Assembly: GCF_015244675.1 (NCBI RefSeq)
Contig: NZ_JABCQO010000002.1
Location: 310,001 to 374,000 of the forward strand
From: Gluconobacter cerevisiae
Lineage (GTDB): Bacteria > Pseudomonadota > Alphaproteobacteria > Acetobacterales > Acetobacteraceae
Direction of reading: 5' to 3'
DNA length: 64,000 nucleotides
Position numbers and translations under genes: made by a program. This document shows positions 1-64,000 of this stretch, in pieces. Each line of letters begins with the position of its first letter. The stretch's first letter is position 1. Below the pieces are notes generated by a model. It ran no database searches and was not told the DNA's origin. It saw only the letters and a list, made by a program, of their open reading frames with translations.

Positions 1-1
1 C

Positions 2-514
2 GCGCAGGGTGATTATGCCGGTATGCTGGCAACCGTCATCAATGCGCTGATGCTGCAAAATGCGCTGGAGCGTCGTGGCATGGAAACGCGTGTCATGACC
101 GCGATCCAGATGGCCTCCATTGCCGAACCCTATATTCGTCGTCGTGCCGTGCGTCACATGGAGAAGGGCCGCGTCGTTATTTTCGCAGCCGGGACAGGCA
201 ATCCGTTCTTTACGACGGACACAGCCGCCGCCCTGCGTGCCAACGAAATGGAGTGTGACGCGCTCTTCAAGGGAACGCAGGTGGATGGCGTCTATTCCGC
301 CGACCCGCGCCGCAATCCCGATGCCACGCGTTACGACCGCCTGACCTATCTCGAAGTCCTTGCCCGCGATCTGAACGTGATGGATGCTGCAGCCATCAGT
401 CTGGCCCGTGAAAACAAATTGCCCATCGTGGTCTTCAACATGCATGCTCCTGGCTCTTTCAGCGCCGTCATGCGTGGGGAAGGGCTCTTCACCAAGATCA
501 TCGAAGCGGACTGA
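2..514 (+). CDS. pyrH: UMP kinase (uridylate kinase), 3' part only
   Basis: Phosphorylates UMP to UDP with ATP in the cytoplasm, feeding pyrimidine nucleotide supply. About 170 C-terminal residues are present; the reading frame is open from base 2 and the start lies upstream of the window. Visible signatures are [15 protein letters not shown] at the left edge, the [17 protein letters not shown] segment and [12 protein letters not shown], all typical of bacterial hexameric UMP kinases of the amino-acid-kinase fold. A methionine at 23 is internal, not the start. frr follows 68 bp downstream, the usual bacterial neighbour. Confidence 0.96.
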
Positions 515-582
515 TCTTCGCATTTTCAACGAAATCTTCAGGTTTTATCCTGAGACCAACGTCGAACTGAAAGGAACAGCTC

Positions 583-1149
583 ATGCCTGCTGACCTGAAT
601 GACCTCATCGCCGATCTGACCCGTCGTATGGACGGTGCGATCGAAAGCCTGCGCCGGGACCTTTCCGGTCTGCGGTCGGGTCGCGCCAGCCCGAACCTGC
701 TGGAGCCGGTCCGCGTCGAAGCCTACGGGTCTGAAGTGCCCCTGTCACAGGTGGGCTCCATCGCCGTTCCTGAAGCACGGATGCTGACGGTTTCCGTTTG
801 GGACCGCACGGTCGTCAGCGCTGTCGAGCGCGCCATCCGCGATAGCGGCCTCGGGCTCAATCCGTCCACGGATGGTCAGACGGTCCGCGTTCCCATTCCG
901 GCCCTCACCGAAGAGCGTCGTAACGAACTGGCCCGTGCTGCCGCCCGCTACACCGAAAACGGCAAAATCTCCGTGCGTGGTGTGCGACGTGACGGCATGG
1001 AGCAGACCAAAGCGCTGGAAAAGAAGAGCGATATCAGTCAGGACGACATGAAAACCTGGACTGATGCCATCCAGAAGCTGACGGACCAGTACATCAAGAA
1101 AGTGGACGATATTTTCGCGGACAAAGAACGCGAGATCAAACAGGTCTGA
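583..1149 (+). CDS. frr: ribosome recycling factor
   Basis: Splits the post-termination ribosome together with EF-G. The product has 188 residues, close to the usual 185. The family's conserved [14 protein letters not shown] stretch lies near residues 27-40, and the C-terminal [14 protein letters not shown] helix is present. The ATG is preceded by AAAGGA at about the right distance. It sits between pyrH and uppS, the standard arrangement, with 8 bp to uppS. Confidence 0.97.
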
Positions 1150-1157
1150 TTGCACAT

Positions 1158-1925
1158 TTGCCCTTAGGATCTTTTCCCCGCTCCGAACGTACGGCTCCCC
1201 CTTCTGCTGATGGGGGAGCCAGCACTGTTCCCGTCCATGTCGCCGTAATCATGGATGGAAACGGTCGCTGGGCACGTGCGCGCAGACTTCCGGTTATTGC
1301 AGGGCACCGCAAAGGGGCCGAGTCCGTACAGGAATGCGTGCGTGCAGCCATTCGCCAGGGCGTGCGATATCTGACGCTTTATGCATTCTCTTCCGAGAAC
1401 TGGCGCCGTTCCACAAAGGAAGTCGGGGATCTGACGTCGCTGCTGCGTTTTTATCTGCGACACAAGATCAACGAACTTCACGCGCAGGGCGTGCGGTTGC
1501 GAATTATTGGTGAGCCGGAGCGGTTCGAAGGTCCGCTACGTGAAGAACTCCGCCGCGCTGAATCTCTGACGCTACATAACACGACGCTGACCCTCACGCT
1601 CGCACTGTCTTACGGTGGACGTGCGGAGATTGTGCAGGCTGCCCGCCGCCTCGCCGAGGATGCTGTTGCTGGTAGAATTGCTGTTGATGACATCAATGAA
1701 TCCACGCTCCACAACGCGCTTCAGACGGCCGATATGCCTGACCCTGATCTGGTGATCCGGACCAGTGGTGAATCCCGACTGTCCAATTTTCTGCTCTGGC
1801 AGAGTGCATATGCCGAGCTGATCTTTATGGACGTACTCTGGCCCGATTTCGGGGAGGCTGAATTTCTGGAGGCCCTGTCGCGCTTTGCCGGTCGCCAGCG
1901 CAGGTTTGGTGGGCGTCCCGCATGA
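1158..1925 (+). CDS. uppS: undecaprenyl diphosphate synthase (cis-prenyltransferase)
   Basis: Builds the C55 lipid carrier for peptidoglycan and LPS from farnesyl-PP and isopentenyl-PP. The catalytic HVAVIMDGNGRWA motif (Asp and the NGRWA loop), FSSENWRR and the C-terminal DLVIRTSGESRLSNFLLWQ block are all present. The best start is TTG at 1158, 8 bp after frr; the next in-frame ATG lies inside the catalytic motif and would delete it. Length is 255 residues, normal for the family. It overlaps cdsA by 4 bp, so the two are probably translationally coupled. Confidence 0.95.
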   Translation: MPLGSFPRSERTAPPSADGGASTVPVHVAVIMDGNGRWARARRLPVIAGHRKGAESVQECVRAAIRQGVRYLTLYAFSSENWRRSTKEVGDLTSLLRFYLRHKINELHAQGVRLRIIGEPERFEGPLREELRRAESLTLHNTTLTLTLALSYGGRAEIVQAARRLAEDAVAGRIAVDDINESTLHNALQTADMPDPDLVIRTSGESRLSNFLLWQSAYAELIFMDVLWPDFGEAEFLEALSRFAGRQRRFGGRPA

Positions 1926-2752
1926 GCAGTGCTTCTGCACGATGGTCCGATCTGCGGCTGCGTCTTCTGTCGGCAGCGGTCCTCGTGCCGGTCGCCGCTT
2001 TCTGCATCTGGCGTGGCGGTCTGGTCTATGATGCCCTGATCCTGCTGGCGATGTTCGGTCTGGTCTGGGAAGGTGAGACGCTTGTCCGCCAGCCCCTGAA
2101 GACGTGGCGCGGCGCTCTGCTGCTCGCCTGGCCCGTGATTGCTGGTCTTGCCGCCCTAAAAGGGGAGTGGAGCGCCGCCTTCTGGATGATCTGGCCTACG
2201 CTGATTTTTGGCTTTCCCGCCAGTGTCCCGGTCATCGTTGCCATTGTCGGCGGCCTGTCGCTTCTGTGGCTCCGTCATCTGTCTTTCGGAATGGCATCTG
2301 TTCTCTTCGTTCTGTCCGTTGTGATTGCGAGCGACAGTTTCGCATATCTGACGGGCCGCGTTTTCGGCGGTCCCAAGCTGGCTCCATCCATTTCTCCGGG
2401 CAAAACCCGCTCCGGTGCAATTGGAGGGCTGCTTGGAGCGTCTCTGGCGGGCGGCCTTGTCGCCTGGCTGGCTGCACCGGGAACGCAGATTGGCGGTCTG
2501 CTTTGTGGGGCGGTTCTGGGCGTTTTTTCCCAAAGTGGAGATCTTCTGGAAAGCGCTGCCAAACGTCGACTGGGCGTCAAAGATTCAGGACGTCTCATTC
2601 CCGGGCATGGCGGCCTTCTGGACCGCTTTGACGGCCTTCTTGCCGCGGCTCCTGCGGCGGCCCTGTTATCGCTTGCGGTGGCGACACAGCCTTTCTGGTC
2701 CATCATTCCTGTACATTCACCTATTTCTCACGGGAGTTCTTTTCATGACTGA
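1922..2752 (+). CDS. cdsA: phosphatidate cytidylyltransferase
   Basis: Integral inner-membrane enzyme making CDP-diacylglycerol from phosphatidate and CTP, the branch point of phospholipid synthesis. The protein of 276 residues is mostly hydrophobic helices. The C-terminal signature is clear around residues 210-240: KRRLGVKDSGRLIPGHGG followed by LLDRFDG. Starts at ATG overlapping uppS by 4 bp and runs 8 bp into dxr. The order uppS-cdsA-dxr-rseP-bamA is common in proteobacteria. Confidence 0.95.
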   Translation: MSSASARWSDLRLRLLSAAVLVPVAAFCIWRGGLVYDALILLAMFGLVWEGETLVRQPLKTWRGALLLAWPVIAGLAALKGEWSAAFWMIWPTLIFGFPASVPVIVAIVGGLSLLWLRHLSFGMASVLFVLSVVIASDSFAYLTGRVFGGPKLAPSISPGKTRSGAIGGLLGASLAGGLVAWLAAPGTQIGGLLCGAVLGVFSQSGDLLESAAKRRLGVKDSGRLIPGHGGLLDRFDGLLAAAPAAALLSLAVATQPFWSIIPVHSPISHGSSFHD

Positions 2753-3971
2753 CGGTTCTGCACGCCCCACACGCCGGCGCATCACGGTGCTGGGCAGCAC
2801 CGGCAGCATTGGAACTTCCACGGTCGACCTTCTTGCCCGGATCCCGGATGAGATCGAAGTGCGGGCATTGGTCGGAGGCTGCAACGCGGCTCTTCTGGCC
2901 GAACAGGCCCGGCTTCTGAATGCTGAGGTGGCCGTCCTGCATGACGAAAGCCGTCATGACGAACTGAAATCACTGCTCGCAGGTAGCGGCATCCGCACGG
3001 CTGCGGGTCGTCAGGCCGTTATCGAAGCCGGTGCCATGGAAGCGGACTGGACTATGGCCGCGATTACTGGCGCGGCAGGTCTGGAACCCACACTGGCCTC
3101 CGTTCGCAACGGACATGCCGTGGCTCTCGCCAACAAGGAAGCGCTCGTCTGCGCGGGCGATGTCATGCTGCGTGCCGTGTCTGAAGCTGGAGCTACGCTT
3201 CTGCCCGTCGATTCGGAACATAACGCCATCGCCCAGTCTCTGGGGGCCTGCGATATGCAAAGTGTCGAGAAAATCATCCTGACAGCATCAGGCGGCCCTT
3301 TCCGTCAGTCGACGCTTGAAGAGATGCGCGCAGCCACTCCTGAAAAGGCCCTGAAGCATCCAACATGGTCGATGGGCGCTAAAATTACGATCGATTCGGC
3401 GTCCATGGCCAACAAGGGGCTGGAAGTCATCGAAGCCGCACGGCTGTTTGGCTTGACCGAAGACCGGATCGACGTTCTGGTTCATCCGCAGTCTGTTGTG
3501 CACGGTCTCGTGCAGTTCCGTGACGGCAGTCTCGTCTCCCAGATGGGATCTGCGGACATGCGCATTCCTATTGCCCATACGCTCGCCTGGCCCAGACGTA
3601 TGGAGACACCCTGTGGGCGCCTTGATCTGGCTGCCTACGGCCGCCTTGAGTTCGAAGCCCCAGACGAAGTGCGGTTCGCTCCTCTTCGTCTTGCCCGGCA
3701 GGTTCTGCGGGCGGGTGGAGCGGCTCCTGCCGTGTTCTCCGCTGCCAACGAAATCGCTGTCGAGGCGTTTCTGAACCGTCGTATCGGATTTCTTGGCATT
3801 GGCGAGACAATCGACGCTGCTCTTCAAGCCATGACTGAAAATCCCGAACTCCGAACCCTGGATGATGTTCTGCACTGGGATGCGCTGGGTCGGGAGCTTG
3901 CCGAGACCCATATCCTGCGGACCAGTGGACATCTGCGAAACCACGTCAGTGAGACCGCCCTGAATGCATGA
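2745..3971 (+). CDS. dxr: 1-deoxy-D-xylulose 5-phosphate reductoisomerase
   Basis: Second step of the MEP isoprenoid pathway: DXP plus NADPH to 2-C-methyl-D-erythritol 4-phosphate. The N-terminal Rossmann motif is GSTGSIGTSTVDLL. Metal and substrate motifs include VDSEHNAIAQSL, TASGGPF and HPQSVVHGLVQF. The ATG at 2745 (SD-like CGGGAG upstream) gives 408 residues, the family norm; the frame is open well upstream but that part overlaps cdsA and is not conserved. Overlaps cdsA by 8 bp and rseP by 8 bp. Confidence 0.96.
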   Translation: MTDGSARPTRRRITVLGSTGSIGTSTVDLLARIPDEIEVRALVGGCNAALLAEQARLLNAEVAVLHDESRHDELKSLLAGSGIRTAAGRQAVIEAGAMEADWTMAAITGAAGLEPTLASVRNGHAVALANKEALVCAGDVMLRAVSEAGATLLPVDSEHNAIAQSLGACDMQSVEKIILTASGGPFRQSTLEEMRAATPEKALKHPTWSMGAKITIDSASMANKGLEVIEAARLFGLTEDRIDVLVHPQSVVHGLVQFRDGSLVSQMGSADMRIPIAHTLAWPRRMETPCGRLDLAAYGRLEFEAPDEVRFAPLRLARQVLRAGGAAPAVFSAANEIAVEAFLNRRIGFLGIGETIDAALQAMTENPELRTLDDVLHWDALGRELAETHILRTSGHLRNHVSETALNA

Positions 3972-5064
3972 TCTTTTGCGTACCATTCTGGCCTATGTCC
4001 TGATTCTGGGCATTCTCGTCTTCATTCACGAGCTTGGGCATTATCTGGCGGCGCGCTGGCGTGGCGTGAAGGTCGATACGTTTTCCATCGGCTTTGGCCC
4101 CGCACTCTATCGCTGGCATGACAAATCCGGGACTGAATGGCGGATCAGTGCCATTCCTCTGGGTGGTTTCGTCAAGCCGCACGGGTTTGAAGGCCCGGAA
4201 GATGCGACTGAAGAACAAAAAGCTGCATGGATTCCGGGACGGACGTTCCACGACAAGCCTGTGGGGTCGCGGGCGATCGTCATTCTAATGGGGCCGGTCT
4301 TCAATTTCATCTTTGCCATTCTGGCGTTTACGGTGCTGTTCGCAGTCGTCGGGAAGCCAGAAATCCACGGAGATATTTCACAGGTTGTAGCAGGAAGCCC
4401 TGCGGATCATGCTGGCATCAAGCCGGGCGATGTGATCACCCGGATCGGAGAGACCCATATCCTCGGTGCTGAGGACGTGATGAACACCGTGTCCTCTCAT
4501 CCGGGGCAGCAGACAGTTCTTGGAGTGCACCGCGGCACCGAAGACCTCAGTCTGCCTGTCACGTTTGATAGCGTGAAAAGCGGCGGGCATGAGACGGGCA
4601 GCCTTGGGGTTGCGTTCGCCATTTCCCGCGGACGTCCTGTTTCGCTTCCTTCTGCGTTCATCATGGGCATGGAGGAAACCTGGGATAAATCGGTCATGAC
4701 GCTGCAAGGCGTCTGGCAGATCATCAGTGGCCAGCGGAGCGCCAAGGAGCTGGGCGGTACGATTCGCATTGCGCAGCTCTCGGGACAGGTCGCCAGCTAC
4801 GGTCTGGCCAGCATCATTTCCTTCATGGCGCTGCTTTCGATCAATCTTGGTCTGATCAATCTCTTTCCAATTCCCGTGCTCGATGGTGGTCGTCTGGTCT
4901 TTTATGCGTGCGAACTCGTTCGTGGCCGCCCGGTCTCGCGCAGGGTCCAGGATGTCAGCATGCAGGTCGGAATGGCGCTGATTGGCGCCCTTTTCCTCTT
5001 CTCGACATTCAACGATCTGACCAATATCGGACTGTTTCACTGGATCTTTCACGCAGTAAGCTAA
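3964..5064 (+). CDS. rseP: RIP site-2 zinc metalloprotease RseP/MmpA
   Basis: Inner-membrane intramembrane protease (M50 family) that cleaves anti-sigma factors or other single-pass substrates. The zinc motif HELGH lies at residues 22-26 in the first membrane segment. A single PDZ domain is seen around residues 125-195 (SPADHAGIKPGDVITRIGE), and the second catalytic element NLFPIPVLDGGRL near residue 305. With 366 residues and one PDZ domain it is shorter than E. coli RseP (two PDZ), as is usual in Alphaproteobacteria. Directly upstream of bamA. Confidence 0.94.
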   Translation: MHDLLRTILAYVLILGILVFIHELGHYLAARWRGVKVDTFSIGFGPALYRWHDKSGTEWRISAIPLGGFVKPHGFEGPEDATEEQKAAWIPGRTFHDKPVGSRAIVILMGPVFNFIFAILAFTVLFAVVGKPEIHGDISQVVAGSPADHAGIKPGDVITRIGETHILGAEDVMNTVSSHPGQQTVLGVHRGTEDLSLPVTFDSVKSGGHETGSLGVAFAISRGRPVSLPSAFIMGMEETWDKSVMTLQGVWQIISGQRSAKELGGTIRIAQLSGQVASYGLASIISFMALLSINLGLINLFPIPVLDGGRLVFYACELVRGRPVSRRVQDVSMQVGMALIGALFLFSTFNDLTNIGLFHWIFHAVS

Positions 5065-5196
5065 ATATTCTGAAAAGACTTGTGATACAGTCGAACACGT
5101 CAGGGCATCTTGCGCGGGGTAGGGGTTATCGGATACCTCGGCCAGTGGCGTAACGTGTCAGTCGCCTGCAAAAAATATGTTACAAGGAAAGCCGGT

Positions 5197-7665
5197 TTGT
5201 CAGGATCACGGTCAAGAGGTTCCCGGTCTTCGAACACGCGTCTGATGCTTCTCGCATCAGCCTGCCTGCTGCCGGTCGTCCTCGGAACAGCTCAGGCGCG
5301 TTCCGTTCGTCATCAGGCCCCGGCATCAGCCCCCGGCGGAAACATCATTCAAGCCATCTCGGTCAAGGGAAATACCCGGATCGAGACGAGTACGGTGTTG
5401 TCCTATATGGTCGCCCAGCCGGGTGATACGTTCAACCAGGACGACCTCGACCGTTCGCTGAAGACGCTTTACGCTACCGGTCTGTTCAAGGACGTCACGC
5501 TGCACCGCGATGGCAATACGCTGCTCGTAGATCTCGTCGAAAACCCGATCGTCAACCGCATCGTGTTTGAAGGCAATCACGCGCTGAAGGACGAGGACCT
5601 CCGCAAGGAGATCAGCCTGCGTCCTCGCGCGGTCTTCTCGGCAGAAACCACGGCTGCTGACCGGCAGAAGATCCTGAACCAGTATGCCAGCAAGGCTCGC
5701 TTCGGCGCGACCGTTACGCCGCAGATTGTCAGGCTGTCCCATAATCGCGTTGATGTGGTGTTCAACATCAACGAAGCGCAGCAGACTCTCATCAAGAAGA
5801 TTGTTTTCGTCGGCAATCATGCCTTCAGTGAAGCACGTCTTGCACAGGTTATTTCATCCAAAGAGTCGAACTGGTACCGGTTTTTCTCGTCATCGGATGA
5901 ATATAATCCAGAACGCATTAAATATGATGCAGAGCTGTTGCGCCGTTTCTACCTGCATAACGGCTTTGTGGATTTCCACATGGTCGACGCGACGGGTGAA
6001 CTCGCTCCAGATCACAAATCTTTCTACATCACCTTCACCGTTCATGAAGGTGATCGGTACCGCCTGGGTAAAATGGATGTCCGCTCCAGCGTACGCCATG
6101 TGACGTCCGAGATGCTTCGTCCGCATGTCGAGCTGTTCCCGCACCAGATCTATGATGGCACGGCGATTCAGAACAATACCAAGAACATGCAGGAATGGTT
6201 GCAGGCCTCAGGTCACCCGTTCGCTATGGTTCGTTCGGAAATCGCCCGGAACCCGGAAAAGCACGTTGTTGACCTGCTGTTCGATGTGACAGAGGGACCG
6301 CATGTTTATGTCGAGCGAATTGACATCAACGGCAACACCATTACGCATGACGATGTAATCCGCCGGAACCTGCCGATGGCGGAAGGGGACCCGTACACCC
6401 CGTTCGATCGCAAATATTCCAAGCTGGGTCTTCAGGATCTCGGATATTTCAGTTCTGTTTCCGTTGATCAGACGCAGGGTTCAGCGCCTGACCGCGTCAA
6501 CGTTTCTGCGAACGTGGTCGAGAAGCCGACTGGCGAATTCTCGCTGGGTGGTGGTTACTCGACAGACGTAGGTATCCTTGGAAACGCCTCGATCAAGCAG
6601 CACAACCTGCTCGGAACGGGCGTAGATGCCGGTATTTCGGGAACGGTCGCCTATTATGAAAAACAGGCCGACATCTCGATCACGGATCCGTACTTCCTGA
6701 ATCGCAATCTTGTGGCGGGTGCAGATTTCTACTTCATCCAGAACAACTATCAGACGTATCAGAGCTATAAAGAATCTCAGTACGGCATGAGCCTGCGTCT
6801 GGGTTACGCCTATAACCGCTATCTGTCGCAGTCCTGGAACTACACCCTTGTCGATCGTCAGGTCGGTAATTTCTACGATGCTTCTGCCGTGGCACAGGAC
6901 CCGAGCCTGATTCAGTGGGTTCCCTCGATCTATGTCCAGCAGTCTGCTGGATGGTCATTGTTGTCGCAGCTCAGCACCTCCATAACCTATGATCGTCGTG
7001 ACCAACGGGCCAAGCCGCACTCCGGTTATATGTTCAAGGTCGGTGGTGACTTCGCAGGTCTGGGTGGTAACTCCAAATATGCCCGCGTGAAGGCTGATGG
7101 TGCCTATTACCTGCCGCTCGATGACCTGACCGGCAACCACGACTGGACCTTCCAGTTCAAGGGGGGCGTCGGTTACATGGGTGACTGGAGCTCCAACGGA
7201 AACCGTAACATCATTGATAACTTCTATCTTGGTGGCGAGAACCTGCGAGGCTTCCTTCAGGGTGGTGTTGGGCCGCGTTCGGGCCACATCAAGGTTAATG
7301 GCGTCTATATCCCGGCTCAGGGGCAGGAAGATCTTCTGGGTGGTCGTTTCATGTATACGGCCTCCGCACAGCTTAACTTCCCGCTGCCCATGGGTGACGA
7401 TCTCGGGATTTCCGGGCGTGGCTTCATTGATGCCGGTAGTCTCGCGGGCCTGCGCGTCAAACATCTGTATACGAACCGCACGAATGACGGGGACAACTAC
7501 ACCCCGATCACCGGCGACAATCTGATCCCGCGCGTTTCCGGCGGTCTGGGCGTGTCGTGGAAGAGCCCGTTCGGCCTCGTGAACATTGATGGCGCCGTGC
7601 CGATCCGCAAAGAACACGGTGACCGTCTGTATCCGCTGCGTTTTGGTTTCGGTCAGCAGTTCTGA
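5197..7665 (+). CDS. bamA: outer membrane protein assembly factor BamA
   Basis: Core of the BAM complex, inserting beta-barrel proteins into the outer membrane. Signal peptide (LMLLASACLLPVVLGTAQA), five POTRA repeats over roughly residues 50-400, then a 16-strand barrel ending in FGFGQQF with the terminal Phe typical of BAM substrates. Start choice: the frame is open from 5110 with TTG at 5110, GTG at 5155 and TTG at 5197. Only the last has a good ribosome site (AAGGAA, about 9 bases upstream) and gives 822 residues with a basic n-region. GTG 5155 remains possible. A 132-bp gap separates it from rseP. Confidence 0.93.
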   Translation: MSGSRSRGSRSSNTRLMLLASACLLPVVLGTAQARSVRHQAPASAPGGNIIQAISVKGNTRIETSTVLSYMVAQPGDTFNQDDLDRSLKTLYATGLFKDVTLHRDGNTLLVDLVENPIVNRIVFEGNHALKDEDLRKEISLRPRAVFSAETTAADRQKILNQYASKARFGATVTPQIVRLSHNRVDVVFNINEAQQTLIKKIVFVGNHAFSEARLAQVISSKESNWYRFFSSSDEYNPERIKYDAELLRRFYLHNGFVDFHMVDATGELAPDHKSFYITFTVHEGDRYRLGKMDVRSSVRHVTSEMLRPHVELFPHQIYDGTAIQNNTKNMQEWLQASGHPFAMVRSEIARNPEKHVVDLLFDVTEGPHVYVERIDINGNTITHDDVIRRNLPMAEGDPYTPFDRKYSKLGLQDLGYFSSVSVDQTQGSAPDRVNVSANVVEKPTGEFSLGGGYSTDVGILGNASIKQHNLLGTGVDAGISGTVAYYEKQADISITDPYFLNRNLVAGADFYFIQNNYQTYQSYKESQYGMSLRLGYAYNRYLSQSWNYTLVDRQVGNFYDASAVAQDPSLIQWVPSIYVQQSAGWSLLSQLSTSITYDRRDQRAKPHSGYMFKVGGDFAGLGGNSKYARVKADGAYYLPLDDLTGNHDWTFQFKGGVGYMGDWSSNGNRNIIDNFYLGGENLRGFLQGGVGPRSGHIKVNGVYIPAQGQEDLLGGRFMYTASAQLNFPLPMGDDLGISGRGFIDAGSLAGLRVKHLYTNRTNDGDNYTPITGDNLIPRVSGGLGVSWKSPFGLVNIDGAVPIRKEHGDRLYPLRFGFGQQF

Positions 7666-7717
7666 TCTGTCCGAACCCTTGCCATCCTGTTTTCCAACCC
7701 CTTGCCAAGAGGTGGTC

Positions 7718-8629
7718 ATGACCCTCAATTCCCTGATGCGCACGGTTTCGGCCGGCGCGCTTCTGGCTGCGTCGATTCTTGTCTCCGCTCCGGGTGCTCA
7801 CGCGCAGGCTGCTGGCGGCAACGGTGGCTGGTTCGTTCCCAAGGCCGCTCATCCTGATGCCCCGCCGCCGCGCCCCGTGCAGCGGCGCGTTCCGGAAGCG
7901 GCTCCTGAAGAGGAAGAGGAAGCCGCTCCCTCCGATCAGCAGCAGGCTCCTCCCGTCCTGCCTCTTCCTCCGATCCCGGCTCCTCCGAGCATCGCGAAAG
8001 GCGCTCCCCCGCCGGCTGCCATTATCGGTGTGATCAATGTTCAGGCCGTCATGCAGATTTCCAGCGCATGGCAGGAAATCCAGCAGGTTCTGGGCGCGCG
8101 TCGGGATCATCTGGCGCAGGCCGTCCAGCGTGAAGAGGCTGCATGGCGTGGTGAACAGCAGAAGCTGCAGGCGCAGGCCCGGACCCTGACATCCGACCAG
8201 ATCCAGCTGCGGGAGCGTCACCTCCAGGAACGCCGCGCCAAGGACCAGCATGATTTCGGCGGTCAGGCCCGGATTATCCAGGAAGCGGCACAGGTTGCCA
8301 TGCACCAGATCGAGCGCGAGCTGGAAGAGCCTAACGGTATCATCGCGGCTGTTGCGGCAGCGCATAACATGAACCTGATCCTGCATGCCGAGCAGGTCGT
8401 GCTACATGTTGGCGGTCAGGACATTACCGAGGAAGTAGGCGCGCAGCTCAACAAGACGCTGCCGCATGTCTTCATCCCCGGCGATGGTGTTGACCCCGAA
8501 CAGCTCGCCCGTTCCGGCAAGATGCCGACGACTGCTGACGAACAGCGGCAGGCTCAGGGTGGCGCACAGCCCCAGCAGGCGGCTCCTGCCTCCGCACCGA
8601 ATGAGTCCGTTCTTCGTCAGCATCACTGA
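7718..8629 (+). CDS. OmpH/Skp-family periplasmic chaperone, extended form
   Basis: Probable periplasmic holdase for nascent outer-membrane proteins. ATG at 7718 follows AAGAGGTGG. A signal peptide (AGALLAASILVSAPGAHAQA) is followed by a Pro/Glu-rich stretch of about 80 residues, then a Skp-like core starting at IIGVINVQAVMQISSAWQEI and a long helical region rich in Gln, Arg and Glu. A Gln/Ala/Pro-rich tail ends the protein. At 303 residues it is far longer than typical Skp (about 160-190). Its position between bamA and lpxD is the classic skp slot, which supports the family call more than the low-complexity sequence does. Confidence 0.82.
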   Translation: MTLNSLMRTVSAGALLAASILVSAPGAHAQAAGGNGGWFVPKAAHPDAPPPRPVQRRVPEAAPEEEEEAAPSDQQQAPPVLPLPPIPAPPSIAKGAPPPAAIIGVINVQAVMQISSAWQEIQQVLGARRDHLAQAVQREEAAWRGEQQKLQAQARTLTSDQIQLRERHLQERRAKDQHDFGGQARIIQEAAQVAMHQIERELEEPNGIIAAVAAAHNMNLILHAEQVVLHVGGQDITEEVGAQLNKTLPHVFIPGDGVDPEQLARSGKMPTTADEQRQAQGGAQPQQAAPASAPNESVLRQHH

Positions 8630-8640
8630 GGCGAGTGACC

Positions 8641-9699
8641 GTGTCTGATATGACAGCAAGCGAGACCCGTCCTGGCGATAGCCGTTTTTTTCAGCGCTCC
8701 GGGCCTTTTGGTCTGGAGCAACTGGCTGAAGCATCCAGTGGCGAGGTCGTTGCATCAGCCTCGGGGAAAAGCGTAGCCGCGTTTCGCGGCGTGGCTCCTC
8801 TGCACGTAGCTGGGCCTGACGAGGTCAGCTTTCTCGACAACCGTCGTTACCTGCCGCTCTTGGCCGAAACGAAAGCTGGCGCGGTTATTCTCTCGCCAGC
8901 GTTTTCCGACAAGCTGCCGCCAGATACGGCTGGTCTGGTCTGCAAGGCGCCTTACCTCGCCTGGGCCCGTGTCGCCACATTGTTTCATCCTGACCCAAAG
9001 TCCACCGGAATCCGCCATCCAACAGCCTGCGTTGCAGATGATGCAGAGATTGGCGAAAATGTCGAAATCGGTCCCTTTGCCGTAATTGGCAGCGGTGTCC
9101 GTATCGGCCGTGACACCATCCTGGCCAGTCATGTCAGCATCGGTCAGAGCGTTGAAATCGGTTCGCGGTGCCGTATCGGTGCTCATGCTGCCATTTCTCA
9201 TGCGCGTATTGGTGATCGGGTCACGCTCTATCCCGGTGTCCGCATCGGACAGGACGGTTTCGGGTTCGCCGTAGGGCCGGAAGGGTTTGAAACCGTTCCA
9301 CAGCTCGGTCTGGTCGTTTTGGAAGACGGCGTGGAAGTCGGTGCGAACTCCACGATTGATCGCGGTTCCATGCGGGATACGCTGATCGGGGCAGGCACCC
9401 GCATCGATAATCTCGTGCAGATCGGTCATAATGCCCGTCTGGGACGATGCTGCATTGTTGTGTCGCAGGCTGGCATTTCCGGTTCCACGGAACTGGGTGA
9501 TTTTGTCACCATCGCCGCGCAGGCTGGTCTGATCGGACATATCAAGATTGGCTCCAAGGCCCGTATCGGCGCCCAATGTGGTGTCATGTCAGACGTGGAT
9601 GCTGGGGCCGATGTCATTGGTAGCCCCGCCATGCCGTTCCGCGAGTTTTTCCGGAATGTTGCTACGTTGCGGAAGCTTTCCCGCAAAAGCAGTGACTAA
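8641..9699 (+). CDS. lpxD: UDP-3-O-(3-hydroxyacyl)glucosamine N-acyltransferase
   Basis: Third lipid A step: transfers a second hydroxyacyl chain from ACP to UDP-3-O-acyl-glucosamine. N-terminal uridine-binding domain (residues 15-110), then a left-handed beta-helix of hexapeptide repeats (IGENVEIGPFAVIG and following) with the catalytic-His region VQIGHNARLGRCC. Start: GTG 8641 lies 6 bases after GAGGCGA; GTG 8635 and ATG 8650 are in frame. 352 residues is normal. Part of the bamA-skp-lpxD-fabZ-lpxA-lpxI cluster. Confidence 0.95.
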   Translation: MSDMTASETRPGDSRFFQRSGPFGLEQLAEASSGEVVASASGKSVAAFRGVAPLHVAGPDEVSFLDNRRYLPLLAETKAGAVILSPAFSDKLPPDTAGLVCKAPYLAWARVATLFHPDPKSTGIRHPTACVADDAEIGENVEIGPFAVIGSGVRIGRDTILASHVSIGQSVEIGSRCRIGAHAAISHARIGDRVTLYPGVRIGQDGFGFAVGPEGFETVPQLGLVVLEDGVEVGANSTIDRGSMRDTLIGAGTRIDNLVQIGHNARLGRCCIVVSQAGISGSTELGDFVTIAAQAGLIGHIKIGSKARIGAQCGVMSDVDAGADVIGSPAMPFREFFRNVATLRKLSRKSSD

Positions 9700-9706
9700 C
9701 AGCTCC

Positions 9707-9764
9707 GTGGCGCGGATGGTAACTCCCCCTCAGGTTTGCTAAGGGAAGCCATTCGCGCTGCCAC
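9707..9764 (+). repeat. imperfect hairpin between lpxD and fabZ
   Basis: GTGG-CGCG-G-ATGG at 9707-9719 can pair with CCAT-T-CGCG-(CTG)-CCAC at 9749-9764. This gives about 13 pairs with one G-U and a 3-base bulge, closing a loop in which CCCT and AGGG can pair again. No T-run follows. It may be a partial terminator, an RNA processing site or a leader for fabZ. Confidence 0.4.
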
Positions 9765-9811
9765 TGGGTAGCAATTGACAGACAACACCGCTTGAAGGGC
9801 ATGGTGAAACG

Positions 9812-10318
9812 ATGGACCGAGTGGACGCTCCAGCCGAACAGATGACTCCCGCGACAGACGCCGCTGCAGGGAATCAGCTTCCGCAGAGCATCGACATTCT
9901 CAAGATCATGCAGTCGATCCCGCATCGGTATCCGTTCCTGCTGATCGACAAGATGGTCGAGATCCATGCCGGGCAATCCGCCATCGGCATCAAGAATGTA
10001 ACGGTTAACGAGCCGTTCTTTCAGGGGCATTTCCCCTCCCATCCTGTGATGCCCGGTGTTCTGATCGTCGAAGCCATGGCTCAGACAGCGGCCACGCTGG
10101 TCGTTATGACTTTGGGTGAAGCGTTTGAAGGCAAGCTGGTCTATTTCATGACGATTGAAAACGCGAAGTTCCGCCGCCCGGTCGGCCCCGGAGACCAGCT
10201 CCGTATCCATGTGGACAAGGAACGTTCCCGCGCCAATGTCTGGAAATTCAAGGGTGTGGCCCGGGTTGATGGTGTGGCCGTGGCCGAAGCGACCTTCAGT
10301 GCGATGATCATGGGTTGA
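9812..10318 (+). CDS. fabZ: 3-hydroxyacyl-[ACP] dehydratase FabZ
   Basis: Dehydrates 3-hydroxyacyl-ACP in type II fatty acid synthesis, the competitor of LpxA and LpxD for hydroxyacyl-ACP. Hot-dog fold; active-site block [19 protein letters not shown] carries the catalytic His (first residue) and Glu. [13 protein letters not shown] near residues 37-49 is the usual N-terminal motif. Length is 168 residues, with about 25 extra N-terminal residues compared with minimal FabZ. A 112-bp gap with a hairpin precedes it; lpxA follows within 5 bp. Confidence 0.96.
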
Positions 10319-10323
10319 CGTTG

Positions 10324-11181
10324 ATGCAGATGGCAGGGAAGCGTCCCGAAACCGCCGAAATTCACGTGACCGCTCTCGTAGATCCGCGTGCGCGCATCGG
10401 CGAGAACGTGCGCATCGGGCCCTGGTGTCTGGTTGGTCCCAACGTCACTATTGGTGACGGGGTCTGTCTGCACGCATCGGTCATTGTGGATGGATACACA
10501 ACCCTGCGCGAAGGCGTGGAGATTTATCCGTTCGTGACGATCGGTCTTGCCCCACAGGATCTGAAATATGCCGGCGAGCCCACTCTGTGCGAAGTGGGTG
10601 CCAATACGGTCATCCGTGAAAACGTGACCATTCATCGCGGCACGGCGCAAGGTCATGCTCTCACACGCATTGGCGCGAACTGTCTGATCATGGCCAATTC
10701 CCATGTGGCTCATGATTGTGTCCTTGGCGACCGCGTCATCATCGTCAACAATGTTGTCATGGGCGGTCATGTTGAAATTGACGATGACGCCAAGGTCATG
10801 GGATCTGCAGCGCTGCACCAGTTTGTCCGTATCGGGCGCGGGGCTGTCGTCGGCGGCGTCTGTGGTGTGGAAATGGACGTTATTCCTTACGGAAGCGTTC
10901 TGGGGAATCGTGCCCGTCTGGTTGGGCTGAACTGGATCGGCCTGAAACGTTCGGGCGTTGGTCCGGAAGAAATGCAGGCCATGCGCCGTGCGTTCCGCAC
11001 ACTCTATCCCCGTCACGGGGCGACGGAAGCTGTTCTGGAAAGCCGTATTGCCGAAGTCAGGGCGGAATACGGTCATCTCCCTCGCATCGCCGAGATGTTG
11101 GACTTCATGGAAGCGCCGAGTCGTCGCGGCCTGACACGTGTCGCGCGTCAGGAAGGGCAGTCTGAAACCGAAGGCGCCTGA
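10324..11181 (+). CDS. lpxA: UDP-N-acetylglucosamine O-acyltransferase
   Basis: First committed step of lipid A synthesis. Left-handed beta-helix of hexapeptide repeats from residue about 15 (VDPRARIGENVRIGPWC) with the catalytic-His region NSHVAHDCVLGD, then the C-terminal helical domain. ATG 10324 is the first ATG; TTG at 10315 is in frame but would overlap the fabZ stop. 285 residues, slightly longer than E. coli LpxA (262). Located between fabZ and lpxI. Confidence 0.96.
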   Translation: MQMAGKRPETAEIHVTALVDPRARIGENVRIGPWCLVGPNVTIGDGVCLHASVIVDGYTTLREGVEIYPFVTIGLAPQDLKYAGEPTLCEVGANTVIRENVTIHRGTAQGHALTRIGANCLIMANSHVAHDCVLGDRVIIVNNVVMGGHVEIDDDAKVMGSAALHQFVRIGRGAVVGGVCGVEMDVIPYGSVLGNRARLVGLNWIGLKRSGVGPEEMQAMRRAFRTLYPRHGATEAVLESRIAEVRAEYGHLPRIAEMLDFMEAPSRRGLTRVARQEGQSETEGA

Positions 11182-11182
11182 C

Positions 11183-12025
11183 GTGGGCGATCGGGGCTGC
11201 ATCGGTATTCTGGCCGGCTCGGGACCGCTTCCCGCGCAGGTTGCTGCCGCAGCCATCGCCAAGGGGCGCAAGGTTTTCGTCATCGGGTTCCGCGACTTCG
11301 CCGATCGTGCGCTTCTTGAACCCTATCCACATGAAGTCATCCGCCTAGCGGCTGCTGGCGACATTCTCGGCGCCCTCAAGAAAAACAACTGCCGCGAACT
11401 GGTCCTGATCGGACCGGTCCGTCGCCCTGCGTGGCGGGATCTGCGTCCCGACGCTGATGGGGCTCGCATCCTGGCCCGTCTTGGGCGGGCGATTTTTTCC
11501 GGAGATGACGGACTTCTCGGCGCGATTGTCCGTGTCCTTGGTGAAGAAGGCTTTCATGTCCGTGGTGCACACGAATTTCTCGAGCATGCCACTGGCCGCT
11601 CAGGAACTCTGGGGCGTGTTCTTCCTGACGCGCAGGCCAAGCAGGACATCGCTCGTGGTGTCGATGTTCTCAAAGCGATGGCCGTCCTTGATATCGGTCA
11701 GGGATGCGTGGTCCAGAACGGGCTTGTGCTGGCTGTAGAGGCTCTGGAGGGCACGGACGCCATGCTGGGCCGCTGTGGGCGCCTCATGCAGGCGGGAAGT
11801 GGTGGCGTTCTTGTGAAGATGCCAAAGACGGGACAGGACCTTCGGGCGGATATGCCGACGATTGGGCCGGAGACGCTGGAAAATGCAGCCCGGAACGGAT
11901 TGCGGGGCGTTGCGTTTCAGCCCGGAGTAACCCTCATGACGGACCCCGCCGGCTGTGTAAAGCTGGCAGATCGTTACGGGCTTTTCCTGTATGGGCTGAC
12001 ACCGGAAGATCTGAAGGACAGATAA
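11183..12025 (+). CDS. lpxI: UDP-2,3-diacylglucosamine pyrophosphatase LpxI
   Basis: Hydrolyses UDP-2,3-diacylglucosamine to lipid X and UMP; LpxI (formerly DUF1009) replaces LpxH in Alphaproteobacteria. N-terminal domain begins CIGILAGSGPLPAQVAAAA; C-terminal segments LLGAIVRVLGEEGF and GGVLVKMPKTGQDLRADMPTIG match the family. Start: GTG 11183, one base after the lpxA stop, with GAAGGCG upstream; longer in-frame starts fall inside lpxA. 280 residues. The stop overlaps the gloA start by one base. Confidence 0.93.
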   Translation: MGDRGCIGILAGSGPLPAQVAAAAIAKGRKVFVIGFRDFADRALLEPYPHEVIRLAAAGDILGALKKNNCRELVLIGPVRRPAWRDLRPDADGARILARLGRAIFSGDDGLLGAIVRVLGEEGFHVRGAHEFLEHATGRSGTLGRVLPDAQAKQDIARGVDVLKAMAVLDIGQGCVVQNGLVLAVEALEGTDAMLGRCGRLMQAGSGGVLVKMPKTGQDLRADMPTIGPETLENAARNGLRGVAFQPGVTLMTDPAGCVKLADRYGLFLYGLTPEDLKDR

Positions 12026-12414
12026 TGAGTACGTTTCTGCATACGATGGTGAGAATCCGGGACATCGACCGGAGTCTGGCATTCTACAAGCTGCTCGGCA
12101 TGAAGGAGCTTCGTCGCAAGGAGGTCCGGGAAGGGCGCTACACGCTTGTTTTCATCGGATTCGACGATAATGAGCACGGGCAGGCCGAAATCGAACTTAC
12201 CTATAACTGGGATCAGGAGTCCGATTACGAGGTTGGAACCGGTTTCGGTCATTTTGCGATTGGCGTTCCAGACGTCGCGGCCCTTATCGAAACAGTTCGT
12301 ACCGGCGGCGGCAAAGTGACGCGAGAGGCCGGCCCGCTGAAATTTGGCACAACTATTATCGCCTTTGTCGAAGATCCCGATGGCTACAAAATCGAGCTTA
12401 TCGAGAAGGCGTAA
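12025..12414 (+). CDS. gloA: lactoylglutathione lyase (glyoxalase I)
   Basis: Converts the methylglyoxal-glutathione hemithioacetal to S-lactoylglutathione. 129 residues, one VOC-fold module pair. Expected metal ligands are visible: His in FLHTMVRIRDIDRSLAFY, Glu in GQAEIELTYNW, His in GFGHFAIGV, Glu in GYKIELIE. Begins one base inside the lpxI stop, so it appears co-transcribed with the lipid A cluster, where many Alphaproteobacteria have lpxB instead. The 3' end overlaps the convergent small gene by 17 bp. Confidence 0.93.
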   Translation: MSTFLHTMVRIRDIDRSLAFYKLLGMKELRRKEVREGRYTLVFIGFDDNEHGQAEIELTYNWDQESDYEVGTGFGHFAIGVPDVAALIETVRTGGGKVTREAGPLKFGTTIIAFVEDPDGYKIELIEKA

Positions 12415-12613
12415 AGTTTTTCAGTAGTTTCAGAGCTTTTTCCAGCGCGTCGACGATCGTTTGCGCGTTCTTCTGGACCGCCCCGTCCTTGTTGCTGCTG
12501 AGAATATCGGCACAGAGCAGGGCAGGGGCCAAGGCATTGCGCAGGTCGTGGCGGAAGGCTGCAGCATCCTGAGGCGTAGTGCCGGAAGCCGGGATGTTGT
12601 CGGAATCGGACAT
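12398..12613 (-). CDS. small protein resembling a histidine kinase dimerisation (DHp) helix pair
   Basis: 71 residues. The segment FRHDLRNALAPALLCADIL resembles a histidine kinase H-box (His-Asp-Leu-Arg-Asn followed by a hydrophobic heptad pattern). The tail AQTIVDALEKALKLLKNF would form the second helix. There is no ATPase, sensor or receiver domain. ATG at 12613 is preceded by AAAGGAAC at a good distance, supporting a real gene. It converges on gloA and is divergent from the rpmH promoter. It could be an orphan phosphotransfer protein, a dominant-negative dimeriser or a relic; no function is assigned. Confidence 0.6.
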   Translation of the reverse strand: MSDSDNIPASGTTPQDAAAFRHDLRNALAPALLCADILSSNKDGAVQKNAQTIVDALEKALKLLKNFTPSR

Positions 12614-12638
12614 GGTTCAGGTTCCTTTAGCTCTGGCA

Positions 12639-12667
12639 TTGACATGAAGGGCCTGCGTGCTTACAAG
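12639..12667 (+). promoter_or_regulatory. sigma-70 promoter of the rpmH operon
   Basis: Perfect -35 TTGACA at 12639-12644, a 17-base spacer and -10 TACAAG at 12662-12667 (4 of 6). Transcription would start near 12674, leaving a leader of about 85 bases before rpmH. The elements fall between the divergent small gene and rpmH, where a ribosomal-protein promoter is expected. Confidence 0.65.
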
Positions 12668-12758
12668 CCCGGGTCTCAATCACCGGGCGTTTCGTGCGCC
12701 CGATCGACGCGGATGTCCAGCAGTTGAGGCGTCCGCTTGGTTTTTAAGGATCAACGTC

Positions 12759-12893
12759 ATGAAGCGCACGTATCAACCCTCCAAGCTGGTTCGCAAGCGT
12801 CGTCACGGTTTCCGTACGCGTAGCGAAACCGTCGGCGGCCGCCGCGTGCTGGCCAACCGTCGCACCAAGGGTCGCAAGAAGCTCTCCGCCTGA
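12759..12893 (+). CDS. rpmH: 50S ribosomal protein L34
   Basis: 44 residues, very basic, beginning [18 protein letters not shown], the invariant L34 N-terminus, and ending GRKKLSA. ATG follows TTAAGGA. First gene of the conserved rpmH-rnpA-yidD-yidC block. Confidence 0.98.
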
Positions 12894-12931
12894 GTTCGAC
12901 CCAGATCGGCACGACCCATACACCGAGCCGT

Positions 12932-13306
12932 TTGAAAAAACGGCCGCAGTTTCTGCGTGTAGCCGGGAAAGGGCGCAAGGTCGCCACTCCCGGTATGGTT
13001 GTGCAGATCCTGCCGGATGACACAGCGACCGAAACCCGAGTGGGTTTCACAGTTACAAAAAAAGTCGGTAATTCTGTCATCCGTAACCGCACCCGCCGTC
13101 GCCTTCGCGAGGCTCTCCGCCTCGTTGCGCGGGAAGACGGTCTGCCTTCCGGCGATTTCGTTCTGATCGGACGAGATAAGACCCGGGAACGCGAGTTCTC
13201 CCTTCTTAAAGACGATCTGCGACAGGCCCTTCGTAAAGGGTTGGATGTCAATTTCCGTGAAAAACCTTCCGGGAATTCCAGTCATGCCCGGAATCGGGCG
13301 AAATGA
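12932..13306 (+). CDS. rnpA: ribonuclease P protein component
   Basis: Protein subunit of RNase P, which trims tRNA 5' leaders. The RNR signature appears as [17 protein letters not shown] (residues about 47-63), preceded by [10 protein letters not shown]. 124 residues. The only sensible start is TTG at 12932 (TTG AAA AAA CGG), 38 bp after rpmH, with no clear ribosome site; this is common for rnpA, which often starts at non-ATG codons. Overlaps yidD by 4 bp. Confidence 0.95.
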
Positions 13307-13554
13307 TTGTGTCGCTCATCAGGAATGCCGTCACGGCCCTGATGTTGTCGCTTATTGACGCCTACAAGCTTTTCATCAGTCCAGTCATCGGCACCAATTG
13401 CCGGTTCGATCCGACCTGCAGTACCTATGCGCTGACAGTGATCCGTGAGCATGGTCCCGTTCGTGGTGGCTGGCTTGCACTGCGTCGGATCGGGCGCTGC
13501 CATCCCTGGTCGGAGGGAGGTACGGATCTGCCTCCGAAGCCACACCGGCATTAA
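13303..13554 (+). CDS. yidD: membrane protein insertion efficiency factor YidD
   Basis: 83 residues. Characteristic core [28 protein letters not shown] followed by [15 protein letters not shown], with the three conserved cysteines of the family. Membrane-associated helper of YidC-dependent insertion. Starts ATG overlapping rnpA by 4 bp, so translation is probably coupled. Confidence 0.96.
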
Positions 13555-13644
13555 AAACACCCTTCACCTATTGTTTTGGATGCGGTTTTCGGCCACTTGA
13601 AGCGCAAGCCCCATTCAGTGAGACGAAAGACCGGCATCCGCCCG

Positions 13645-15366
13645 ATGGACATCAAGCGCATTATTGCGGCCACACTTCTCTCGGCCCTTATCCTGATCGG
13701 TTTCGACTATTTCATGCCGAAGCCCCACCAGGACGACTCCCATCCCGTCCCTCATGCGCCCGCAGCGCAGATTCAGGCTAGCACGCCTGTTGCGACCGCG
13801 TCTGAGCCAACTGCGGAAACTCAGGTTTCCGCGCGACGTATCCCGCTCAACGGACCGGATGTGCAGGGATCCGTCAATCTGAAGGGCGCCGTGCTGGATG
13901 ATTTGATCCTCACGAAATATCGCGAGACCCTTGCCAAAAACAGCCCGCTGGTGCGGCTGCTGGACAAGGCGGGAAGCGCGCATCCCAATTTCGTCGTGAT
14001 AGGCTGGACAAATGCTCCGGGCTCCAATGCTCGCGTGCCTGATCTGAATACGGTCTGGGACAGCACTGACGAGACGCTGACGCCGGATCACCCGGTGACG
14101 CTGCATTGGGATAACGGGCAGGGGCTGGTGTTCTCCATTCAGATCGGACTGGACGAGCACTACATGTTCGCCGTGAACCAGACGGTTGAGAACCACTCCG
14201 CACAGCCGGTGGCACTTGTGCCGTTCCAGCGCGTACAGCGGGACTATGAAGCACCGGAAGGGGCTTTCACCGCACATGAAGGCCCTATCGCCGTCATTGG
14301 CGGTCGGATGCAGGACGAGAGCTACAAAAATCTTCGTAAAGGTGCTGACCATCCGGATCATGTCTCCTGGTCCTCGACGGGAACGAGTGGTTGGGATGGC
14401 ATCAGTGACAAGTTCTGGCTGACGGCTGTGGCGCCTGCGGACGGGACACCTGTTGCAGCGAGTTTTGCCTACGTTCCCGGTGCGCCTGCATCCTATCAGG
14501 TTAGTATGGCAACGCAGGCTCCGCAGCAGATCATGCCCAACGGATCTGTCACCGAAAAGAGCCATGTTTTCGCCGGAGCCAAGGTTCTCAGCCTGTTGCA
14601 GTCTTACAGCAAACAGCTTGGAATCCCTGATCTGGACAAGGCGATCGACTTCGGCTGGTTCAGCTTCCTGACCCGTCCGCTACTGACGCTTCTGCACTGG
14701 TTGTATCTGCATATTGGCAATTTCGGCCTCGCGCTGATGGCGCTGACGCTGATCGTCAAGATCGTTCTCTTCCCACTGGCCTCCAAGGCTGCCCAGTCTT
14801 CGGCGCGCATGCGTCTGCTGGCGCCCAAGGTCAAGGAAATTCGGGAGAAGAACAAAGACGATCCGATGGCTATGAACCAGAAGGTCATGGCGCTGTATCG
14901 TGAAGAGAAGGTCAGTCCGGCCAGCGGCTGTCTGCCAATGCTGATCCAGGCCCCGATCTTTTTCTGCCTGTATAAAATCCTGAACATCAGCATCGATGCC
15001 CGTCATGCGCCGTTCTTCGGCTGGATCCGCGATCTGTCGATGCCGGACCCGACGAACGTGTTCAACCTGTTCGGTCTGCTGCCGTTTGATCCAACGCAGT
15101 ATTCCTCATTCCTGCATGTCAGCATCTGGGGTGCGGCGCTCGGCCTGACGTTCTGGCTGCTGCAGCGTCAGACCAGTTCGACGGCGAGCCTTGACCCGGC
15201 ACAGGCACGGGTAATGCAGTTCATGCCGCTGGCCTATGTGTTCTTCATGTCCGGATTTCCGGCCAGTCTTCTGGTCTATTACACATGGAACAATCTGCTG
15301 ACGGTCGCACAGCAGATGTTTATCCAGCGCCGGACCGCTCTTCCCGTTCCGGTATCCCGGACCTGA
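13645..15366 (+). CDS. yidC: membrane protein insertase YidC
   Basis: Inserts inner-membrane proteins alone or with SecYEG. ATG 13645 starts MDIKRIIAATLLSALILIG, the usual N-terminal membrane anchor; the upstream in-frame TTG at 13576 would add 23 non-conserved residues. A large periplasmic domain (residues about 60-330) precedes the insertase core: GLALMALTLIVKIVLFPLAS, the hairpin rich in charged residues, and CLPMLIQAPIFFCLYKIL. 573 residues, Gram-negative type. 90 bp after yidD and 3 bp before engB. Confidence 0.96.
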   Translation: MDIKRIIAATLLSALILIGFDYFMPKPHQDDSHPVPHAPAAQIQASTPVATASEPTAETQVSARRIPLNGPDVQGSVNLKGAVLDDLILTKYRETLAKNSPLVRLLDKAGSAHPNFVVIGWTNAPGSNARVPDLNTVWDSTDETLTPDHPVTLHWDNGQGLVFSIQIGLDEHYMFAVNQTVENHSAQPVALVPFQRVQRDYEAPEGAFTAHEGPIAVIGGRMQDESYKNLRKGADHPDHVSWSSTGTSGWDGISDKFWLTAVAPADGTPVAASFAYVPGAPASYQVSMATQAPQQIMPNGSVTEKSHVFAGAKVLSLLQSYSKQLGIPDLDKAIDFGWFSFLTRPLLTLLHWLYLHIGNFGLALMALTLIVKIVLFPLASKAAQSSARMRLLAPKVKEIREKNKDDPMAMNQKVMALYREEKVSPASGCLPMLIQAPIFFCLYKILNISIDARHAPFFGWIRDLSMPDPTNVFNLFGLLPFDPTQYSSFLHVSIWGAALGLTFWLLQRQTSSTASLDPAQARVMQFMPLAYVFFMSGFPASLLVYYTWNNLLTVAQQMFIQRRTALPVPVSRT

Positions 15367-15369
15367 GGC

Positions 15370-16053
15370 ATGATGAAAGAAATACCCGGGCCTCCGACTG
15401 AGGCCCAGATCGAGGATGGGCGGCTTTTGTTTGCGGGAGAATGCGAATTCTTCTTTGGCTCGCAGAAGATCGACCAGCTTCCACCCATTGGGCGGCCGGA
15501 GGTGGCCTTTGCCGGTCGCTCCAATGTCGGCAAATCGAGCCTGATCAATGCGCTGACGGGGCGTCGGGCTCTGGCACGAGCGTCTTCCGAGCCAGGGCGA
15601 ACCAAGCAGCTCAACTTCTTCAACCTTGCTGACCGCGTGTCTCTCGTGGACATGCCGGGTTACGGATTTGCCAAGGCTGCGAAGTCGGTCAAGGAAGACT
15701 GGCAGGACATGATGTTCGCCTATCTTCGGGGCCGCACCACGCTGGAGCGCGTCATCCTGCTTCTGGATGCCCGGATTGAGCTCAAGGAGTCTGATAAGGA
15801 CGTCATGGAACTGCTGAATCGTGCGGCCGTGGTGTTCCAGATCGTGCTGACCAAATGCGATCAGGTACGGCCCAAGGCGCTTGCTACGAAGATTGCGGAA
15901 GTCGAGGCGCTGGCGCTTAAACATGCCGCCGCTTATCCGCGTATCATCTCGACGAGCAGCGAGACCGGGTTCGGGATCGAGGATCTGCGGGCGGAAATTG
16001 CCCGTTTTGCCGCGCCACTCCAGACGTCAGGGGAAGGACAGTCCGGATCATGA
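15370..16053 (+). CDS. engB: ribosome biogenesis GTP-binding protein YihA/EngB
   Basis: Essential GTPase for 50S subunit maturation. G1 [14 protein letters not shown], switch region [12 protein letters not shown]3 [11 protein letters not shown]4 TKCDQV and G5 STSSETGFG are all seen. 227 residues. ATG 15370 is 3 bp after yidC; it overlaps argB by 4 bp. Confidence 0.96.
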
Positions 16054-16985
16054 CCAGTAAGACCCACAGCGATAAACTGCCGGATGTGCCGCCGGTTGTG
16101 AATGCGGAAGAGGCACAGGCTCAGGCAGCCATCCTGTCCAGTGCGCTACCGTTCCTGCGCCGTTATGCCGGGGATACGATTGTCGTTAAGTACGGCGGTC
16201 ATGCCATGGGTGAGGGCAAGCTCGCACATGCGTTCGGCTATGATATCGCTCTGCTCAAGCTGGTCGGGATCAATCCGATCGTGGTGCATGGTGGTGGACC
16301 GCAGATCAGCGCGATGCTGGACCGTCTGAAAATCCGCTCCGAGTTCATCGACGGGCTTCGCGTCACGGACCAGTCGATGGTCGATGTGATCGAGATGGTG
16401 TTGTCTGGCAGCGTCAATAAACAGGTCGCTGAGCTGATTAACCGGGCCGGAGCGCTGGCTGTCGGCATTTCAGGTAAGGATGGCGGTCTGCTTCAGGCAC
16501 GTCGTCTGACACGCACGAAGCGCGACCCGGACAGTGAAATCGAGAAGGTTATTGATCTCGGTTTCGTAGGACAGCCGGAAAAGATTGATCCGCGAGTGCT
16601 CTATGCGTTGCTCGGGGCCGGGCTGATCCCCGTGATTGCTCCGGTGGGTGTGGGGCCAGACGGTGAAACCTACAACATCAACGCGGATACGGCGGCAGGT
16701 GCGATCGCTGGCGCGGTCCATGCCTCACGCCTCTTGATGCTGACGGACGTTCCAGGAGTGCTGGATGAGAACGGTAAGCTTATCGAGGAGCTGAGTGCTG
16801 AAGAGGCTCTGCGCCGGATTGCTGATGGTTCGATTTCGGGGGGCATGATTCCGAAGGTCGAAACCTGCCTCGAGGCCGTTCGCCAAGGGGCTAAGGCCGC
16901 TGTCATTCTGGACGGCCGGGTGCCGCATAGCTGTTTGCTGGAGCTTTTCACGCGGGCAGGACCCGGAACGCTCATCAAGGCTTAA
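16050..16985 (+). CDS. argB: acetylglutamate kinase
   Basis: Second step of arginine synthesis: phosphorylates N-acetylglutamate. Motifs: [14 protein letters not shown] (ATP), [28 protein letters not shown], and [14 protein letters not shown] near the C-terminus. 311 residues; the additional N-terminal segment of about 25 residues resembles the arginine-sensitive hexameric class, which carries an N-terminal helix (inference). Last gene of the rpmH operon; a terminator follows. Confidence 0.96.
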
Positions 16986-17014
16986 TCGGCCTTACAGTAA
17001 ACTTGGATTAAGGA

Positions 17015-18376
17015 TTATGGCGCTTCATGTGAGAAGCGCCATTTTCTGTTCTCGGCCAGGCCTTCCCGTAAGGCCAGCATTCCGCGTTCCAACAGGGTTT
17101 CAGGGGTTTCCTCGGCGTTGGCTTCGCGGGAGACAAGCCCGAGTTGTAACGGAAGGTGGACGGGAGGGTCGATCAAAATGGGAATACCGTGCGCTGTCAT
17201 GCGTTCGGCCCGTTCGGCTGCTGCAAAGCGGTCGCCGCCATCCATCCAAAGCCCGAAAATATTATTGCTGATGCGCCCTATGGCGTCCGTTGGGCGGACC
17301 GCCTTGCGTAGGAGCGCGACGCATTGTTTGAGCGCTTCTTCGCCTGCTTCAAAACCTCGTGTTTTTGACAGTTCCGTCAGACCTGGGACGCGCGCGATGA
17401 TCAAGGTTGCGGGCATGACCTCCTGATCTAGACGGCGCGTGCGGCGTTCTATTTCCGCCTTCAAACCCTGCCAGTTCAACAGATTGGACGAAATGTCATA
17501 ATCCGAGTCGAGCAGGATCCGGCGATGAATGCTATCGAGCTCCCAGAAACCTGCCAGCAGGGAACAGACGGCCTGACAGAGTTGCCTTTCCAGCGATGAC
17601 CATGGGGTGGTACGCCAGACAATCAGACACATCTGTTCGAGACTGCGGATGTTTTCCCGGGAGATCATGGCATAACGCGTGCCAGCTCTGAAAACGATTG
17701 TCCCTGTTTGAGTAAGGCTTGCAGAGAGAACGGCCTGAATATCGTCTGTCAGGCCTGAGGAACTGTACAGGAGCGTGTTGGGATTTGCCGTATCCAACAG
17801 TGCTCCCTCGGCGGCGAGGGGCTCCAGCAGGGCTTCCATGGCAGCAGCGGCGGCCAGTCGAGGTACGATAGCCTTGCGCAGAGCGGTCGTTACCGCAGCA
17901 AGAATTGCGATTCCATCATGTTCAGGAAGCGGGGCGGCTCCGTTTGCAAGGCTGGAAAGCGGCGCTGAAACGGTTGTGAGTGTGCCGCGTGTGCCGGTAA
18001 CGCGTCCTTCATTATCATGAAATGGGCAGGAAGACAGGATTACGGTCAGAGGGGACCCCTGTGGGGGCGTGATGGAGGCGGGCGTTCCTGCATGAGGCTG
18101 CAGGACGTCTATAGAGGCGCATAAGGCGCTGAAGGGACGCCCGATAAAGGCCGTGGTCGGCTGTCCGAGCCAGGTATCCGGGGAAATGAGGATGATCCGG
18201 CCGCGACTGTCTGTCTCGAAGACCAGATCCACAGCCTGATACAGCAGGGAACGCCATCTCTCGCGGCTTTCCAGCGTGGACGCCAGCATGTTCCGCAGGT
18301 CCTGCGGCGTCCTGTCGGACGCAGACGTGTTCATGAATTGGGACATCAAAGAACGCATATCAGGCAAGGGTGACAT
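17015..18376 (-). CDS. PAS-domain protein with degenerate GGDEF domain
   Basis: 453 residues, soluble by appearance. A PAS-like region sits around residues 45-115 (LLYQAVDLVFETDSRGRI, then FIGRPFSAL). The C-terminal 150 residues follow a diguanylate cyclase layout, but key residues are gone: the metal Asp region reads LIIARVPGLTEL, GH of the GHxxGD loop is GF, and the GGDEF position (about residues 370-374) reads SNNIF. Cyclase activity is therefore very unlikely; GTP or c-di-GMP binding, or protein interaction, is possible. Transcribed away from dapD. Conserved members may be annotated only as hypothetical or PAS proteins. Confidence 0.65.
   Translation of the reverse strand: MSPLPDMRSLMSQFMNTSASDRTPQDLRNMLASTLESRERWRSLLYQAVDLVFETDSRGRIILISPDTWLGQPTTAFIGRPFSALCASIDVLQPHAGTPASITPPQGSPLTVILSSCPFHDNEGRVTGTRGTLTTVSAPLSSLANGAAPLPEHDGIAILAAVTTALRKAIVPRLAAAAAMEALLEPLAAEGALLDTANPNTLLYSSSGLTDDIQAVLSASLTQTGTIVFRAGTRYAMISRENIRSLEQMCLIVWRTTPWSSLERQLCQAVCSLLAGFWELDSIHRRILLDSDYDISSNLLNWQGLKAEIERRTRRLDQEVMPATLIIARVPGLTELSKTRGFEAGEEALKQCVALLRKAVRPTDAIGRISNNIFGLWMDGGDRFAAAERAERMTAHGIPILIDPPVHLPLQLGLVSREANAEETPETLLERGMLALREGLAENRKWRFSHEAP
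17017..17045 (+). terminator. intrinsic terminator after argB
   Basis: ATGGCGCTT at 17017-17025 pairs with AAGCGCCAT at 17034-17042 over an 8-base loop, followed by TTTT. It ends the forward argB transcript and lies in the last codons of the convergent gene. Confidence 0.75.
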
Positions 18377-18500
18377 ATCCCGCAGAAAGCTCCTGGTCGG
18401 GCCAGCCAGTCAAAGCCCCCGGTTTTCATAAGCGTGGCAGGTTAAGAAGTCATGAACAACGTGCGAATGTGTGCAGGTCGAAATCCGAGGCAAAGATCCG

Positions 18501-18529
18501 TTGACATGCACCGTCGGGAATCGCATGTT
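18501..18529 (+). promoter_or_regulatory. candidate sigma-70 promoter for dapD
   Basis: TTGACA at 18501-18506, 17-base spacer, CATGTT at 18524-18529 (3 of 6 matches). It lies 37 bp before the chosen dapD ATG and supports that start over the longer open frame. Confidence 0.45.
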
Positions 18530-18565
18530 CCGGCGGATTTCTGCTTTTCTGACCGGACCGACCTG

Positions 18566-19396
18566 ATGCCGAATGCACCTCTTCGTACTGCCATCGAAGC
18601 CCTGTGGGAGCGTCGTACGACTCTCAGCGCCCGTACGGAAGGTGAAGACCGTGACGTCGTGGAAAAAGCCCTTTCCGGGCTCGATGCCGGAGCCCTGCGT
18701 GTTGCCGAGCCTTCCGAAAGCGGCTGGGTCGTTCATGAGTGGCTGAAGAAAGCTGTCCTTCTGTCGTTCCGTCTGAACGACAGCCGCGTCATGGAACGCG
18801 GTTGCGGTGGCGAACCGGCCTTCGACAAGGTTCCGCTGAAGTTTGACGGCTGGGACCAGTTCCGTTTCGCAGAAGCCGGTTTCCGCGCCGTTCCAGGTGC
18901 GATCGTGCGTCGCTCCGCCTTCATCGCACCGAATGTGGTGCTGATGCCGAGTTTCGTGAACGTAGGCGCACGCGTCGACAGCGGCACGATGATCGACACC
19001 TGGGCGACTGTCGGCTCCTGTGCCCAGATCGGCAAGAACTGCCACATCAGCGGTGGTGCGGGGATCGGCGGCGTTCTGGAGCCGTTGCAGGCTGCTCCGG
19101 TCATTATCGAGGACGACTGCTTCATTGGTGCGCGCTCTGAAGTGGCCGAAGGCGTCGTGGTCGAGAAGGGTTCCGTCCTGTCCATGGGTGTGTTCCTCGG
19201 CGCGTCCACCAAGATCGTGGACCGTGCGACAGGTGAGATTTTCATGGGCCGCGTCCCGGCCTATTCCGTCGTCATTCCGGGTACACTTCCGCCGAAAGAG
19301 CCGGGCATGCCATCGCTGGCCTGTGCGGTGATCGTCAAGCGTGTGGATGAGCGGACGCGCTCCAAGACCTCCATCAACGACCTCCTGCGCGACTGA
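18566..19396 (+). CDS. dapD: 2,3,4,5-tetrahydropyridine-2,6-dicarboxylate N-succinyltransferase
   Basis: Succinyl branch of lysine/diaminopimelate synthesis. From ATG 18566 the product begins [17 protein letters not shown], matching the family's N-terminal helix, and has 276 residues (E. coli 274). The frame is open to 18452, but the extra N-terminus is not family-like. Hexapeptide beta-helix from about residue 105 ([37 protein letters not shown]). Forms an operon with dapE, 5 bp downstream. Confidence 0.95.
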
Positions 19397-19401
19397 GTGT
19401 C

Positions 19402-20547
19402 GTGAGCGGATCACACCTGCCGACAGACCCCGTGACACTGGCGCGGGATCTGCTGCGCTGTCCGTCCGTGACTCCGGCCGATGGGGGTGCGCAGGCGCTT
19501 CTGGCAGGTGTGCTGGAGGGGATGGGCTTTGAGACAGTCCATCTTCCCTTTGGACCCGCAGAGGCCCCTACGCCAAACCTGTACGCACGGCTGGGGACGG
19601 GGCATCCCACACTTTGCTTTGCGGGGCATACGGATGTCGTGCCGCCGGGCGAAGGTTGGGCGCATGATCCCTTTGCCGCCGTGGTTCAGGACGGTCGGCT
19701 TTATGGACGCGGCATTGCGGACATGAAGGGCGGTGTGGCTTGTTTCGTGGCTGCCGTGGCCCGGCGTCTGGAGCAGGGGCCGCTGAAGGGTTCCATCTCC
19801 CTGCTGATTACGGGAGACGAGGAGGGCCCCGCTCATTTCGGGACGAAGCCAGTCATCGAATGGCTGGCTGAACGGGAAGAGCTTCCGGATTTCTGTCTGC
19901 TGGGTGAACCCACGAATCCCGAGGCTCTGGGCGATGTCATCAAGATTGGCCGACGCGGCAGCATGAATGCTGTTGTAACCGTTCAGGGCGTTCAGGGGCA
20001 TGTGGCGTATCCGCATCTGGCGGATAACCCGGTTCATCGTCTTCTGGCAGCGTTTTCCGAACTGACGGCGCGCGAGTTGGACGCGGGCAGCAAATGGTTT
20101 GATCCGTCTTCGCTTCAGGTCACGAGCATCGACGTCGGCAATCCCGCGACTAATGTCATTCCGGCACAGGCCATCGGACGGCTGAACATTCGTTTCAATG
20201 ACCTTCACACGGGGGCTGAACTGACCGCGTGGATCGAGGATGTCGTCCGGCGTCACGCGCCTTCAGCAGAAGTGCAGGTATCCATCAGCGGTGAGGCCTT
20301 CCTGACGCAGCCCGGAGAGGCCGTAACGTGTCTGTCGGATGCCGTGCGTCATGTGACGGGTCGTACGCCCCGGCTCGATACCGGCGGCGGCACATCCGAT
20401 GCGCGTTTCATTTCGCGCTACTGCGCGGTTGCGGAATTCGGTCTCGTAGGGGCGACCATGCACAAACGGGACGAGCATGTGGGACTTGAAACGCTTGAGG
20501 ATCTGACGCGGATCTATCTGGCGTTCATGGAAGGATACGGGCTGTGA
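19402..20547 (+). CDS. dapE: succinyl-diaminopimelate desuccinylase
   Basis: M20-family zinc peptidase removing succinate to give LL-diaminopimelate. Metal-site motifs: [12 protein letters not shown] (His, Asp), [29 protein letters not shown] (Glu-Glu), and C-terminal [12 protein letters not shown]. 381 residues. GTG start at 19402, 5 bp after dapD. Its stop overlaps the GTG start of the following membrane protein gene. Confidence 0.96.
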
Positions 20548-21167
20548 ATTCTGGACGGCAGGGGTCGTTTCCTCCCTCCGGGAACATGGCCATTCCGCTG
20601 GGCGTGTGGCTGCTGGGGCGCGGGCGTTCCGAAGGCATCAACTGTTTCGCTCCGGGAGCCGGGGCGCTGTTCGCGGCTCTGGCGCCGACAATCGCACTGG
20701 CGCTTATTGGCGTGTGGATGGCGTTTATGCTGCCTCCTGCCGAACGGGTCATGGGGTTGGTGAGAGCTGTTGTGCCGCTGGTCTGCACGCTGTTGCAGCT
20801 TGTGGTGTCGGAATTTTACGCAGGTTTCCTCAGCCGTAAAGGGCTGTGGACGCGCTATGCGACAGCCTCTTTGTGGTGTGGTTGGTTGCCGCTGGTCATG
20901 CTCATCGTGGCGCAGGGCGTGCTGCATCTTGTGATGCCGGGGGCTGCCGCATCCGGTCAGGCGCTGGCTGGCCTCGCCTTCGGGGCGCAGCTTTATACGC
21001 TGTGGCTGACCTGGTACGTCACGAAAGTCGGTCTTCTGACCACGGGATGGCAGGCCTTTGTCATGACGCTTCTTCAGACCCTGCCAGTTGTAGCACTGCT
21101 CTGGATTCTGTGGCTTCTGCCGCCGCATTACAATGCGATGGTGGACCTGCTTGGGATATCGTTTTAG
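20544..21167 (+). CDS. unknown membrane protein, about five helices
   Basis: 207 residues, not recognised. Five hydrophobic segments are visible: [76 protein letters not shown] and [21 protein letters not shown] (each about 20 residues). The N-terminal [18 protein letters not shown] is cytoplasmic or amphipathic. GTG at 20544 overlaps the dapE stop (GTGA), so the gene is coupled to dapE; it converges on truA with a 4-bp overlap. The coupling hints at an envelope role but proves nothing. Confidence 0.7.
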
Positions 21168-21973
21168 GTCCTGATGAATGGATTGTCGGGATAGCCGACA
21201 TCCATCAGGCAAAGCCCCTCGGGCGGGGCCGTTTGCCCTGCCGCGCAGCGGTCTTTCGCTTCCAAAATCTCAATCATTTTTTCGACCGGCCACAGACCCG
21301 CGCCGATCATCATCAGGGTTCCGGCCATGTTGCGGACCTGATGATGCAGGAAGGAGCGCGCCTTCGTGTCGATCATGACCAGTTCGCCCTCGCGACGGAT
21401 GGTCAGAATGTCCAGCGTGCGGACGGGGCTTCTGGCCTGACAGGCGACCGCACGGAAAGATGTGAAATCATGCGGGCCGAGAAGATGGTTCGCGCCCTGC
21501 TGCATGAGATCCACATCCAGCGGGCGCTTGATGTGCCACACCCGGTTTTCCATCAGGCCCGGACGGGCAGGGCGGTTGAGGATCGTGTAGCGGTAGCTAC
21601 GCCATGTGGCGGAGAAACGCGCATTCCACTCCGGCCCGACCTGCGCGGCTTCGAGCACAACCACACGGTGAGGTTTAAGGTGATACCCCATACCGTCGCG
21701 GATCTGGCGGCCGTCGATTTGGGCATCATCCGGAAAATCGAGATGGATAACCATACCGGCGGCATGGACGCCCGCATCCGTACGTCCGGCCGTGATGCTG
21801 GGCACGGGCCGGTTACGGACCAGTTTGGAGGCGGCGGCTTCGATCAGACTTTGAATGGACGTGCCATCAGTCTGTTTCTGCCATCCCAGATAGCCGGTGC
21901 CGTCATATTCAATGCGTAAGGCCCAGCGATTCAGGCCGGAAGGCTCATGATCCTGAGCCTGCGCGTCAGACAA
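21164..21973 (-). CDS. truA: tRNA pseudouridine(38-40) synthase TruA
   Basis: Isomerises uridines in the tRNA anticodon arm. N-terminal LRIEYDGTGYLGWQKQ and the catalytic-Asp motif AGRTDAGVHA are clear; C-terminal FLHHQVRNMAGTLMMIG is also typical. Start: TTG 21973 is chosen because AAAGGGA precedes it by about 6 bases and the product (269 residues) fits the family; an in-frame start at 22003 lies inside fmt and would add 10 residues. Overlaps the fmt stop by 8 bp. Confidence 0.93.
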   Translation of the reverse strand: MSDAQAQDHEPSGLNRWALRIEYDGTGYLGWQKQTDGTSIQSLIEAAASKLVRNRPVPSITAGRTDAGVHAAGMVIHLDFPDDAQIDGRQIRDGMGYHLKPHRVVVLEAAQVGPEWNARFSATWRSYRYTILNRPARPGLMENRVWHIKRPLDVDLMQQGANHLLGPHDFTSFRAVACQARSPVRTLDILTIRREGELVMIDTKARSFLHHQVRNMAGTLMMIGAGLWPVEKMIEILEAKDRCAAGQTAPPEGLCLMDVGYPDNPFIRT

Positions 21974-22880
21974 GGCGCGTCCCTTTCGGCACAGGCTGGC
22001 CACGCAGGAGGTCGGAGGCGGACATCATGCTGCGTCCCGGTTTTTGCAGGCGGTCGATGCGAATGGCACCGGTGCCACAGGCGATCGTCAGGGCGTCGTC
22101 GAGCGTGGTGCCGGGGAGGGCGTTGTGGGCTGCGTCTGGAAGCGGAGTGGCTGTGCCGATTTTCAGGACGACACCGTCAAGCGTCGTAAACGCGCCGGGC
22201 CAAGGCGTGAGGCCACGAATCTGGCGGTCGATCTCGGACGCCGTGCGTGTCCAGTCGATACGGCCGTCATCGCGTGTCAGGCGCTCGGCATAGGTCACGC
22301 CCTCTGCGGGCTGTGGCACGGGCGTCGGCTGTTCGACAAGCGCACGGATGACCAGGCGGCCGCCGATTTCGGACAAACGATCATGCAGTGTACTGGCGGT
22401 ATCGGTCGCGCTGATGGGGGTGGCTTCCTCCAGCAGAACCGCGCCGGTGTCGAGGCCCTCATCCATCTGCATAATGGAAACGCCGCTCTGGGTGTCGCCT
22501 GCGAGGATGGAGGACTGGATGGGCGAGGCCCCACGCCAGCGCGGCAAAAGGCTCGCATGGATGTTCAGGCACCCCAGACGCGGGGCATCCAGCATTTCCT
22601 TGGGTAGAATGAGGCCGTAGGCGGCGACTACGGCGGCGTCAGCATTCAGGGCAGCAAAAGCGGCGTGCTCCGTCGTGTCCCGACGAACGCGCGCGGGTGT
22701 CCGCACTTCGATCCCAGCGGCTTCGGCCGCTTCATGAACCGGCGAGCGGCGCAGTGCCTTGCCTCGCCCTGCCGGACGCGGCGGCTGTGTATAGACCGCA
22801 ACCACGTCGTGCCCTGCTTCGAGCAAAGCGTGCAGCGCCGGGACCGAAAAGTCCGGCGTTCCCATGAAAATCAGCCGCAT
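21966..22880 (-). CDS. fmt: methionyl-tRNA formyltransferase
   Basis: Formylates initiator Met-tRNA using 10-formyl-THF. N-terminal MRLIFMGTPDFSVPALHAL, the folate/catalytic segment LNIHASLLPRWRGASPIQ and later DEGLDTGAVLLEE are diagnostic. 304 residues. Follows def with a 6-bp gap, the usual def-fmt pairing. Confidence 0.97.
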   Translation of the reverse strand: MRLIFMGTPDFSVPALHALLEAGHDVVAVYTQPPRPAGRGKALRRSPVHEAAEAAGIEVRTPARVRRDTTEHAAFAALNADAAVVAAYGLILPKEMLDAPRLGCLNIHASLLPRWRGASPIQSSILAGDTQSGVSIMQMDEGLDTGAVLLEEATPISATDTASTLHDRLSEIGGRLVIRALVEQPTPVPQPAEGVTYAERLTRDDGRIDWTRTASEIDRQIRGLTPWPGAFTTLDGVVLKIGTATPLPDAAHNALPGTTLDDALTIACGTGAIRIDRLQKPGRSMMSASDLLRGQPVPKGTRLV

Positions 22881-22886
22881 CGGAAA

Positions 22887-23441
22887 TCAGCGCCTTCCGA
22901 GCTTCTGCTCTTTGGCGAGGCGGCGCATGATCATGTTGCGCTTGAGCGTCGAGAGATGATCGACAAACAGGATGCCGTCGAGATGGTCCATCTCATGCTG
23001 GATGCAGGTGGCGAGCAGGCCGGATGCATCACGCTCGATCGTCTCTCCCGCGAGGTTGCGGTAGCGCACGCGGATCGATTCGGGGCGGACGACTTCGGCA
23101 TACTGGTTCGGCAACGAAAGACAGCCTTCTTCGCGAGCTGCCATCTGCTCTGAATCCGTAACGATTTCCGGATTGATCAGCAGCATGGGCTCACGCGGCG
23201 CGTCTTCTTCGGCCACGTCCACCAGAGCAAAGCGCATACCAAGACCAACCTGCGGCGCGGCGAGGCCGATGCCGGGGGCTTTGTACATGGCGGAAAACAT
23301 GCCCGGAAGCTGATCGCGGATGAAGGCGATATCCTCGGGGCGGACGTCGCGGGTGACCTCCCGCAGCACGGGCTGGGGGGCGATCAGGATCGGGGTGGGC
23401 GGCACATTGTCGATGCCGGACAGGAAATCGAATTCGCTCAT
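22887..23441 (-). CDS. def: peptide deformylase
   Basis: Fe/Zn enzyme that removes the N-formyl group from nascent proteins. All three motifs are present: GIGLAAPQVG, EEGCLSLPNQ and QHEMDHLDG. The open frame starts at 23498, but ATG 23441 begins MSEFDFLSG and gives 184 residues, the family norm, with GCAGGG upstream; the extra 19 residues (Met/Leu/His rich) are unlike the family. First gene of def-fmt-truA; diverges from the hsp20 gene. Confidence 0.96.
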   Translation of the reverse strand: MSEFDFLSGIDNVPPTPILIAPQPVLREVTRDVRPEDIAFIRDQLPGMFSAMYKAPGIGLAAPQVGLGMRFALVDVAEEDAPREPMLLINPEIVTDSEQMAAREEGCLSLPNQYAEVVRPESIRVRYRNLAGETIERDASGLLATCIQHEMDHLDGILFVDHLSTLKRNMIMRRLAKEQKLGRR

Positions 23442-23540
23442 GCCCTGCGATGTAGCGAGCGCGGGCGTCAAATGCCAGTGTAACATGCAGTGCAACATGC
23501 CATTAACGTCGGTTTTGTATGTGCCCCGTTGAGAGCAGAG

Positions 23541-23568
23541 CTTGCATCCGCGGGGGTGGACACCATAT
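23541..23568 (+). promoter_or_regulatory. candidate heat-shock (RpoH) promoter of the hsp20 gene
   Basis: CTTGCAT at 23541-23547 and CCATAT at 23563-23568 match the CTTG-N17/18-CCATAT type recognised by alphaproteobacterial sigma-32. It lies about 75 bp before the hsp20 ATG. A 7-pair stem (AGCCGGT 23578-23584 with ACTGGCT 23599-23605, one G-T) follows in the leader; the ribosome site GGAGGAGG is not obviously covered. Confidence 0.55.
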
Positions 23569-23643
23569 CGTAGGGTCAGCCGGTTGCCGCATAATGGGAC
23601 TGGCTCTGTTTTACGTCTCGCTCATGGAGGAGGCTTTCGCCCT

Positions 23644-24156
23644 ATGTCCGGTCGCCTGTTCACGTCCCCGATGTTCCTCGGTTTCGATCACCTCGAGCAG
23701 ATGCTTGAGCGTGCAGCCAAATCGACGTCCGACGGGTATCCCCCCTACAATATCGAGCAGCTCAGCTCCACGGCTCTGCGCATAACGCTGGCGGTTGCGG
23801 GCTTCGTCATGGACGATCTGCAGATCACGCAGGAAGACAACCAGCTTGTGATCCGTGGGCGTCAGACGGATGACAGTCAGGGGCGCATTTTCCTGCATCG
23901 CGGGATTGCGGCGCGGCAGTTCCACAAGGCATTCGTACTGGCAGAAGGCATCGAAATCGGCGGAGCCTGGCTTGATAACGGCCTGCTGCACATCGATCTT
24001 CTGCGTCCGGAGCCGGAAGTTCGGGTCAAGCGAATTGCGATTTCGCAAGGGCGGCGAAGCCCGGCCCCCGCGCCGACGGTTCATCACGAAGTGGTCCCAC
24101 CCGTCGTGAAAACCCGTCGTACGACGCGTCCTGCGCGCGATATCGACGACGAGTAA
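23644..24156 (+). CDS. Hsp20/IbpA-family small heat shock protein
   Basis: 170 residues. N-terminal FLGFDHLEQMLERAAKS and YPPYNIEQL are typical of alphaproteobacterial class A sHSPs. The alpha-crystallin domain runs about residues 35-135 (ALRITLAVAGFVMDDLQITQ through GLLHIDLLRPEPE). The C-terminal tail is Arg/Pro rich. ATP-independent holdase for unfolding proteins. ATG 23644 follows GGAGGAGG; the open frame extends upstream to 23542 but crosses the promoter. The DUF1150 gene lies 83 bp downstream. Confidence 0.93.
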   Translation: MSGRLFTSPMFLGFDHLEQMLERAAKSTSDGYPPYNIEQLSSTALRITLAVAGFVMDDLQITQEDNQLVIRGRQTDDSQGRIFLHRGIAARQFHKAFVLAEGIEIGGAWLDNGLLHIDLLRPEPEVRVKRIAISQGRRSPAPAPTVHHEVVPPVVKTRRTTRPARDIDDE

Positions 24157-24239
24157 GACCGGGCGCCCGATCCCATCTTTTACAGACTGAACCCAAGGCC
24201 GGGCGGCAGAAGCCTCTGCGGCTCCAAAAGGAACCTGAA

Positions 24240-24491
24240 TTGAACAATCCCTTCGAAAACGGTGATCGTTCGGACGAAAAACTCCCTGCGGATCTGCGCC
24301 GCATCACGGGGCCGCAGCTTTTGACGCTGGGTATGTCCCGCCTCGCCTATGTCAGATCCGTCATGCATGACGGCGAAATGCTCGTGGCCATTCACGCCGC
24401 CGACGGCACACCGATGGCCGTTGCGGAAGATGAGGAAAGCGCACTCGACGCTATCCTCGAGCATGAAATGATCCCGACGCTTCTTCAGTAA
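24240..24491 (+). CDS. DUF1150-family small protein
   Basis: 83 residues. The central block LGMSRLAYVRSVMHDGEMLVAIHAADGTPMAV followed by acidic DEESALDAILEHEMIPTLLQ is how DUF1150 proteins look; the family commonly follows Hsp20 genes in Alphaproteobacteria. Start is TTG at 24240 with AAAAGGA upstream; there is no in-frame ATG early enough to keep the N-terminus. Function is unknown; context suggests a heat-shock role. Confidence 0.8.
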   Translation: MNNPFENGDRSDEKLPADLRRITGPQLLTLGMSRLAYVRSVMHDGEMLVAIHAADGTPMAVAEDEESALDAILEHEMIPTLLQ

Positions 24492-24514
24492 CCTCTTTCA
24501 GAAGGTCCGCACCC

Positions 24515-24877
24515 ATGAGCAAAAACGCCGATATCTCCCGTCATCTCGAAGAAGAACGTCTTGCAGGCGTCGTCGTCCATAACGGGCTGGCCTATCTGGC
24601 CGGTCAGGTCGCGGACGATGCCACGCTCGATACGGAAGGACAGACGGTCGATATCCTGCGCCAGATCGACGCGCTTCTGGCGTCGCTGGGGACGGATAAG
24701 AGCCGGATTTTGTCGGTGCAGATCTTCCTGACGGATATCGCGGAAATCGGGGCGATGAACCGGGCCTGGGATGTGTGGCTGGATACCGACAGCAAACCAG
24801 CCCGTGCCACGGTTGAAGCAAAATTGGCCGTTCCGGAATGGCGCGTCGAAATGACGGCGATTGCCGCGCTGAAATAA
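24515..24877 (+). CDS. RidA/YjgF-family protein
   Basis: 120 residues; family members hydrolyse reactive enamine/imine intermediates. Seen: HNGLAYLAGQVADD, TEGQTVDILRQIDALLASLG, and the C-terminal KPARATVEAKLAVPEWRVEMTAIA with the Arg expected for substrate carboxylate binding (RATVEA). ATG 24515 is 23 bp after the DUF1150 gene. Probably the more divergent RidA subgroup rather than archetypal RidA. Converges on pabC. Confidence 0.88.
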   Translation: MSKNADISRHLEEERLAGVVVHNGLAYLAGQVADDATLDTEGQTVDILRQIDALLASLGTDKSRILSVQIFLTDIAEIGAMNRAWDVWLDTDSKPARATVEAKLAVPEWRVEMTAIAALK

Positions 24878-24897
24878 GCGCAGTCAGCGGGGCCGGT

Positions 24898-25704
24898 TCA
24901 GGCAGGGAATAGAAACGCGCGTAATCGCCGGTCCAGTTCTGCGTGTAAGGAAAGATCATGGCCGTCGATGCTCGAAATGGCTGTCAGGGACAACGCATTG
25001 ACCAGCCACGCCCCCGTCACCGTTTTGAGCTCCTGCGGCAGAAGACGGCCTTCCGTGCAGAAGCCGGCGTCCATCAGCCGGGCGCGGGACGTTCCCGGCA
25101 GGGCGCCGTCAGCGATGGGGGGCGTTTGCAAGCATCCCTCCCGCAAAAACAGGACGTTCGCAGCACTGGCTTCTGCAATAGCCCCTGTCGTTCCCAGAAG
25201 AAGCGCATCGTCCAGTCCTGCTGCGACGGCTTCCATGCGGCTCATAACGGAGAGCAGACAGGCCAGCGATTTGACGCGCGCCAGTGGAGAAGCCCCGTCT
25301 CGCCGGTAGCGGCTGAGACCCAGCCGGACCGGAGCAGGCACGGTCATTATGGAAGCCGTGGCCTGAATGAGAACAGTCGGATGCGACGTAGCGGGGGGCA
25401 CAAGGCCACGCGGTCCGGTGCCGCGTGTAACTGTCAGGCGTAGCGATCCGTCTGACAGATTCGTGGCGTGCAGTAGGTCGGATATGGCCTGTGCCATAAC
25501 CGTCCGGTTCGGCGAAGGCAGGCGGAGGATCGCACACCCTTCTTCCAGCCGTGCGAGATGCCGTGCCAGATGAGGCGTTTGTCCGTTAGCAACGCGGATT
25601 GTTTCAAACAGACCATCTGCGAGCAGAAAGCCCCGGTCACTCGGGGCAATATGTGCATCTGCAATGTCCAGGAGGCGTCCATTGAGCCAGACTGTAGCGC
25701 TCAT
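24898..25704 (-). CDS. pabC: aminodeoxychorismate lyase or class IV aminotransferase
   Basis: Class IV PLP enzyme, 268 residues. N-terminal VWLNGRLLDIADAHIAPSDRGF and GLFETIRV are typical. The PLP lysine is in ARVKSLACLLSVMSRMEA, followed by GLDDALLLG. C-terminal PIADGALPGTSRARLMD also fits. Translationally coupled (4-bp overlap) behind pabB, which makes 4-amino-4-deoxychorismate lyase (release of p-aminobenzoate for folate) the best call. Branched-chain or D-amino-acid aminotransferase activity cannot be excluded from sequence. Confidence 0.82.
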   Translation of the reverse strand: MSATVWLNGRLLDIADAHIAPSDRGFLLADGLFETIRVANGQTPHLARHLARLEEGCAILRLPSPNRTVMAQAISDLLHATNLSDGSLRLTVTRGTGPRGLVPPATSHPTVLIQATASIMTVPAPVRLGLSRYRRDGASPLARVKSLACLLSVMSRMEAVAAGLDDALLLGTTGAIAEASAANVLFLREGCLQTPPIADGALPGTSRARLMDAGFCTEGRLLPQELKTVTGAWLVNALSLTAISSIDGHDLSLHAELDRRLRAFLFPA

Positions 25705-26966
25705 GCTTCAAACGCCTCCAGGATCGGGGCGACTTTCAGAAGCATTTCCTCATATTCCCACATCGGATCGGACAGCACGGTAATGCCGCCTCCTGCACCG
25801 ACGGAGACGGTATCGCCCGATCTCGACATGCTGCGGATGATGACGGAACTGTCCATCGCACCATCATTCCCGATACGGAACAGGCTGCCGCAATAGGCCC
25901 CACGAGCCGAAGATTCCAGAAGGTCGATAATCTCCATGGCCCGTTTTTTCGGTGCCCCCGTGACGGAACCCGGCGGAAGCGTGGCCTGAAGCAGATCAAT
26001 GGCGTCCAGCTCGGGTCGAATCTGCCCCTGAACGGCCGAGACCAGATGCAGGACGTGTGGGAACTGCTCAACCTTCGAGAGTTGCGGAACACGGACGGAG
26101 CCAATTTGCGAGACACGACCAATGTCGTTTCGCATCAGATCCGTAATCATCAGGTTTTCGGCACGCTCTTTTTCGTCCGCAAGCAGTGTCCGGCTGTTCC
26201 GGGCTGTGTCTTCCGGAGTGTGTCCGAGGGAAATGGTGCCTTTGATGGGGCGCGTCTCAATCAGCCCGTCCCGCGAGAGTGAAATGAACCGTTCCACGGA
26301 AGCACTGAGCAGCGAAAAATCCGGTGTTTTCAGATACGCTCCGAATGGGGCCGGAGAGGTCTGCCGCAGCGTCTGATAGGCAGCCAGTTCATCGAAATCG
26401 CCACTGCAATTCGCACTCCAGCGCATCGTCAGATTGGCCTGAAAAATATCTCCGGCCCGAATGAAATCAATGGTGCTGCGAACAGCCCCCGTCCAGACAT
26501 TCCGGGACTGTTCAGGTGTAAAGCGCAGGGAAAACGCTGTAGAGCGGACGGCGGGTTGGGTCAGATCAGGTACTGGGTTATCAGTCTGGCTGATCCACCA
26601 GCAGCGTTCTGCACGCCGGTCGAAAGCCAGTACGTCCGTAAAGGAGGCCGCCACCAGTCTGGGTGTAGAAGAAACATGACGGGACGGGACGTTTTCAAGC
26701 GCCATGCCCGCCTCGTAGCTCACCATCCCGATCACCCCGCCCGTAAAGGGAATGACACCCTCGGTCTCGGGGCAGCGATGCGTGGCAGCCATATCGCGCA
26801 GATGCGTCCAGATATCACCCTGTACGGACACACCGTTCCTGCGAAGATCCGCTGCGCTCCAGTCGAGGGTTTCGGCAGGGGAGAGGCAGAGAAAGGACCA
26901 GCGCGCGCGCACGTCCGTGTTCGGGCCGCCACTATCGAGAAACGCCGCCCAAGGTTCGGCAGTCAT
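25701..26966 (-). CDS. pabB: aminodeoxychorismate synthase component I
   Basis: Chorismate-using enzyme making 4-amino-4-deoxychorismate for folate. C-terminal chorismate-binding domain: RSTIDFIRAGDIFQANLTMR, ETRPIKGTISLGHTPEDTA, ENLMITDLMRNDIGRVS, and TLPPGSVTGAPKKRAMEII. 421 residues from ATG 26966. Family-like sequence continues upstream in frame for about 20 codons (IIEIPWRPPEQALSA) to a stop at 27041, with no ATG, GTG or TTG, so the true start may be a rare codon such as CTG at 27017 after AGGA. No pabA glutaminase is in the window. Confidence 0.92.
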   Translation of the reverse strand: MTAEPWAAFLDSGGPNTDVRARWSFLCLSPAETLDWSAADLRRNGVSVQGDIWTHLRDMAATHRCPETEGVIPFTGGVIGMVSYEAGMALENVPSRHVSSTPRLVAASFTDVLAFDRRAERCWWISQTDNPVPDLTQPAVRSTAFSLRFTPEQSRNVWTGAVRSTIDFIRAGDIFQANLTMRWSANCSGDFDELAAYQTLRQTSPAPFGAYLKTPDFSLLSASVERFISLSRDGLIETRPIKGTISLGHTPEDTARNSRTLLADEKERAENLMITDLMRNDIGRVSQIGSVRVPQLSKVEQFPHVLHLVSAVQGQIRPELDAIDLLQATLPPGSVTGAPKKRAMEIIDLLESSARGAYCGSLFRIGNDGAMDSSVIIRSMSRSGDTVSVGAGGGITVLSDPMWEYEEMLLKVAPILEAFEA

Positions 26967-27038
26967 GGCGGAGAGTGCCTGTTCGGGAGGTCTCCAGGGA
27001 ATTTCAATAATAGACAGTGGGAATATCCTGCTTCGACG

Positions 27039-27135
27039 TCATGGAGACATGACGCAGGACGCTAGCCACCAAAGCGCAGGATGGGAAGGTTCGGCATTCT
27101 GTCCAAATGAGAGCATTGTTCCCGGCAGAATGCCG
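27039..27135. repeat. two inverted repeats in the pabB leader / rpoN operon end
   Basis: CGGCATTCTG at 27092-27101 is the exact inverse of CAGAATGCCG at 27126-27135, with a 24-base loop. GTCATG at 27039-27044 is inverse to CATGAC at 27049-27054 with a 4-base loop. No T-run follows either on the reverse strand. They lie between the last rpoN-operon gene and pabB, both reverse-strand, so they could end one transcript or control the next. Confidence 0.5.
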
Positions 27136-27158
27136 CCAAAGGCAAAACAGGAATGTGA

Positions 27159-27317
27159 TCAGTCCTGAAGTTCGGCCTGGATTTTCTTGATTTCGGCTTT
27201 GAGAGCGTGGATGCGTTCGGGTTCTGACTTTTCAGCCCGTGCAAGGTCACGCTCAACTTCTTTAAGGCGATGTTCGAGCTTCTGCTGGGAGGGAAGTGCG
27301 TGAGAATGATCGGCCAT
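27159..27317 (-). CDS. 52-residue predicted coiled-coil protein
   Basis: Not recognised. From ATG 27317 (AAGGA about 10 bases upstream) the product is MADHSHALPSQQ followed by a continuous charged helix with heptad hydrophobics (LEHRLKEVERDLARAEKS, IHALKAEIKKIQAEL). An alternative start at 27398 adds 27 residues. It follows rpoN by about 80 bp, the slot where many proteobacteria have the ribosome hibernation factor gene hpf. Could be a ribosome- or RNA-polymerase-associated helix; this is inference only. Confidence 0.6.
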   Translation of the reverse strand: MADHSHALPSQQKLEHRLKEVERDLARAEKSEPERIHALKAEIKKIQAELQD

Positions 27318-27394
27318 GAAATGTAATTCCTTGTCAGGGCATGAAGCGATAAAAATATCGCCGTGAGTTAAACATGGTTTGACATAAAAGGTTT

Positions 27395-28711
27395 TCAAGA
27401 TGTCCGGCGCAGCCGCTTGCGCTGGCTGGATTTCGCAATGCCCAGCCCTTCGCGATATTTCGCAACGGTGCGGCGCTGAATGGAGAAGCCTTCTTTTTGC
27501 AGAAGGGCCGTCAGGGCATCGTCGGACAGAACATTGTCCCCTTCAGCCGAGACGAGCGCCTGAAGACGATGCTGGATCGCATGGGCGCTCTGGGAGGTTC
27601 CGTCTTCGGACGTTAGGGCTGTGGAGAAAAACAGCCTGAGCGGGACGGCGCCCTGTGGGGTGTCGATATATTTGTTGCTGACGATGCGGCTGATGGTGCT
27701 TTCATGCAACTCCGTGCGCTCGGCGATGTCGCGCATGGTCAGCGGGCGCAGGGCGCTGGGGCCATTGCGCAGGAAGTCGGCCTGATGCTGCACAATGGCG
27801 CGTCCGACTGTGAGCAGGGACTGTTTGCGGCTGTCCAGCGCGCGGATCAGGGCCGTGGCCTCTGCCGCACAGGCAAGGAGCGCCTTACCGGCGCCCGTGC
27901 CCCCATTGAGTTGTGCGCGCATCGTGTCATCAAGTCGGAGTTTTGGCAGCAGGCGCGTGTTGAGGGTCAGGCGGAAGCCAGTGCCGTTGGGGCGGACGAT
28001 CAGATCAGGTTCGATGGGGGGCTCAGGCGGTGGTAGGGTAAGTCCGGGACGCGGATCGAGCGCCTGAATCTCAGCGAGCATCTCCAGCAGATCGTCCTGT
28101 TCAAGAGCGCATTTTTCCCGCAGCCTGCGCCAGTCCCGCCGGGCGAGGAGGTCCAGATTGTCGAGCAGAATCTGCATCGCGGGATCGAGGCGATTGCGGA
28201 CCCGGAGCTGTGCGGCCAGGCATTCTTCAAGCGATCGGGCGAAAAGCCCGACAGGTTCAAAATACATGAGGGTCTGACGGATCGCTTCGAGCCTTGTCGC
28301 CTCCATGCGAAGGTCGCCTACAAGATCCGCTACCGAAACGGGAAGGCGGCCGCTTTCATCCAGACTGTCCAGAAGATGCAGCGCCGCATCCTGTTCGTCC
28401 GCAGGAAAAGAGAGGCGAATCTGGAGGATCAGATCGTCCCGGGCGGATGGAAGCGGGGCCGCGGCTTCCGGACGATCAGAGGCTGTGGTGAAGCGGTCCG
28501 GGTCGTCGTCATGAAACTCTTCCGAAGACGGCGCAGCTTCGGGTGCTGTGTCGCCGTGCTCCAGAATAAGGAGCGGATTGGCTTCGCAAACCTGTCGCAG
28601 ATGCTGGGCGAGGTCGAGCTGCGTGTATTGCAACAGCGCAATCGCCTGACGTAGCTGGGGCGTCATGACGAGAGACTGCGACTGACGCTGGATCAGGCCC
28701 GGGACAAGCAT
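27395..28711 (-). CDS. rpoN: RNA polymerase sigma-54 factor
   Basis: 438 residues. Region I is the Gln-rich N-terminus (RQSQSLVMTPQLRQAIALLQ), followed by an acidic region II. The core-binding domain spans about residues 110-270. The helix-turn-helix is around 310-350 (MRDIAERTELHESTISRIV), and the RpoN box RRTVAKYRE near the C-terminus is intact. It needs AAA+ activators for open complex formation. Located 9 bp after lptB, as in many proteobacteria, so its expression follows the LPS transport operon. Confidence 0.96.
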   Translation of the reverse strand: MLVPGLIQRQSQSLVMTPQLRQAIALLQYTQLDLAQHLRQVCEANPLLILEHGDTAPEAAPSSEEFHDDDPDRFTTASDRPEAAAPLPSARDDLILQIRLSFPADEQDAALHLLDSLDESGRLPVSVADLVGDLRMEATRLEAIRQTLMYFEPVGLFARSLEECLAAQLRVRNRLDPAMQILLDNLDLLARRDWRRLREKCALEQDDLLEMLAEIQALDPRPGLTLPPPEPPIEPDLIVRPNGTGFRLTLNTRLLPKLRLDDTMRAQLNGGTGAGKALLACAAEATALIRALDSRKQSLLTVGRAIVQHQADFLRNGPSALRPLTMRDIAERTELHESTISRIVSNKYIDTPQGAVPLRLFFSTALTSEDGTSQSAHAIQHRLQALVSAEGDNVLSDDALTALLQKEGFSIQRRTVAKYREGLGIAKSSQRKRLRRTS

Positions 28712-28720
28712 CCCGGCATG

Positions 28721-29476
28721 TTACAGCGAGAAATTCTCTCCGAGATAGACCCGGCGGACATCTTCATTCGCAACGATGGCTTCGGGCGTGCCTTCCATCA
28801 GCACCTGACCGCCATGCATGATATAGGCGCGGTCGATGACCTCGAGCGTTTCGCGGACGTTATGGTCTGTAATCAGCACGCCGATGCCACGATCTTTCAG
28901 ATGCGAAACGAGATCGCGGATTTCACCGACGGCGATCGGATCAATACCGGCGAGCGGTTCGTCGAGCAGGATGTAGTTCGGCTGACTGGCCAGCGCCCGG
29001 GCGATTTCCAGACGACGGCGCTCACCACCCGAAAGGGCCAGCGACGGAGAGCGGCGAAGATGGGTGATGCCAAACTCGGCCAGAAGGCCGTTGAGCATCA
29101 GGTCGCGCTTTTCCGGGTCAGGTTCGACGACCTCAAGAGCAGCCATGATGTTCTGCTCGACATTCAGGCCACGGAAAATGCTGGCTTCCTGCGGGAGGTA
29201 GCCGACGCCGAGGCGTGCGCGGCGATACATCGGAAGCTGCGTGATGTCCGCGCCATCCAGAGTGATGGTGCCGGTATCAGGCTGAACGAGGCCGACGATC
29301 ATGTAAAAGCTGGTCGTCTTGCCCGCACCGTTCGGGCCGAGGAGGCCAACCGCTTCGCCGCGCTGCACCTGAAGCGAGACGTTTTTGACGACGGCGCGCT
29401 TCTTGTAGGACTTGCCGATGCCACTTGCGACCAGACCGGTTGCGGGCGGCTGAGAGGGGATATGGCTGTCTGTCAC
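28721..29476 (-). CDS. lptB: LPS export ABC transporter ATP-binding protein LptB
   Basis: ATPase of the LptBFGC extractor that lifts LPS out of the inner membrane. Walker A GPNGAGKTTSFYMIVG, Q-loop region YLPQEASIFRGL, signature LSGGERRRLEIARAL, Walker B YILLDEPLAGIDP, switch ITDHN. 251 residues. Overlaps lptA by 4 bp. Confidence 0.96.
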   Translation of the reverse strand: MTDSHIPSQPPATGLVASGIGKSYKKRAVVKNVSLQVQRGEAVGLLGPNGAGKTTSFYMIVGLVQPDTGTITLDGADITQLPMYRRARLGVGYLPQEASIFRGLNVEQNIMAALEVVEPDPEKRDLMLNGLLAEFGITHLRRSPSLALSGGERRRLEIARALASQPNYILLDEPLAGIDPIAVGEIRDLVSHLKDRGIGVLITDHNVRETLEVIDRAYIMHGGQVLMEGTPEAIVANEDVRRVYLGENFSL

Positions 29477-30432
29477 TTGGGTGCCTGGCTGCTGTTGGCC
29501 TCGTTTGGCACGACGAGTCCCTGAATGGGGGAATCCGTGCCCGGCAGCATGGTTGCGATGCCGGTCTTCATGTTCACGATGGCCTGCGCGCCATTGTTCT
29601 GGTTCTGCCCCTGCGTGACATGCACATGGCCGATCAGGCGGGCGATCTGGGTATCGAAAACATAGACGCCACGATCGCCCGTGGCGGTCTGGGTCGGTGT
29701 CCGCAGGATGACATGCCCCCAGCCATAGGCCCGATCGAGCTTCGAGGAGCCGCCGCCCATCGGATTGGACGAATCTGCGGCTGCCTGTTCCGGTTTTGCA
29801 GACTGTGCCGGAGCAGGCGCGTCGTTGGGTTTGCTGAACGAGACGAGCACGTCTGCCTTGACCTGCTTGCCGTCATTGGTCGTGACGGTCGCATCGCCCC
29901 GGCCAACCGACATGCGCGTCTTGGAATGATATTCCATGACGTCGCGGGCCGTCAGAACGTCCTGCGGTGTGGTCAGCTTCAGGTGCTTGCCAGTCATGAC
30001 CATGACGCCCTGATCCATGTCGTACAGCGCACGATCGCCCCAGCCCTGATCGGTCTGGTTGTAGATATGGACGTTGCCGCGCGCTTCGATCCGGTACAAT
30101 TCGAGGGAGCCGCCCATCGGATCGTTGCTGCTGGCGCTTTTGCCGTCGGCCGGTGTCGGCGCAGGTGCGGGCTGTCCGGGAACAGGCGCTTTCTTGCGCA
30201 GATACCCGATCAGTGTGTCCGCATCGACCGTCGTATCCCCGCGTACGGCTCGGGCTCCACCCGTGAGCGTCACGGTCTGGGCATTGCGGTCGTAGACTTC
30301 TTCCTTTTTCCAGAAAAGCTGCACGGCTTCACCGTGGGACATGTCCAGCCCGTCCGCATAGGCAGGAGCGGAAGGGAGAGCCAAAGGAAGGGCGATCAGG
30401 AAGGGAAGGAAGGCTGCGGAACGGCGGGTCAT
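29473..30432 (-). CDS. lptA: LptA/OstA-family periplasmic LPS transport protein
   Basis: Periplasmic bridge component carrying LPS between membranes. Signal peptide at residues 1-26 (FLIALPLALPSAPAYA). OstA-type beta-jellyroll repeats are seen (AVQLFWKKEEVYDRNAQTV with TLTGGARAVRGDTTVDADTL; later LYRIEARGNVHIYN and LDRAYGWGHVILRT). At 319 residues it is longer than E. coli LptA (185). Two Pro/Ala/Ser-rich inserts each end in a near-identical motif, SNDPMGGSLE and SNPMGGGSSK, just before a jellyroll strand, suggesting internal duplication. Context (lptC-lptA-lptB) makes the assignment firm. Confidence 0.88.
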   Translation of the reverse strand: MTRRSAAFLPFLIALPLALPSAPAYADGLDMSHGEAVQLFWKKEEVYDRNAQTVTLTGGARAVRGDTTVDADTLIGYLRKKAPVPGQPAPAPTPADGKSASSNDPMGGSLELYRIEARGNVHIYNQTDQGWGDRALYDMDQGVMVMTGKHLKLTTPQDVLTARDVMEYHSKTRMSVGRGDATVTTNDGKQVKADVLVSFSKPNDAPAPAQSAKPEQAAADSSNPMGGGSSKLDRAYGWGHVILRTPTQTATGDRGVYVFDTQIARLIGHVHVTQGQNQNNGAQAIVNMKTGIATMLPGTDSPIQGLVVPNEANSSQAPK

Positions 30433-31205
30433 TTCTCTGTCTTCAGTCCTTGCAGGTGCAGGCGGGCCGCCGCACTCGGAGGGCCGTTGTCATCGTTGCG
30501 GACCGTCAGTCCGGGTCCCGTAAACTGCATGATACCCGCATGCTGGTCCAGAAAATAGCCTTGGGCATCCTGCGTGCCGAACGGACCTTCTGCATGGACC
30601 CAGTCCCGCGAGGCGATGACGTCCGCCTTAAGGTCCAGATCTGCGGAAGGGCCATTCAGGAGAAAGCCGTCATCGCGGTAGAGCACGACGTTGTCGTCGA
30701 GATCGAGCGTCTGTTCGTGCTGCATATAGACGCCACGATCAGCCTTGATATGTGCCCACGAATTCCCCGAAAGCTGGATGTCGGCAACCGGCTCAACAAG
30801 GTCCACGCGATCCGGGCCCTGCTGGTGGGTGGTGCGGGCTGTAATCATGTAAAGATGGTCGTGGGCGTCGAGACCGCGATAGGTGGCCTGTTCCATGTTG
30901 CCGCTTTCCACGCGCAGGCGGGCCATTTCCTTCAGGGCGGCGCGGTTCTGGTTCATGAGATGGGAAATCTCGGGCCAGGCCGCGATGGAACTGAGGAGGA
31001 CGAGAGCCAGCCCCGGCAGTGCCCATTTGGCGAATCCCAGAAGCGAGCGGCGTCGGGCGAGTTCCTGAGCATTGGGGGCCTGACGGATCCGCTGGAAGGC
31101 AGCGCGGCGCAGATTATCGAGACGGGCGAGACTCTCTGTCCGGTTGGGGTCGAAATCTTCCCGGCGGATGCGGTGCTCGCCATTATCGGGCGTGGGGTCG
31201 CTCAT
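30429..31205 (-). CDS. lptC: LPS export protein LptC
   Basis: 258 residues. One membrane anchor at about residues 52-72 (FAKWALPGLALVLLSSIAAW) after a basic N-terminal region, then a periplasmic beta-jellyroll (VEPVADIQLSGNSWAHIKAD, QTLDLDDNVVLYRDDGF). Takes LPS from LptFG to LptA. Overlaps kdsD and lptA by 4 bp each, so the operon is tightly coupled. Confidence 0.9.
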   Translation of the reverse strand: MSDPTPDNGEHRIRREDFDPNRTESLARLDNLRRAAFQRIRQAPNAQELARRRSLLGFAKWALPGLALVLLSSIAAWPEISHLMNQNRAALKEMARLRVESGNMEQATYRGLDAHDHLYMITARTTHQQGPDRVDLVEPVADIQLSGNSWAHIKADRGVYMQHEQTLDLDDNVVLYRDDGFLLNGPSADLDLKADVIASRDWVHAEGPFGTQDAQGYFLDQHAGIMQFTGPGLTVRNDDNGPPSAAARLHLQGLKTEK

Positions 31206-32200
31206 GACAGTCCGCTTCGCAGGAGGTCGTGAATATGAACGATTCCCGCAGGGCGGTGTGCCGTGTCCACGATGAAGAGGCTCGTGATGGGGCGTTCGCG
31301 CTGATTCATAAGATGCAGCACGTCCTGTGCCAGCGTGTCGGCACTTGCCGTAACGGGGGCGGGGTTCATGACGTCCGCGGCCGTGGTCGCATCGAGGTCG
31401 CCGGAGAGGGCGCGGCGCAGATCGGCGTCTGTGATGAGGCCCTGAAGTTCACCATTGTCATTAATGACACCCATGCACCCGAATGACTTGCGTGTCATCT
31501 CGAGAATGACGGAGCGGAGCGGGAGGCTGCCCTGTCCGAGAGGCAGGGCATCGCCGGTATGCATGAGGTCGCTGATCGGGCGCAGACGGGCCCCGAGAAG
31601 GCCGCCAGGGTGAAAAGCGCCGAAATCGCGGGCGGTGAAACCGCGCTTTTCCAATAGTGCGATGGCGAGCGCGTCGCCCAGAGCCAGTTGCAGCAGGGTG
31701 CTCGTCGTTGGCGCTAAGCCCATCGGGCAGGCTTCTGCGCTGGTGGGCAGGACCAGTGGGATCTGTGCGGCACGGGCGAGGGCGGAGGTGCCGACGGCGG
31801 TAACGGCGATCACGCAGTGATTCTGTCGCGCGGCATAGGCCAGAATCGCGGCAAGTTCTGCGGTTTCGCCCGAATTGGAGAAAGCGAGGATCAGATCGCC
31901 GGGCGCCACCATCCCAAGGTCGCCATGTGCGGCTTCAGCGGGGTGCAGAAACAACGACGGTGTGCCGGTAGAGGCGAGGGTTGCCTGAATTTTGCGGGCG
32001 ATATGACCGGATTTCCCGATTCCGGTAACGATCAGACGCGCGCGACTTTCGGCGATGCGGTCAACGGCTTCGCTGAACGAAACTCCGAGCGGACCGGAGA
32101 GGGCCTGTTCGAGCGCTTCCAGTCCTTTGCGTTCGATGGAGACGGTTTGGAGGGCCGATTCCAGAGCGGTGTGGGAAAAACCGGGCGACGGGCGGTGCAT
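31202..32200 (-). CDS. kdsD: arabinose-5-phosphate isomerase KdsD (KpsF/GutQ family)
   Basis: Interconverts ribulose 5-phosphate and arabinose 5-phosphate, the first step to KDO of LPS. N-terminal SIS domain with RLIVTGIGKSGHIARKIQA and LAFSNSGETAELAAIL; two C-terminal CBS domains (MTRKSFGCMGVINDNGELQ; DVMNPAPVTASADTLAQD). 332 residues. First gene of the LPS sub-operon after rnd (18-bp gap). Confidence 0.94.
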   Translation of the reverse strand: MHRPSPGFSHTALESALQTVSIERKGLEALEQALSGPLGVSFSEAVDRIAESRARLIVTGIGKSGHIARKIQATLASTGTPSLFLHPAEAAHGDLGMVAPGDLILAFSNSGETAELAAILAYAARQNHCVIAVTAVGTSALARAAQIPLVLPTSAEACPMGLAPTTSTLLQLALGDALAIALLEKRGFTARDFGAFHPGGLLGARLRPISDLMHTGDALPLGQGSLPLRSVILEMTRKSFGCMGVINDNGELQGLITDADLRRALSGDLDATTAADVMNPAPVTASADTLAQDVLHLMNQRERPITSLFIVDTAHRPAGIVHIHDLLRSGLS

Positions 32201-32218
32201 GATCAGTCGGGCCGCGCT

Positions 32219-32863
32219 TCAGGCGCGATGCGAGAAAATGTCGGACTCGTCGTAGCCCAGCAGGTCGAGGCGGCAGCGGGCCGGAAGGAAATCGTAGCAG
32301 GATTGCGCGAGGTCGCGGCGGTTTTCACGGATCAGCATGGCTTCGAGCTTATCCCACAATGCGTGAAGATACAGCACGTCCGATGCGGCATAGCGAAGCT
32401 GATCGGGGGTGAGGGTTTCCGCACCCCAGTCCGAGCTCTGCTGGTGTTTGGAAATTTCAACCCCAAGAAGGTCCCGACACAGATAGGCCAAGCCATGACG
32501 GTCCGTGAACGTATAGACCAGCCGGGCGGCGATTTTGGTGCAGATGACAGAGGGGATCGTAATATTGAAGGCGTTCTGCAGGACTGCGACGTCAAAGCGT
32601 GCGAAATGCATCAGCTTGGTGACAGAATCGTCTGTCAGAAGCGCTTTAAGATTAGGGCAATCATAGCCGCGGCCGCCCATGGAAACCGGTTTGATCTGCA
32701 CGAGATGGGCTTCGCCATCACCGGCGGAAAGCTGGACGAGGCAGAGGCGATCACGATGGGGATTGAGACCCATGGTCTCGGTATCGATGGCAACGACAGG
32801 ACCAAGATCAAAGTCATCCGGCAGATCGCCGTCATGAAGATGGATGGCGGTCTGCGAACTCAT
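32219..32863 (-). CDS. ribonuclease D-like 3'-5' exonuclease
   Basis: 214 residues containing only the DEDD exonuclease domain: VVAIDTETMGLNPHRD (first Asp-Glu), KLMHFARFDVAVLQNAF, and LRYAASDVLYLHALWDKLE (Asp with Tyr nearby). The HRDC domains of E. coli RNase D are absent, as is usual for short alphaproteobacterial members. Likely trims the 3' ends of tRNA or other small RNA. It is the first gene of the rnd-kdsD-lptCAB-rpoN run, with tRNA-Leu upstream. Confidence 0.88.
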   Translation of the reverse strand: MSSQTAIHLHDGDLPDDFDLGPVVAIDTETMGLNPHRDRLCLVQLSAGDGEAHLVQIKPVSMGGRGYDCPNLKALLTDDSVTKLMHFARFDVAVLQNAFNITIPSVICTKIAARLVYTFTDRHGLAYLCRDLLGVEISKHQQSSDWGAETLTPDQLRYAASDVLYLHALWDKLEAMLIRENRRDLAQSCYDFLPARCRLDLLGYDESDIFSHRA

Positions 32864-32925
32864 TTGTCGTCACCAAATTTTTTTAATCACCAGAGGATCG
32901 AGGCGATTTATCGCCTGATCGTCTG

Positions 32926-33012
32926 TGGTGCCCAGAAGAAGACTCGAACTTCCACGTCCTTTCGGACACAGGTACCTGAAACCTGCGCGTCTACCAATTC
33001 CGCCATCTGGGC
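32926..33012 (-). tRNA. tRNA-Leu (anticodon CAG), CCA encoded
   Basis: On the reverse strand the gene starts GCCCAGATGGCGGAATTGG and ends TTCTTCTGGGCACCA. Acceptor GCCCAGA pairs with TCTGGGC, and the anticodon stem CAGGT/ACCTG encloses TTCAGGT (anticodon CAG). A long class II variable arm (TGTCCGAAAGGACG) and a T-arm GTTCGAGTC follow. Length is 87 bases with CCA. It reads leucine CUG codons, the dominant Leu codon in this window. Confidence 0.97.
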
Positions 33013-33116
33013 TCAGAAAGCACCGGAGTTTTTTCAGTTTCCTGAAGCATCCCGGCTCGGTGAAGAGGCGTTTACCCCTGCACGTGTGGGGCGTCAACAG
33101 CCAAACTGAAAGAAAA

Positions 33117-34121
33117 ATGCAAATGCGTAGAAATTTTTCCGTGGACGGGACCGGCGGTGGAGCTGCGGCAGACGTTGGAGGGGGGCGCAGCCCAAGAGTT
33201 GTGGCGGTTCTGGGAGGAGGAGGCTTTGTCGGGCGCGAGCTCGTTGGCCGGCTCGTGGCTTTGGGGCATGTCGTCCGGGTGGGGAGCCGAAACCCGGACG
33301 ACGATCAGGGGCTGGCGCGGTTTCCGGGTGACGGGCGTGTGGAGTTCATCAAGGCATCCGTGAATGACGCGGCTGCGCTGGAGCGTGTGTTTGCCGGGGC
33401 AGATGTGGGGATCAATCTGGTGTCCATCATGTCGCCGGACGTGCGGGCAATGCATCGGGTCAATGTGGAAGGCGCACGGCTGGCGGCGCTTGTGGCGCGG
33501 CGTGAGGGCGTGAGGCAGTACCTGCATATGTCGGCTATTGGCGCGTCTCTGGCGTCGCCGGGGAATTACGGGCGCAGCAAGGGGGCGGCTGAGCATGTGG
33601 TGCGGGAGGTCTTTCCCGAGGCAGTGTTGCTGCGGCCTTCGGTGATTTTCGGTCCGCAGGACAGTTTCTTCAACATGTTCGCGCTGATTGCGAAGCTCTT
33701 GCCTGTTCTGCCGGTGTTTGCGCCAAAGACGCTGTTTCAGCCGGTCTATGTAGGAGATGTGGCACGGGCGATCGTCACACTGGTGGAGCCGGGGCACGAA
33801 GGCCTGACTGTTGAAGCTGGCGGGCCGGATGTTTTGAGCATGAAGGACTTAATGGTGTTTGTTTTGGAGGCGTCGGGGCGTCGCAGGCTTCTGGTGTCTG
33901 TGCCGGGGTGGGTTGCGAGGCTGGAAGCCGATATCCTTGAATCGCTGCCGGGACATCTGCTGACGCGTGATCAGGTTGCGATGATGGGCGTGGACAATGT
34001 GGTGCAGCAGGGAGCGGTTGATCTTCAGACGCTCGGGATCAGACCTGCAGCAATGCGGAGTATCGTTCCGGACTATCTGAGGGGGAGCGTTTGTGAGAGC
34101 TGGCGGCGGTTCCGGAGGTGA
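33117..34121 (+). CDS. NDUFA9-like NAD(P)-binding protein (atypical SDR)
   Basis: 334 residues. Rossmann motif VVAVLGGGGFVGRELVGRL at about residues 27-45, NVEGARLAALVARREG, the region HMSAIGASLASPGNYGRSKGAAE with YxxxK (YGRSK), and LRPSVIFGPQDSFFNMFA. This is the pattern of complex I NDUFA9-subunit-family proteins and related atypical SDRs. No nuo genes are in the window. ATG 33117 is the first in-frame start past the tRNA; ATG 33123 is equally possible. Role unknown: quinone or lipid-linked reductase, or a structural NADPH-binding protein. Confidence 0.75.
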   Translation: MQMRRNFSVDGTGGGAAADVGGGRSPRVVAVLGGGGFVGRELVGRLVALGHVVRVGSRNPDDDQGLARFPGDGRVEFIKASVNDAAALERVFAGADVGINLVSIMSPDVRAMHRVNVEGARLAALVARREGVRQYLHMSAIGASLASPGNYGRSKGAAEHVVREVFPEAVLLRPSVIFGPQDSFFNMFALIAKLLPVLPVFAPKTLFQPVYVGDVARAIVTLVEPGHEGLTVEAGGPDVLSMKDLMVFVLEASGRRRLLVSVPGWVARLEADILESLPGHLLTRDQVAMMGVDNVVQQGAVDLQTLGIRPAAMRSIVPDYLRGSVCESWRRFRR

Positions 34122-34161
34122 TTGGTCCGATACGGACCTTAAAATCTGTGTGAAAAATAGC

Positions 34162-34212
34162 TCATGCGATGAGAAGATGGGTCATTTCGCATGAAAGGTC
34201 AGCATTGCTGAC
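34162..34212 (+). promoter_or_regulatory. inverted repeats upstream of gltD
   Basis: TCATGCGA-TGA at 34162-34172 is inverse to TCA-TT-TCGCATGA at 34182-34194 (8 plus 3 pairs around a 2-base bulge). GTCAGC at 34198-34203 is inverse to GCTGAC at 34207-34212. They lie 65-115 bp before the gltD ATG and could be an operator or leader structure. A further short inverted repeat, GGTCCG-ATA-CGGACC at 34124-34138, directly follows the previous gene and may be a weak terminator. No clear -10/-35 pair was found. Confidence 0.45.
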
Positions 34213-34276
34213 TGTTATTGGATAAAGTGACGGAATAGCTGCATTCTTACTCGCATGTTTGCAGGAGACACGACGC

Positions 34277-35716
34277 ATGGCCGAACGGATGTTGCAGTTC
34301 GTCACCCACCCCCAGGTGCTTCCCGAGAAGCGCGACGCGGCCGAACGCCGCCAGGATTTCGGGGAGATTTACCGTGGGTTCGCGCGCAGCCGGGCGGAAG
34401 AGCAGGCGTCGCGGTGTTCCCAGTGCGGCATCCCGTTCTGCTCCGTGCATTGTCCGTTAGGGAACAACATTCCCGACTGGCTGAAGCTGACGGCTGAGGA
34501 CCGGCTTGAGGAAGCGTATGAAATGTCGTCCGCGACGAATACGTTTCCGGAAATCTGCGGGCGTATCTGTCCGCAGGATCGCCTGTGCGAAGGCAATTGC
34601 GTCATCAACAAAGGCTTTGAGAGCGTCACCATTGGCGCTGTCGAGCGGTTCATTACCGAAAATGCGTTTGAGCAGGGCTGGGTGAAGCCCGCACTTCCGG
34701 ACCGGGAACTGGGGAGAAGTGTCGGGATCGTTGGTTCCGGCCCGGCAGGACTGGCCTGTGCGGAACGGCTGCGGGCACAGGGTTACGAGGTTCATGTCTA
34801 TGAACGTCAGGACCGTGTGGGCGGACTCATGACCTACGGCATTCCGAGCTTCAAGCTGGAAAAGCACGTAATGGCGCGCCGTCACGCGCTGCTGGAAGAG
34901 CAGGGGATTGTGTTCCATCTCTCCACGCCGGTTGGCTCGGGTGCAGGTGAGACGTCTCTTGAGGATCTGCGGGCGCGGCATGATGCGGTGTTTCTGGCAA
35001 CAGGTGTGTACCGCTCGCGCGACGTGAAGGTGCCGGGGGCCGGGCTTGAGGGTGTTGTCGATGCGATCGACTTCCTGACGGCGTCCAACCGTCGCGGTTA
35101 CGATGAAGATCCGGGCGAGGATGCAGCGCTTCACGCGAAGGGGCGTCGGGTCGTGGTCATTGGCGGTGGTGACACGGCCATGGACTGCGTGCGTACGTCG
35201 ATCCGTCAGGGTGCCGAGCGTGTGACCTGCGTTTACCGTCGGGACCGGGCGAACATGCCGGGGTCACGGCAGGAAGTTTATAACGCCGAGGAAGAAGGCG
35301 CGCAGTTCGAATGGCTGGGCTCGCCGGAAGCGTTCCTTGGAGACGGCAGCGTGTCGGGCGTGCGCGTGTTGAAGATGCGGCTTGGGTCTCCGGATGCGTC
35401 GGGCCGTCGGTCCATCGAGGGCACGGGGCAGCATGACGTGATCAAGGGCGATCTGGTCATCAAGGCTCTGGGCTTCGATCCCGAGGATCTGCCGGAACAG
35501 TTTGCCGCTCCCGATCTGGCCGTGACGCGCTGGGGCACGCTGACGGTGCCGCCGGGGGGCTTTGAGACGAGCCTGCCGGGTGTGTTTGCCGGGGGCGATA
35601 TCGTGCGCGGCGCAAGCCTTGTTGTCTGGGCGATCAAGGATGGCCGGGACGCAGCCGATGCGATCCATCATCATCTGACTGAAACAGTGACCGGTTCTCT
35701 GGAGGCCGCGGAATGA
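34277..35716 (+). CDS. gltD: glutamate synthase small subunit (GltD)
   Basis: Passes electrons from NADPH through FAD and iron-sulfur clusters to GltB. The N-terminal cluster domain contains CSQCGIPFCSVHCPLGNN and CPQDRLCEGNC. FAD motif GIVGSGPAGLACAERLRAQG, NADPH motif VVVIGGGDTAMDCVRTS, and C-terminal GVFAGGDIVRGASLVVWAI are all seen. ATG 34277 follows CAGGAGA and gives 479 residues; an in-frame start 18 bp upstream is less likely. Overlaps gltB by 4 bp. Confidence 0.96.
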   Translation: MAERMLQFVTHPQVLPEKRDAAERRQDFGEIYRGFARSRAEEQASRCSQCGIPFCSVHCPLGNNIPDWLKLTAEDRLEEAYEMSSATNTFPEICGRICPQDRLCEGNCVINKGFESVTIGAVERFITENAFEQGWVKPALPDRELGRSVGIVGSGPAGLACAERLRAQGYEVHVYERQDRVGGLMTYGIPSFKLEKHVMARRHALLEEQGIVFHLSTPVGSGAGETSLEDLRARHDAVFLATGVYRSRDVKVPGAGLEGVVDAIDFLTASNRRGYDEDPGEDAALHAKGRRVVVIGGGDTAMDCVRTSIRQGAERVTCVYRRDRANMPGSRQEVYNAEEEGAQFEWLGSPEAFLGDGSVSGVRVLKMRLGSPDASGRRSIEGTGQHDVIKGDLVIKALGFDPEDLPEQFAAPDLAVTRWGTLTVPPGGFETSLPGVFAGGDIVRGASLVVWAIKDGRDAADAIHHHLTETVTGSLEAAE

Positions 35717-38700
35717 CACACAATAACGATTTCATCCGCGAGTATGCTGAGAACGTCGAACGCCTGAAGGGGCTGTATGACCCGTCGCAGGAGCGCGATT
35801 CCTGCGGTGTGGGTCTGGTTGCATCGCTGGATGGCAAGCCGTCGCGCAGCGTGGTGCTGGCGAGCATCGAGGCGCTGGGCAATATCTGGCATCGCGGCGC
35901 GGTCGACGCAGATGGCAAGACTGGCGATGGCGCAGGCATTCATGTGGAAATCCCGCAGGATTTCTTTGCCGAGGCGATCCATAACGGTTCCAGCGACGAT
36001 ACAATCGATGGGCGCATTGCGGTCGGCATGGTGTTCCTGCCCAAGACCGATCTGGGCTCGCAGGAGCGGGGCCGTCAGATCATCGAGACGGAAATCCTGA
36101 ATTTCGGTTACGGGATCTATGGCTGGCGTCAGGTGCCGATCGATACGGCGTGCATTGGCGAAAAGGCCAACCAGACGCGGCCGGAGATCGAACAGATCAT
36201 GATCCGCAACCGGCTCGGCCGGTCCGAGGACGAGTTCGAGCGCGACCTGTATGTGCTGCGTCGGCGGATCGAGAAGCAGGCGACGGCGCAGCAGGTTGAT
36301 CTGTATGTGTGTTCGATGTCCTGCCGCTCGGTGATCTACAAGGGCATGTTCCTTGCGGAGAACCTGACGGATTTTTATCCGGATCTGCTGGATGAGCGGT
36401 TCGTCTCGCGGTTTGCGATCTACCATCAGCGGTATTCGACCAACACATTCCCGACCTGGAAGCTCGCCCAGCCGTTCCGCAAGGTGGCGCATAACGGCGA
36501 GATCAACACGATTTCGGGCAATACAAACTGGATGCGCTCGCATGAAACGCGGCTCGCCCATCCGGATCTGGACCCATACATGGCGGATTTGAAGCCTGTT
36601 GTGCAGGCTGCGGGTTCGGATACGGCGGTTCTGGACAATGTGTTCGAACTGCTGACCTTCGCCGGGCGGGATGCGCCGATGGCGAAGACGATGCTGGTGC
36701 CGGCCTCTGGCGGTGCGAACTCGGCGATGTCCGACGCGGCGCGCGCGCTGTTCCGGTACTGCAATGCCGTGATCGAGCCGTGGGATGGCCCGGCGGCTTT
36801 GTGTGCGACGGATGGGCGCTGGGTCGTGGCCGGGCTGGATCGTGCCGGGCTACGGCCGCTGCGTTACAGCATCACGCAAGATGGTCTGCTGATCGTCGGG
36901 TCCGAGACCGGAATGGTTCGGGTGCCGGATGCGCGCGTCAAAAGCCGTGGGCGGCTTGGTCCGGGGCAGACGCTGGCGCTGGATCTGAAAGAGGGGCGGC
37001 TTTACCAGTCCGAAGAACTGCTGGAGATGCTGGCTTCGCGTCAGGACTTTCAGGGCTGGGTGAAGCGCATCCGTGATATCGAGCCGATCGTGCGCGATGT
37101 GGTTGAGCCCGAGGCGCTGGACCCGGATGTGCTGCGGCGGCATCAGGTGGCGGTCAGTCTGACGCATGAGGAGCTGGAGACGATCCTGCACCCGATGGTG
37201 GAGACGGCGGCTGAGGCTCTGGGCTCCATGGGAGACGATACGCCGCTTCAGGTTCTGTCGCAGATCTATCGCGGGCTGGCGCATTATTTCCGTCAGGGGT
37301 TCAGTCAGGTTACGAATCCGCCGATCGATTCCCTGCGTGAGACGCGGGTGATGAGCCTGATCACGCGGCTGGGTAATCTGGGGAATATTCTCGATCAGGC
37401 GCCGGAGCAGTGCGACCTGTTGCAGCTGCCGAGCCCTGTTCTGACGATTGGTGAGTTCGATGAGCTGCGGAAGGTCTGCGGCGAGAACGCGGGCGTCATC
37501 GACTGCACCTTCCCGGCCGAAGAGGGCGAGGAAGGGCTGCGGGCGGCGATTGCGTCCATTCGGGCGCAGGCGGAGGATCATGTTCGTGGCGGGTGCACGC
37601 ATCTGTTCCTGACGGATGACAACACGGACGCGACGCGTGTTGCGATTCCGATGATCCTTGCCACCGCAGCCGTGCATATTCATCTGGTGCGCAACTCGCT
37701 GCGGACGTTCACGTCGCTGAACGTGCGGACGTCCGGGGCGATCGACGTTCATGCGATTGCTGTGACGATCGGCGTTGGTGCCACGACAGTGAACCCGGCT
37801 CTGGCGCAGTATTGCGTGGCGGACCGGCTGCGGCGCGAGCTGTTCGGCAAGATGTCGCTGCGTGAGGCAATGGAGCGCTATCGCAAGGCCGTGGATAAGG
37901 GTCTGCTCAAGATCATGTCCAAGTCGGGCATTTCGATCATTTCGGCCTATCGCGGCGGGTATAATTTCGAGGCGATTGGACTGTCCCGTGCGCTGGTGGC
38001 CGAGTTCTTCCCGGGTATGCCCTCGCGGATTTCGGGGATCGGTCTGCCGGGAATCGCACGCAACATCCTTGGCGCACATGCGGCCGCGTGGAACCGGAAG
38101 GTCGAAGCACTGCCTGTCGGTGGGCGTTACAAGCTGCGGCGTCAGGGTGAGACGCATGCGTTCTCTGGCCAGCTCGTGCACATGCTCCAGAGCGCAGTGA
38201 CGGCGAACAGCTTCACGCTATACCGACGTTATGCGGATGCGGTGCGTCAAATGCCGCCGGTGGCGCTGCGTGATCTGCTGGATTTCAAGCCGCTTCATGC
38301 CCCGGTTCCGGTGGATGAGGTCGAGAGCATCACGCAGATCCGTCGCCGTCTGGTGGCACCGGGAATTTCGCTGGGTGCGCTCAGCCCCGAGGCGCATGAG
38401 ACGCTGGCGATTGCCATGAACCGGATCGGCGCGAAGTCCGATTCCGGTGAGGGTGGCGAGGATGCCGAACGCTCAAAGCCGCGTCCGAACGGAGACAATG
38501 CGTCTTCGGCCATCAAGCAGGTGGCGTCCGGACGTTTTGGCGTGACCGCGCAGTATCTGAACGACTGCCGCGAGATCGAGATCAAGATGGCGCAGGGCGC
38601 AAAGCCCGGCGAGGGCGGCCAGCTTCCGGGCTTTAAGGTCACGGAACTGATCGGGCGTCTGCGTCATGCGACGCCGGGGGTCACGCTGATTTCGCCGCCG

Positions 38701-40233
38701 CCACATCACGACATCTATTCGATCGAGGATCTGGCGCAGCTCATTTACGATCTCAAGCAGATCAACCCGACGGCGACCGTCACGGTCAAGCTGGTGGCAC
38801 GGACGGGCATTGGTACGATTGCGGCCGGTGTGGCGAAAGCCAAGGCAGATGCGATCCTGATTTCCGGCCATTCGGGCGGGACGGGTGCGAGCCCGCAGTC
38901 TTCGATCCATTATGCGGGTCTGCCGTGGGAAATGGGGCTGTCGGAGGCACATCAGGTGCTGATGCTGAACCGGCTGCGTCATCGTCTGGTGCTGCGGACG
39001 GATGGCGGCATCAAGACAGGACGCGACGTTGTCATGGCGGCGATGCTGGGTGCCGAAGAATTCGGTATCGGCACGGCGGCACTGGTGGCGATGGGCTGTA
39101 TCATGGTGCGCCAGTGCCACTCCAACACCTGCCCGGTGGGTGTGTGTGTGCAGGATGAAAAGCTGCGGGAGAAGTTCGGGGGATCGCCTGAGAAGGTCAT
39201 CAACCTGTTCACGCTGATTGCGGAAGACATCCGGCATATTCTTGCGGATCTGGGTGTGCGGTCGCTTGAAGAGGTGATCGGGCGGACGGACATGCTGCGT
39301 CAGGTGTCGCGTGGTGCGGATTATCTGGACGATCTGGATCTGAACTCGCTACTGGTTCAGGCGGATCCGGGCGAGCATGCGCGTTTCTGCACCCGTGAGG
39401 GACGCAACGAAGTGCCCGAGACGCTGGACGGGCAGATCATCCCGGATGCGACGGCGCTGTTCGAGCGTCGGGAGAAGCTGCATCTGCACTACACGGTGCA
39501 GAACACCCATCGTGCAATCGGCACGCGGGTTTCGGGGCTGATTACGCGCAAATTCGGTATGAAAGAGCTTCCGGAAGGCCAGCTTACACTGTCGCTTCGC
39601 GGGTCTGCCGGGCAGTCTCTGGGTGCGTTCGGTGTGCAGGGCCTCAAGATCGAGGTCGAGGGCGATGCCAACGACTATGTCGGCAAGGGGCTTTCGGGCG
39701 CGACGATCGTTGTCCGCAAGTCACCGGCGGCGCAGTGGGCGTCCGAGCAGAGCGCGATCATCGGAAACACGGTGCTGTACGGGGCGACGTCAGGCACGCT
39801 GTTTGCAGCCGGACAGGCGGGTGAGCGTTTTGCGGTCCGAAACTCGGGGGCGACGGCAGTGGTTGAGGGCTGTGGCTCGAATGCCTGCGAATACATGACC
39901 GGCGGCACGGTCGTGATCCTTGGAGAGACAGGCGACAATTTCGGCGCCGGTTTCACGGGGGGTATGGCTTATGTGCTGGACGTGAAGGGACGGTTCGAGG
40001 CGCAGATCAATCCGGATACTGTCATGTGGAGCCGCGTGCAGGCAGGCAGCCGTTGGGATCAGGAACTGCGCGCGCTTGTGGAACGGCATGTTGCGGAGAC
40101 GGGCAGCACCTATGCCGAGGATCTGCTGCATTGCTGGGAGCGGACGCTGGAGCGGTTCTGGCATATCGTGCCGCGCGATTATGCGCGGATCATCGGCTAT
40201 GTTCAGGAAGATCTGTCGCAGCTTTCGGCCTGA
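35713..40233 (+). CDS. gltB: glutamate synthase large subunit (GltB)
   Basis: Makes two glutamates from glutamine and 2-oxoglutarate. 1506 residues. A propeptide of about 30 residues precedes the catalytic Cys in DSCGVGLVASLDG (class II glutamine amidotransferase). Further in: YSTNTFPTWKLAQPFRKVAHNGEINT; the FMN synthase domain with GGYNFEAIGLSRALV, ISGHSGGTGASPQSS and LRTDGGIKTGRDV; the 3Fe-4S cysteines CHSNTCPVGVC; and the C-terminal GXGXG beta-helix. Coupled to gltD. The gene order gltD-gltB is the reverse of E. coli. Confidence 0.97.
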   Translation: MTHNNDFIREYAENVERLKGLYDPSQERDSCGVGLVASLDGKPSRSVVLASIEALGNIWHRGAVDADGKTGDGAGIHVEIPQDFFAEAIHNGSSDDTIDGRIAVGMVFLPKTDLGSQERGRQIIETEILNFGYGIYGWRQVPIDTACIGEKANQTRPEIEQIMIRNRLGRSEDEFERDLYVLRRRIEKQATAQQVDLYVCSMSCRSVIYKGMFLAENLTDFYPDLLDERFVSRFAIYHQRYSTNTFPTWKLAQPFRKVAHNGEINTISGNTNWMRSHETRLAHPDLDPYMADLKPVVQAAGSDTAVLDNVFELLTFAGRDAPMAKTMLVPASGGANSAMSDAARALFRYCNAVIEPWDGPAALCATDGRWVVAGLDRAGLRPLRYSITQDGLLIVGSETGMVRVPDARVKSRGRLGPGQTLALDLKEGRLYQSEELLEMLASRQDFQGWVKRIRDIEPIVRDVVEPEALDPDVLRRHQVAVSLTHEELETILHPMVETAAEALGSMGDDTPLQVLSQIYRGLAHYFRQGFSQVTNPPIDSLRETRVMSLITRLGNLGNILDQAPEQCDLLQLPSPVLTIGEFDELRKVCGENAGVIDCTFPAEEGEEGLRAAIASIRAQAEDHVRGGCTHLFLTDDNTDATRVAIPMILATAAVHIHLVRNSLRTFTSLNVRTSGAIDVHAIAVTIGVGATTVNPALAQYCVADRLRRELFGKMSLREAMERYRKAVDKGLLKIMSKSGISIISAYRGGYNFEAIGLSRALVAEFFPGMPSRISGIGLPGIARNILGAHAAAWNRKVEALPVGGRYKLRRQGETHAFSGQLVHMLQSAVTANSFTLYRRYADAVRQMPPVALRDLLDFKPLHAPVPVDEVESITQIRRRLVAPGISLGALSPEAHETLAIAMNRIGAKSDSGEGGEDAERSKPRPNGDNASSAIKQVASGRFGVTAQYLNDCREIEIKMAQGAKPGEGGQLPGFKVTELIGRLRHATPGVTLISPPPHHDIYSIEDLAQLIYDLKQINPTATVTVKLVARTGIGTIAAGVAKAKADAILISGHSGGTGASPQSSIHYAGLPWEMGLSEAHQVLMLNRLRHRLVLRTDGGIKTGRDVVMAAMLGAEEFGIGTAALVAMGCIMVRQCHSNTCPVGVCVQDEKLREKFGGSPEKVINLFTLIAEDIRHILADLGVRSLEEVIGRTDMLRQVSRGADYLDDLDLNSLLVQADPGEHARFCTREGRNEVPETLDGQIIPDATALFERREKLHLHYTVQNTHRAIGTRVSGLITRKFGMKELPEGQLTLSLRGSAGQSLGAFGVQGLKIEVEGDANDYVGKGLSGATIVVRKSPAAQWASEQSAIIGNTVLYGATSGTLFAAGQAGERFAVRNSGATAVVEGCGSNACEYMTGGTVVILGETGDNFGAGFTGGMAYVLDVKGRFEAQINPDTVMWSRVQAGSRWDQELRALVERHVAETGSTYAEDLLHCWERTLERFWHIVPRDYARIIGYVQEDLSQLSA

Positions 40234-40242
40234 AGAAGCGTT

Positions 40243-41376
40243 TTACCCCTGCTTGGGACGGAGTCTCAGGCAGGGGCGTTCCACGAGACGCCATGACAGG
40301 ATCGCGCCTCCGATTGTGGTGAGGATCGTAAGGATCACGGCGTGGCGGCGACCGAGGCCGTAGCGGGTCTGAAGGTCAGTCGCCATCATCACCAGTGGAA
40401 GATGGCACAGATAAAGCCCGTAGCTGTGGGTACTGAGGCTGCGGACCGCCGGGCCGATCAGGGGAGGCAGCGTTTGCAGGCGCATCATTGCGGGCATGCA
40501 GAGCGCGTAGCCGAAGCCCACGACATCAAATGATCCCATGGCGCCAAAGCGCGACGGCCAGAGCGCGTTGTCTCCGGTGTTACGCCACCAGACTGTGAGC
40601 ACGATGACAGTGCCCAATGCTGCGAGAGAGGTGCTGTAGCGGGTAACTGCGGGCTTGCATCGGTACAGCCAGGCAGCGGCAATGCCCCATGCGATGGAGT
40701 CGAAGCGGCAGGGAACAATTTTGCTGGTGACTTCGTTCCAGTTGACGTCCGTGGGGAGAGACAGGCGCCAGCAGAGCGGAACGATAAAGAAAGCCGCCAG
40801 AGTGGTTCCGAAGGCCAGCACCGGTTTCAGGCGGCAGGCGAGAAGTGTGAGCAGCAGCACCGGGAAGGCGATATAGAACCACTCTTCTACGCAGAGCGAC
40901 CATGTGGCGTCGTACCAGTTCGAAACCATGGGCCAACCTAGATTTTGCGTCAGGGTCAGGAACCAGGGCAGCATGCGCCTGGCTTCGTCCCATGTCACGC
41001 CGTAGGGGCCGAAATAGGCGAGCGGAATCAGCAGTGCGAACAGCCACGCATAATAGGCCGGAAGGGTTCGCATCCATCGGCGGATGACGAAAATGCTCCA
41101 GCCTTTTACTGAGGTTCCGCGTTCCAGCAGATCCAGCATGATGGTGCCAATCAGGAAGCCGCTGAGCACGAAAAATAGCATCACGCCGTAGAAGCCGAGC
41201 ACCGCCAGATGAAACGGGAGATCCCGGTGCCACCAGGATGAGAACATGATTCCGTCATGGCAGATCAGAACGTCGAGAATGGCGATCGATCGCACCAGAT
41301 CTGGACCTGCGATTCGCTGACGCAGATTTTCAAAGGATGCGAGCCGTTCAGATGCGTAGGAGGGGTATTCTTGCAT
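40243..41376 (-). CDS. acyltransferase 3 family membrane protein
   Basis: 377 residues, about ten hydrophobic segments. N-terminal GPDLVRSIAILDVLICHDG and VMLFFVLSGFLIG are the family's RxxAxxxVxxxH-like and FFxxSGFL motifs; FVIRRWMRTLPAYYAWL holds the conserved R-R-P. The Asn/Trp segment (WSLCVEEWFYIAFPVLLL) is also typical. Such proteins O-acylate surface polysaccharides, LPS or lipids; the substrate is unknown. Divergent from pepF (117-bp gap), and it ends 10 bp from gltB, convergent. Confidence 0.85.
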   Translation of the reverse strand: MQEYPSYASERLASFENLRQRIAGPDLVRSIAILDVLICHDGIMFSSWWHRDLPFHLAVLGFYGVMLFFVLSGFLIGTIMLDLLERGTSVKGWSIFVIRRWMRTLPAYYAWLFALLIPLAYFGPYGVTWDEARRMLPWFLTLTQNLGWPMVSNWYDATWSLCVEEWFYIAFPVLLLTLLACRLKPVLAFGTTLAAFFIVPLCWRLSLPTDVNWNEVTSKIVPCRFDSIAWGIAAAWLYRCKPAVTRYSTSLAALGTVIVLTVWWRNTGDNALWPSRFGAMGSFDVVGFGYALCMPAMMRLQTLPPLIGPAVRSLSTHSYGLYLCHLPLVMMATDLQTRYGLGRRHAVILTILTTIGGAILSWRLVERPCLRLRPKQG

Positions 41377-41492
41377 GATGTGGCGAAAAATCCGGTTTGG
41401 GGCTGCATCGCAGTCTGAGAGCGGTTTTACACTACGGATTTGTCATCAACATCCCGTTTGACGGCGAGGATTGTGGCTCTAAGGTCAGGGAT

Positions 41493-43307
41493 ATGACCAT
41501 GCTCTTTTCTGCCGTTGACGGCACGCCCAATTCGTCCTCCGGGGAGCAGATACCGCCCCGCTGGGACCTGTCCGATCTCTATGTTTCGCCAGAAGATCCG
41601 GCTCTGGCGGCGGATTTCGATCGCTGGGCGGGGGAGGCGCGTCGTTTCTGCGAGACGTATAAGGGGCGTCTGGACAGTCTGAGCGGTGCAGAACTCGCGG
41701 CGGCCTTTGCGAAGTATGAAGAAATCGAAGAAGGACTCGGGAAGATCGGGTCGTTCTCCAGCCTCGGTTTTGCCGCGCATACGACCGATCCGGTCTGGGG
41801 ACGGTTTGCGCAGGGTGTGCAGGAGCGGATGACGGAGGTGGCCTCCGATCTGATGTTCTTCACGCTGGAACTGAACCGGATTGCGGACGAGAATCTGGCA
41901 CGGATCTGCGAAGCACCGGAAATGCGTAAGTGGGGTGCGTATCTGCGGGATCTGCGGATGTACCGGCCCTATCAGCTTTCCGATGAGGTCGAGCAGGTGC
42001 TGATGGACAAGTCGGTGACGGGGCGGAATGCCTGGAACCGGCTGTTCGATGAAACGATGGCGACGCTGAGTGTCACGATCGACGGTGAGGAGAAGCCGCT
42101 GGGCGATGCGTTTAATCTGCTGACGAACGCGGATCGTGCGAAGCGCGAGGCTGCGGCGCAGCAGATCAGTGCGGTTCTGGGCGAGAACTCGCGTCTGCTG
42201 ACGATGATTACCAACACGCTCGCCAAGGACAAGGCGATCGGGGACAAGCTGCGCGGCTATCCGCGCCCGACGAGTTCGCGGAACTTAGCGAACATGGTCG
42301 AGGACGAGGTTGTCGATGCGCTGGTGGGCGCGGTGGACGAGGCTTATCCGCGTCTGGCGCACCGGTATTATGCGCTCAAGGCGAAGTGGCTCGGGCTGGA
42401 GACGCTGGAACACTGGGACCGCAATGCCCCGCTGCCGGGTGTGGAGACGCGCCAGATTGACTGGGAGCAGGGCAAGGAGATCGTGCGGACGGCCTATGCC
42501 GGGTTCGATCCGGCTCTGGGCGAGATTGTCCAGAACTTCCTGACCAATCCCTGGATCGATGCAGCCCCTGTTGCGGGGAAGTCTTCAGGTGCGTTCTCCC
42601 ATTCCTGCGTGCCGTCCGTGCATCCGTATATTCTGATGAACTATCGCGGGCAGCCGCGCGATGTGATGACGCTGGCGCATGAACTGGGGCATGGCGTGCA
42701 TCAAACGCTGGCCGGGAAAAAGCAGGGTTATCTGAACGCCGATACGCCCCTGACGCTGGCCGAGACGGCATCAGTATTTGGCGAAATGCTGACGTTCCAG
42801 TCTCTGCTGGATGCAGAAAGCGATCCGAAGCGCCGTCGTCACATGCTGGCGGCGAAGGTCGAGGACATGCTGAACACGGTTGTCCGACAGATCGCATTCT
42901 ACCAGTTCGAAGTGAAGGTTCATGACGAGCGGGCGAAGGGCGAGCTTTCACCGGAGCGTCTGGGGGAAATCTGGCGGGAGGTTCAGGTGCGGAGTCTGGG
43001 TCCCGTGTTCCACTTCACACCGGATTATGACCTGTACTGGTCTTACATTCCGCATTTCGTGCATTCCCCGTTCTATGTTTATGCGTATGCTTTCGGAGAC
43101 TGCTTGGTGAATGCGCTTTATGGCGTTTATCAGGAAAAACCTGAGGGTTTTGCTGCGAAATACCGCACCATGCTCGAAGCAGGGGGGACGCTGCGGCACA
43201 AGGAACTGCTTGCGCCGTTCGGACTTGATGCGACAGATCCGGGTTTCTGGCGTAAAGGACTGGATGTGATCTCGGGGCTGATTGATCAGCTCGAGCAGGA
43301 GGACTGA
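41493..43307 (+). CDS. pepF: oligoendopeptidase F (M3 family)
   Basis: Cytoplasmic zinc oligopeptidase. Zinc motif HELGHGVHQTL with the downstream Glu in TLAETASVFGEMLTF. N-terminal WDLSDLYVSPEDPAL is the family's usual opening. 604 residues from ATG 41493 (GGTCAGGG upstream); the frame is open to 41397, but the upstream residues are not family-like. The ABC1 gene follows within 8 bp. Confidence 0.93.
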   Translation: MTMLFSAVDGTPNSSSGEQIPPRWDLSDLYVSPEDPALAADFDRWAGEARRFCETYKGRLDSLSGAELAAAFAKYEEIEEGLGKIGSFSSLGFAAHTTDPVWGRFAQGVQERMTEVASDLMFFTLELNRIADENLARICEAPEMRKWGAYLRDLRMYRPYQLSDEVEQVLMDKSVTGRNAWNRLFDETMATLSVTIDGEEKPLGDAFNLLTNADRAKREAAAQQISAVLGENSRLLTMITNTLAKDKAIGDKLRGYPRPTSSRNLANMVEDEVVDALVGAVDEAYPRLAHRYYALKAKWLGLETLEHWDRNAPLPGVETRQIDWEQGKEIVRTAYAGFDPALGEIVQNFLTNPWIDAAPVAGKSSGAFSHSCVPSVHPYILMNYRGQPRDVMTLAHELGHGVHQTLAGKKQGYLNADTPLTLAETASVFGEMLTFQSLLDAESDPKRRRHMLAAKVEDMLNTVVRQIAFYQFEVKVHDERAKGELSPERLGEIWREVQVRSLGPVFHFTPDYDLYWSYIPHFVHSPFYVYAYAFGDCLVNALYGVYQEKPEGFAAKYRTMLEAGGTLRHKELLAPFGLDATDPGFWRKGLDVISGLIDQLEQED

Positions 43308-43315
43308 GGAGCATC

Positions 43316-44677
43316 ATGGCGAGGGATCTCGACAACACCGGCCTTATGGGAGAACTGCGTCGCATGGCGCGGACTTCCGGCGCGGTCGGCGGTATTGCGG
43401 CGCGGATGGCGGGCAACCGTCTGGGCTTCAAGACGGACAAGGGCGTTCATGCAGAGGGCCTGAAGTCGGCGTTGGGAAACCTCAAAGGGCCGCTGATGAA
43501 GGCGGCCCAGCTTCTCTCCACCATTCCCGGCGCGCTGCCAGACGAATACGCTGAAGAACTGGCACATTTGCAGTCCAATGCGCCGCCGATGGGCTGGAGC
43601 TTCGTGCGCCGTCGCATGCAGGCGGAGCTTGGAGCGGGTTGGGAAAAGCATTTCCGCTCCTTCAGCCATGAAGCCGTCGCGGCAGCTTCGCTCGGACAGG
43701 TGCATCGGGCGCGTCTGATCGATGAGCGGGAAGTCGCCTGCAAGTTGCAGTATCCGGACATGCAGGCGGCCGTAGATTCGGATCTGCGGCAGTTCCGGGC
43801 CGCACTCGGCATTTACAAGCAGTTTGAGACCACGATCCGGCAGGACGAAGTTTATACCGAACTCGCGGATCGACTGCGCGAGGAACTGGATTACCGGCGG
43901 GAAGCAAGCCATCTGCGGCTATATCGGGACATGCTCTCGGAGACGCCCGAGGTCACGGTTCCGGCGCCAGTCGAAGAGATGTCCACCGGGCGGTTGCTGA
44001 CGATGGATTGGGTGAGTGGCCGGAGTATGCGGGCCGTTCTGGGCGAAAACCTGCCACTGGAAGATCGCAATGCGATGGCCACGGCGCTGTTCAAGGCCTG
44101 GTACACCCCAGTCTATCACTACGGTGTCATTCACGGTGACCCGCATATGGGCAATTTCACCGTGCGTGACGATTATGGTCTGAACCTGCTGGATTTCGGG
44201 GCCGTCCGGATTTTCTCGCCGCGATTTGTGGAAGGGATCATCGATCTCTTCAAGGCACTGCGGGAGAACAACGAGGAACTCGCCTTCCATGCCTACAGCA
44301 AGTGGGGCTTCGTCGGGATCTCGCGTGAGACGGCGGGTATTCTGAATGAATGGGCACGGTTCTTCTATCGTCCGCTGATGACGGACCGCGTGTGCTCCAT
44401 GCAGGAAAGTAACGATCCCGCGGAAGCACGTCAGGTTCTGGAGAAGGTCTATGACGGACTCAAGCGCACCGGCGGTGTGAAGCTGCCGCGTGAATTCGTG
44501 CTGATGGACCGCTCTGCGATCGGGCTTGGCAGTGCATTCCTGCGTCTGGAAGCACGACTGAACTGGCACAATATGTTCGAGGAACTGATCGAGGGATTCG
44601 ATGTGACTATTCTGGCGGCGCGTCAGAAAGAGGCTCTGGAGAAGGCGAAGGTGCCGCCGGCGCTGTCGTCACTCTGA
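43316..44677 (+). CDS. ABC1/UbiB-family atypical kinase
   Basis: 453 residues. Family hallmarks: the KxxQ-type motif GPLMKAAQLLSTIPGALP (residues about 60-77), the Ala-rich AAASLGQVHRARL replacing the Gly-rich loop, the lysine of EVACKLQYPDM, HGDPHMGNFTV and LLDFGAV (DFG). Related proteins support ubiquinone synthesis. The KAAQ form and size resemble ADCK3-like members more than E. coli UbiB (546 residues, two C-terminal helices). It lies 8 bp after pepF and probably shares its transcript. Confidence 0.88.
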   Translation: MARDLDNTGLMGELRRMARTSGAVGGIAARMAGNRLGFKTDKGVHAEGLKSALGNLKGPLMKAAQLLSTIPGALPDEYAEELAHLQSNAPPMGWSFVRRRMQAELGAGWEKHFRSFSHEAVAAASLGQVHRARLIDEREVACKLQYPDMQAAVDSDLRQFRAALGIYKQFETTIRQDEVYTELADRLREELDYRREASHLRLYRDMLSETPEVTVPAPVEEMSTGRLLTMDWVSGRSMRAVLGENLPLEDRNAMATALFKAWYTPVYHYGVIHGDPHMGNFTVRDDYGLNLLDFGAVRIFSPRFVEGIIDLFKALRENNEELAFHAYSKWGFVGISRETAGILNEWARFFYRPLMTDRVCSMQESNDPAEARQVLEKVYDGLKRTGGVKLPREFVLMDRSAIGLGSAFLRLEARLNWHNMFEELIEGFDVTILAARQKEALEKAKVPPALSSL

Positions 44678-44690
44678 AGGGTTCAGTCGC

Positions 44691-44727
44691 AAAAAAGGCG
44701 CTTCCTGCAAAGGAAGCGCCCTTTTTG
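44691..44727. terminator. bidirectional intrinsic terminator
   Basis: GGCGCTTCCT at 44697-44706, loop GCAA, AGGAAGCGCC at 44711-44720: a perfect 10-pair stem. T-run on the right (44722-44726) and A-run on the left (44691-44696), so it serves both the ABC1 gene and the convergent TonB receptor gene. Confidence 0.92.
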
Positions 44728-44749
44728 TTTCTGGGTTGCGAGTACCGGT

Positions 44750-47185
44750 TCAGAACTGGGCTGCAATCGTTCCGAAGAATTCGCGCGGTGCTGCGGCAAA
44801 CAGATTTGCGTTGTCATCGCCAGCAACCGAAGCTGCGCCATAGACGCCACCGATATAGTTCTGATTGTAGAGGTTGGTGACCCCAAAGGACGTCTTCAGG
44901 CTCTGGGCAAAGCCGACCTTGCCGAAATCGTAAGCAACATTGAGGTTTGACGTCCAGTAGGCAGGAATCTGCTCATCATTGGTATAGGTCATCTGGCGTG
45001 CGCTTGTGTATGTGGTGTTGAAGTTAAATGTTGCACGATGCCAAGTATAGCTCACGTCAGCCTTGTACATGAATTTTGGATAATAGACCTGCTGCTTGCC
45101 CTTGATGCTGACATAACCGCCATTATAGGGAAGATGCGTATCTTCATAGGTCGCATCATTCCAGCTGAAGCTGTTGGTGATGGCCAGTCCTGGAAGCGGA
45201 CGGAACGTCCCCGCGACGTCTGCGCCGTTCATGGTTTCATGTCCCACATTCATGAATGAACTGTAGGTGTTTCCCGTTGAGCCACTGGTGATGGCGGCGA
45301 GGCGGTTATAGTAATCTGTATGGTAGAAATCCGCGCTTCCAGAAAAGAAATGGGAGTTGAAGCGGTAGCCAACGACGTAATTCCAGGTCCGCTCCGGGCG
45401 CAGCGACTTCTTGTTTTCGTCGAAAACGGTCTGCGCAGGGTTGGATGCGCTTCCGAGACCTGACCAGGCCGATCCGCTGGAACTCTGTGCGGAGTAATCA
45501 TAAGCGCGCATGTTTTCAGCAATATCGAAATAAACTTCGTGCTGATTGAGGAAGTGGTAGTCGAAGTTGAAATGCGGGAGGAAGGCGTTCGCTGCCGTCA
45601 GATTACCGGACGCAGGGTGGCTGTAATAAACACCCCATGAAGAAAGCGAACTCGTATTGTCGACGCTGGTTCCACCATGCGTTGTTTGCAGCAGCGAACG
45701 GAAACCTGCTTCAACAGTCATGCCCGGAATGATTCGGTAGGTGTCCTGCAGATAGAACTGAAACGTGTTGGTGTTGAAAGAATCTGCCCACCATGTTGTT
45801 CCGTTCTTGAAGTCGGCAATGGAGGAATGCGGAGTATTAACCCCGTCTTCATACATCATCATCGGATAGTTAAAGCGGTCGTTTTCGTACCAGATACCGG
45901 TTTTAATGTCGTTGTTATGACCGGCATGGATGTCAAAGTTCTGGACGAAACCCAAACGTCGGACATCGGGGTGCCCGGTTTCCATCGCCATCGGAACTTG
46001 TGAGGTCGGGGATGTCAGGAACGGATTGGAGGCACTGTAATCTCCGTTCGAAACATGGGCGTAAGCAATTGTCCTGGATGTAACGTTGGGGAAAAGCTGG
46101 AACTCACCCGTAATGGCGGAAAGATAATTCCGCTGTGTCTGGGAGCTGTCATAAGCGTAATCGCCAATTTCATCGTTGGACAGAACTCCTTCAAGTCCCG
46201 GAGGTACGCCGCCATTCTGGGCGTAGTAAGCGTATTCTTTGGCGAGGGCATAATTGGGTTTCAGGTAGGTCGTATTGCGCCCCATCTTCTGCCACATGTT
46301 CTTGGTCAGGCTGAGATAGTTATATTGTTCGAAGTTCGAATAGTCGAAAACGGCTGTGATTTTGCCGCGATCACCAACGGGCTGGACCAGTTTAAAGTTA
46401 GCCTGCTGTTCCTGCTGATCGCCATAGCCCTTCCAGAGATCCTGATCGGTGCGGGCGTAGGCAGCATAAAATTTTGTGCCGCTGGAATTCAGCTTGCCAC
46501 TATCCACACGGCCGAAAGTTCTGAAGCCGTTATAACTGCCGAAAAGCTGGCTGATCTGGCCGCCCGCCTTGTCGGAAGGATCTGCAGAGGTGAAGGTGAT
46601 GGCACCGCCAAGCGTCTGGGCTGATGGAGTGTCCAGTGCGCCTGCGCCCTGCGACATGGTCAGGCTGGTGATGTTTTCCTGAATTTCCATCTGGTCGACA
46701 CCGAGGCCGTTCCAGTTGTGGAAGCCCTGTCTGCCCATCGGGATCCCGTCCAGAGAGACGCCGAGCTGTGTTTGGTTGAAGCCTCGGACGTAGAGAGTGT
46801 TGGCGACTGTATCGAGTCCGAAAGCATCATCGGAGGCGAAGTTTGCGCCAGGCGTCGTAAGGGCGAGGATCTGCATCGGGCTTGTGCCAGCCACGAAATG
46901 ATCCATCGTTTCTCGTGTGACAACTTCTACCGCACTGTGGGAGCCTCTGCGCCGCGCATGAACCGTCATGTCTTCAGTGCCGGATGCCACTGTTGAATGT
47001 TTGTGTGCGGGGAGTGCACGGTGTGCGGATGCTGTGGTCCTGGCTTGGTTAGCATGATGTGAATGCGTTTTGTGCGTGGCGCTGGCGGCCCGCGTCGGGC
47101 TGACCAGAAGGCCGATCAATGCGACACCGGATAAAAGATATCGTCCCAAGGCTGACTGCACGAGCGAGTTCCAGTTTCTGTTCAT
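44750..47185 (-). CDS. TonB-dependent outer membrane receptor
   Basis: 811 residues. Signal peptide (YLLSGVALIGLLVSPTRAA), then an unusual His-rich stretch of about 35 residues (HKTHSHHANQ ... HRALPAHKHS). Plug domain from about 75 to 200 (VEVVTRETMDHFVAGTSPMQ, LYVRGFNQTQLGVSLDG) and a 22-strand barrel ending FFGTIAAQF. Barrel features resemble COG4772-type or ferric-siderophore receptors, but the ligand is not predictable. No fecI/fecR or periplasmic binding genes adjoin. No good ribosome site is seen before ATG 47185, and an AT-rich leader lies upstream. Confidence 0.9.
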   Translation of the reverse strand: MNRNWNSLVQSALGRYLLSGVALIGLLVSPTRAASATHKTHSHHANQARTTASAHRALPAHKHSTVASGTEDMTVHARRRGSHSAVEVVTRETMDHFVAGTSPMQILALTTPGANFASDDAFGLDTVANTLYVRGFNQTQLGVSLDGIPMGRQGFHNWNGLGVDQMEIQENITSLTMSQGAGALDTPSAQTLGGAITFTSADPSDKAGGQISQLFGSYNGFRTFGRVDSGKLNSSGTKFYAAYARTDQDLWKGYGDQQEQQANFKLVQPVGDRGKITAVFDYSNFEQYNYLSLTKNMWQKMGRNTTYLKPNYALAKEYAYYAQNGGVPPGLEGVLSNDEIGDYAYDSSQTQRNYLSAITGEFQLFPNVTSRTIAYAHVSNGDYSASNPFLTSPTSQVPMAMETGHPDVRRLGFVQNFDIHAGHNNDIKTGIWYENDRFNYPMMMYEDGVNTPHSSIADFKNGTTWWADSFNTNTFQFYLQDTYRIIPGMTVEAGFRSLLQTTHGGTSVDNTSSLSSWGVYYSHPASGNLTAANAFLPHFNFDYHFLNQHEVYFDIAENMRAYDYSAQSSSGSAWSGLGSASNPAQTVFDENKKSLRPERTWNYVVGYRFNSHFFSGSADFYHTDYYNRLAAITSGSTGNTYSSFMNVGHETMNGADVAGTFRPLPGLAITNSFSWNDATYEDTHLPYNGGYVSIKGKQQVYYPKFMYKADVSYTWHRATFNFNTTYTSARQMTYTNDEQIPAYWTSNLNVAYDFGKVGFAQSLKTSFGVTNLYNQNYIGGVYGAASVAGDDNANLFAAAPREFFGTIAAQF

Positions 47186-47535
47186 AAAATTCTGGAATTC
47201 ACGCTATGTCATGGAATTGAAACATTGCAACATTATTATTAAACAATAAGTCATAATCTATGCTGGCTTGGCAAATGCGCCACATATGAAACGAATTATT
47301 GCGGGAAAGGGATTGAAAGGGGGTTGATAAATAAAAAATAGATCCAAAGATAATAAATCATTTTATTTACTTGTAATAATTTATATTATTGGCTTTTAAT
47401 TAATGTTGTTTGCCAATTTTAAAAATACCGATCAGAAAATTGCCCGTTTTTGACGGTTTCTAAGATCTGACCCGATGGCAAGTCGGGTCTGATCATGACT
47501 TTGCGAAATATACCGGGCCAGAGTTGTGAGGAGCG
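47186..47535. other. AT-rich gene-free region
   Basis: About 350 bp between the TonB receptor start and the end of the 137-residue gene, both on the reverse strand. 47210-47460 is strikingly AT-rich against a GC-rich chromosome (for example around 47330-47420). It holds no ORF with a ribosome site, no tRNA and no recognisable insertion-sequence end. The right part has a short inverted repeat GACCCGA/TCGGGTC (47469-47475 and 47483-47489) that may be a weak terminator for the gene to its right. It probably contains the receptor's promoter and regulatory sites. Confidence 0.6.
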
Positions 47536-47949
47536 TCAGAAGATTTCTTTGATGAGGTCGTTGCCGATGCTGAATCCTGCGCCAGCCTCGACAGAGCGGG
47601 CGAAGCCGGAATTGAGGATGTCAGAGACGAAATTATTGTCGGGAAGGGCCTGAACGGGCTGCACGGGGATCTGCTGTGTCGGGGCCTGATAGACGGCTTG
47701 TGCGCCGTAGTCGGGCTGGGCGTTGGATAGTGCTGCGTGAAGCTGTTGCAGAAGGTTCGTGACCTGCTGTTGTTCGGCCTGAAAAGCGAGGGCGAGTTCG
47801 CGCAGATCGAGGGACCATTCCCGAGCCTGCATGTCGCCGCTCTGGACAGCAGCCTGCATCTTGGAGCCGAGAGCCTGAAGCGCCTGCGCGGTTTGCTGGG
47901 CCTGCTGCTGGAGCTGGATGTAGGTCTGCTCGATCGTCTGAACGTCCAT
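47536..47949 (-). CDS. unknown Gln-rich helical protein
   Basis: 137 residues, not recognised. Residues 1-95 are a Gln-rich amphipathic helix pair (MDVQTIEQTYIQLQQQAQQ, ALAFQAEQQQVTNLLQQLH); residues 95-115 are a Pro/Gln linker; the C-terminal part is FVSDILNSGFARSVEAGAGF and GNDLIKEIF. No signal peptide or membrane helix. ATG 47949 has AAGGA about 9 bases upstream, so it is likely a real gene. The end of the protein looks like a short conserved docking motif. It is divergent from uvrB. Confidence 0.7.
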   Translation of the reverse strand: MDVQTIEQTYIQLQQQAQQTAQALQALGSKMQAAVQSGDMQAREWSLDLRELALAFQAEQQQVTNLLQQLHAALSNAQPDYGAQAVYQAPTQQIPVQPVQALPDNNFVSDILNSGFARSVEAGAGFSIGNDLIKEIF

Positions 47950-48114
47950 GACGGTTTTCCTTCAAAGAGACAGGGGTGTTGATACCCTCGGGCGGCGAGT
48001 CTCTCCATCCCTTTCAGCAATAAAATGTCATAAAGATATGCGGGCGGAATGTTGTCCGGCAGGGTGTGTGGGCAGATGCCTCTTGTCCTGTGTCGCGCGG
48101 TTTCCCATCTTGCG

Positions 48115-50331
48115 ATGATGGCCAAAAAACCAACATCTTCCGTTCGCAACGCCGCATCCATGCCTCTGACGCAGTTTCTCCCCGAGAGGCAGCCCGTCAA
48201 ACCCAAGACGCGCAAACTCGTCGTCAAGTCGGACTATGATCCGGCGGGCGATCAGCCGACGGCGATTGCGGAGCTTGTGAAGGGTGTCGAAGGCGGCGAG
48301 CGGGATCAGGTCCTGCTGGGTGTGACCGGCTCGGGCAAGACGTTCAGCATGGCGAAAGTCATTGAGGCAACGCAGAAGCCGACTCTCATTCTGGCCCCCA
48401 ATAAAACCCTGGCGGCGCAGCTTTACGGGGAGATGAAGCAGTTCTTTCCGGATAATGCGGTCGAGTATTTCGTGTCGTACTACGATTACTACCAGCCGGA
48501 GGCCTACGTGCCACGGTCGGATACGTATATCGAGAAGGACAGCCAGATTAACGAACAGATCGACCGAATGCGCCATGCCGCCACGCAGGCACTGCTGGAG
48601 CGCAATGACGTCATCATTGTGGCGTCCGTTTCCTGCATTTATGGTATCGGTTCGGTCGAAACGTATTCGAAGATGGTGGTGCGGCTTGAAGTAGGTGGCT
48701 CCATCGACCGCGAGCGGCTGATCAAGGCGCTGGTGGAGCTGCAGTACCGTCGCAATGACGCAGCATTCGAGCGCGGGACGTTCCGTGTGCGCGGCGAGCA
48801 GATCGACATCTTTCCGGTGCAGAATGAGGACCGGGCCTGGCGCGTGTCGCTGTTTGGCGATGAGATCGACCAGATCGTGGAGTTCGATCCACTGACGGGA
48901 AACAAGACGGCGGATCTGGCGGAAATCAGCGTCTATGCGAACTCGCATTACGTGACGCCGCGTCCGACGCTCAATCAGGCGATGATCGGGATCAAAAATG
49001 AACTTCGCGGGCGCCTCCAGCAGTTCACCGAGGATGGAAAGCTGCTGGAGGCGGAGCGTCTGTCGCAGCGGACCACCTTCGATCTGGAAATGATTGAGAC
49101 GACCGGAGCGTGCAAGGGGATCGAGAACTACTCCCGCTACCTGTCCGGGCGTGGTCCGGGAGATCCGCCGCCGACTCTGTTCGAATATCTGCCAGAAGAT
49201 GCGCTGCTGATCGTGGATGAGAGCCATGTCACGGTGCCGCAGATTGGTGGCATGGAGCGTGGAGACAGGGCGCGGAAAAGCGTGCTGTCGGATTACGGGT
49301 TCCGTCTTCCGTCCTGTATCGACAACCGTCCGCTGGCGTTCGGGGAGTGGAATGCGTTCAGGCCGCAGTCGATTTTCGTCTCTGCGACGCCGGGACCGTG
49401 GGAGATGGAGCAGACAGGCGGTGTGTTTGCCGAGCAGATCATCCGTCCGACGGGGCTGATTGACCCGGTAACGGATGTGCGTCCGGTCGAAGGGCAGGTC
49501 GATGATCTGCTGCATGAGTGCCGGGACGCGATCAGCAAGGGCGGACGTGTGCTTGTCACGACTCTGACCAAGCGGATGTCAGAAGATCTGACGGATTATC
49601 TGGGCGAAGCGGGCATCAAGGTCCGGTATCTGCACTCAGATGTGGATACGCTGGAGCGGATCGAGATCATCCGCGATCTGCGACTGGGGGCCTTTGACGT
49701 GCTGGTGGGGATTAACCTGCTGCGTGAGGGATTGGATATTCCGGAATGTTCGGTCGTGGCTATTCTGGATGCGGACAAGGAAGGATTCCTGCGTTCCAAG
49801 ACGTCGCTGATCCAGACGATCGGGCGTGCGGCGCGTAACGTCGATGGCCGTGTGTTGCTGTATGCGGACAAGATGACGGACAGTCTGAAATACGCGATCG
49901 AAGAGACGGCGCGGCGTCGGGCCAAGCAGACGGAATGGAACGAGGCGCACGGAATTACGCCGATGACAGTGCGGTCGAAGATCGGCGATGCGTTGTCGTC
50001 GGTATTCGAGCAGGATTATGTGACGGTCGCGCCGGACGGCTCTGGGGATACGGAACAGTTCGTCGGTAAATCGCTCCCCGCGACTATTCAGGATCTGGAA
50101 AAGCGGATGCGGGAGGCCGCCGCCAATCTGGACTTCGAACAGGCCGCCCGACTGCGCGACGAGGTCAAGCGGCTTGAGGCGATCGATATGGGGCTGGAGC
50201 CGCCACCGATTGCCAACTCGACCGCCGGACGTCCGGGTGCGAGAAAGGCTCCGAAGACGCCCGTGCCTTTGGGGCCGGGTGGGGGCGGGTATGATCCGGC
50301 CAAGAAAAAACGCGGTCGGGGAGGCCGCTGA
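48115..50331 (+). CDS. uvrB: excinuclease ABC subunit B
   Basis: Damage-verifying helicase-like subunit of nucleotide excision repair. Walker [14 protein letters not shown], beta-hairpin region [18 protein letters not shown], the DEAD-box-like LLIVDESH, helicase motif [21 protein letters not shown], and the C-terminal UVR motif [20 protein letters not shown]. 738 residues from ATG 48115; ATG 48118 and 48160 are also possible. The frame is open to 48049, but those residues are not family-like. No alphaproteobacterial LexA box (GTTC-N7-GTTC) was seen upstream. Confidence 0.96.
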
Positions 50332-50332
50332 G

Positions 50333-50836
50333 ATGGCTGAGAAGACGCCGCTGTCGCATTACCTGTCGCCGAAAGGGGCGGCTGTGATGCGGGCCGAACT
50401 GAAGGAACTCGCGCAGAAGGAACGGCCGCGCATTGTGGAGATCGTGTCCTGGGCGGCCAGCAATGGCGACCGTTCGGAGAACGCGGACTATCAGTACGGC
50501 AAGCGCCGACTGCGGGAAATTGACCGGCGGATGCGGTTTCTGGGCAAGCGTCTGGAAAACGCGGTGATCGTCGATCCCGCCGGGCAGACCACGCGGGACC
50601 GGGTGTTTTTCGGCGCGACCGTGACCTATGTGGACGAAGATGACGTCGAACACACGGTGACGATCCTCGGCGTGGACGAGTCCGATCTGGCGCGTGGCGA
50701 GGTCAGTCTGGTCTCGCCGGTGGCGCGGGCGCTGATGAGAACGCGGGTCGGGGACGTGGCGATGTTACAGACGCCGGGCGGGCCGGTCGAGATCGAAATC
50801 CTGAAGATCGCCTATCCCGTGGCGGTAGCGGCCTGA
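50333..50836 (+). CDS. greB: transcription elongation factor GreB
   Basis: Rescues backtracked RNA polymerase by stimulating transcript cleavage. 167 residues. N-terminal coiled coil with the acidic tip ASNGDRSENADYQYGKRRL, and the GreB-specific REIDRRMRFLGKRLE, which separates it from GreA. C-terminal FKBP-like domain (FFGATVTYVDEDD; VSPVARALMRTRVGDVAML). ATG 50333 lies 1 bp after uvrB. Confidence 0.95.
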   Translation: MAEKTPLSHYLSPKGAAVMRAELKELAQKERPRIVEIVSWAASNGDRSENADYQYGKRRLREIDRRMRFLGKRLENAVIVDPAGQTTRDRVFFGATVTYVDEDDVEHTVTILGVDESDLARGEVSLVSPVARALMRTRVGDVAMLQTPGGPVEIEILKIAYPVAVAA

Positions 50837-50931
50837 CGTTTGAACGTGCGGCAGGGGCGTGGCTTTGAAAAAGTACAACCTGCGTTTACACAGACTATTC
50901 CACTCCCATTTCCCCGGACCGGAGTTTCCTG

Positions 50932-51915
50932 ATGTCCCGTTCTCTTCGCGTTGCTGTTCAGATGGATCCTCTGGAGTCCGTTAATATTGACGGCGACTCC
51001 ACGTTTGCGATGATGCTTGAGGCTCAGACGCGCGGTTATGAGCTGTGGGTCTATCCTGTGACGACGCTGAGCCTCGTTGAAGGGCAGGGACGCGGCGGCC
51101 GTGTGCAAGCGCGGGCGCGCCGGGTCGAGGTGCGGCGCGAGCGCGGCAATCATGCAACGTTCGGTGAAGAGCAGGTTCTGGATCTGGGGCAGACGGATGT
51201 GATCCTGATGCGTCAGGACCCGCCGTTCGACATGGGTTACATCACGGCCACGCATATGCTGGAGCATGTGCACGGTGTGGGTGAGGGACGCTCGCTCGTG
51301 GTGAACGATCCGGTGGCGGTGCGGAACGCGCCGGAAAAGCTGCTGGTGACGCATTTCCCGCACCTGATGCCTCCGACGCTTGTAACGTGGGATACGCGCG
51401 AAATTCTGGCGTTCCGGGAAAAATATCACGACCTGATCGTCAAGCCACTCTTCGGCAATGGTGGAGCCGGAATATTCCGGATTAAGCCGGATGATGAGAA
51501 TCTGGGTGCGCTGCTGGAGATGCATTTCGCACGTTCGCGTGAACCGCTCATGATCCAGCGTTATGAGCCGGCCGTGCGTCAGGGGGACAAGCGTATCATT
51601 CTGGTGGATGGCGAGCCAATCGGTGCGATCAACCGGGTTCCCGCAACGGGAGAAGCACGTTCGAACATGCATGTCGGCGGTCGGGCCATGAGTGTTGAGC
51701 TGACGGCCCGCGACCGGGAAATCTGTGAGTCGATCGGACCATATCTGCGCGAACACGGGCTGATTTTTACCGGGATCGACGTGATCGGGAACTGGCTGAC
51801 GGAAATCAACGTCACGTCACCAACGGGCCTGCAGGAGCTGGACCGTTTTGACGGCATCAACAGCGCGGGGCTGATCTGGGATGCAATCGAAGGGCGCGTT
51901 CTGGCGTCAGAGTGA
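50932..51915 (+). CDS. gshB: glutathione synthetase
   Basis: Joins gamma-glutamylcysteine and glycine with ATP. 327 residues. N-terminal [19 protein letters not shown], the ATP-grasp segments [15 protein letters not shown] and [18 protein letters not shown], and C-terminal [20 protein letters not shown] are all diagnostic. ATG follows CCGGAG. No gshA is in the window. Supplies glutathione used by gloA. Confidence 0.96.
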
Positions 51916-51938
51916 TCTGCGATCAGGAAAAGAAAAGG

Positions 51939-52139
51939 CTAACGCTGCCGACTATCTTCTGAATTCGACGTGTAGGTGAGGGACATTCGGGGTTCATCGG
52001 GCAGGGTTTCCTCTATTTTGGCGTCGCTGTCCCGACCGAAACGATTACCGAACCAGTCCCTAAGCTGCACGCGGAAATACAGGAAATAGATGGTGCCCCA
52101 AATCACGAAAGTGAGCGCCACAATACAATAGACCAGCAT
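51939..52139 (-). CDS. small single-pass membrane protein
   Basis: 66 residues, not recognised. From ATG 52139, preceded by a strong AAGGAGG, it reads MLVYCIVALTFVIWG then TIYFLYFRVQLRDWFGNRFG (one membrane helix and a basic/aromatic juxtamembrane segment), followed by a polar acidic tail. The in-frame ATG at 52169 would add 10 residues upstream but lacks that ribosome site. Divergent from pmtA and convergent with gshB. Function unknown. Confidence 0.7.
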   Translation of the reverse strand: MLVYCIVALTFVIWGTIYFLYFRVQLRDWFGNRFGRDSDAKIEETLPDEPRMSLTYTSNSEDSRQR

Positions 52140-52302
52140 GTTTGTCCTCCTTGGCCCCGTCGGAAACATGGGCTTGAAACGTCATGCACACTGCGTGTCT
52201 TGCCAGATGCCTATCGGGGAGGGCAAGAAGGTGCGAATTGAACATGTTCTGGATAGCTCTGGCCTGCGAAGGTCGGGCGGACAAAGAAGGTCGTATATCA
52301 CA

Positions 52303-52983
52303 ATGTCCTCAACCCTTTCCCCGCGTTCGGCACTGGACGCGGAAGCCGTCAAAACGGCTTATCGTCGTTGGGCCCGTGTTTATGATACTGTTTTCGGCGG
52401 TATTTCGGGTTACGGGCGTAAAAGAGCAGTGGCTGCGGTCAATGCTCTGCCAGGAGAGAGGGTTCTGGAAGTCGGTGTTGGAACAGGGCTGGCCCTGCCT
52501 GCCTATTCCCAGAGCAAACGCATTACGGGAATCGATCTCTCCGAAGACATGCTGGAGCGTGCGCGGATGCGGGTGCTTCAGGAGCATCTGACGAATGTGG
52601 ACGATCTGCTGGAAATGGACGCGGAAGCCACGACGTTTGAAGATGACAGCTTCGATATTGCGGTAGCGATGTTTGTGGCATCGGTCGTCCCGCACCCCGA
52701 CCGGCTGCTGGCTGAACTCAAGCGCGTCGTGAAGCCGGGCGGGCATATCCTGTTCGTGAATCATTTTCTGGCGACTGGCGGCGTGCGTCTGTCGGTAGAG
52801 CGTGGCATGGCCCGGGCGTCCCGCTCCCTGGGCTGGCATCCGGATTTCGCAATTGAGTCGCTTTTGCCGCCGGAAGACCTGCGTCGTGCGACGCTGATGC
52901 CGGTTCCGCCTGCGGGACTGTTTACACTCGTGACATTGCCGCAATGCGAGAGTAAAAGCGACGCAGCAGCCCTGGTCGCCTGA
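52303..52983 (+). CDS. pmtA: phosphatidylethanolamine N-methyltransferase (PmtA type)
   Basis: SAM-dependent methyltransferase converting phosphatidylethanolamine to phosphatidylcholine, a major lipid of acetic acid bacteria. 226 residues. SAM motif I VLEVGVGTGLALPAYS, motif II/III region FDIAVAMFVASVVPHPDRLL, and LKRVVKPGGHILFVNHFL. N-terminal YRRWARVYDTVFGGI is characteristic of the Rhodobacter-type family. ATG 52303 is chosen; the frame is open upstream from 52138. The oxidase remnant follows within about 90 bp. Confidence 0.88.
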   Translation: MSSTLSPRSALDAEAVKTAYRRWARVYDTVFGGISGYGRKRAVAAVNALPGERVLEVGVGTGLALPAYSQSKRITGIDLSEDMLERARMRVLQEHLTNVDDLLEMDAEATTFEDDSFDIAVAMFVASVVPHPDRLLAELKRVVKPGGHILFVNHFLATGGVRLSVERGMARASRSLGWHPDFAIESLLPPEDLRRATLMPVPPAGLFTLVTLPQCESKSDAAALVA

Positions 52984-53070
52984 TCGGCGTTTGGTTCCGC
53001 ACGTGTGTCGGCGCCGAGTATTCCGACGCTCGCTGCGGTATTCCTAAGTTCAGGGACCGACTACGCGATC

Positions 53071-54249
53071 ATGACTTATCAGGCCGTCGATACTGCTCCG
53101 GATACTGCCTCGGCCCGTTCCAGCTGCCGAGTCGGGACATCCTTCATTCTGCTGGCCCTGTTTGCGGGCCTGCTGGGTGGGTCGCTGGCCCTGCCAATTC
53201 TCCAGACACATCCCACAAGTGGACAGGCCTTCTGCCACGGTATTCTCATGACGTTCTTCGTCATGTGTCCTGCCGCGCTGGGCGGGTTCGGGCAGTGGCT
53301 ATTGCCGGCAGCGCTCGGGACTGACCGGACGGTACTTCGCGGACTGACGCTGGCGGGGTTCGGTTTTCTTTCGGCAGGTGTTGTCCTTCTGCCCATCCTG
53401 CCGTTCGTCGCGATGCTCCTCTGGTCTGCTGGTATTCTGGCCGTAGCGACTGACGTGATTACCACCTGTCTTGAAGGACGGACCTGCCGTTTCAGGGACA
53501 TGGCACCTTTGGCATGGTCGCTGCTCGCAACGGCATGCAGTGTCGTTCTGGTGGCGCCGGTTCTGGCGGCTGTCGTGACGCGCGGCATGATGGACGGACT
53601 GACCACCGACGCCCTCATCGCAACGCTCCATCTGCCTGAAATGGCACTGATGCTGACCCCAGCACTCGGGCTGGTCGCGTCGGCCCTTCTGTCACGTTCT
53701 GCCCGTGGCGGGGCATCCTGGACGGTTGCGCCTTATGTGTTTGGCGTGATGGGGATTGGTGGCCCGCTGTTCTGGATGGACGGACTGTATGGCTCTTTGG
53801 CATCCGAGGTAGGGGCCAGTCTTATGTTGGTGACGCAGATTGTGCCGTCGGTGGTGCTGATCGGGGCACTGTGCCGGGATGTGTGGCAGCAGAAGCGCGA
53901 TCTGGATGGAACTGCGCTGTGGGCGATTGGCAGCATTCTTCTGTTTGCGGCGGGATGGCTGTCTGATGCTCTGCCGGGCCATTCAGGCGACCATACGGCC
54001 GTGGCATTTGGTGGGATCATGGCGCTGTGTGGCGGGTTCTATGCCTGGGTTGAGAGGCTTCTCCCCGGTCGTATTCCTTCTTTGCTGAGTCGGGTCCATG
54101 CGGGTCTCATGCTGGTGGGAGCGTTCTGTTCGATCGTGCCGGTCGTGATGATCTATGGTGAGATTCTGATGGGTGTCAGTCTGCTGGTCTTTGGGCTGGT
54201 GGGACTGTTCCTGTTGAGGGAGACCGGGCGTGCCCGGGTCTCGGCATGA
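53071..54249 (+). CDS. ctaD: degenerate cytochrome c oxidase subunit I homologue (CtaD-like)
   Basis: 392 residues, about 11-12 membrane helices, open throughout. Aligned by eye to alphaproteobacterial CtaD: FCHGILMTFFVMCPAALGGFG matches helix II, including the heme a ligand (His56); VITTCLEGRTCRFRDMAPLAWS matches the helix V region. The CuB site is lost: GHPEVY reads HLPEMA (187-192), so the ligand His becomes Leu188; the HH pair reads Asp237-Gly238. In helix X the heme a3 His becomes Gly306, while the heme a His is kept (His308). It cannot reduce oxygen by the normal mechanism. Start ATG 53071; GTG 53005 is possible. Overlaps ctaB by 4 bp. Confidence 0.78.
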   Translation: MTYQAVDTAPDTASARSSCRVGTSFILLALFAGLLGGSLALPILQTHPTSGQAFCHGILMTFFVMCPAALGGFGQWLLPAALGTDRTVLRGLTLAGFGFLSAGVVLLPILPFVAMLLWSAGILAVATDVITTCLEGRTCRFRDMAPLAWSLLATACSVVLVAPVLAAVVTRGMMDGLTTDALIATLHLPEMALMLTPALGLVASALLSRSARGGASWTVAPYVFGVMGIGGPLFWMDGLYGSLASEVGASLMLVTQIVPSVVLIGALCRDVWQQKRDLDGTALWAIGSILLFAAGWLSDALPGHSGDHTAVAFGGIMALCGGFYAWVERLLPGRIPSLLSRVHAGLMLVGAFCSIVPVVMIYGEILMGVSLLVFGLVGLFLLRETGRARVSA

Positions 54250-55196
54250 GTGATACGACAACACCTCTGGCCCCTTCGGGGGTTTTTTCCGTTCCGGGGA
54301 AGGATAATGATCCGTCCCTGCGTGAATGGCTGGCGCTGCTCAAGCCGCGGGTGATTTCGCTGGTGGTGTTTACCGGTGCTGCGGGCATGGCCGTGGCGCC
54401 GCACTGGCCGTCCATTCCCATCGGATTGATTACCATCCTGTGCATCTGCATCGGGGCAGGGGCCGCAGGGGCCATCAACATGTGGTATGACCGCGACATC
54501 GACGCGATCATGAAGCGGACGGTGGTACGGCCTATTCCTGACGGGCGTATGCCGGAACAGGCGGCGCTGGTTTATGGCGTCGTCCTGTCGGTATTGTCTG
54601 TGGTTGTGCTCTGGCTGGCGACGAATGCACTGGCAGCCGGAATTCTGGCGTTCTCGATTTTCTTCTACAGCGTCATCTACACGATGTGGCTCAAGCGTAG
54701 CACGCCGCAGAACATCGTAATCGGCGGTGCTGCGGGCGCCTTTCCGCCAATGATCGGCTGGGCTGCGAGCATGAATTCGATGGCAGTTCTGCCTGTGGCG
54801 ATGTTTGCGATCGTGTTCCTGTGGACGCCACCACACTTCTGGTCGCTGTCGCTGTATGCCTGCAAGGATTACGACAAGGCTGGCATTCCGATGCTGCCGG
54901 TCGTGAAGGGTGCGCGTCATACACGATGGCAGATCCTGATCTATACGTTCATTCTTACGGCGGTATCACTGGTGCCGACGTTCGTTCATGAAGTCGGGCT
55001 GACCTATACAATCGTGACCAGTCTGCTGGATCTGGGCTTCATTCTTTGCGCGTTCCGGGTGCTGATGGACAAGCAGGATGCAGAGGGTGTGAGCCTGACA
55101 AAAGACAAGCCAGCGCGCATCGCATTCCGTTACTCGCTGGCCTATTTGTTTTTGCTGTTCTGCGGACTTCTTGTTGACCGGGTTCTAATCGGATGA
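54246..55196 (+). CDS. ctaB: protoheme IX farnesyltransferase (heme O synthase)
   Basis: UbiA-family prenyltransferase adding farnesyl to heme B, giving heme O for terminal oxidases. First Asp-rich motif NMWYDRDIDAIMKRT; second motif region ACKDYDKAGIPMLPVVKG. Also LKPRVISLVVFTGAAGM near the N-terminus. 316 residues, about nine helices. It likely supplies a ubiquinol oxidase encoded elsewhere, because its own oxidase gene (upstream) is degenerate. Overlaps ctaD by 4 bp and the CoxF-like gene by 4 bp. Confidence 0.95.
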   Translation: MSDTTTPLAPSGVFSVPGKDNDPSLREWLALLKPRVISLVVFTGAAGMAVAPHWPSIPIGLITILCICIGAGAAGAINMWYDRDIDAIMKRTVVRPIPDGRMPEQAALVYGVVLSVLSVVVLWLATNALAAGILAFSIFFYSVIYTMWLKRSTPQNIVIGGAAGAFPPMIGWAASMNSMAVLPVAMFAIVFLWTPPHFWSLSLYACKDYDKAGIPMLPVVKGARHTRWQILIYTFILTAVSLVPTFVHEVGLTYTIVTSLLDLGFILCAFRVLMDKQDAEGVSLTKDKPARIAFRYSLAYLFLLFCGLLVDRVLIG

Positions 55197-55315
55197 CCAT
55201 GACGACGGATGTTGATCTTGCCCGCAAGAGACGGTTGAGCCGGATTACGGGAATTGTCAGCGGTGTGGTGCTGCTGGCCGTAATTTTTTATGTGATTACG
55301 CTGACGCGGCTTTAA
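55193..55315 (+). CDS. 40-residue CoxF-like membrane peptide
   Basis: Short gene starting ATG at 55193 in the ATGA overlap with the ctaB stop. It encodes MTMTTDVDLARKRRLSRITG followed by one hydrophobic helix (VVLLAVIFYVITLTRL). A basic stretch then one helix ending in TxxRL is how the small CoxF protein between ctaB and ctaG looks in Alphaproteobacteria. No ctaG or ctaC/E follows; a terminator does. Resemblance rests on size, position and pattern only. Confidence 0.65.
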   Translation: MTMTTDVDLARKRRLSRITGIVSGVVLLAVIFYVITLTRL

Positions 55316-55331
55316 GAATCGTTCAGACAAT

Positions 55332-55365
55332 AAAAAAGGCCCGGGGAAAACCCCGGGCCTTTTTT
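55332..55365. terminator. bidirectional intrinsic terminator
   Basis: GGCCCGGGG at 55338-55346, loop AAAA, CCCCGGGCC at 55351-55359, flanked by A-run and T-run (the stem can extend through A/T pairs). Ends the pmtA/cta transcript and the convergent Tim44-domain gene. Confidence 0.94.
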
Positions 55366-55379
55366 CGTTTAGCTGCTTT

Positions 55380-56324
55380 TTAGCCTGCCTGTTGGATGGC
55401 AGAGAGGATCCAGTTGCCGCGGCCATCGGCGCGGACAAAGGTCCAGAGTTCAGTCACGGTTACGGCTTCAGTGGAGCTGCCGTCGATGACATTGCCCATG
55501 GAGTCCGTCGTGACGTCCGTCATGGTGTAGCGCATGGCGACGGTGGCGTAGGTCATATTACCTTCACGCCAGGCCTCGGAAAGGTCTCCACGCTGGAAGC
55601 GAACGTTGGAGACGATATTCCGTGCGCCACGGCTGGCGAGTTCGGAAAGCTGGGCGTTGAAATAGCCCGTCATTTCCGGGGTAGCCATGCTGGCAAGCGC
55701 GCGCATGTTCTGTGCGCTCCAGGCCGCCTGAATGTCGAGCAGGAGCCGTTGGAAGCTCGTATAGTCGTCATTGGTGAGCGTCACGGGTGTGCTGCCGCCG
55801 CTATTGCCGAAAGCCGGGGCGCCCGTGGGCATTCCTGCAGAACTGCCACCCATCTGGCTTTGACGCCGGTTTCCAAACATACGCAGGACGAAGGCGATCA
55901 GGCCACCGATAATGAGGACCTGAAACAGGAAGCCGAAGAACGATGTTCCGCCGGTCATACCGCCCATCATGCCGTGTCCACTCAGCAGGCCAAACAGACC
56001 TGCGCCCAGAAAGCCGCCTGCAAAGCCGCTCAGAAACGGATGACGCACGGGATAGGATGGTCTGTAGGCTGGAGCGCCGTAGCCCGGCATTGGACGGGCC
56101 GGAGCAGCATAGCCGGGTGCGCCGCCGTAATTGGGCGAGGGGCGCGGGGTTGCGGACTGATCCATCGGGCGCGCCCAGCCGGGCGTGATGGAGGTACGCG
56201 GCGGGGCGCTCCAGGTGTGGGAGCCACGGCTTCCAATGGAGCTGCCGCCGCCCGGACGGGCATCTGCCGTTCCAAAGAGGCAGAAGACTGCGAAAGCGAG
56301 AGGGAGAAGTCGAAAATTACGCAT
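55380..56324 (-). CDS. Tim44-like domain membrane protein
   Basis: 314 residues. Signal peptide (LLPLAFAVFCLFGTADA), a Gly/Pro/Ser-rich low-complexity region to about residue 90, glycine-rich membrane segments (FLSGFAGGFLGAGLFGLL and FFGFLFQVLIIGGLIAFVL), then a Tim44/TIM-like lipid-binding fold (FQRLLLDIQAAWSAQNMRAL, EMTGYFNAQLSELASRG). ATG 56324 shares one base with the pmbA stop. Related bacterial proteins (TimA type) are of unclear function. Envelope location is likely. Confidence 0.82.
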   Translation of the reverse strand: MRNFRLLPLAFAVFCLFGTADARPGGGSSIGSRGSHTWSAPPRTSITPGWARPMDQSATPRPSPNYGGAPGYAAPARPMPGYGAPAYRPSYPVRHPFLSGFAGGFLGAGLFGLLSGHGMMGGMTGGTSFFGFLFQVLIIGGLIAFVLRMFGNRRQSQMGGSSAGMPTGAPAFGNSGGSTPVTLTNDDYTSFQRLLLDIQAAWSAQNMRALASMATPEMTGYFNAQLSELASRGARNIVSNVRFQRGDLSEAWREGNMTYATVAMRYTMTDVTTDSMGNVIDGSSTEAVTVTELWTFVRADGRGNWILSAIQQAG

Positions 56325-57655
56325 CAAAGTCCTGCAATGTTCATGCCGTCGATCCGGATGCTGGGCGCATTCACGCTTTGCCGGAACATCAGGTCACTGC
56401 CCGGAATCATGCGGGCAAACATGTCTTTCAGATTGCCCGCAACCGTGAGTTCGGCGACGGGTTCGGCAATTTCGCCGTTGCGGATCATGAAACCCGAAGC
56501 GCCACGGCTGTAATCGCCGGTCAGCATGTTGACCGACGAACCCATGAGCTCGGTGATCAGGATCCCTTCACTGATATCGGAACGCAGGGCTTCGGAAGAA
56601 AGGGTTCCGGCTGCGAGATGAAGATTTGTCACACTCGGAGAAGGCGGAGATGCGACGCCACGGCTGGCACGGCCGTTTGTGGACAGACCGAGCTGGCGAC
56701 CGCTGCGGGAATCAAGCAGCCATGTCTGGAGGACGCCATCTGCAATCAGATCCAGCGGCAGAGCAGCACAGCCTTCGGCATCGAAGGGTCGGGACGCTGC
56801 CCCCCGGATGCGGCGCGGATCGTCATGGACGGTCAGACCAGCGGAGAGGATCTGCTTGCCGAGACTTTCCTTGAGGAATGACGTCCCGCGTGCAATGGCC
56901 GCGCCGTTGATGGCACCGACTAGATGGCCGAGCAGCGATGCCGAGACGCGCGGATCGTAGATGACGCTGTAGGTGCCTGTGCGGGGGCGACCGGGATTGA
57001 TGCGAGCCAACACGCGTTCGGCGGCTTCGCGACCGATGATGGCTGGGCTTTCGAGATCTTCGAGATGAACAGCGCTGCGATACGCGTAGTCGCGCTGCAT
57101 CGTGCCACCTTCACCGGCGAGAACGCTGGCACTGGTGGAATGTGCAGTGCGGCTGTAAGCGCCGAAGAACCCTGCCGAGGTGCCGAGTGCGACCGAGGTG
57201 CGACCGTGACCTGCGGAGGCGCCGTTGGTGTTGGTGATCCCCTTAAAGGACAGCGCGGTGTCCTCGGCCTCGCGGGCACGGGCGAGGAGGTCGTCCATGC
57301 TCGGCGAGGCACTGCATTCGAGGTCCAGTCCGGCGGCGTCAAAACGGCCCTGAAGGGCGGATTCGGCAAGTCCGGCATACTGGTCTTCGGGGATGACGAG
57401 GGCCATGGCGCAGGCCTGTTCGGCCAGACGGTCAAATTCGGCCTCGTTCAGAACGCTCGTCGAAACCGTAGCGGCCCGTTTGCCGCGAAAGACGCGCAAA
57501 CCAAGGGCGACACTTTCGGAGCGCTCGATGCCTTCGGGAACGCCTTTGCGGATCAGGGCGGATTCAGACTCGTCACGGATGAAAATGGCGTCCGCGTGGT
57601 CCGCGCCATGGCGACGGGCGGCGGCGAGAAGGGCTTCGACGGGCGTTGAAGTCAT
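56324..57655 (-). CDS. pmbA: PmbA/TldE-family metalloprotease-like protein
   Basis: 443 residues. Partner of TldD in peptide maturation and antitoxin turnover in E. coli. Seen: N-terminal ALLAAARRHGADHADAIFIR, GLRVFRGKRAATVSTSVL, the NPGRPRTGTYSVIYDPRVSA segment and the C-terminal ILITELMGSSVNMLTGDYS with GASGFMIRNGEI. The zinc HEXXXH of TldD is absent, as expected for PmbA. No tldD in the window. Overlaps the M16 gene by 4 bp. Confidence 0.9.
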   Translation of the reverse strand: MTSTPVEALLAAARRHGADHADAIFIRDESESALIRKGVPEGIERSESVALGLRVFRGKRAATVSTSVLNEAEFDRLAEQACAMALVIPEDQYAGLAESALQGRFDAAGLDLECSASPSMDDLLARAREAEDTALSFKGITNTNGASAGHGRTSVALGTSAGFFGAYSRTAHSTSASVLAGEGGTMQRDYAYRSAVHLEDLESPAIIGREAAERVLARINPGRPRTGTYSVIYDPRVSASLLGHLVGAINGAAIARGTSFLKESLGKQILSAGLTVHDDPRRIRGAASRPFDAEGCAALPLDLIADGVLQTWLLDSRSGRQLGLSTNGRASRGVASPPSPSVTNLHLAAGTLSSEALRSDISEGILITELMGSSVNMLTGDYSRGASGFMIRNGEIAEPVAELTVAGNLKDMFARMIPGSDLMFRQSVNAPSIRIDGMNIAGL

Positions 57656-58917
57656 GCGGCGAGCCTTGCTGTGATGTCCTCCAGAGAGGGCATGGTGCTG
57701 ACAGGACCGATCACGGTGAAGGTTGGCGTGCCTGAGAAAATGGTCTGTGCGACGCGCAGGATGTCAGCTTCTGTTACGGCGTCGATTTTCGCGACGGTCT
57801 CGGAGGTCGGGATCGGGCGGTTATGAACCTGAATCTGGCGGGCGAGCTGTTCGCAGCGGCTGCCCGTGCTTTCCAGCGACATCAGGAGCGAGGATTTGAG
57901 CTGGGCGCGTGCGCGGGATACTTCCGCTTCGCTCAGCCCGTCCTGAAGCCGCTTGAGCTCGTCAATCATGACGGGGACAAGTTCGGCAGCCTGATCCTCA
58001 CCCGTACCGGCATAAAGGCCGAACAGGCCGCTGTCACTGAAGGGAGAGGCGAAAGAATAGACGCTGTAAACCAGTCCACGCCGCTCCCGGATTTCCTGAA
58101 ACAGGCGTGAGGACATGCCGCCGCCGAGTAGCGTCGAGAGGATCATGACCGCGTAATGATCGGGGTGCATATAGCTGACCGAGGGAAACCCCATGACGAG
58201 ATGGGCCTGATCCAGTTCGCGCGTTGTGCGGAGTTCGCCGCCCTCATAGGCCGCCCCGCGGGGACGGGGTGTCTGATGAGACGGCAGGTCGCGGAAATGC
58301 TCCTGCACCAGATCGACGACCTGCTGGTGGTGCAGATTTCCGGCCGCGGCGATGGTTATGTTGTGGGTCGTGTAATGTTCACGCATGTAGGACATGAGCG
58401 TTTCACGCGTCATGGTCGAGACGAGTTCTTCCGAACCCAATGTGGGACGACCCATGGGCTGTTCTGGGAAAGCGCGTTCCTGAAACTGGTCGAAAATAAT
58501 GTCGTCAGGGGTATCGTTGGCCTGACCGATTTCCTGAAGGATCACGCCGCGTTCGCGCTCGATTTCGGCATCGAGGAATGTGCTGTGGGTCAGGATATCA
58601 CCGATGATATCCACGCCCAGCGCCAGATCATCCTTGAGCAGCTTGACGTAATACGCGGTGGTTTCGCGGGCCGTATAGGCGTTGATGTAGCCGCCGACAT
58701 TCTCGATGTCTTCCGCGATCTGCGCGGCGGAACGACGCTCAGTGCCTTTGAAGGCCATGTGTTCGAGGAAGTGGGAGACGCCGTTATTGGCGGCGGTCTC
58801 GTCGCGTGTGCCGATGGAGACATAGGCTCCGAAAGACACGGTTTCAACGCGGTCCATCCGTTCGGTGATGATGGTCAGGCCGTTATCGAGTCTGGTGACT
58901 TCAATCGTATCGGGCAT
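57652..58917 (-). CDS. M16-family zinc peptidase (mitochondrial processing peptidase-like)
   Basis: 421 residues. Inverted zinc motif HFLEHMAFKGT (HxxEH) near residues 46-50 and the distal Glu in ERERGVILQEIGQ. Glycine-rich loop LLGGGMSSRLFQEIRERRGLVYSVY matches the family's substrate loop. Alphaproteobacterial homologues resemble the beta subunit of mitochondrial MPP. Probably acts on periplasmic or cytoplasmic peptides; no signal peptide is apparent. Located between thrC and pmbA. Confidence 0.92.
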   Translation of the reverse strand: MPDTIEVTRLDNGLTIITERMDRVETVSFGAYVSIGTRDETAANNGVSHFLEHMAFKGTERRSAAQIAEDIENVGGYINAYTARETTAYYVKLLKDDLALGVDIIGDILTHSTFLDAEIERERGVILQEIGQANDTPDDIIFDQFQERAFPEQPMGRPTLGSEELVSTMTRETLMSYMREHYTTHNITIAAAGNLHHQQVVDLVQEHFRDLPSHQTPRPRGAAYEGGELRTTRELDQAHLVMGFPSVSYMHPDHYAVMILSTLLGGGMSSRLFQEIRERRGLVYSVYSFASPFSDSGLFGLYAGTGEDQAAELVPVMIDELKRLQDGLSEAEVSRARAQLKSSLLMSLESTGSRCEQLARQIQVHNRPIPTSETVAKIDAVTEADILRVAQTIFSGTPTFTVIGPVSTMPSLEDITARLAA

Positions 58918-58980
58918 GAGGTTCCGTAATGTCGAAGGAAGGCAGGCCCCCCGGCTGGGAAGCCTGTGTTTTTCTGAAGA

Positions 58981-60381
58981 TCAGGCGCGTTTGATATGAG
59001 CGCGGACGGCGTTCTGAAGACCAGCGATCTGGCTGTCCATGCAGTCGTAACGCTCGGTGCGCTCGAACAGGTCCGACAGATGCGGCGGCAGCTTGGGATG
59101 GATGCCGGTGGCGGCGATGACGGCATCCGGGAACTTGGCAGGATGAGCCGTGGCTGCTGCGACCATGGGGATGCCGGGTTCCTGAAAGCGCTTGCCCACG
59201 GCGAGGCCGATCGCGGTGTGCGGGTCCGCAAGATAGAGGCTCTCGTTATAGAACAGGCGCATGGCCTCGCTGGTCTGTTCATCGGTGAGGGTCATGCCCT
59301 CGAAGACGTCCTTCATGCGTGTCCAGGCGTCGTGCGGGACGGCCATGCGACCGGTCTCGCGGAACTCGCGCATGATGGCGGCGCAACGCGTGGAATTGCG
59401 ATCCAGCAGTTCGAACAGCAGGCGCTCGAAATTGGATGAGACCTGAATGTCCATTGACGGCGACAGGCTTGGCTCGACCGTACGGACGCTCATGTCGTTG
59501 TCGATAACGAAGCGTGTCAGGATGTCGTTGCGGTTCGAGCCGATGCAGAGCTTTTTGATGGGAAGGCCCATCTGCTTTGCAGCCCATGCAGCAAGGACAT
59601 TGCCGAAATTGCCGGTCGGAACCGAGAACGAGACTTCGCGGTCTGGCGCACCGAGGGCGAGGGCTGCGCGGACGTAATAAGGGATCTGGGCGGCAATACG
59701 AGCCCAGTTGATGGAATTGACGGCTGAGAGCGAGACCTCGTCGCGGAAAGTATGGTCGGCGAACATCGCCTTGACCAGATCCTGACAGGTATCGAAATCG
59801 CCTTCGACGGCAATGTTGAGAATGTTGTCGTCTTGAACGGTCGTCATCTGGCGGCGCTGGACGTCAGAAGTGCGGCCCTTGGGGTGGAGGATGACGACGG
59901 AGAGGCGTTCGCGGCCACGGCAGGCTTCAATGGCGGCTGAACCAGTGTCGCCAGATGTCGCGCCAACAATCGTGACATGGCGATTGCGCTGGGTCAGGAC
60001 ATGATCGAACAGGCGGCCGAGCATCTGCATCGCCATGTCTTTGAAGGCGAGCGTTGGGCCGTGGAACAGTTCGAGGGAGTAGAGATCCTGCTCAACTTCG
60101 ACCATTGGAACGACAGCGGCATGGTCGAAACCGGCATAGGCGTCCCGAGTCATCTCACGCAGGGTATCGACGTCGATTGCGCCTTCCGTGAAGAGGGCGA
60201 TGACTTCTGCGGCAAGGTCCGGATAGGAGAGCGCGCGCCACTCACGCAGGGTCTGTGGGCTGATCTTCGGCCAGCTCTCCGGCATATAAAGACCACCATC
60301 TCCCGCAAGGCCGGCGAGAAGGATGTCAGAGAAATTCGGGGCGTCAGCGGTCAGCTCGCCGCGGGTCGATCGGTAGCGCAT
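58981..60381 (-). CDS. thrC: threonine synthase
   Basis: PLP enzyme converting O-phosphohomoserine to threonine. 466 residues. N-terminal MRYRSTRGELTADAPNFSD and GLAGDGGLYMPESWP, PLP lysine in HGPTLAFKDMAMQMLGRLF, phosphate loop VGATSGDTGSAAIEAC, and SVPTGNFGNVLAAWAAKQMG. First gene of a reverse run thrC, M16, pmbA, Tim44. Confidence 0.96.
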   Translation of the reverse strand: MRYRSTRGELTADAPNFSDILLAGLAGDGGLYMPESWPKISPQTLREWRALSYPDLAAEVIALFTEGAIDVDTLREMTRDAYAGFDHAAVVPMVEVEQDLYSLELFHGPTLAFKDMAMQMLGRLFDHVLTQRNRHVTIVGATSGDTGSAAIEACRGRERLSVVILHPKGRTSDVQRRQMTTVQDDNILNIAVEGDFDTCQDLVKAMFADHTFRDEVSLSAVNSINWARIAAQIPYYVRAALALGAPDREVSFSVPTGNFGNVLAAWAAKQMGLPIKKLCIGSNRNDILTRFVIDNDMSVRTVEPSLSPSMDIQVSSNFERLLFELLDRNSTRCAAIMREFRETGRMAVPHDAWTRMKDVFEGMTLTDEQTSEAMRLFYNESLYLADPHTAIGLAVGKRFQEPGIPMVAAATAHPAKFPDAVIAATGIHPKLPPHLSDLFERTERYDCMDSQIAGLQNAVRAHIKRA

Positions 60382-60404
60382 GGGGGATTTTATATCACGT
60401 CCTG

Positions 60405-61388
60405 TCAGGGCAAGGCGATGCGAAGAATGTGCGTTATACCATCTTCCGTGACCAGAACGGCCATCTGGTGGTTGTCAGAGACGGCAGGTGCACCTGCGTC
60501 ATACAGGCGCGGGTCTTTGAGAATCCGCAGGGGGATCCGGTCAGTACCGAATTTCAGGATACTGCCGCCTGTGATGTCAGACAGATAAAACGTATTGTCC
60601 GGCGTCAGGGTTTCCCCACCGATGCTGGGGGTCGTCCGCCATTCGGTGATGCCGTCAAGCTGCTCGACGGGGGTAAAATCCGTGTCAGTCAACAGGGCTG
60701 TGTCAATGCGGGACATGGGGCCGGTGGGTGGCTGATAGAACAGCCATTGGCCTTTTCCGTCCAGAAGCAGGAAGCGCACATTGCCACCGGCCATGGGATG
60801 ACCGTCTGCTCCCATTCGGGGTTGACCCGCACGCAGAAGCGGATGGCGTCCAGTGAGAGAGAGGTCATAGGACAGGAAGCGTTTTGCCTTGCCTGTCTTG
60901 AGGTCGGCGGCGATGAGGGCAGGTTTGCCTTCGTCGGCCAGATAGGCCTGTGTGCCATGAACCTGAAGCGCGACAAGATTGCTGCCCGCAATGGCGGCGC
61001 CTGTCAGCGGGAGGCGAGACCGGACCGATCCATCCAGAGACATACGGATGAGGGTGGGTTGGTCGCCTGCCGAAAGGCCCCACAAATCGTCGCCAGAAAT
61101 CGTGATGGCAATCAGACGTTCGGTAGGGACGTCAGGTCCTGTCAGGGGAAACGATATGTTGGTGGCATCAATCCGGACGGGATGCCCGCTGGCATCAATG
61201 GCGAAACAGGTTCCATTCTGACCTGCAAGCAGCGCGGTGGACTGAAGCCCGGAGAGGGCCGCGTCGGCTGTGATGGAGGCTTGAGCGGGAGCGTCCTGCC
61301 AAGGATGATCCGCTCTGGCAGGAGAAGTGACAAAAGCCAGTGCTGCCAGACCTGTTGCGGCGGCGACGTGCAGGAGACGGGTTTTCAT
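60405..61388 (-). CDS. secreted MRJP/Yellow-family-like protein
   Basis: 327 residues. Signal peptide (HVAAATGLAALAFVTSPARA). The rest reads like a six-bladed propeller of the major royal jelly protein / Yellow group: RMSLDGSVRSRLPLTGAA, YLADEGKPALIAADLKTGKA, and the C-terminal TPDNTFYLSDITGGSILKF. Bacterial members are often annotated L-dopachrome tautomerase-related or gluconolactonase-like; no catalytic residue can be named. The hairpin 14 bp before the ATG may affect translation. Located upstream of thrC in the same direction. Confidence 0.65.
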   Translation of the reverse strand: MKTRLLHVAAATGLAALAFVTSPARADHPWQDAPAQASITADAALSGLQSTALLAGQNGTCFAIDASGHPVRIDATNISFPLTGPDVPTERLIAITISGDDLWGLSAGDQPTLIRMSLDGSVRSRLPLTGAAIAGSNLVALQVHGTQAYLADEGKPALIAADLKTGKAKRFLSYDLSLTGRHPLLRAGQPRMGADGHPMAGGNVRFLLLDGKGQWLFYQPPTGPMSRIDTALLTDTDFTPVEQLDGITEWRTTPSIGGETLTPDNTFYLSDITGGSILKFGTDRIPLRILKDPRLYDAGAPAVSDNHQMAVLVTEDGITHILRIALP

Positions 61389-61401
61389 AAGACTGACATT
61401 G

Positions 61402-61425
61402 CCTTGCCAGCGCTGTTTGGCAAGG
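61402..61425. repeat. 8-bp inverted repeat before the MRJP-like gene
   Basis: CCTTGCCA at 61402-61409 is inverse to TGGCAAGG at 61418-61425, loop of 8. On the reverse strand its 3' arm carries the only AAGG near the start codon at 61388, and its 5' side is 12 bp after the stop of the upstream gene. It may be a weak terminator, or it may mask the ribosome site. Confidence 0.5.
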
Positions 61426-61436
61426 ATGAAGTAAGA

Positions 61437-61799
61437 TCAGGAGCTGACTTCGGTTTTTGGCTTAGGGTTTTTCAGGGGTCTCTGATACGAGCCTTGCCCG
61501 TCGGCGATAGGACTCCTGATTGGTCCGGCAGCGTGGCGGATTGCAGACGGAGCAGGCTTCGGATTGGAGAGCCAGGGGGACAGCTCCTGCTCAATCGGGA
61601 AGAGAACTGCAGCGTGCATAAGCAGAGCGGCTTCGATAGTCAGACACTCGATTGACCAACGATTGTCGGGCATGCGGGAAATATAATGTCCGGAAGCCGT
61701 GCGGCGAACTTCAATGGGAAACGTACGTGTGGTCATTCCTTGCCGGACAGTCGCGTACACCAAGCCCGGCACAGGGCCGGTTCGTTGCTCAAGATGCAT
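61437..61799 (-). CDS. unknown small protein
   Basis: 120 residues, not recognised. The core GMTTRTFPIEVRRTASGHYI and RMPDNRWSIECLTIEAALLMH looks like a small alpha/beta domain; the last 45 residues are Pro/Ser/Lys rich. ATG 61736 (MTTRTFPIEVRR) is an alternative start, with AAGGA touching it. Divergent from the TPR gene. Confidence rests on the long frame and plausible amino-acid composition. Confidence 0.5.
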   Translation of the reverse strand: MHLEQRTGPVPGLVYATVRQGMTTRTFPIEVRRTASGHYISRMPDNRWSIECLTIEAALLMHAAVLFPIEQELSPWLSNPKPAPSAIRHAAGPIRSPIADGQGSYQRPLKNPKPKTEVSS

Positions 61800-61914
61800 T
61801 GCCTAAAAAACCCCTGCCTCTGTCTCGGATTTGTAGTATTGGCCAAAGAAGTGTGAAAACTTCGTTAACACCATCTTTCTGGATTTTGTGTATATTTCAG
61901 AGCACGAAGAGTTG

Positions 61915-63597
61915 ATGACGAATCTGTTTTCTCCCGATCCGGCCGAAGATGCTTTTCTTTGTTTCAATAAAGGAAACTTTTCGGACGCGGAATCAGGTTT
62001 TCGAGCCATTCTCGCTGCTCAACCGGGGCAGCCGGATGCCTTGCATGGCATGGCGTGTCTGGCCCGCGCGCGCGGGCAGAGTGCCACGGCAATCGCACTA
62101 TTGGGGCGGGCGTTGCAGAAAGCGGCTGTTTCCCCCGATCGCAGAGCACGGATGCATACAACTCTAGGGCTTGCTCTGCTCGATCAGGGCCATCCCGAGG
62201 CCGCAAGGGCTGCATTTCAGGTGGCTGTATTGTTGCAGCCTTTTGATCCAAACGCCCATATCGGTCAGGCAGAGGCGTTGGTGGCTTTGGGGCGTCGGGG
62301 GGATGCGCGGGAGGCTCTGCAAAAAGCGACGGACCTTCTGGCAGATGAAAGTAATGTGAGAACCCGACTCGGGGAACTTTTCCTGGATGATGGTTTGGTG
62401 ATGCAAGCGGTCGAGGAGTTCGGGCGTGTCGTGCGCGACAGGCCGGATGACGGCGCAGCACTGGCCAATCTGGGAGCGGCGCTTTTTGCCGGGAATGCGT
62501 TTGATGAGGCGCGGGACGTCCTGTTGAGGGCCTGCGAACTTGGAGCTGAAACTGCGGAGACGCTCAACAGTCTGGGCCTTGTTGAAATGGCCCGGGGCGA
62601 GCTTGCGGCTGCGTCCGATACATTGTGGCGGGCCTTGGAATTGCGGCCTTCGGATGCGCGGATTGCCAATAATCTCGGCACGATCCTGATGGAAATCGGG
62701 AGGGTTGAGGACGCGGAATCTCTGTTCCAAATGATTGCGGTGCGTGAATCGGGCGAAGAAGCCGAACGGGCGCGCTTCAACCGATCGACCGTTTTATTGG
62801 GACAGGGACGGTTTGCGGAAGGCTGGCGGGACTTTGAAAGCCGCCGCTCGCTTCTGGGGCCGGTTTCGGACAATCCGCAATGGGATGGCTCGTCTGGAGA
62901 AGCGCCTGTTGCCGTCGTGGGGGAGCAGGGACTGGGCGATGAGGTTCAGTTTATGCGGTTTCTGACGCAGGCGGCTCGGCTGCGACCGTTGCGCTTGCGG
63001 TTTCGAACGGCGGTGCTGGCGGGACTGATGCATGAATTGGATCAGGAGCGGATTCTGCCAGCGGAAGGGCCTGTGGCAGCGGAGATCAGCCTTTTAAGTC
63101 TGCCCGCTGTTCTGGGGCTTGAGATGCCGCCTGCGGTTGAGCCCTATCTTGTGGTTGGGGAGAAGCCTGAAGCGGGGCGTATCGGACTCTGCTGGTCGGG
63201 GAATCCGTCTTACCGGTTTGACCGTAGACGCTCCGTTCCGGTCGTATGTCTGGAGGCTTTGCGACAGATTTCGGGGATGCGGTTTGTAGCGCTTCAGCCC
63301 GGGGATGCGCCGGAATGGATGGAGCGCGTGCCGCTCGAGACTACAGAAGATCTGGCGCAGGAAGTGGGGCGATGTGCGCTGGTGATCAGTGTGGATACGC
63401 TGGTGGCGCATATGGCAGGAGCACTGGGGCGTCCGCTTTGGCTGCTGAACCGTGAAGGCGGGGACTGGCGCTGGAAAGACGTGAACTGGTACCGCGATGT
63501 CCGTCAGTTCCGACCGCCTGCGGGAGCAGGCATTACTGAAGGATGGTCGGTTGTACTGCAGGAAGTGGTAGAGGCGTTCAGTTTGCAGGGGCGGTGA
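61915..63597 (+). CDS. TPR protein with a glycosyltransferase-like C-terminal domain
   Basis: 560 residues from ATG 61915; GTG 61888 would add 9. Residues about 15-290 are TPR repeats (RMHTTLGLALLDQGHPEAA, ALANLGAALFAGNAFDEA, RIANNLGTILMEIGRVEDAE). The C-terminal 250 residues match the GT9/GT41-like domain often fused to TPRs: VAVVGEQGLGDEVQFMRFL, IGLCWSGNPSYRFDRRRSVP, LVISVDTLVAHMAGALGRP and WLLNREGGDWRW. Likely cytoplasmic. May glycosylate proteins or flagellin-like targets; substrate unknown. The 3' end overlaps glnD by 20 bp. Confidence 0.83.
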   Translation: MTNLFSPDPAEDAFLCFNKGNFSDAESGFRAILAAQPGQPDALHGMACLARARGQSATAIALLGRALQKAAVSPDRRARMHTTLGLALLDQGHPEAARAAFQVAVLLQPFDPNAHIGQAEALVALGRRGDAREALQKATDLLADESNVRTRLGELFLDDGLVMQAVEEFGRVVRDRPDDGAALANLGAALFAGNAFDEARDVLLRACELGAETAETLNSLGLVEMARGELAAASDTLWRALELRPSDARIANNLGTILMEIGRVEDAESLFQMIAVRESGEEAERARFNRSTVLLGQGRFAEGWRDFESRRSLLGPVSDNPQWDGSSGEAPVAVVGEQGLGDEVQFMRFLTQAARLRPLRLRFRTAVLAGLMHELDQERILPAEGPVAAEISLLSLPAVLGLEMPPAVEPYLVVGEKPEAGRIGLCWSGNPSYRFDRRRSVPVVCLEALRQISGMRFVALQPGDAPEWMERVPLETTEDLAQEVGRCALVISVDTLVAHMAGALGRPLWLLNREGGDWRWKDVNWYRDVRQFRPPAGAGITEGWSVVLQEVVEAFSLQGR

Positions 63598-64000
63598 CTG
63601 GAGGGCTCGTAAGGGATGCCAACAGGGTTTCGCGCAGGCGAGCGAGACGGGTCGGATCGGTGATTTTCAGGCCCAGCAGGTCCCGCACATAGAAGACGTC
63701 CACGGCCCGCATACCGTAGGTCGTGATATGGGCTGAAGAGATCTGGAGAGACTGGCTACTGAGAGTTGAAGTAACGTCGTGCAGAAGTCCGGGACGGTCG
63801 CGACCGTTGACTTCGATGACGGTGTGACGGTCCGAAGCCGTGTTGTCGATGACGACCCGGGGAGGGACGTGAATCGCGCGCATCCGGCGCGAGGTGCTGT
63901 GATGGCTGGCGTCTTCGATGCCCTTGCGGATGTCGAGGCGACCCGACAATGCCTGTTCCACGAGATGGTTGAGGCGCCCGAGTTGATGAGGCTCCTCGAA
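63578..64000 (-). CDS. glnD: PII uridylyltransferase, 3' end only
   Basis: The last 140 or so residues of GlnD, running past the right edge of the window. The C-terminal ACT domain is clear: TVIEVNGRDRPGLLHDVTST followed by LQISSAHITTYGMRAVDVFYV. GlnD adds or removes UMP on PII according to glutamine level and so controls nitrogen assimilation, which links it to gltDB here. The GTG at 63961 is internal; the frame continues to base 64000. Confidence 0.93.
   Translation of the reverse strand, partial: FEEPHQLGRLNHLVEQALSGRLDIRKGIEDASHHSTSRRMRAIHVPPRVVIDNTASDRHTVIEVNGRDRPGLLHDVTSTLSSQSLQISSAHITTYGMRAVDVFYVRDLLGLKITDPTRLARLRETLLASLTSPPVTAPAN

Follow-up and report, generated by a model that had tools for sequence, protein, structure and literature searches.

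A ctaD-like relic beside ctaB in Gluconobacter cerevisiae probably persists as a membrane protein with one low-spin heme site

Introduction

Within the stretch of 64,000 nucleotides of Gluconobacter cerevisiae DNA analysed here (the window), a gene apparently derived from that for cytochrome c oxidase subunit I, hereafter ctaD', lies directly upstream of ctaB. Alignments, codon models and comparisons among relatives make it highly probable that selection maintains the ctaD' product as a membrane protein bearing a low-spin heme site, and that it is not an oxidase. The pattern suggests a new job tied to heme rather than simple decay of an oxidase subunit.

Related genes have already been noticed in Acetobacter. 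A 2014 study by Matsutani reportedly described a partial ctaBD cluster in A. pasteurianus, the function of its ctaD being absent through accumulated mutations, and the A. pasteurianus CtaB is said to have made heme O in E. coli. In excerpts of further publications, acetic acid bacteria are described as being without an aa3 oxidase (PMC4007555), the gene of A. pasteurianus 386B as an incomplete cytochrome c oxidase that is probably inactive (PMC3751514), ctaB and ctaD as being conserved among three genomes of A. pasteurianus (PMC5158111), and ctaB together with ctaA as still functional remnants of the COX cluster (PMC6915089). Bombella intestini is described, again in an excerpt, as having bc1 and cytochrome c genes, with cytochrome c oxidase genes absent (PMC5112900). 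The excerpted text of PMC10715153 portrays an Acetobacter COX1-like protein as 'lacking all' metal-binding residues and as stabilising CtaB.

Results

The ctaD' gene and its locus

The features of the locus are collected in Table 1. As the first-pass annotation of the window had stated, the ctaD' frame is fully open, encoding 392 aa with 0 internal stops, and its stop codon overlaps the start of ctaB as ATGA at 54246-54249. The protein passed the gathering cut-off of PF00115 (COX1) with 52.2 bits against 34.8, and this was the sole Pfam family matched, a signalling domain being absent. The model for true CtaD (NCBIfam TIGR02891) gave 35.3 bits, far under its cut-off of 670.75. When 51 members of the ctaD' family were searched, 41 matched PF00115 (E<=0.001). 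The closest named locus was that of G. kondonii, with 96% identity over the protein. An AlphaFold model, built on an alignment with 13 Gluconobacter homologues (14 similar sequences), contained 12 helices, with a mean pLDDT of 43.6 and a pTM of 0.39, values too weak for heme geometry or for searching by fold. The 40-aa ORF that follows ctaB had no Pfam family above cut-off, and counterparts downstream of ctaB were found at L052, L119 and L120 only, in a search with this short query.

Table 1. Coordinates of the ctaD' locus in the window, with residues at functional positions of CtaD
Feature	Position	Strand	Remarks
Methyltransferase gene, upstream of ctaD'	52303..52983	+	Methyltransf_11, 81 bits
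ctaD-like gene (ctaD')	53071..54249	+	392 aa; cytochrome c oxidase subunit I relic, one low-spin heme site putatively kept
His56 codon CAC	53236..53238	+	On Paracoccus His94, helix II, low-spin heme ligand position; His in 103/103
Trp149 codon	53515..53517	+	Trp in 103/103 relatives and 5/5 canonical CtaD
Leu188	53632..53634	+	Replaces CuB ligand His276; His in 0/103
Trp235 codon	53773..53775	+	Trp in 103/103; Trp of the VWAHH motif in 5/5 canonical CtaD
Asp237-Gly238	53779..53784	+	Replace CuB ligands His325-His326; His in 30/103 and 9/103
Gly306	53986..53988	+	Replaces heme a3 ligand His411; His in 2/103
His308 codon CAT	53992..53994	+	On Paracoccus His413, helix X, second low-spin heme ligand position; His in 103/103
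His343	54097..54099	+	His in 86/103, Gln in 17/103
ctaB, heme O synthase	54246..55196	+	NF003349 327.8 bits vs cut-off 246; start overlaps ctaD' stop by 4 nt
40-aa ORF	55193..55315	+	Overlaps ctaB stop as ATGA; hydrophobic by eye

Ligand positions of canonical CtaD

In the Paracoccus enzyme, we take His94 and His413 to be the ligands of heme a, His276, His325 and His326 those of CuB, and His411 that of heme a3. A single-sequence alignment to Rhodobacter CtaD (3om3) matched His56 with the ligand in helix II, and His308 with the second histidine of the HFH motif. A profile of 51 family members, aligned with the solved structures 7jro, 3om3, 3ehb and 1ar1, gave the same register, and it matched near the whole length of Paracoccus subunit I (1ar1) with an E of 7.9e-79. 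The proposal that His56 and His308 occupy the two heme a ligand positions, made by eye in the first-pass annotation, thus agrees with both alignments, neither of which moved the two histidines off these positions. Both alignments equally confirmed that all three CuB positions are changed (Leu188, Asp237, Gly238) and that the heme a3 ligand has become Gly306. The position of the cross-link tyrosine is Ala192 in ctaD' and is Tyr in none of the 103 relatives described below.

Conservation among 103 relatives

A search of the bacterial family found a match in 270 of 299 genomes at E<=0.001, many of the weaker ones lying in longer open frames, as expected of canonical CtaD. Near full-length matches were sampled, which gave 67 genomes with the relic form, two of them with identical proteins; the matches left out of the sample were partial, mostly in longer frames, or fragments, and canonical ones were taken as controls. 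With 19 more genomes of the genus, in which 26 of 26 genomes had a match, the sample came to 85 distinct relics, which were aligned with five canonical CtaD. The ctaD' of G009, cut by a contig end, was excluded from the alignment. A later search covered 120 genomes of the order and found a match at E<=1e-60 in 117 of them. It added 18 relic-length frames from genomes new to the sample, giving a total of 103 distinct relatives, which fall under 20 genus codes within the one bacterial family.

Pairwise identity among the first 85 relics was low, with a median of 27.5% and a minimum of 15%, and exactly four of the 392 columns were invariant, namely His56, Trp149, Trp235 and His308. All 18 later members keep the same four residues, and with them exactly four columns remain invariant in 103 of 103; the nearest earlier relatives of these members are 39% to 96% identical, so that the test is strong for some and weak for others. 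The residues are unchanged although their codons vary among the 85 relics (CAT 43 and CAC 42 at His56; CAT 71 and CAC 14 at His308). In a simulation under LG+G4 on the inferred family tree (51 taxa, length 42.7), four of 20,000 columns came out invariant and none of them was His, a figure to be read as a guide and not as proof, the rate variation of real columns exceeding that of the model. There are 234 positions of the ctaD' protein that are invariant in the five canonical CtaD, and the chance that four random survivors would include both heme a ligands is p ~0.0002, a rough value that ignores differences between residues.

The other functional positions fared differently. Lys is found at the K-channel position (Lys354) in none of the 103 relatives, while Glu190 (Paracoccus Glu278) is kept as Glu in 56 of them. 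The paired arginines of CtaD, which sit near the heme propionates, are gapped in 83 of the 85 relics, and the heme pocket of ctaD' is therefore not canonical; the His of the Mg site is gapped in 76 of 85. In each of the first 85 relics, at most one of the four lost-ligand positions is still His. Loss of the four ligands, which the first-pass annotation had read from the single protein, held as a general feature of the 103 relatives but not as an identical one, His being kept at the four positions in 0, 30, 9 and 2 of them; at the level of sequence, the loss of the oxygen-reducing centre is general in the family and its pattern differs between branches. L182 (G214), among the later 18, has His at both 237 and 306, unlike its nearest relatives in the set. 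Separately, L121 (G071) is a relic in which the catalytic ligands are lost, yet its open frame of 526 aa is near-canonical, and it is possibly an intermediate.

Selection on ctaD'

Codon models gave an omega for ctaD' of 0.067 in 14 close Gluconobacter, 0.083 in 21 members of the genus, 0.106 in seven members of g33 and 0.094 in six members of g85. For ctaB in the same genomes and in the same order, the values were 0.021, 0.033, 0.022 and 0.035, those of ctaD' being 2.5 to 5 times as high. The closest set counts most, since synonymous sites in the wider sets are probably saturated; in this set of 14, holding omega at 1 with kappa at 2.5 lowered lnL from -5994.4 to -6772.8. No internal stop occurred in any of the matches listed from the family, genus and order searches. 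Frameshifted homologues with neutral dN/dS, which the first-pass annotation had set against its own reading, were thus not seen, omega lying at 0.067-0.106 in all four sets and frames being open among the matches listed. Although it evolves faster than ctaB, ctaD' is clearly constrained.

Origin and neighbourhood of the relic

In a tree with six canonical CtaD and six quinol-oxidase sequences, the 51 relics formed one side of a branch with a support of 100/100; all sequences came from the same bacterial family, so that the branch separates the relics from CtaD of this family without placing a root within CtaD. L140, a quinol-oxidase sequence represented by no more than a 50-residue stretch, had fallen inside the ctaD' family in a quick tree and was dropped for that reason.

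Canonical loci of the family show the gene orders methyltransferase-ctaC-ctaD-ctaB-ctaE (L103) and methyltransferase-ctaC-ctaD-ctaB-ctaG-ctaE (L122), and at L104 ctaC-ctaD-ctaB-ctaG-ctaE stand in order with the methyltransferase some 2 kb further off. ctaC was found at five of the five canonical loci and ctaE at three of the five, some of these loci being cut short. The methyltransferase was matched at all 56 relic loci examined, while none of the 56 had ctaC, ctaG or ctaE beside the relic at E<=1e-4 in 1.4 to 6 kb of flank, in a search of imperfect sensitivity that also missed ctaG at canonical L103. CtaG_Cox11 is the protein that inserts CuB, and a search for its family found it in none of 23 relic genomes, including that of G. 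cerevisiae, and in three of three canonical genomes, among them G086, which carries L103. In all 103 relatives, ctaB immediately follows the relic on the same strand, its start lying no more than 30 nt from the relic stop, and 75 of 103 share the 4-nt overlap. This linkage is in part inherited, because ctaD and ctaB adjoin in canonical operons too. An operon of the order methyltransferase-ctaC-ctaD-ctaB-ctaG-ctaE would have eroded to methyltransferase-ctaD'-ctaB.

CtaA, CtaB and quinol oxidase in relic genomes

The only other PF00115 match in the G. cerevisiae genome was a frame of 667 aa (482.6 bits), which passes the CyoB model (1117.6 bits against 1020.35) and is a bo3 quinol oxidase subunit. 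CtaB had one match in this genome, so that the ctaB beside ctaD' encodes the only heme O synthase found there. Heme A synthase (CtaA) was found in nine of 23 relic genomes and not in the other 14, G. cerevisiae among them. Because CtaA was not found in its own genome, heme a was set aside as a ligand of this protein, and the heme would be b or o.

As a side observation, residue 44 of the protein, on Paracoccus Arg54, is Arg or Gln in seven of nine members from CtaA-positive genomes and in none of 14 from CtaA-negative ones; it is gapped in five of these 14, the loop is poorly aligned and both traits follow the tree, so that the pattern carries little weight. In CtaD, Arg54 is in contact with the formyl group of heme a, and the pattern at residue 44 hints that the heme type in relics may follow CtaA.

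In five genomes (G029, G116, G066, G070 and G210), an oxidase match, CtaB and ctaD' are absent together, with CtaB matches only at the level of paralogues (23-31% identity) or none; the family profile, which also finds bo3 oxidases with E near 1e-40, had no match there except for a weak, broken one in G116 (E 0.0016) with two stops. G001 has two quinol-oxidase-like genes but no ctaD', and its methyltransferase runs directly into ctaB (L153 5637-7353). ctaD' is dispensable in at least this lineage, and because G001 has ctaB without ctaD', a strict need of ctaD' for CtaB function was rejected as universal. In G031, where no oxidase match was found, ctaB stands at the edge of a contig, which leaves its upstream side out of view. 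Across the genomes sampled, the relic accompanies CtaB, not heme A, and is no strict requirement.

Discussion

The first-pass annotation had proposed that, instead of decaying at random, the gene was retained for a heme-binding membrane protein, be it an electron carrier, a heme sensor or a partner of CtaB; the alignments, the open frames and the omega of 0.067-0.106 support such a protein as the best reading at the level of sequence. We infer that ctaD' binds heme. The gene would descend from ctaD. Its oxygen-reducing centre is gone, as are the K-channel lysine and the loop that holds the paired arginines, and selection would keep it as a membrane protein that has one bis-histidine low-spin heme site and, judging by homology, 12 helices. 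The heme in it would be o or b, and the protein would take up or hold heme O from its neighbour CtaB and help to supply the bo3 quinol oxidase. We judge this last role the likeliest of those considered, at somewhat short of an even chance; it is drawn from the constant pairing of ctaD' with the sole heme O synthase found and from the joint absence of the two genes. A more specific form is held a little more tentatively, namely that ctaD' may be a dedicated heme-O handling protein, which after the loss of catalysis kept only the low-spin pocket, receives heme O from CtaB by way of the two-gene operon, and loads or buffers bo3. The loss in G001, the inherited ctaD/ctaB neighbourhood and the CtaB activity reported for A. 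pasteurianus weigh against a strict need for ctaD'. Handover partners of CtaB are already a known idea, as the excerpted text of PMC9145763 reports a complex of CtaA with CtaB by which heme O may be handed over.

Among the other explanations, a membrane electron carrier appears rather unlikely, although it would make use of the one low-spin site retained: its single heme would pass electrons between ubiquinol or cytochrome c and some further partner and might in this way compensate for the missing cytochrome c oxidase, and excerpts of three papers point to bc1 and cytochrome c genes that are kept where no efficient route of cytochrome c re-oxidation is known (PMC10715153, PMC3751514, PMC5112900). 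Such a carrier is difficult to reconcile with the relic loci, none of the 56 having ctaC (subunit II) beside the relic and no partner gene being recognised there, and, as a matter of general knowledge, a lone heme at one face of the membrane does not reach across it. The suggestion made for Acetobacter in the excerpts of PMC10715153, that the protein is a structural partner stabilising CtaB without binding heme, would account for the constant linkage to ctaB, the absence of both genes together and the low omega, but it offers no reason why both heme a ligands should be among only four invariant columns at a median identity of 27.5%, and we regard it as improbable. A sensor of heme, O2 or NO, reporting on heme or on respiration, seems slightly more doubtful again; a heme site without catalysis and an operon shared with a heme enzyme would suit it, whereas six-coordinate bis-His hemes are generally known to bind gases poorly and the 392 aa contain COX1 as their only Pfam family, with no signalling domain.

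The two remaining possibilities are both very remote. A decaying pseudogene, which is how the A. pasteurianus ctaD was reportedly judged, would fit the loss of the catalytic ligands, the cross-link tyrosine and the K-channel lysine, the absence of the gene from some lineages and an omega that exceeds the ctaB value by a factor of 2.5 to 5. It is at odds with an omega of 0.07-0.11, with the absence of stops among the matches listed and with the invariant heme pair, and neutral decay is refuted by an omega well below 1 together with the fall of lnL when omega is set to 1. That the active site was rebuilt, making the protein an oxidase or a reductase, is equally hard to credit: the His at one CuB position (Paracoccus His325) in 30 of 103 relatives and the two of four lost positions kept by L182 speak for it, but His at His276, the cross-link Tyr and Lys at Lys354 are each found in 0 of 103, ctaC is beside 0 of 56 loci, CtaG was found in 0 of 23 genomes and the invariant columns contain no second ligand set. 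It was rejected on the missing catalytic positions, ctaC and CtaG.

We therefore return to a low-spin heme protein that has been kept by selection. The first-pass annotation had thought the pattern unreported, which stands in part: a retained low-spin heme ligand pair with matching selection was not found in the open-licence literature, but the protein and a role in stabilising CtaB are already in print, in the excerpted text of PMC10715153, where it is described as being without any metal-binding residues. An Acetobacter copy is likely among the 103 relatives, and going by the aligned residues, 'lacking all' metal-binding residues fits no copy among them. The findings challenge the printed view of the protein as a non-functional leftover without metal ligands, and they provide a case, well covered by sampling, of an oxidase subunit pared down to what is probably a single-heme protein. 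How oxidase subunit I receives heme O or heme A from the synthase is poorly understood, and the ctaD' clade, whose members would have kept just the low-spin site and stand next to the heme O synthase gene in every copy examined, would be a natural test case.

With CtaD of the alphaproteobacterial aa3 oxidase (Paracoccus 1ar1, Rhodobacter 3om3), ctaD' shares a match over nearly the whole length, the heme a ligands and a place in the locus after the methyltransferase and before ctaB. In contrast to CtaD, it has lost the CuB and heme a3 ligands, the cross-link tyrosine, the K-channel lysine, the Mg-site loop and the paired arginines, it fails the TIGR02891 cut-off, and it does not have ctaC, ctaG and ctaE beside it. 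CyoB, subunit I of the bo3 quinol oxidase, belongs to the same superfamily but forms a separate clade (100/100) and is part of a complete oxidase encoded at another locus. The Acetobacter partial ctaBD cluster, or 'deranged COX1-like protein', is presumably the same gene beside ctaB, going by the published descriptions. The Acetobacter protein is reportedly described as non-functional in the 2014 study and, in the excerpts of PMC10715153, as having no metal-binding residues, whereas the ctaD' family keeps two of the six ligand positions in 103 of 103 relatives.
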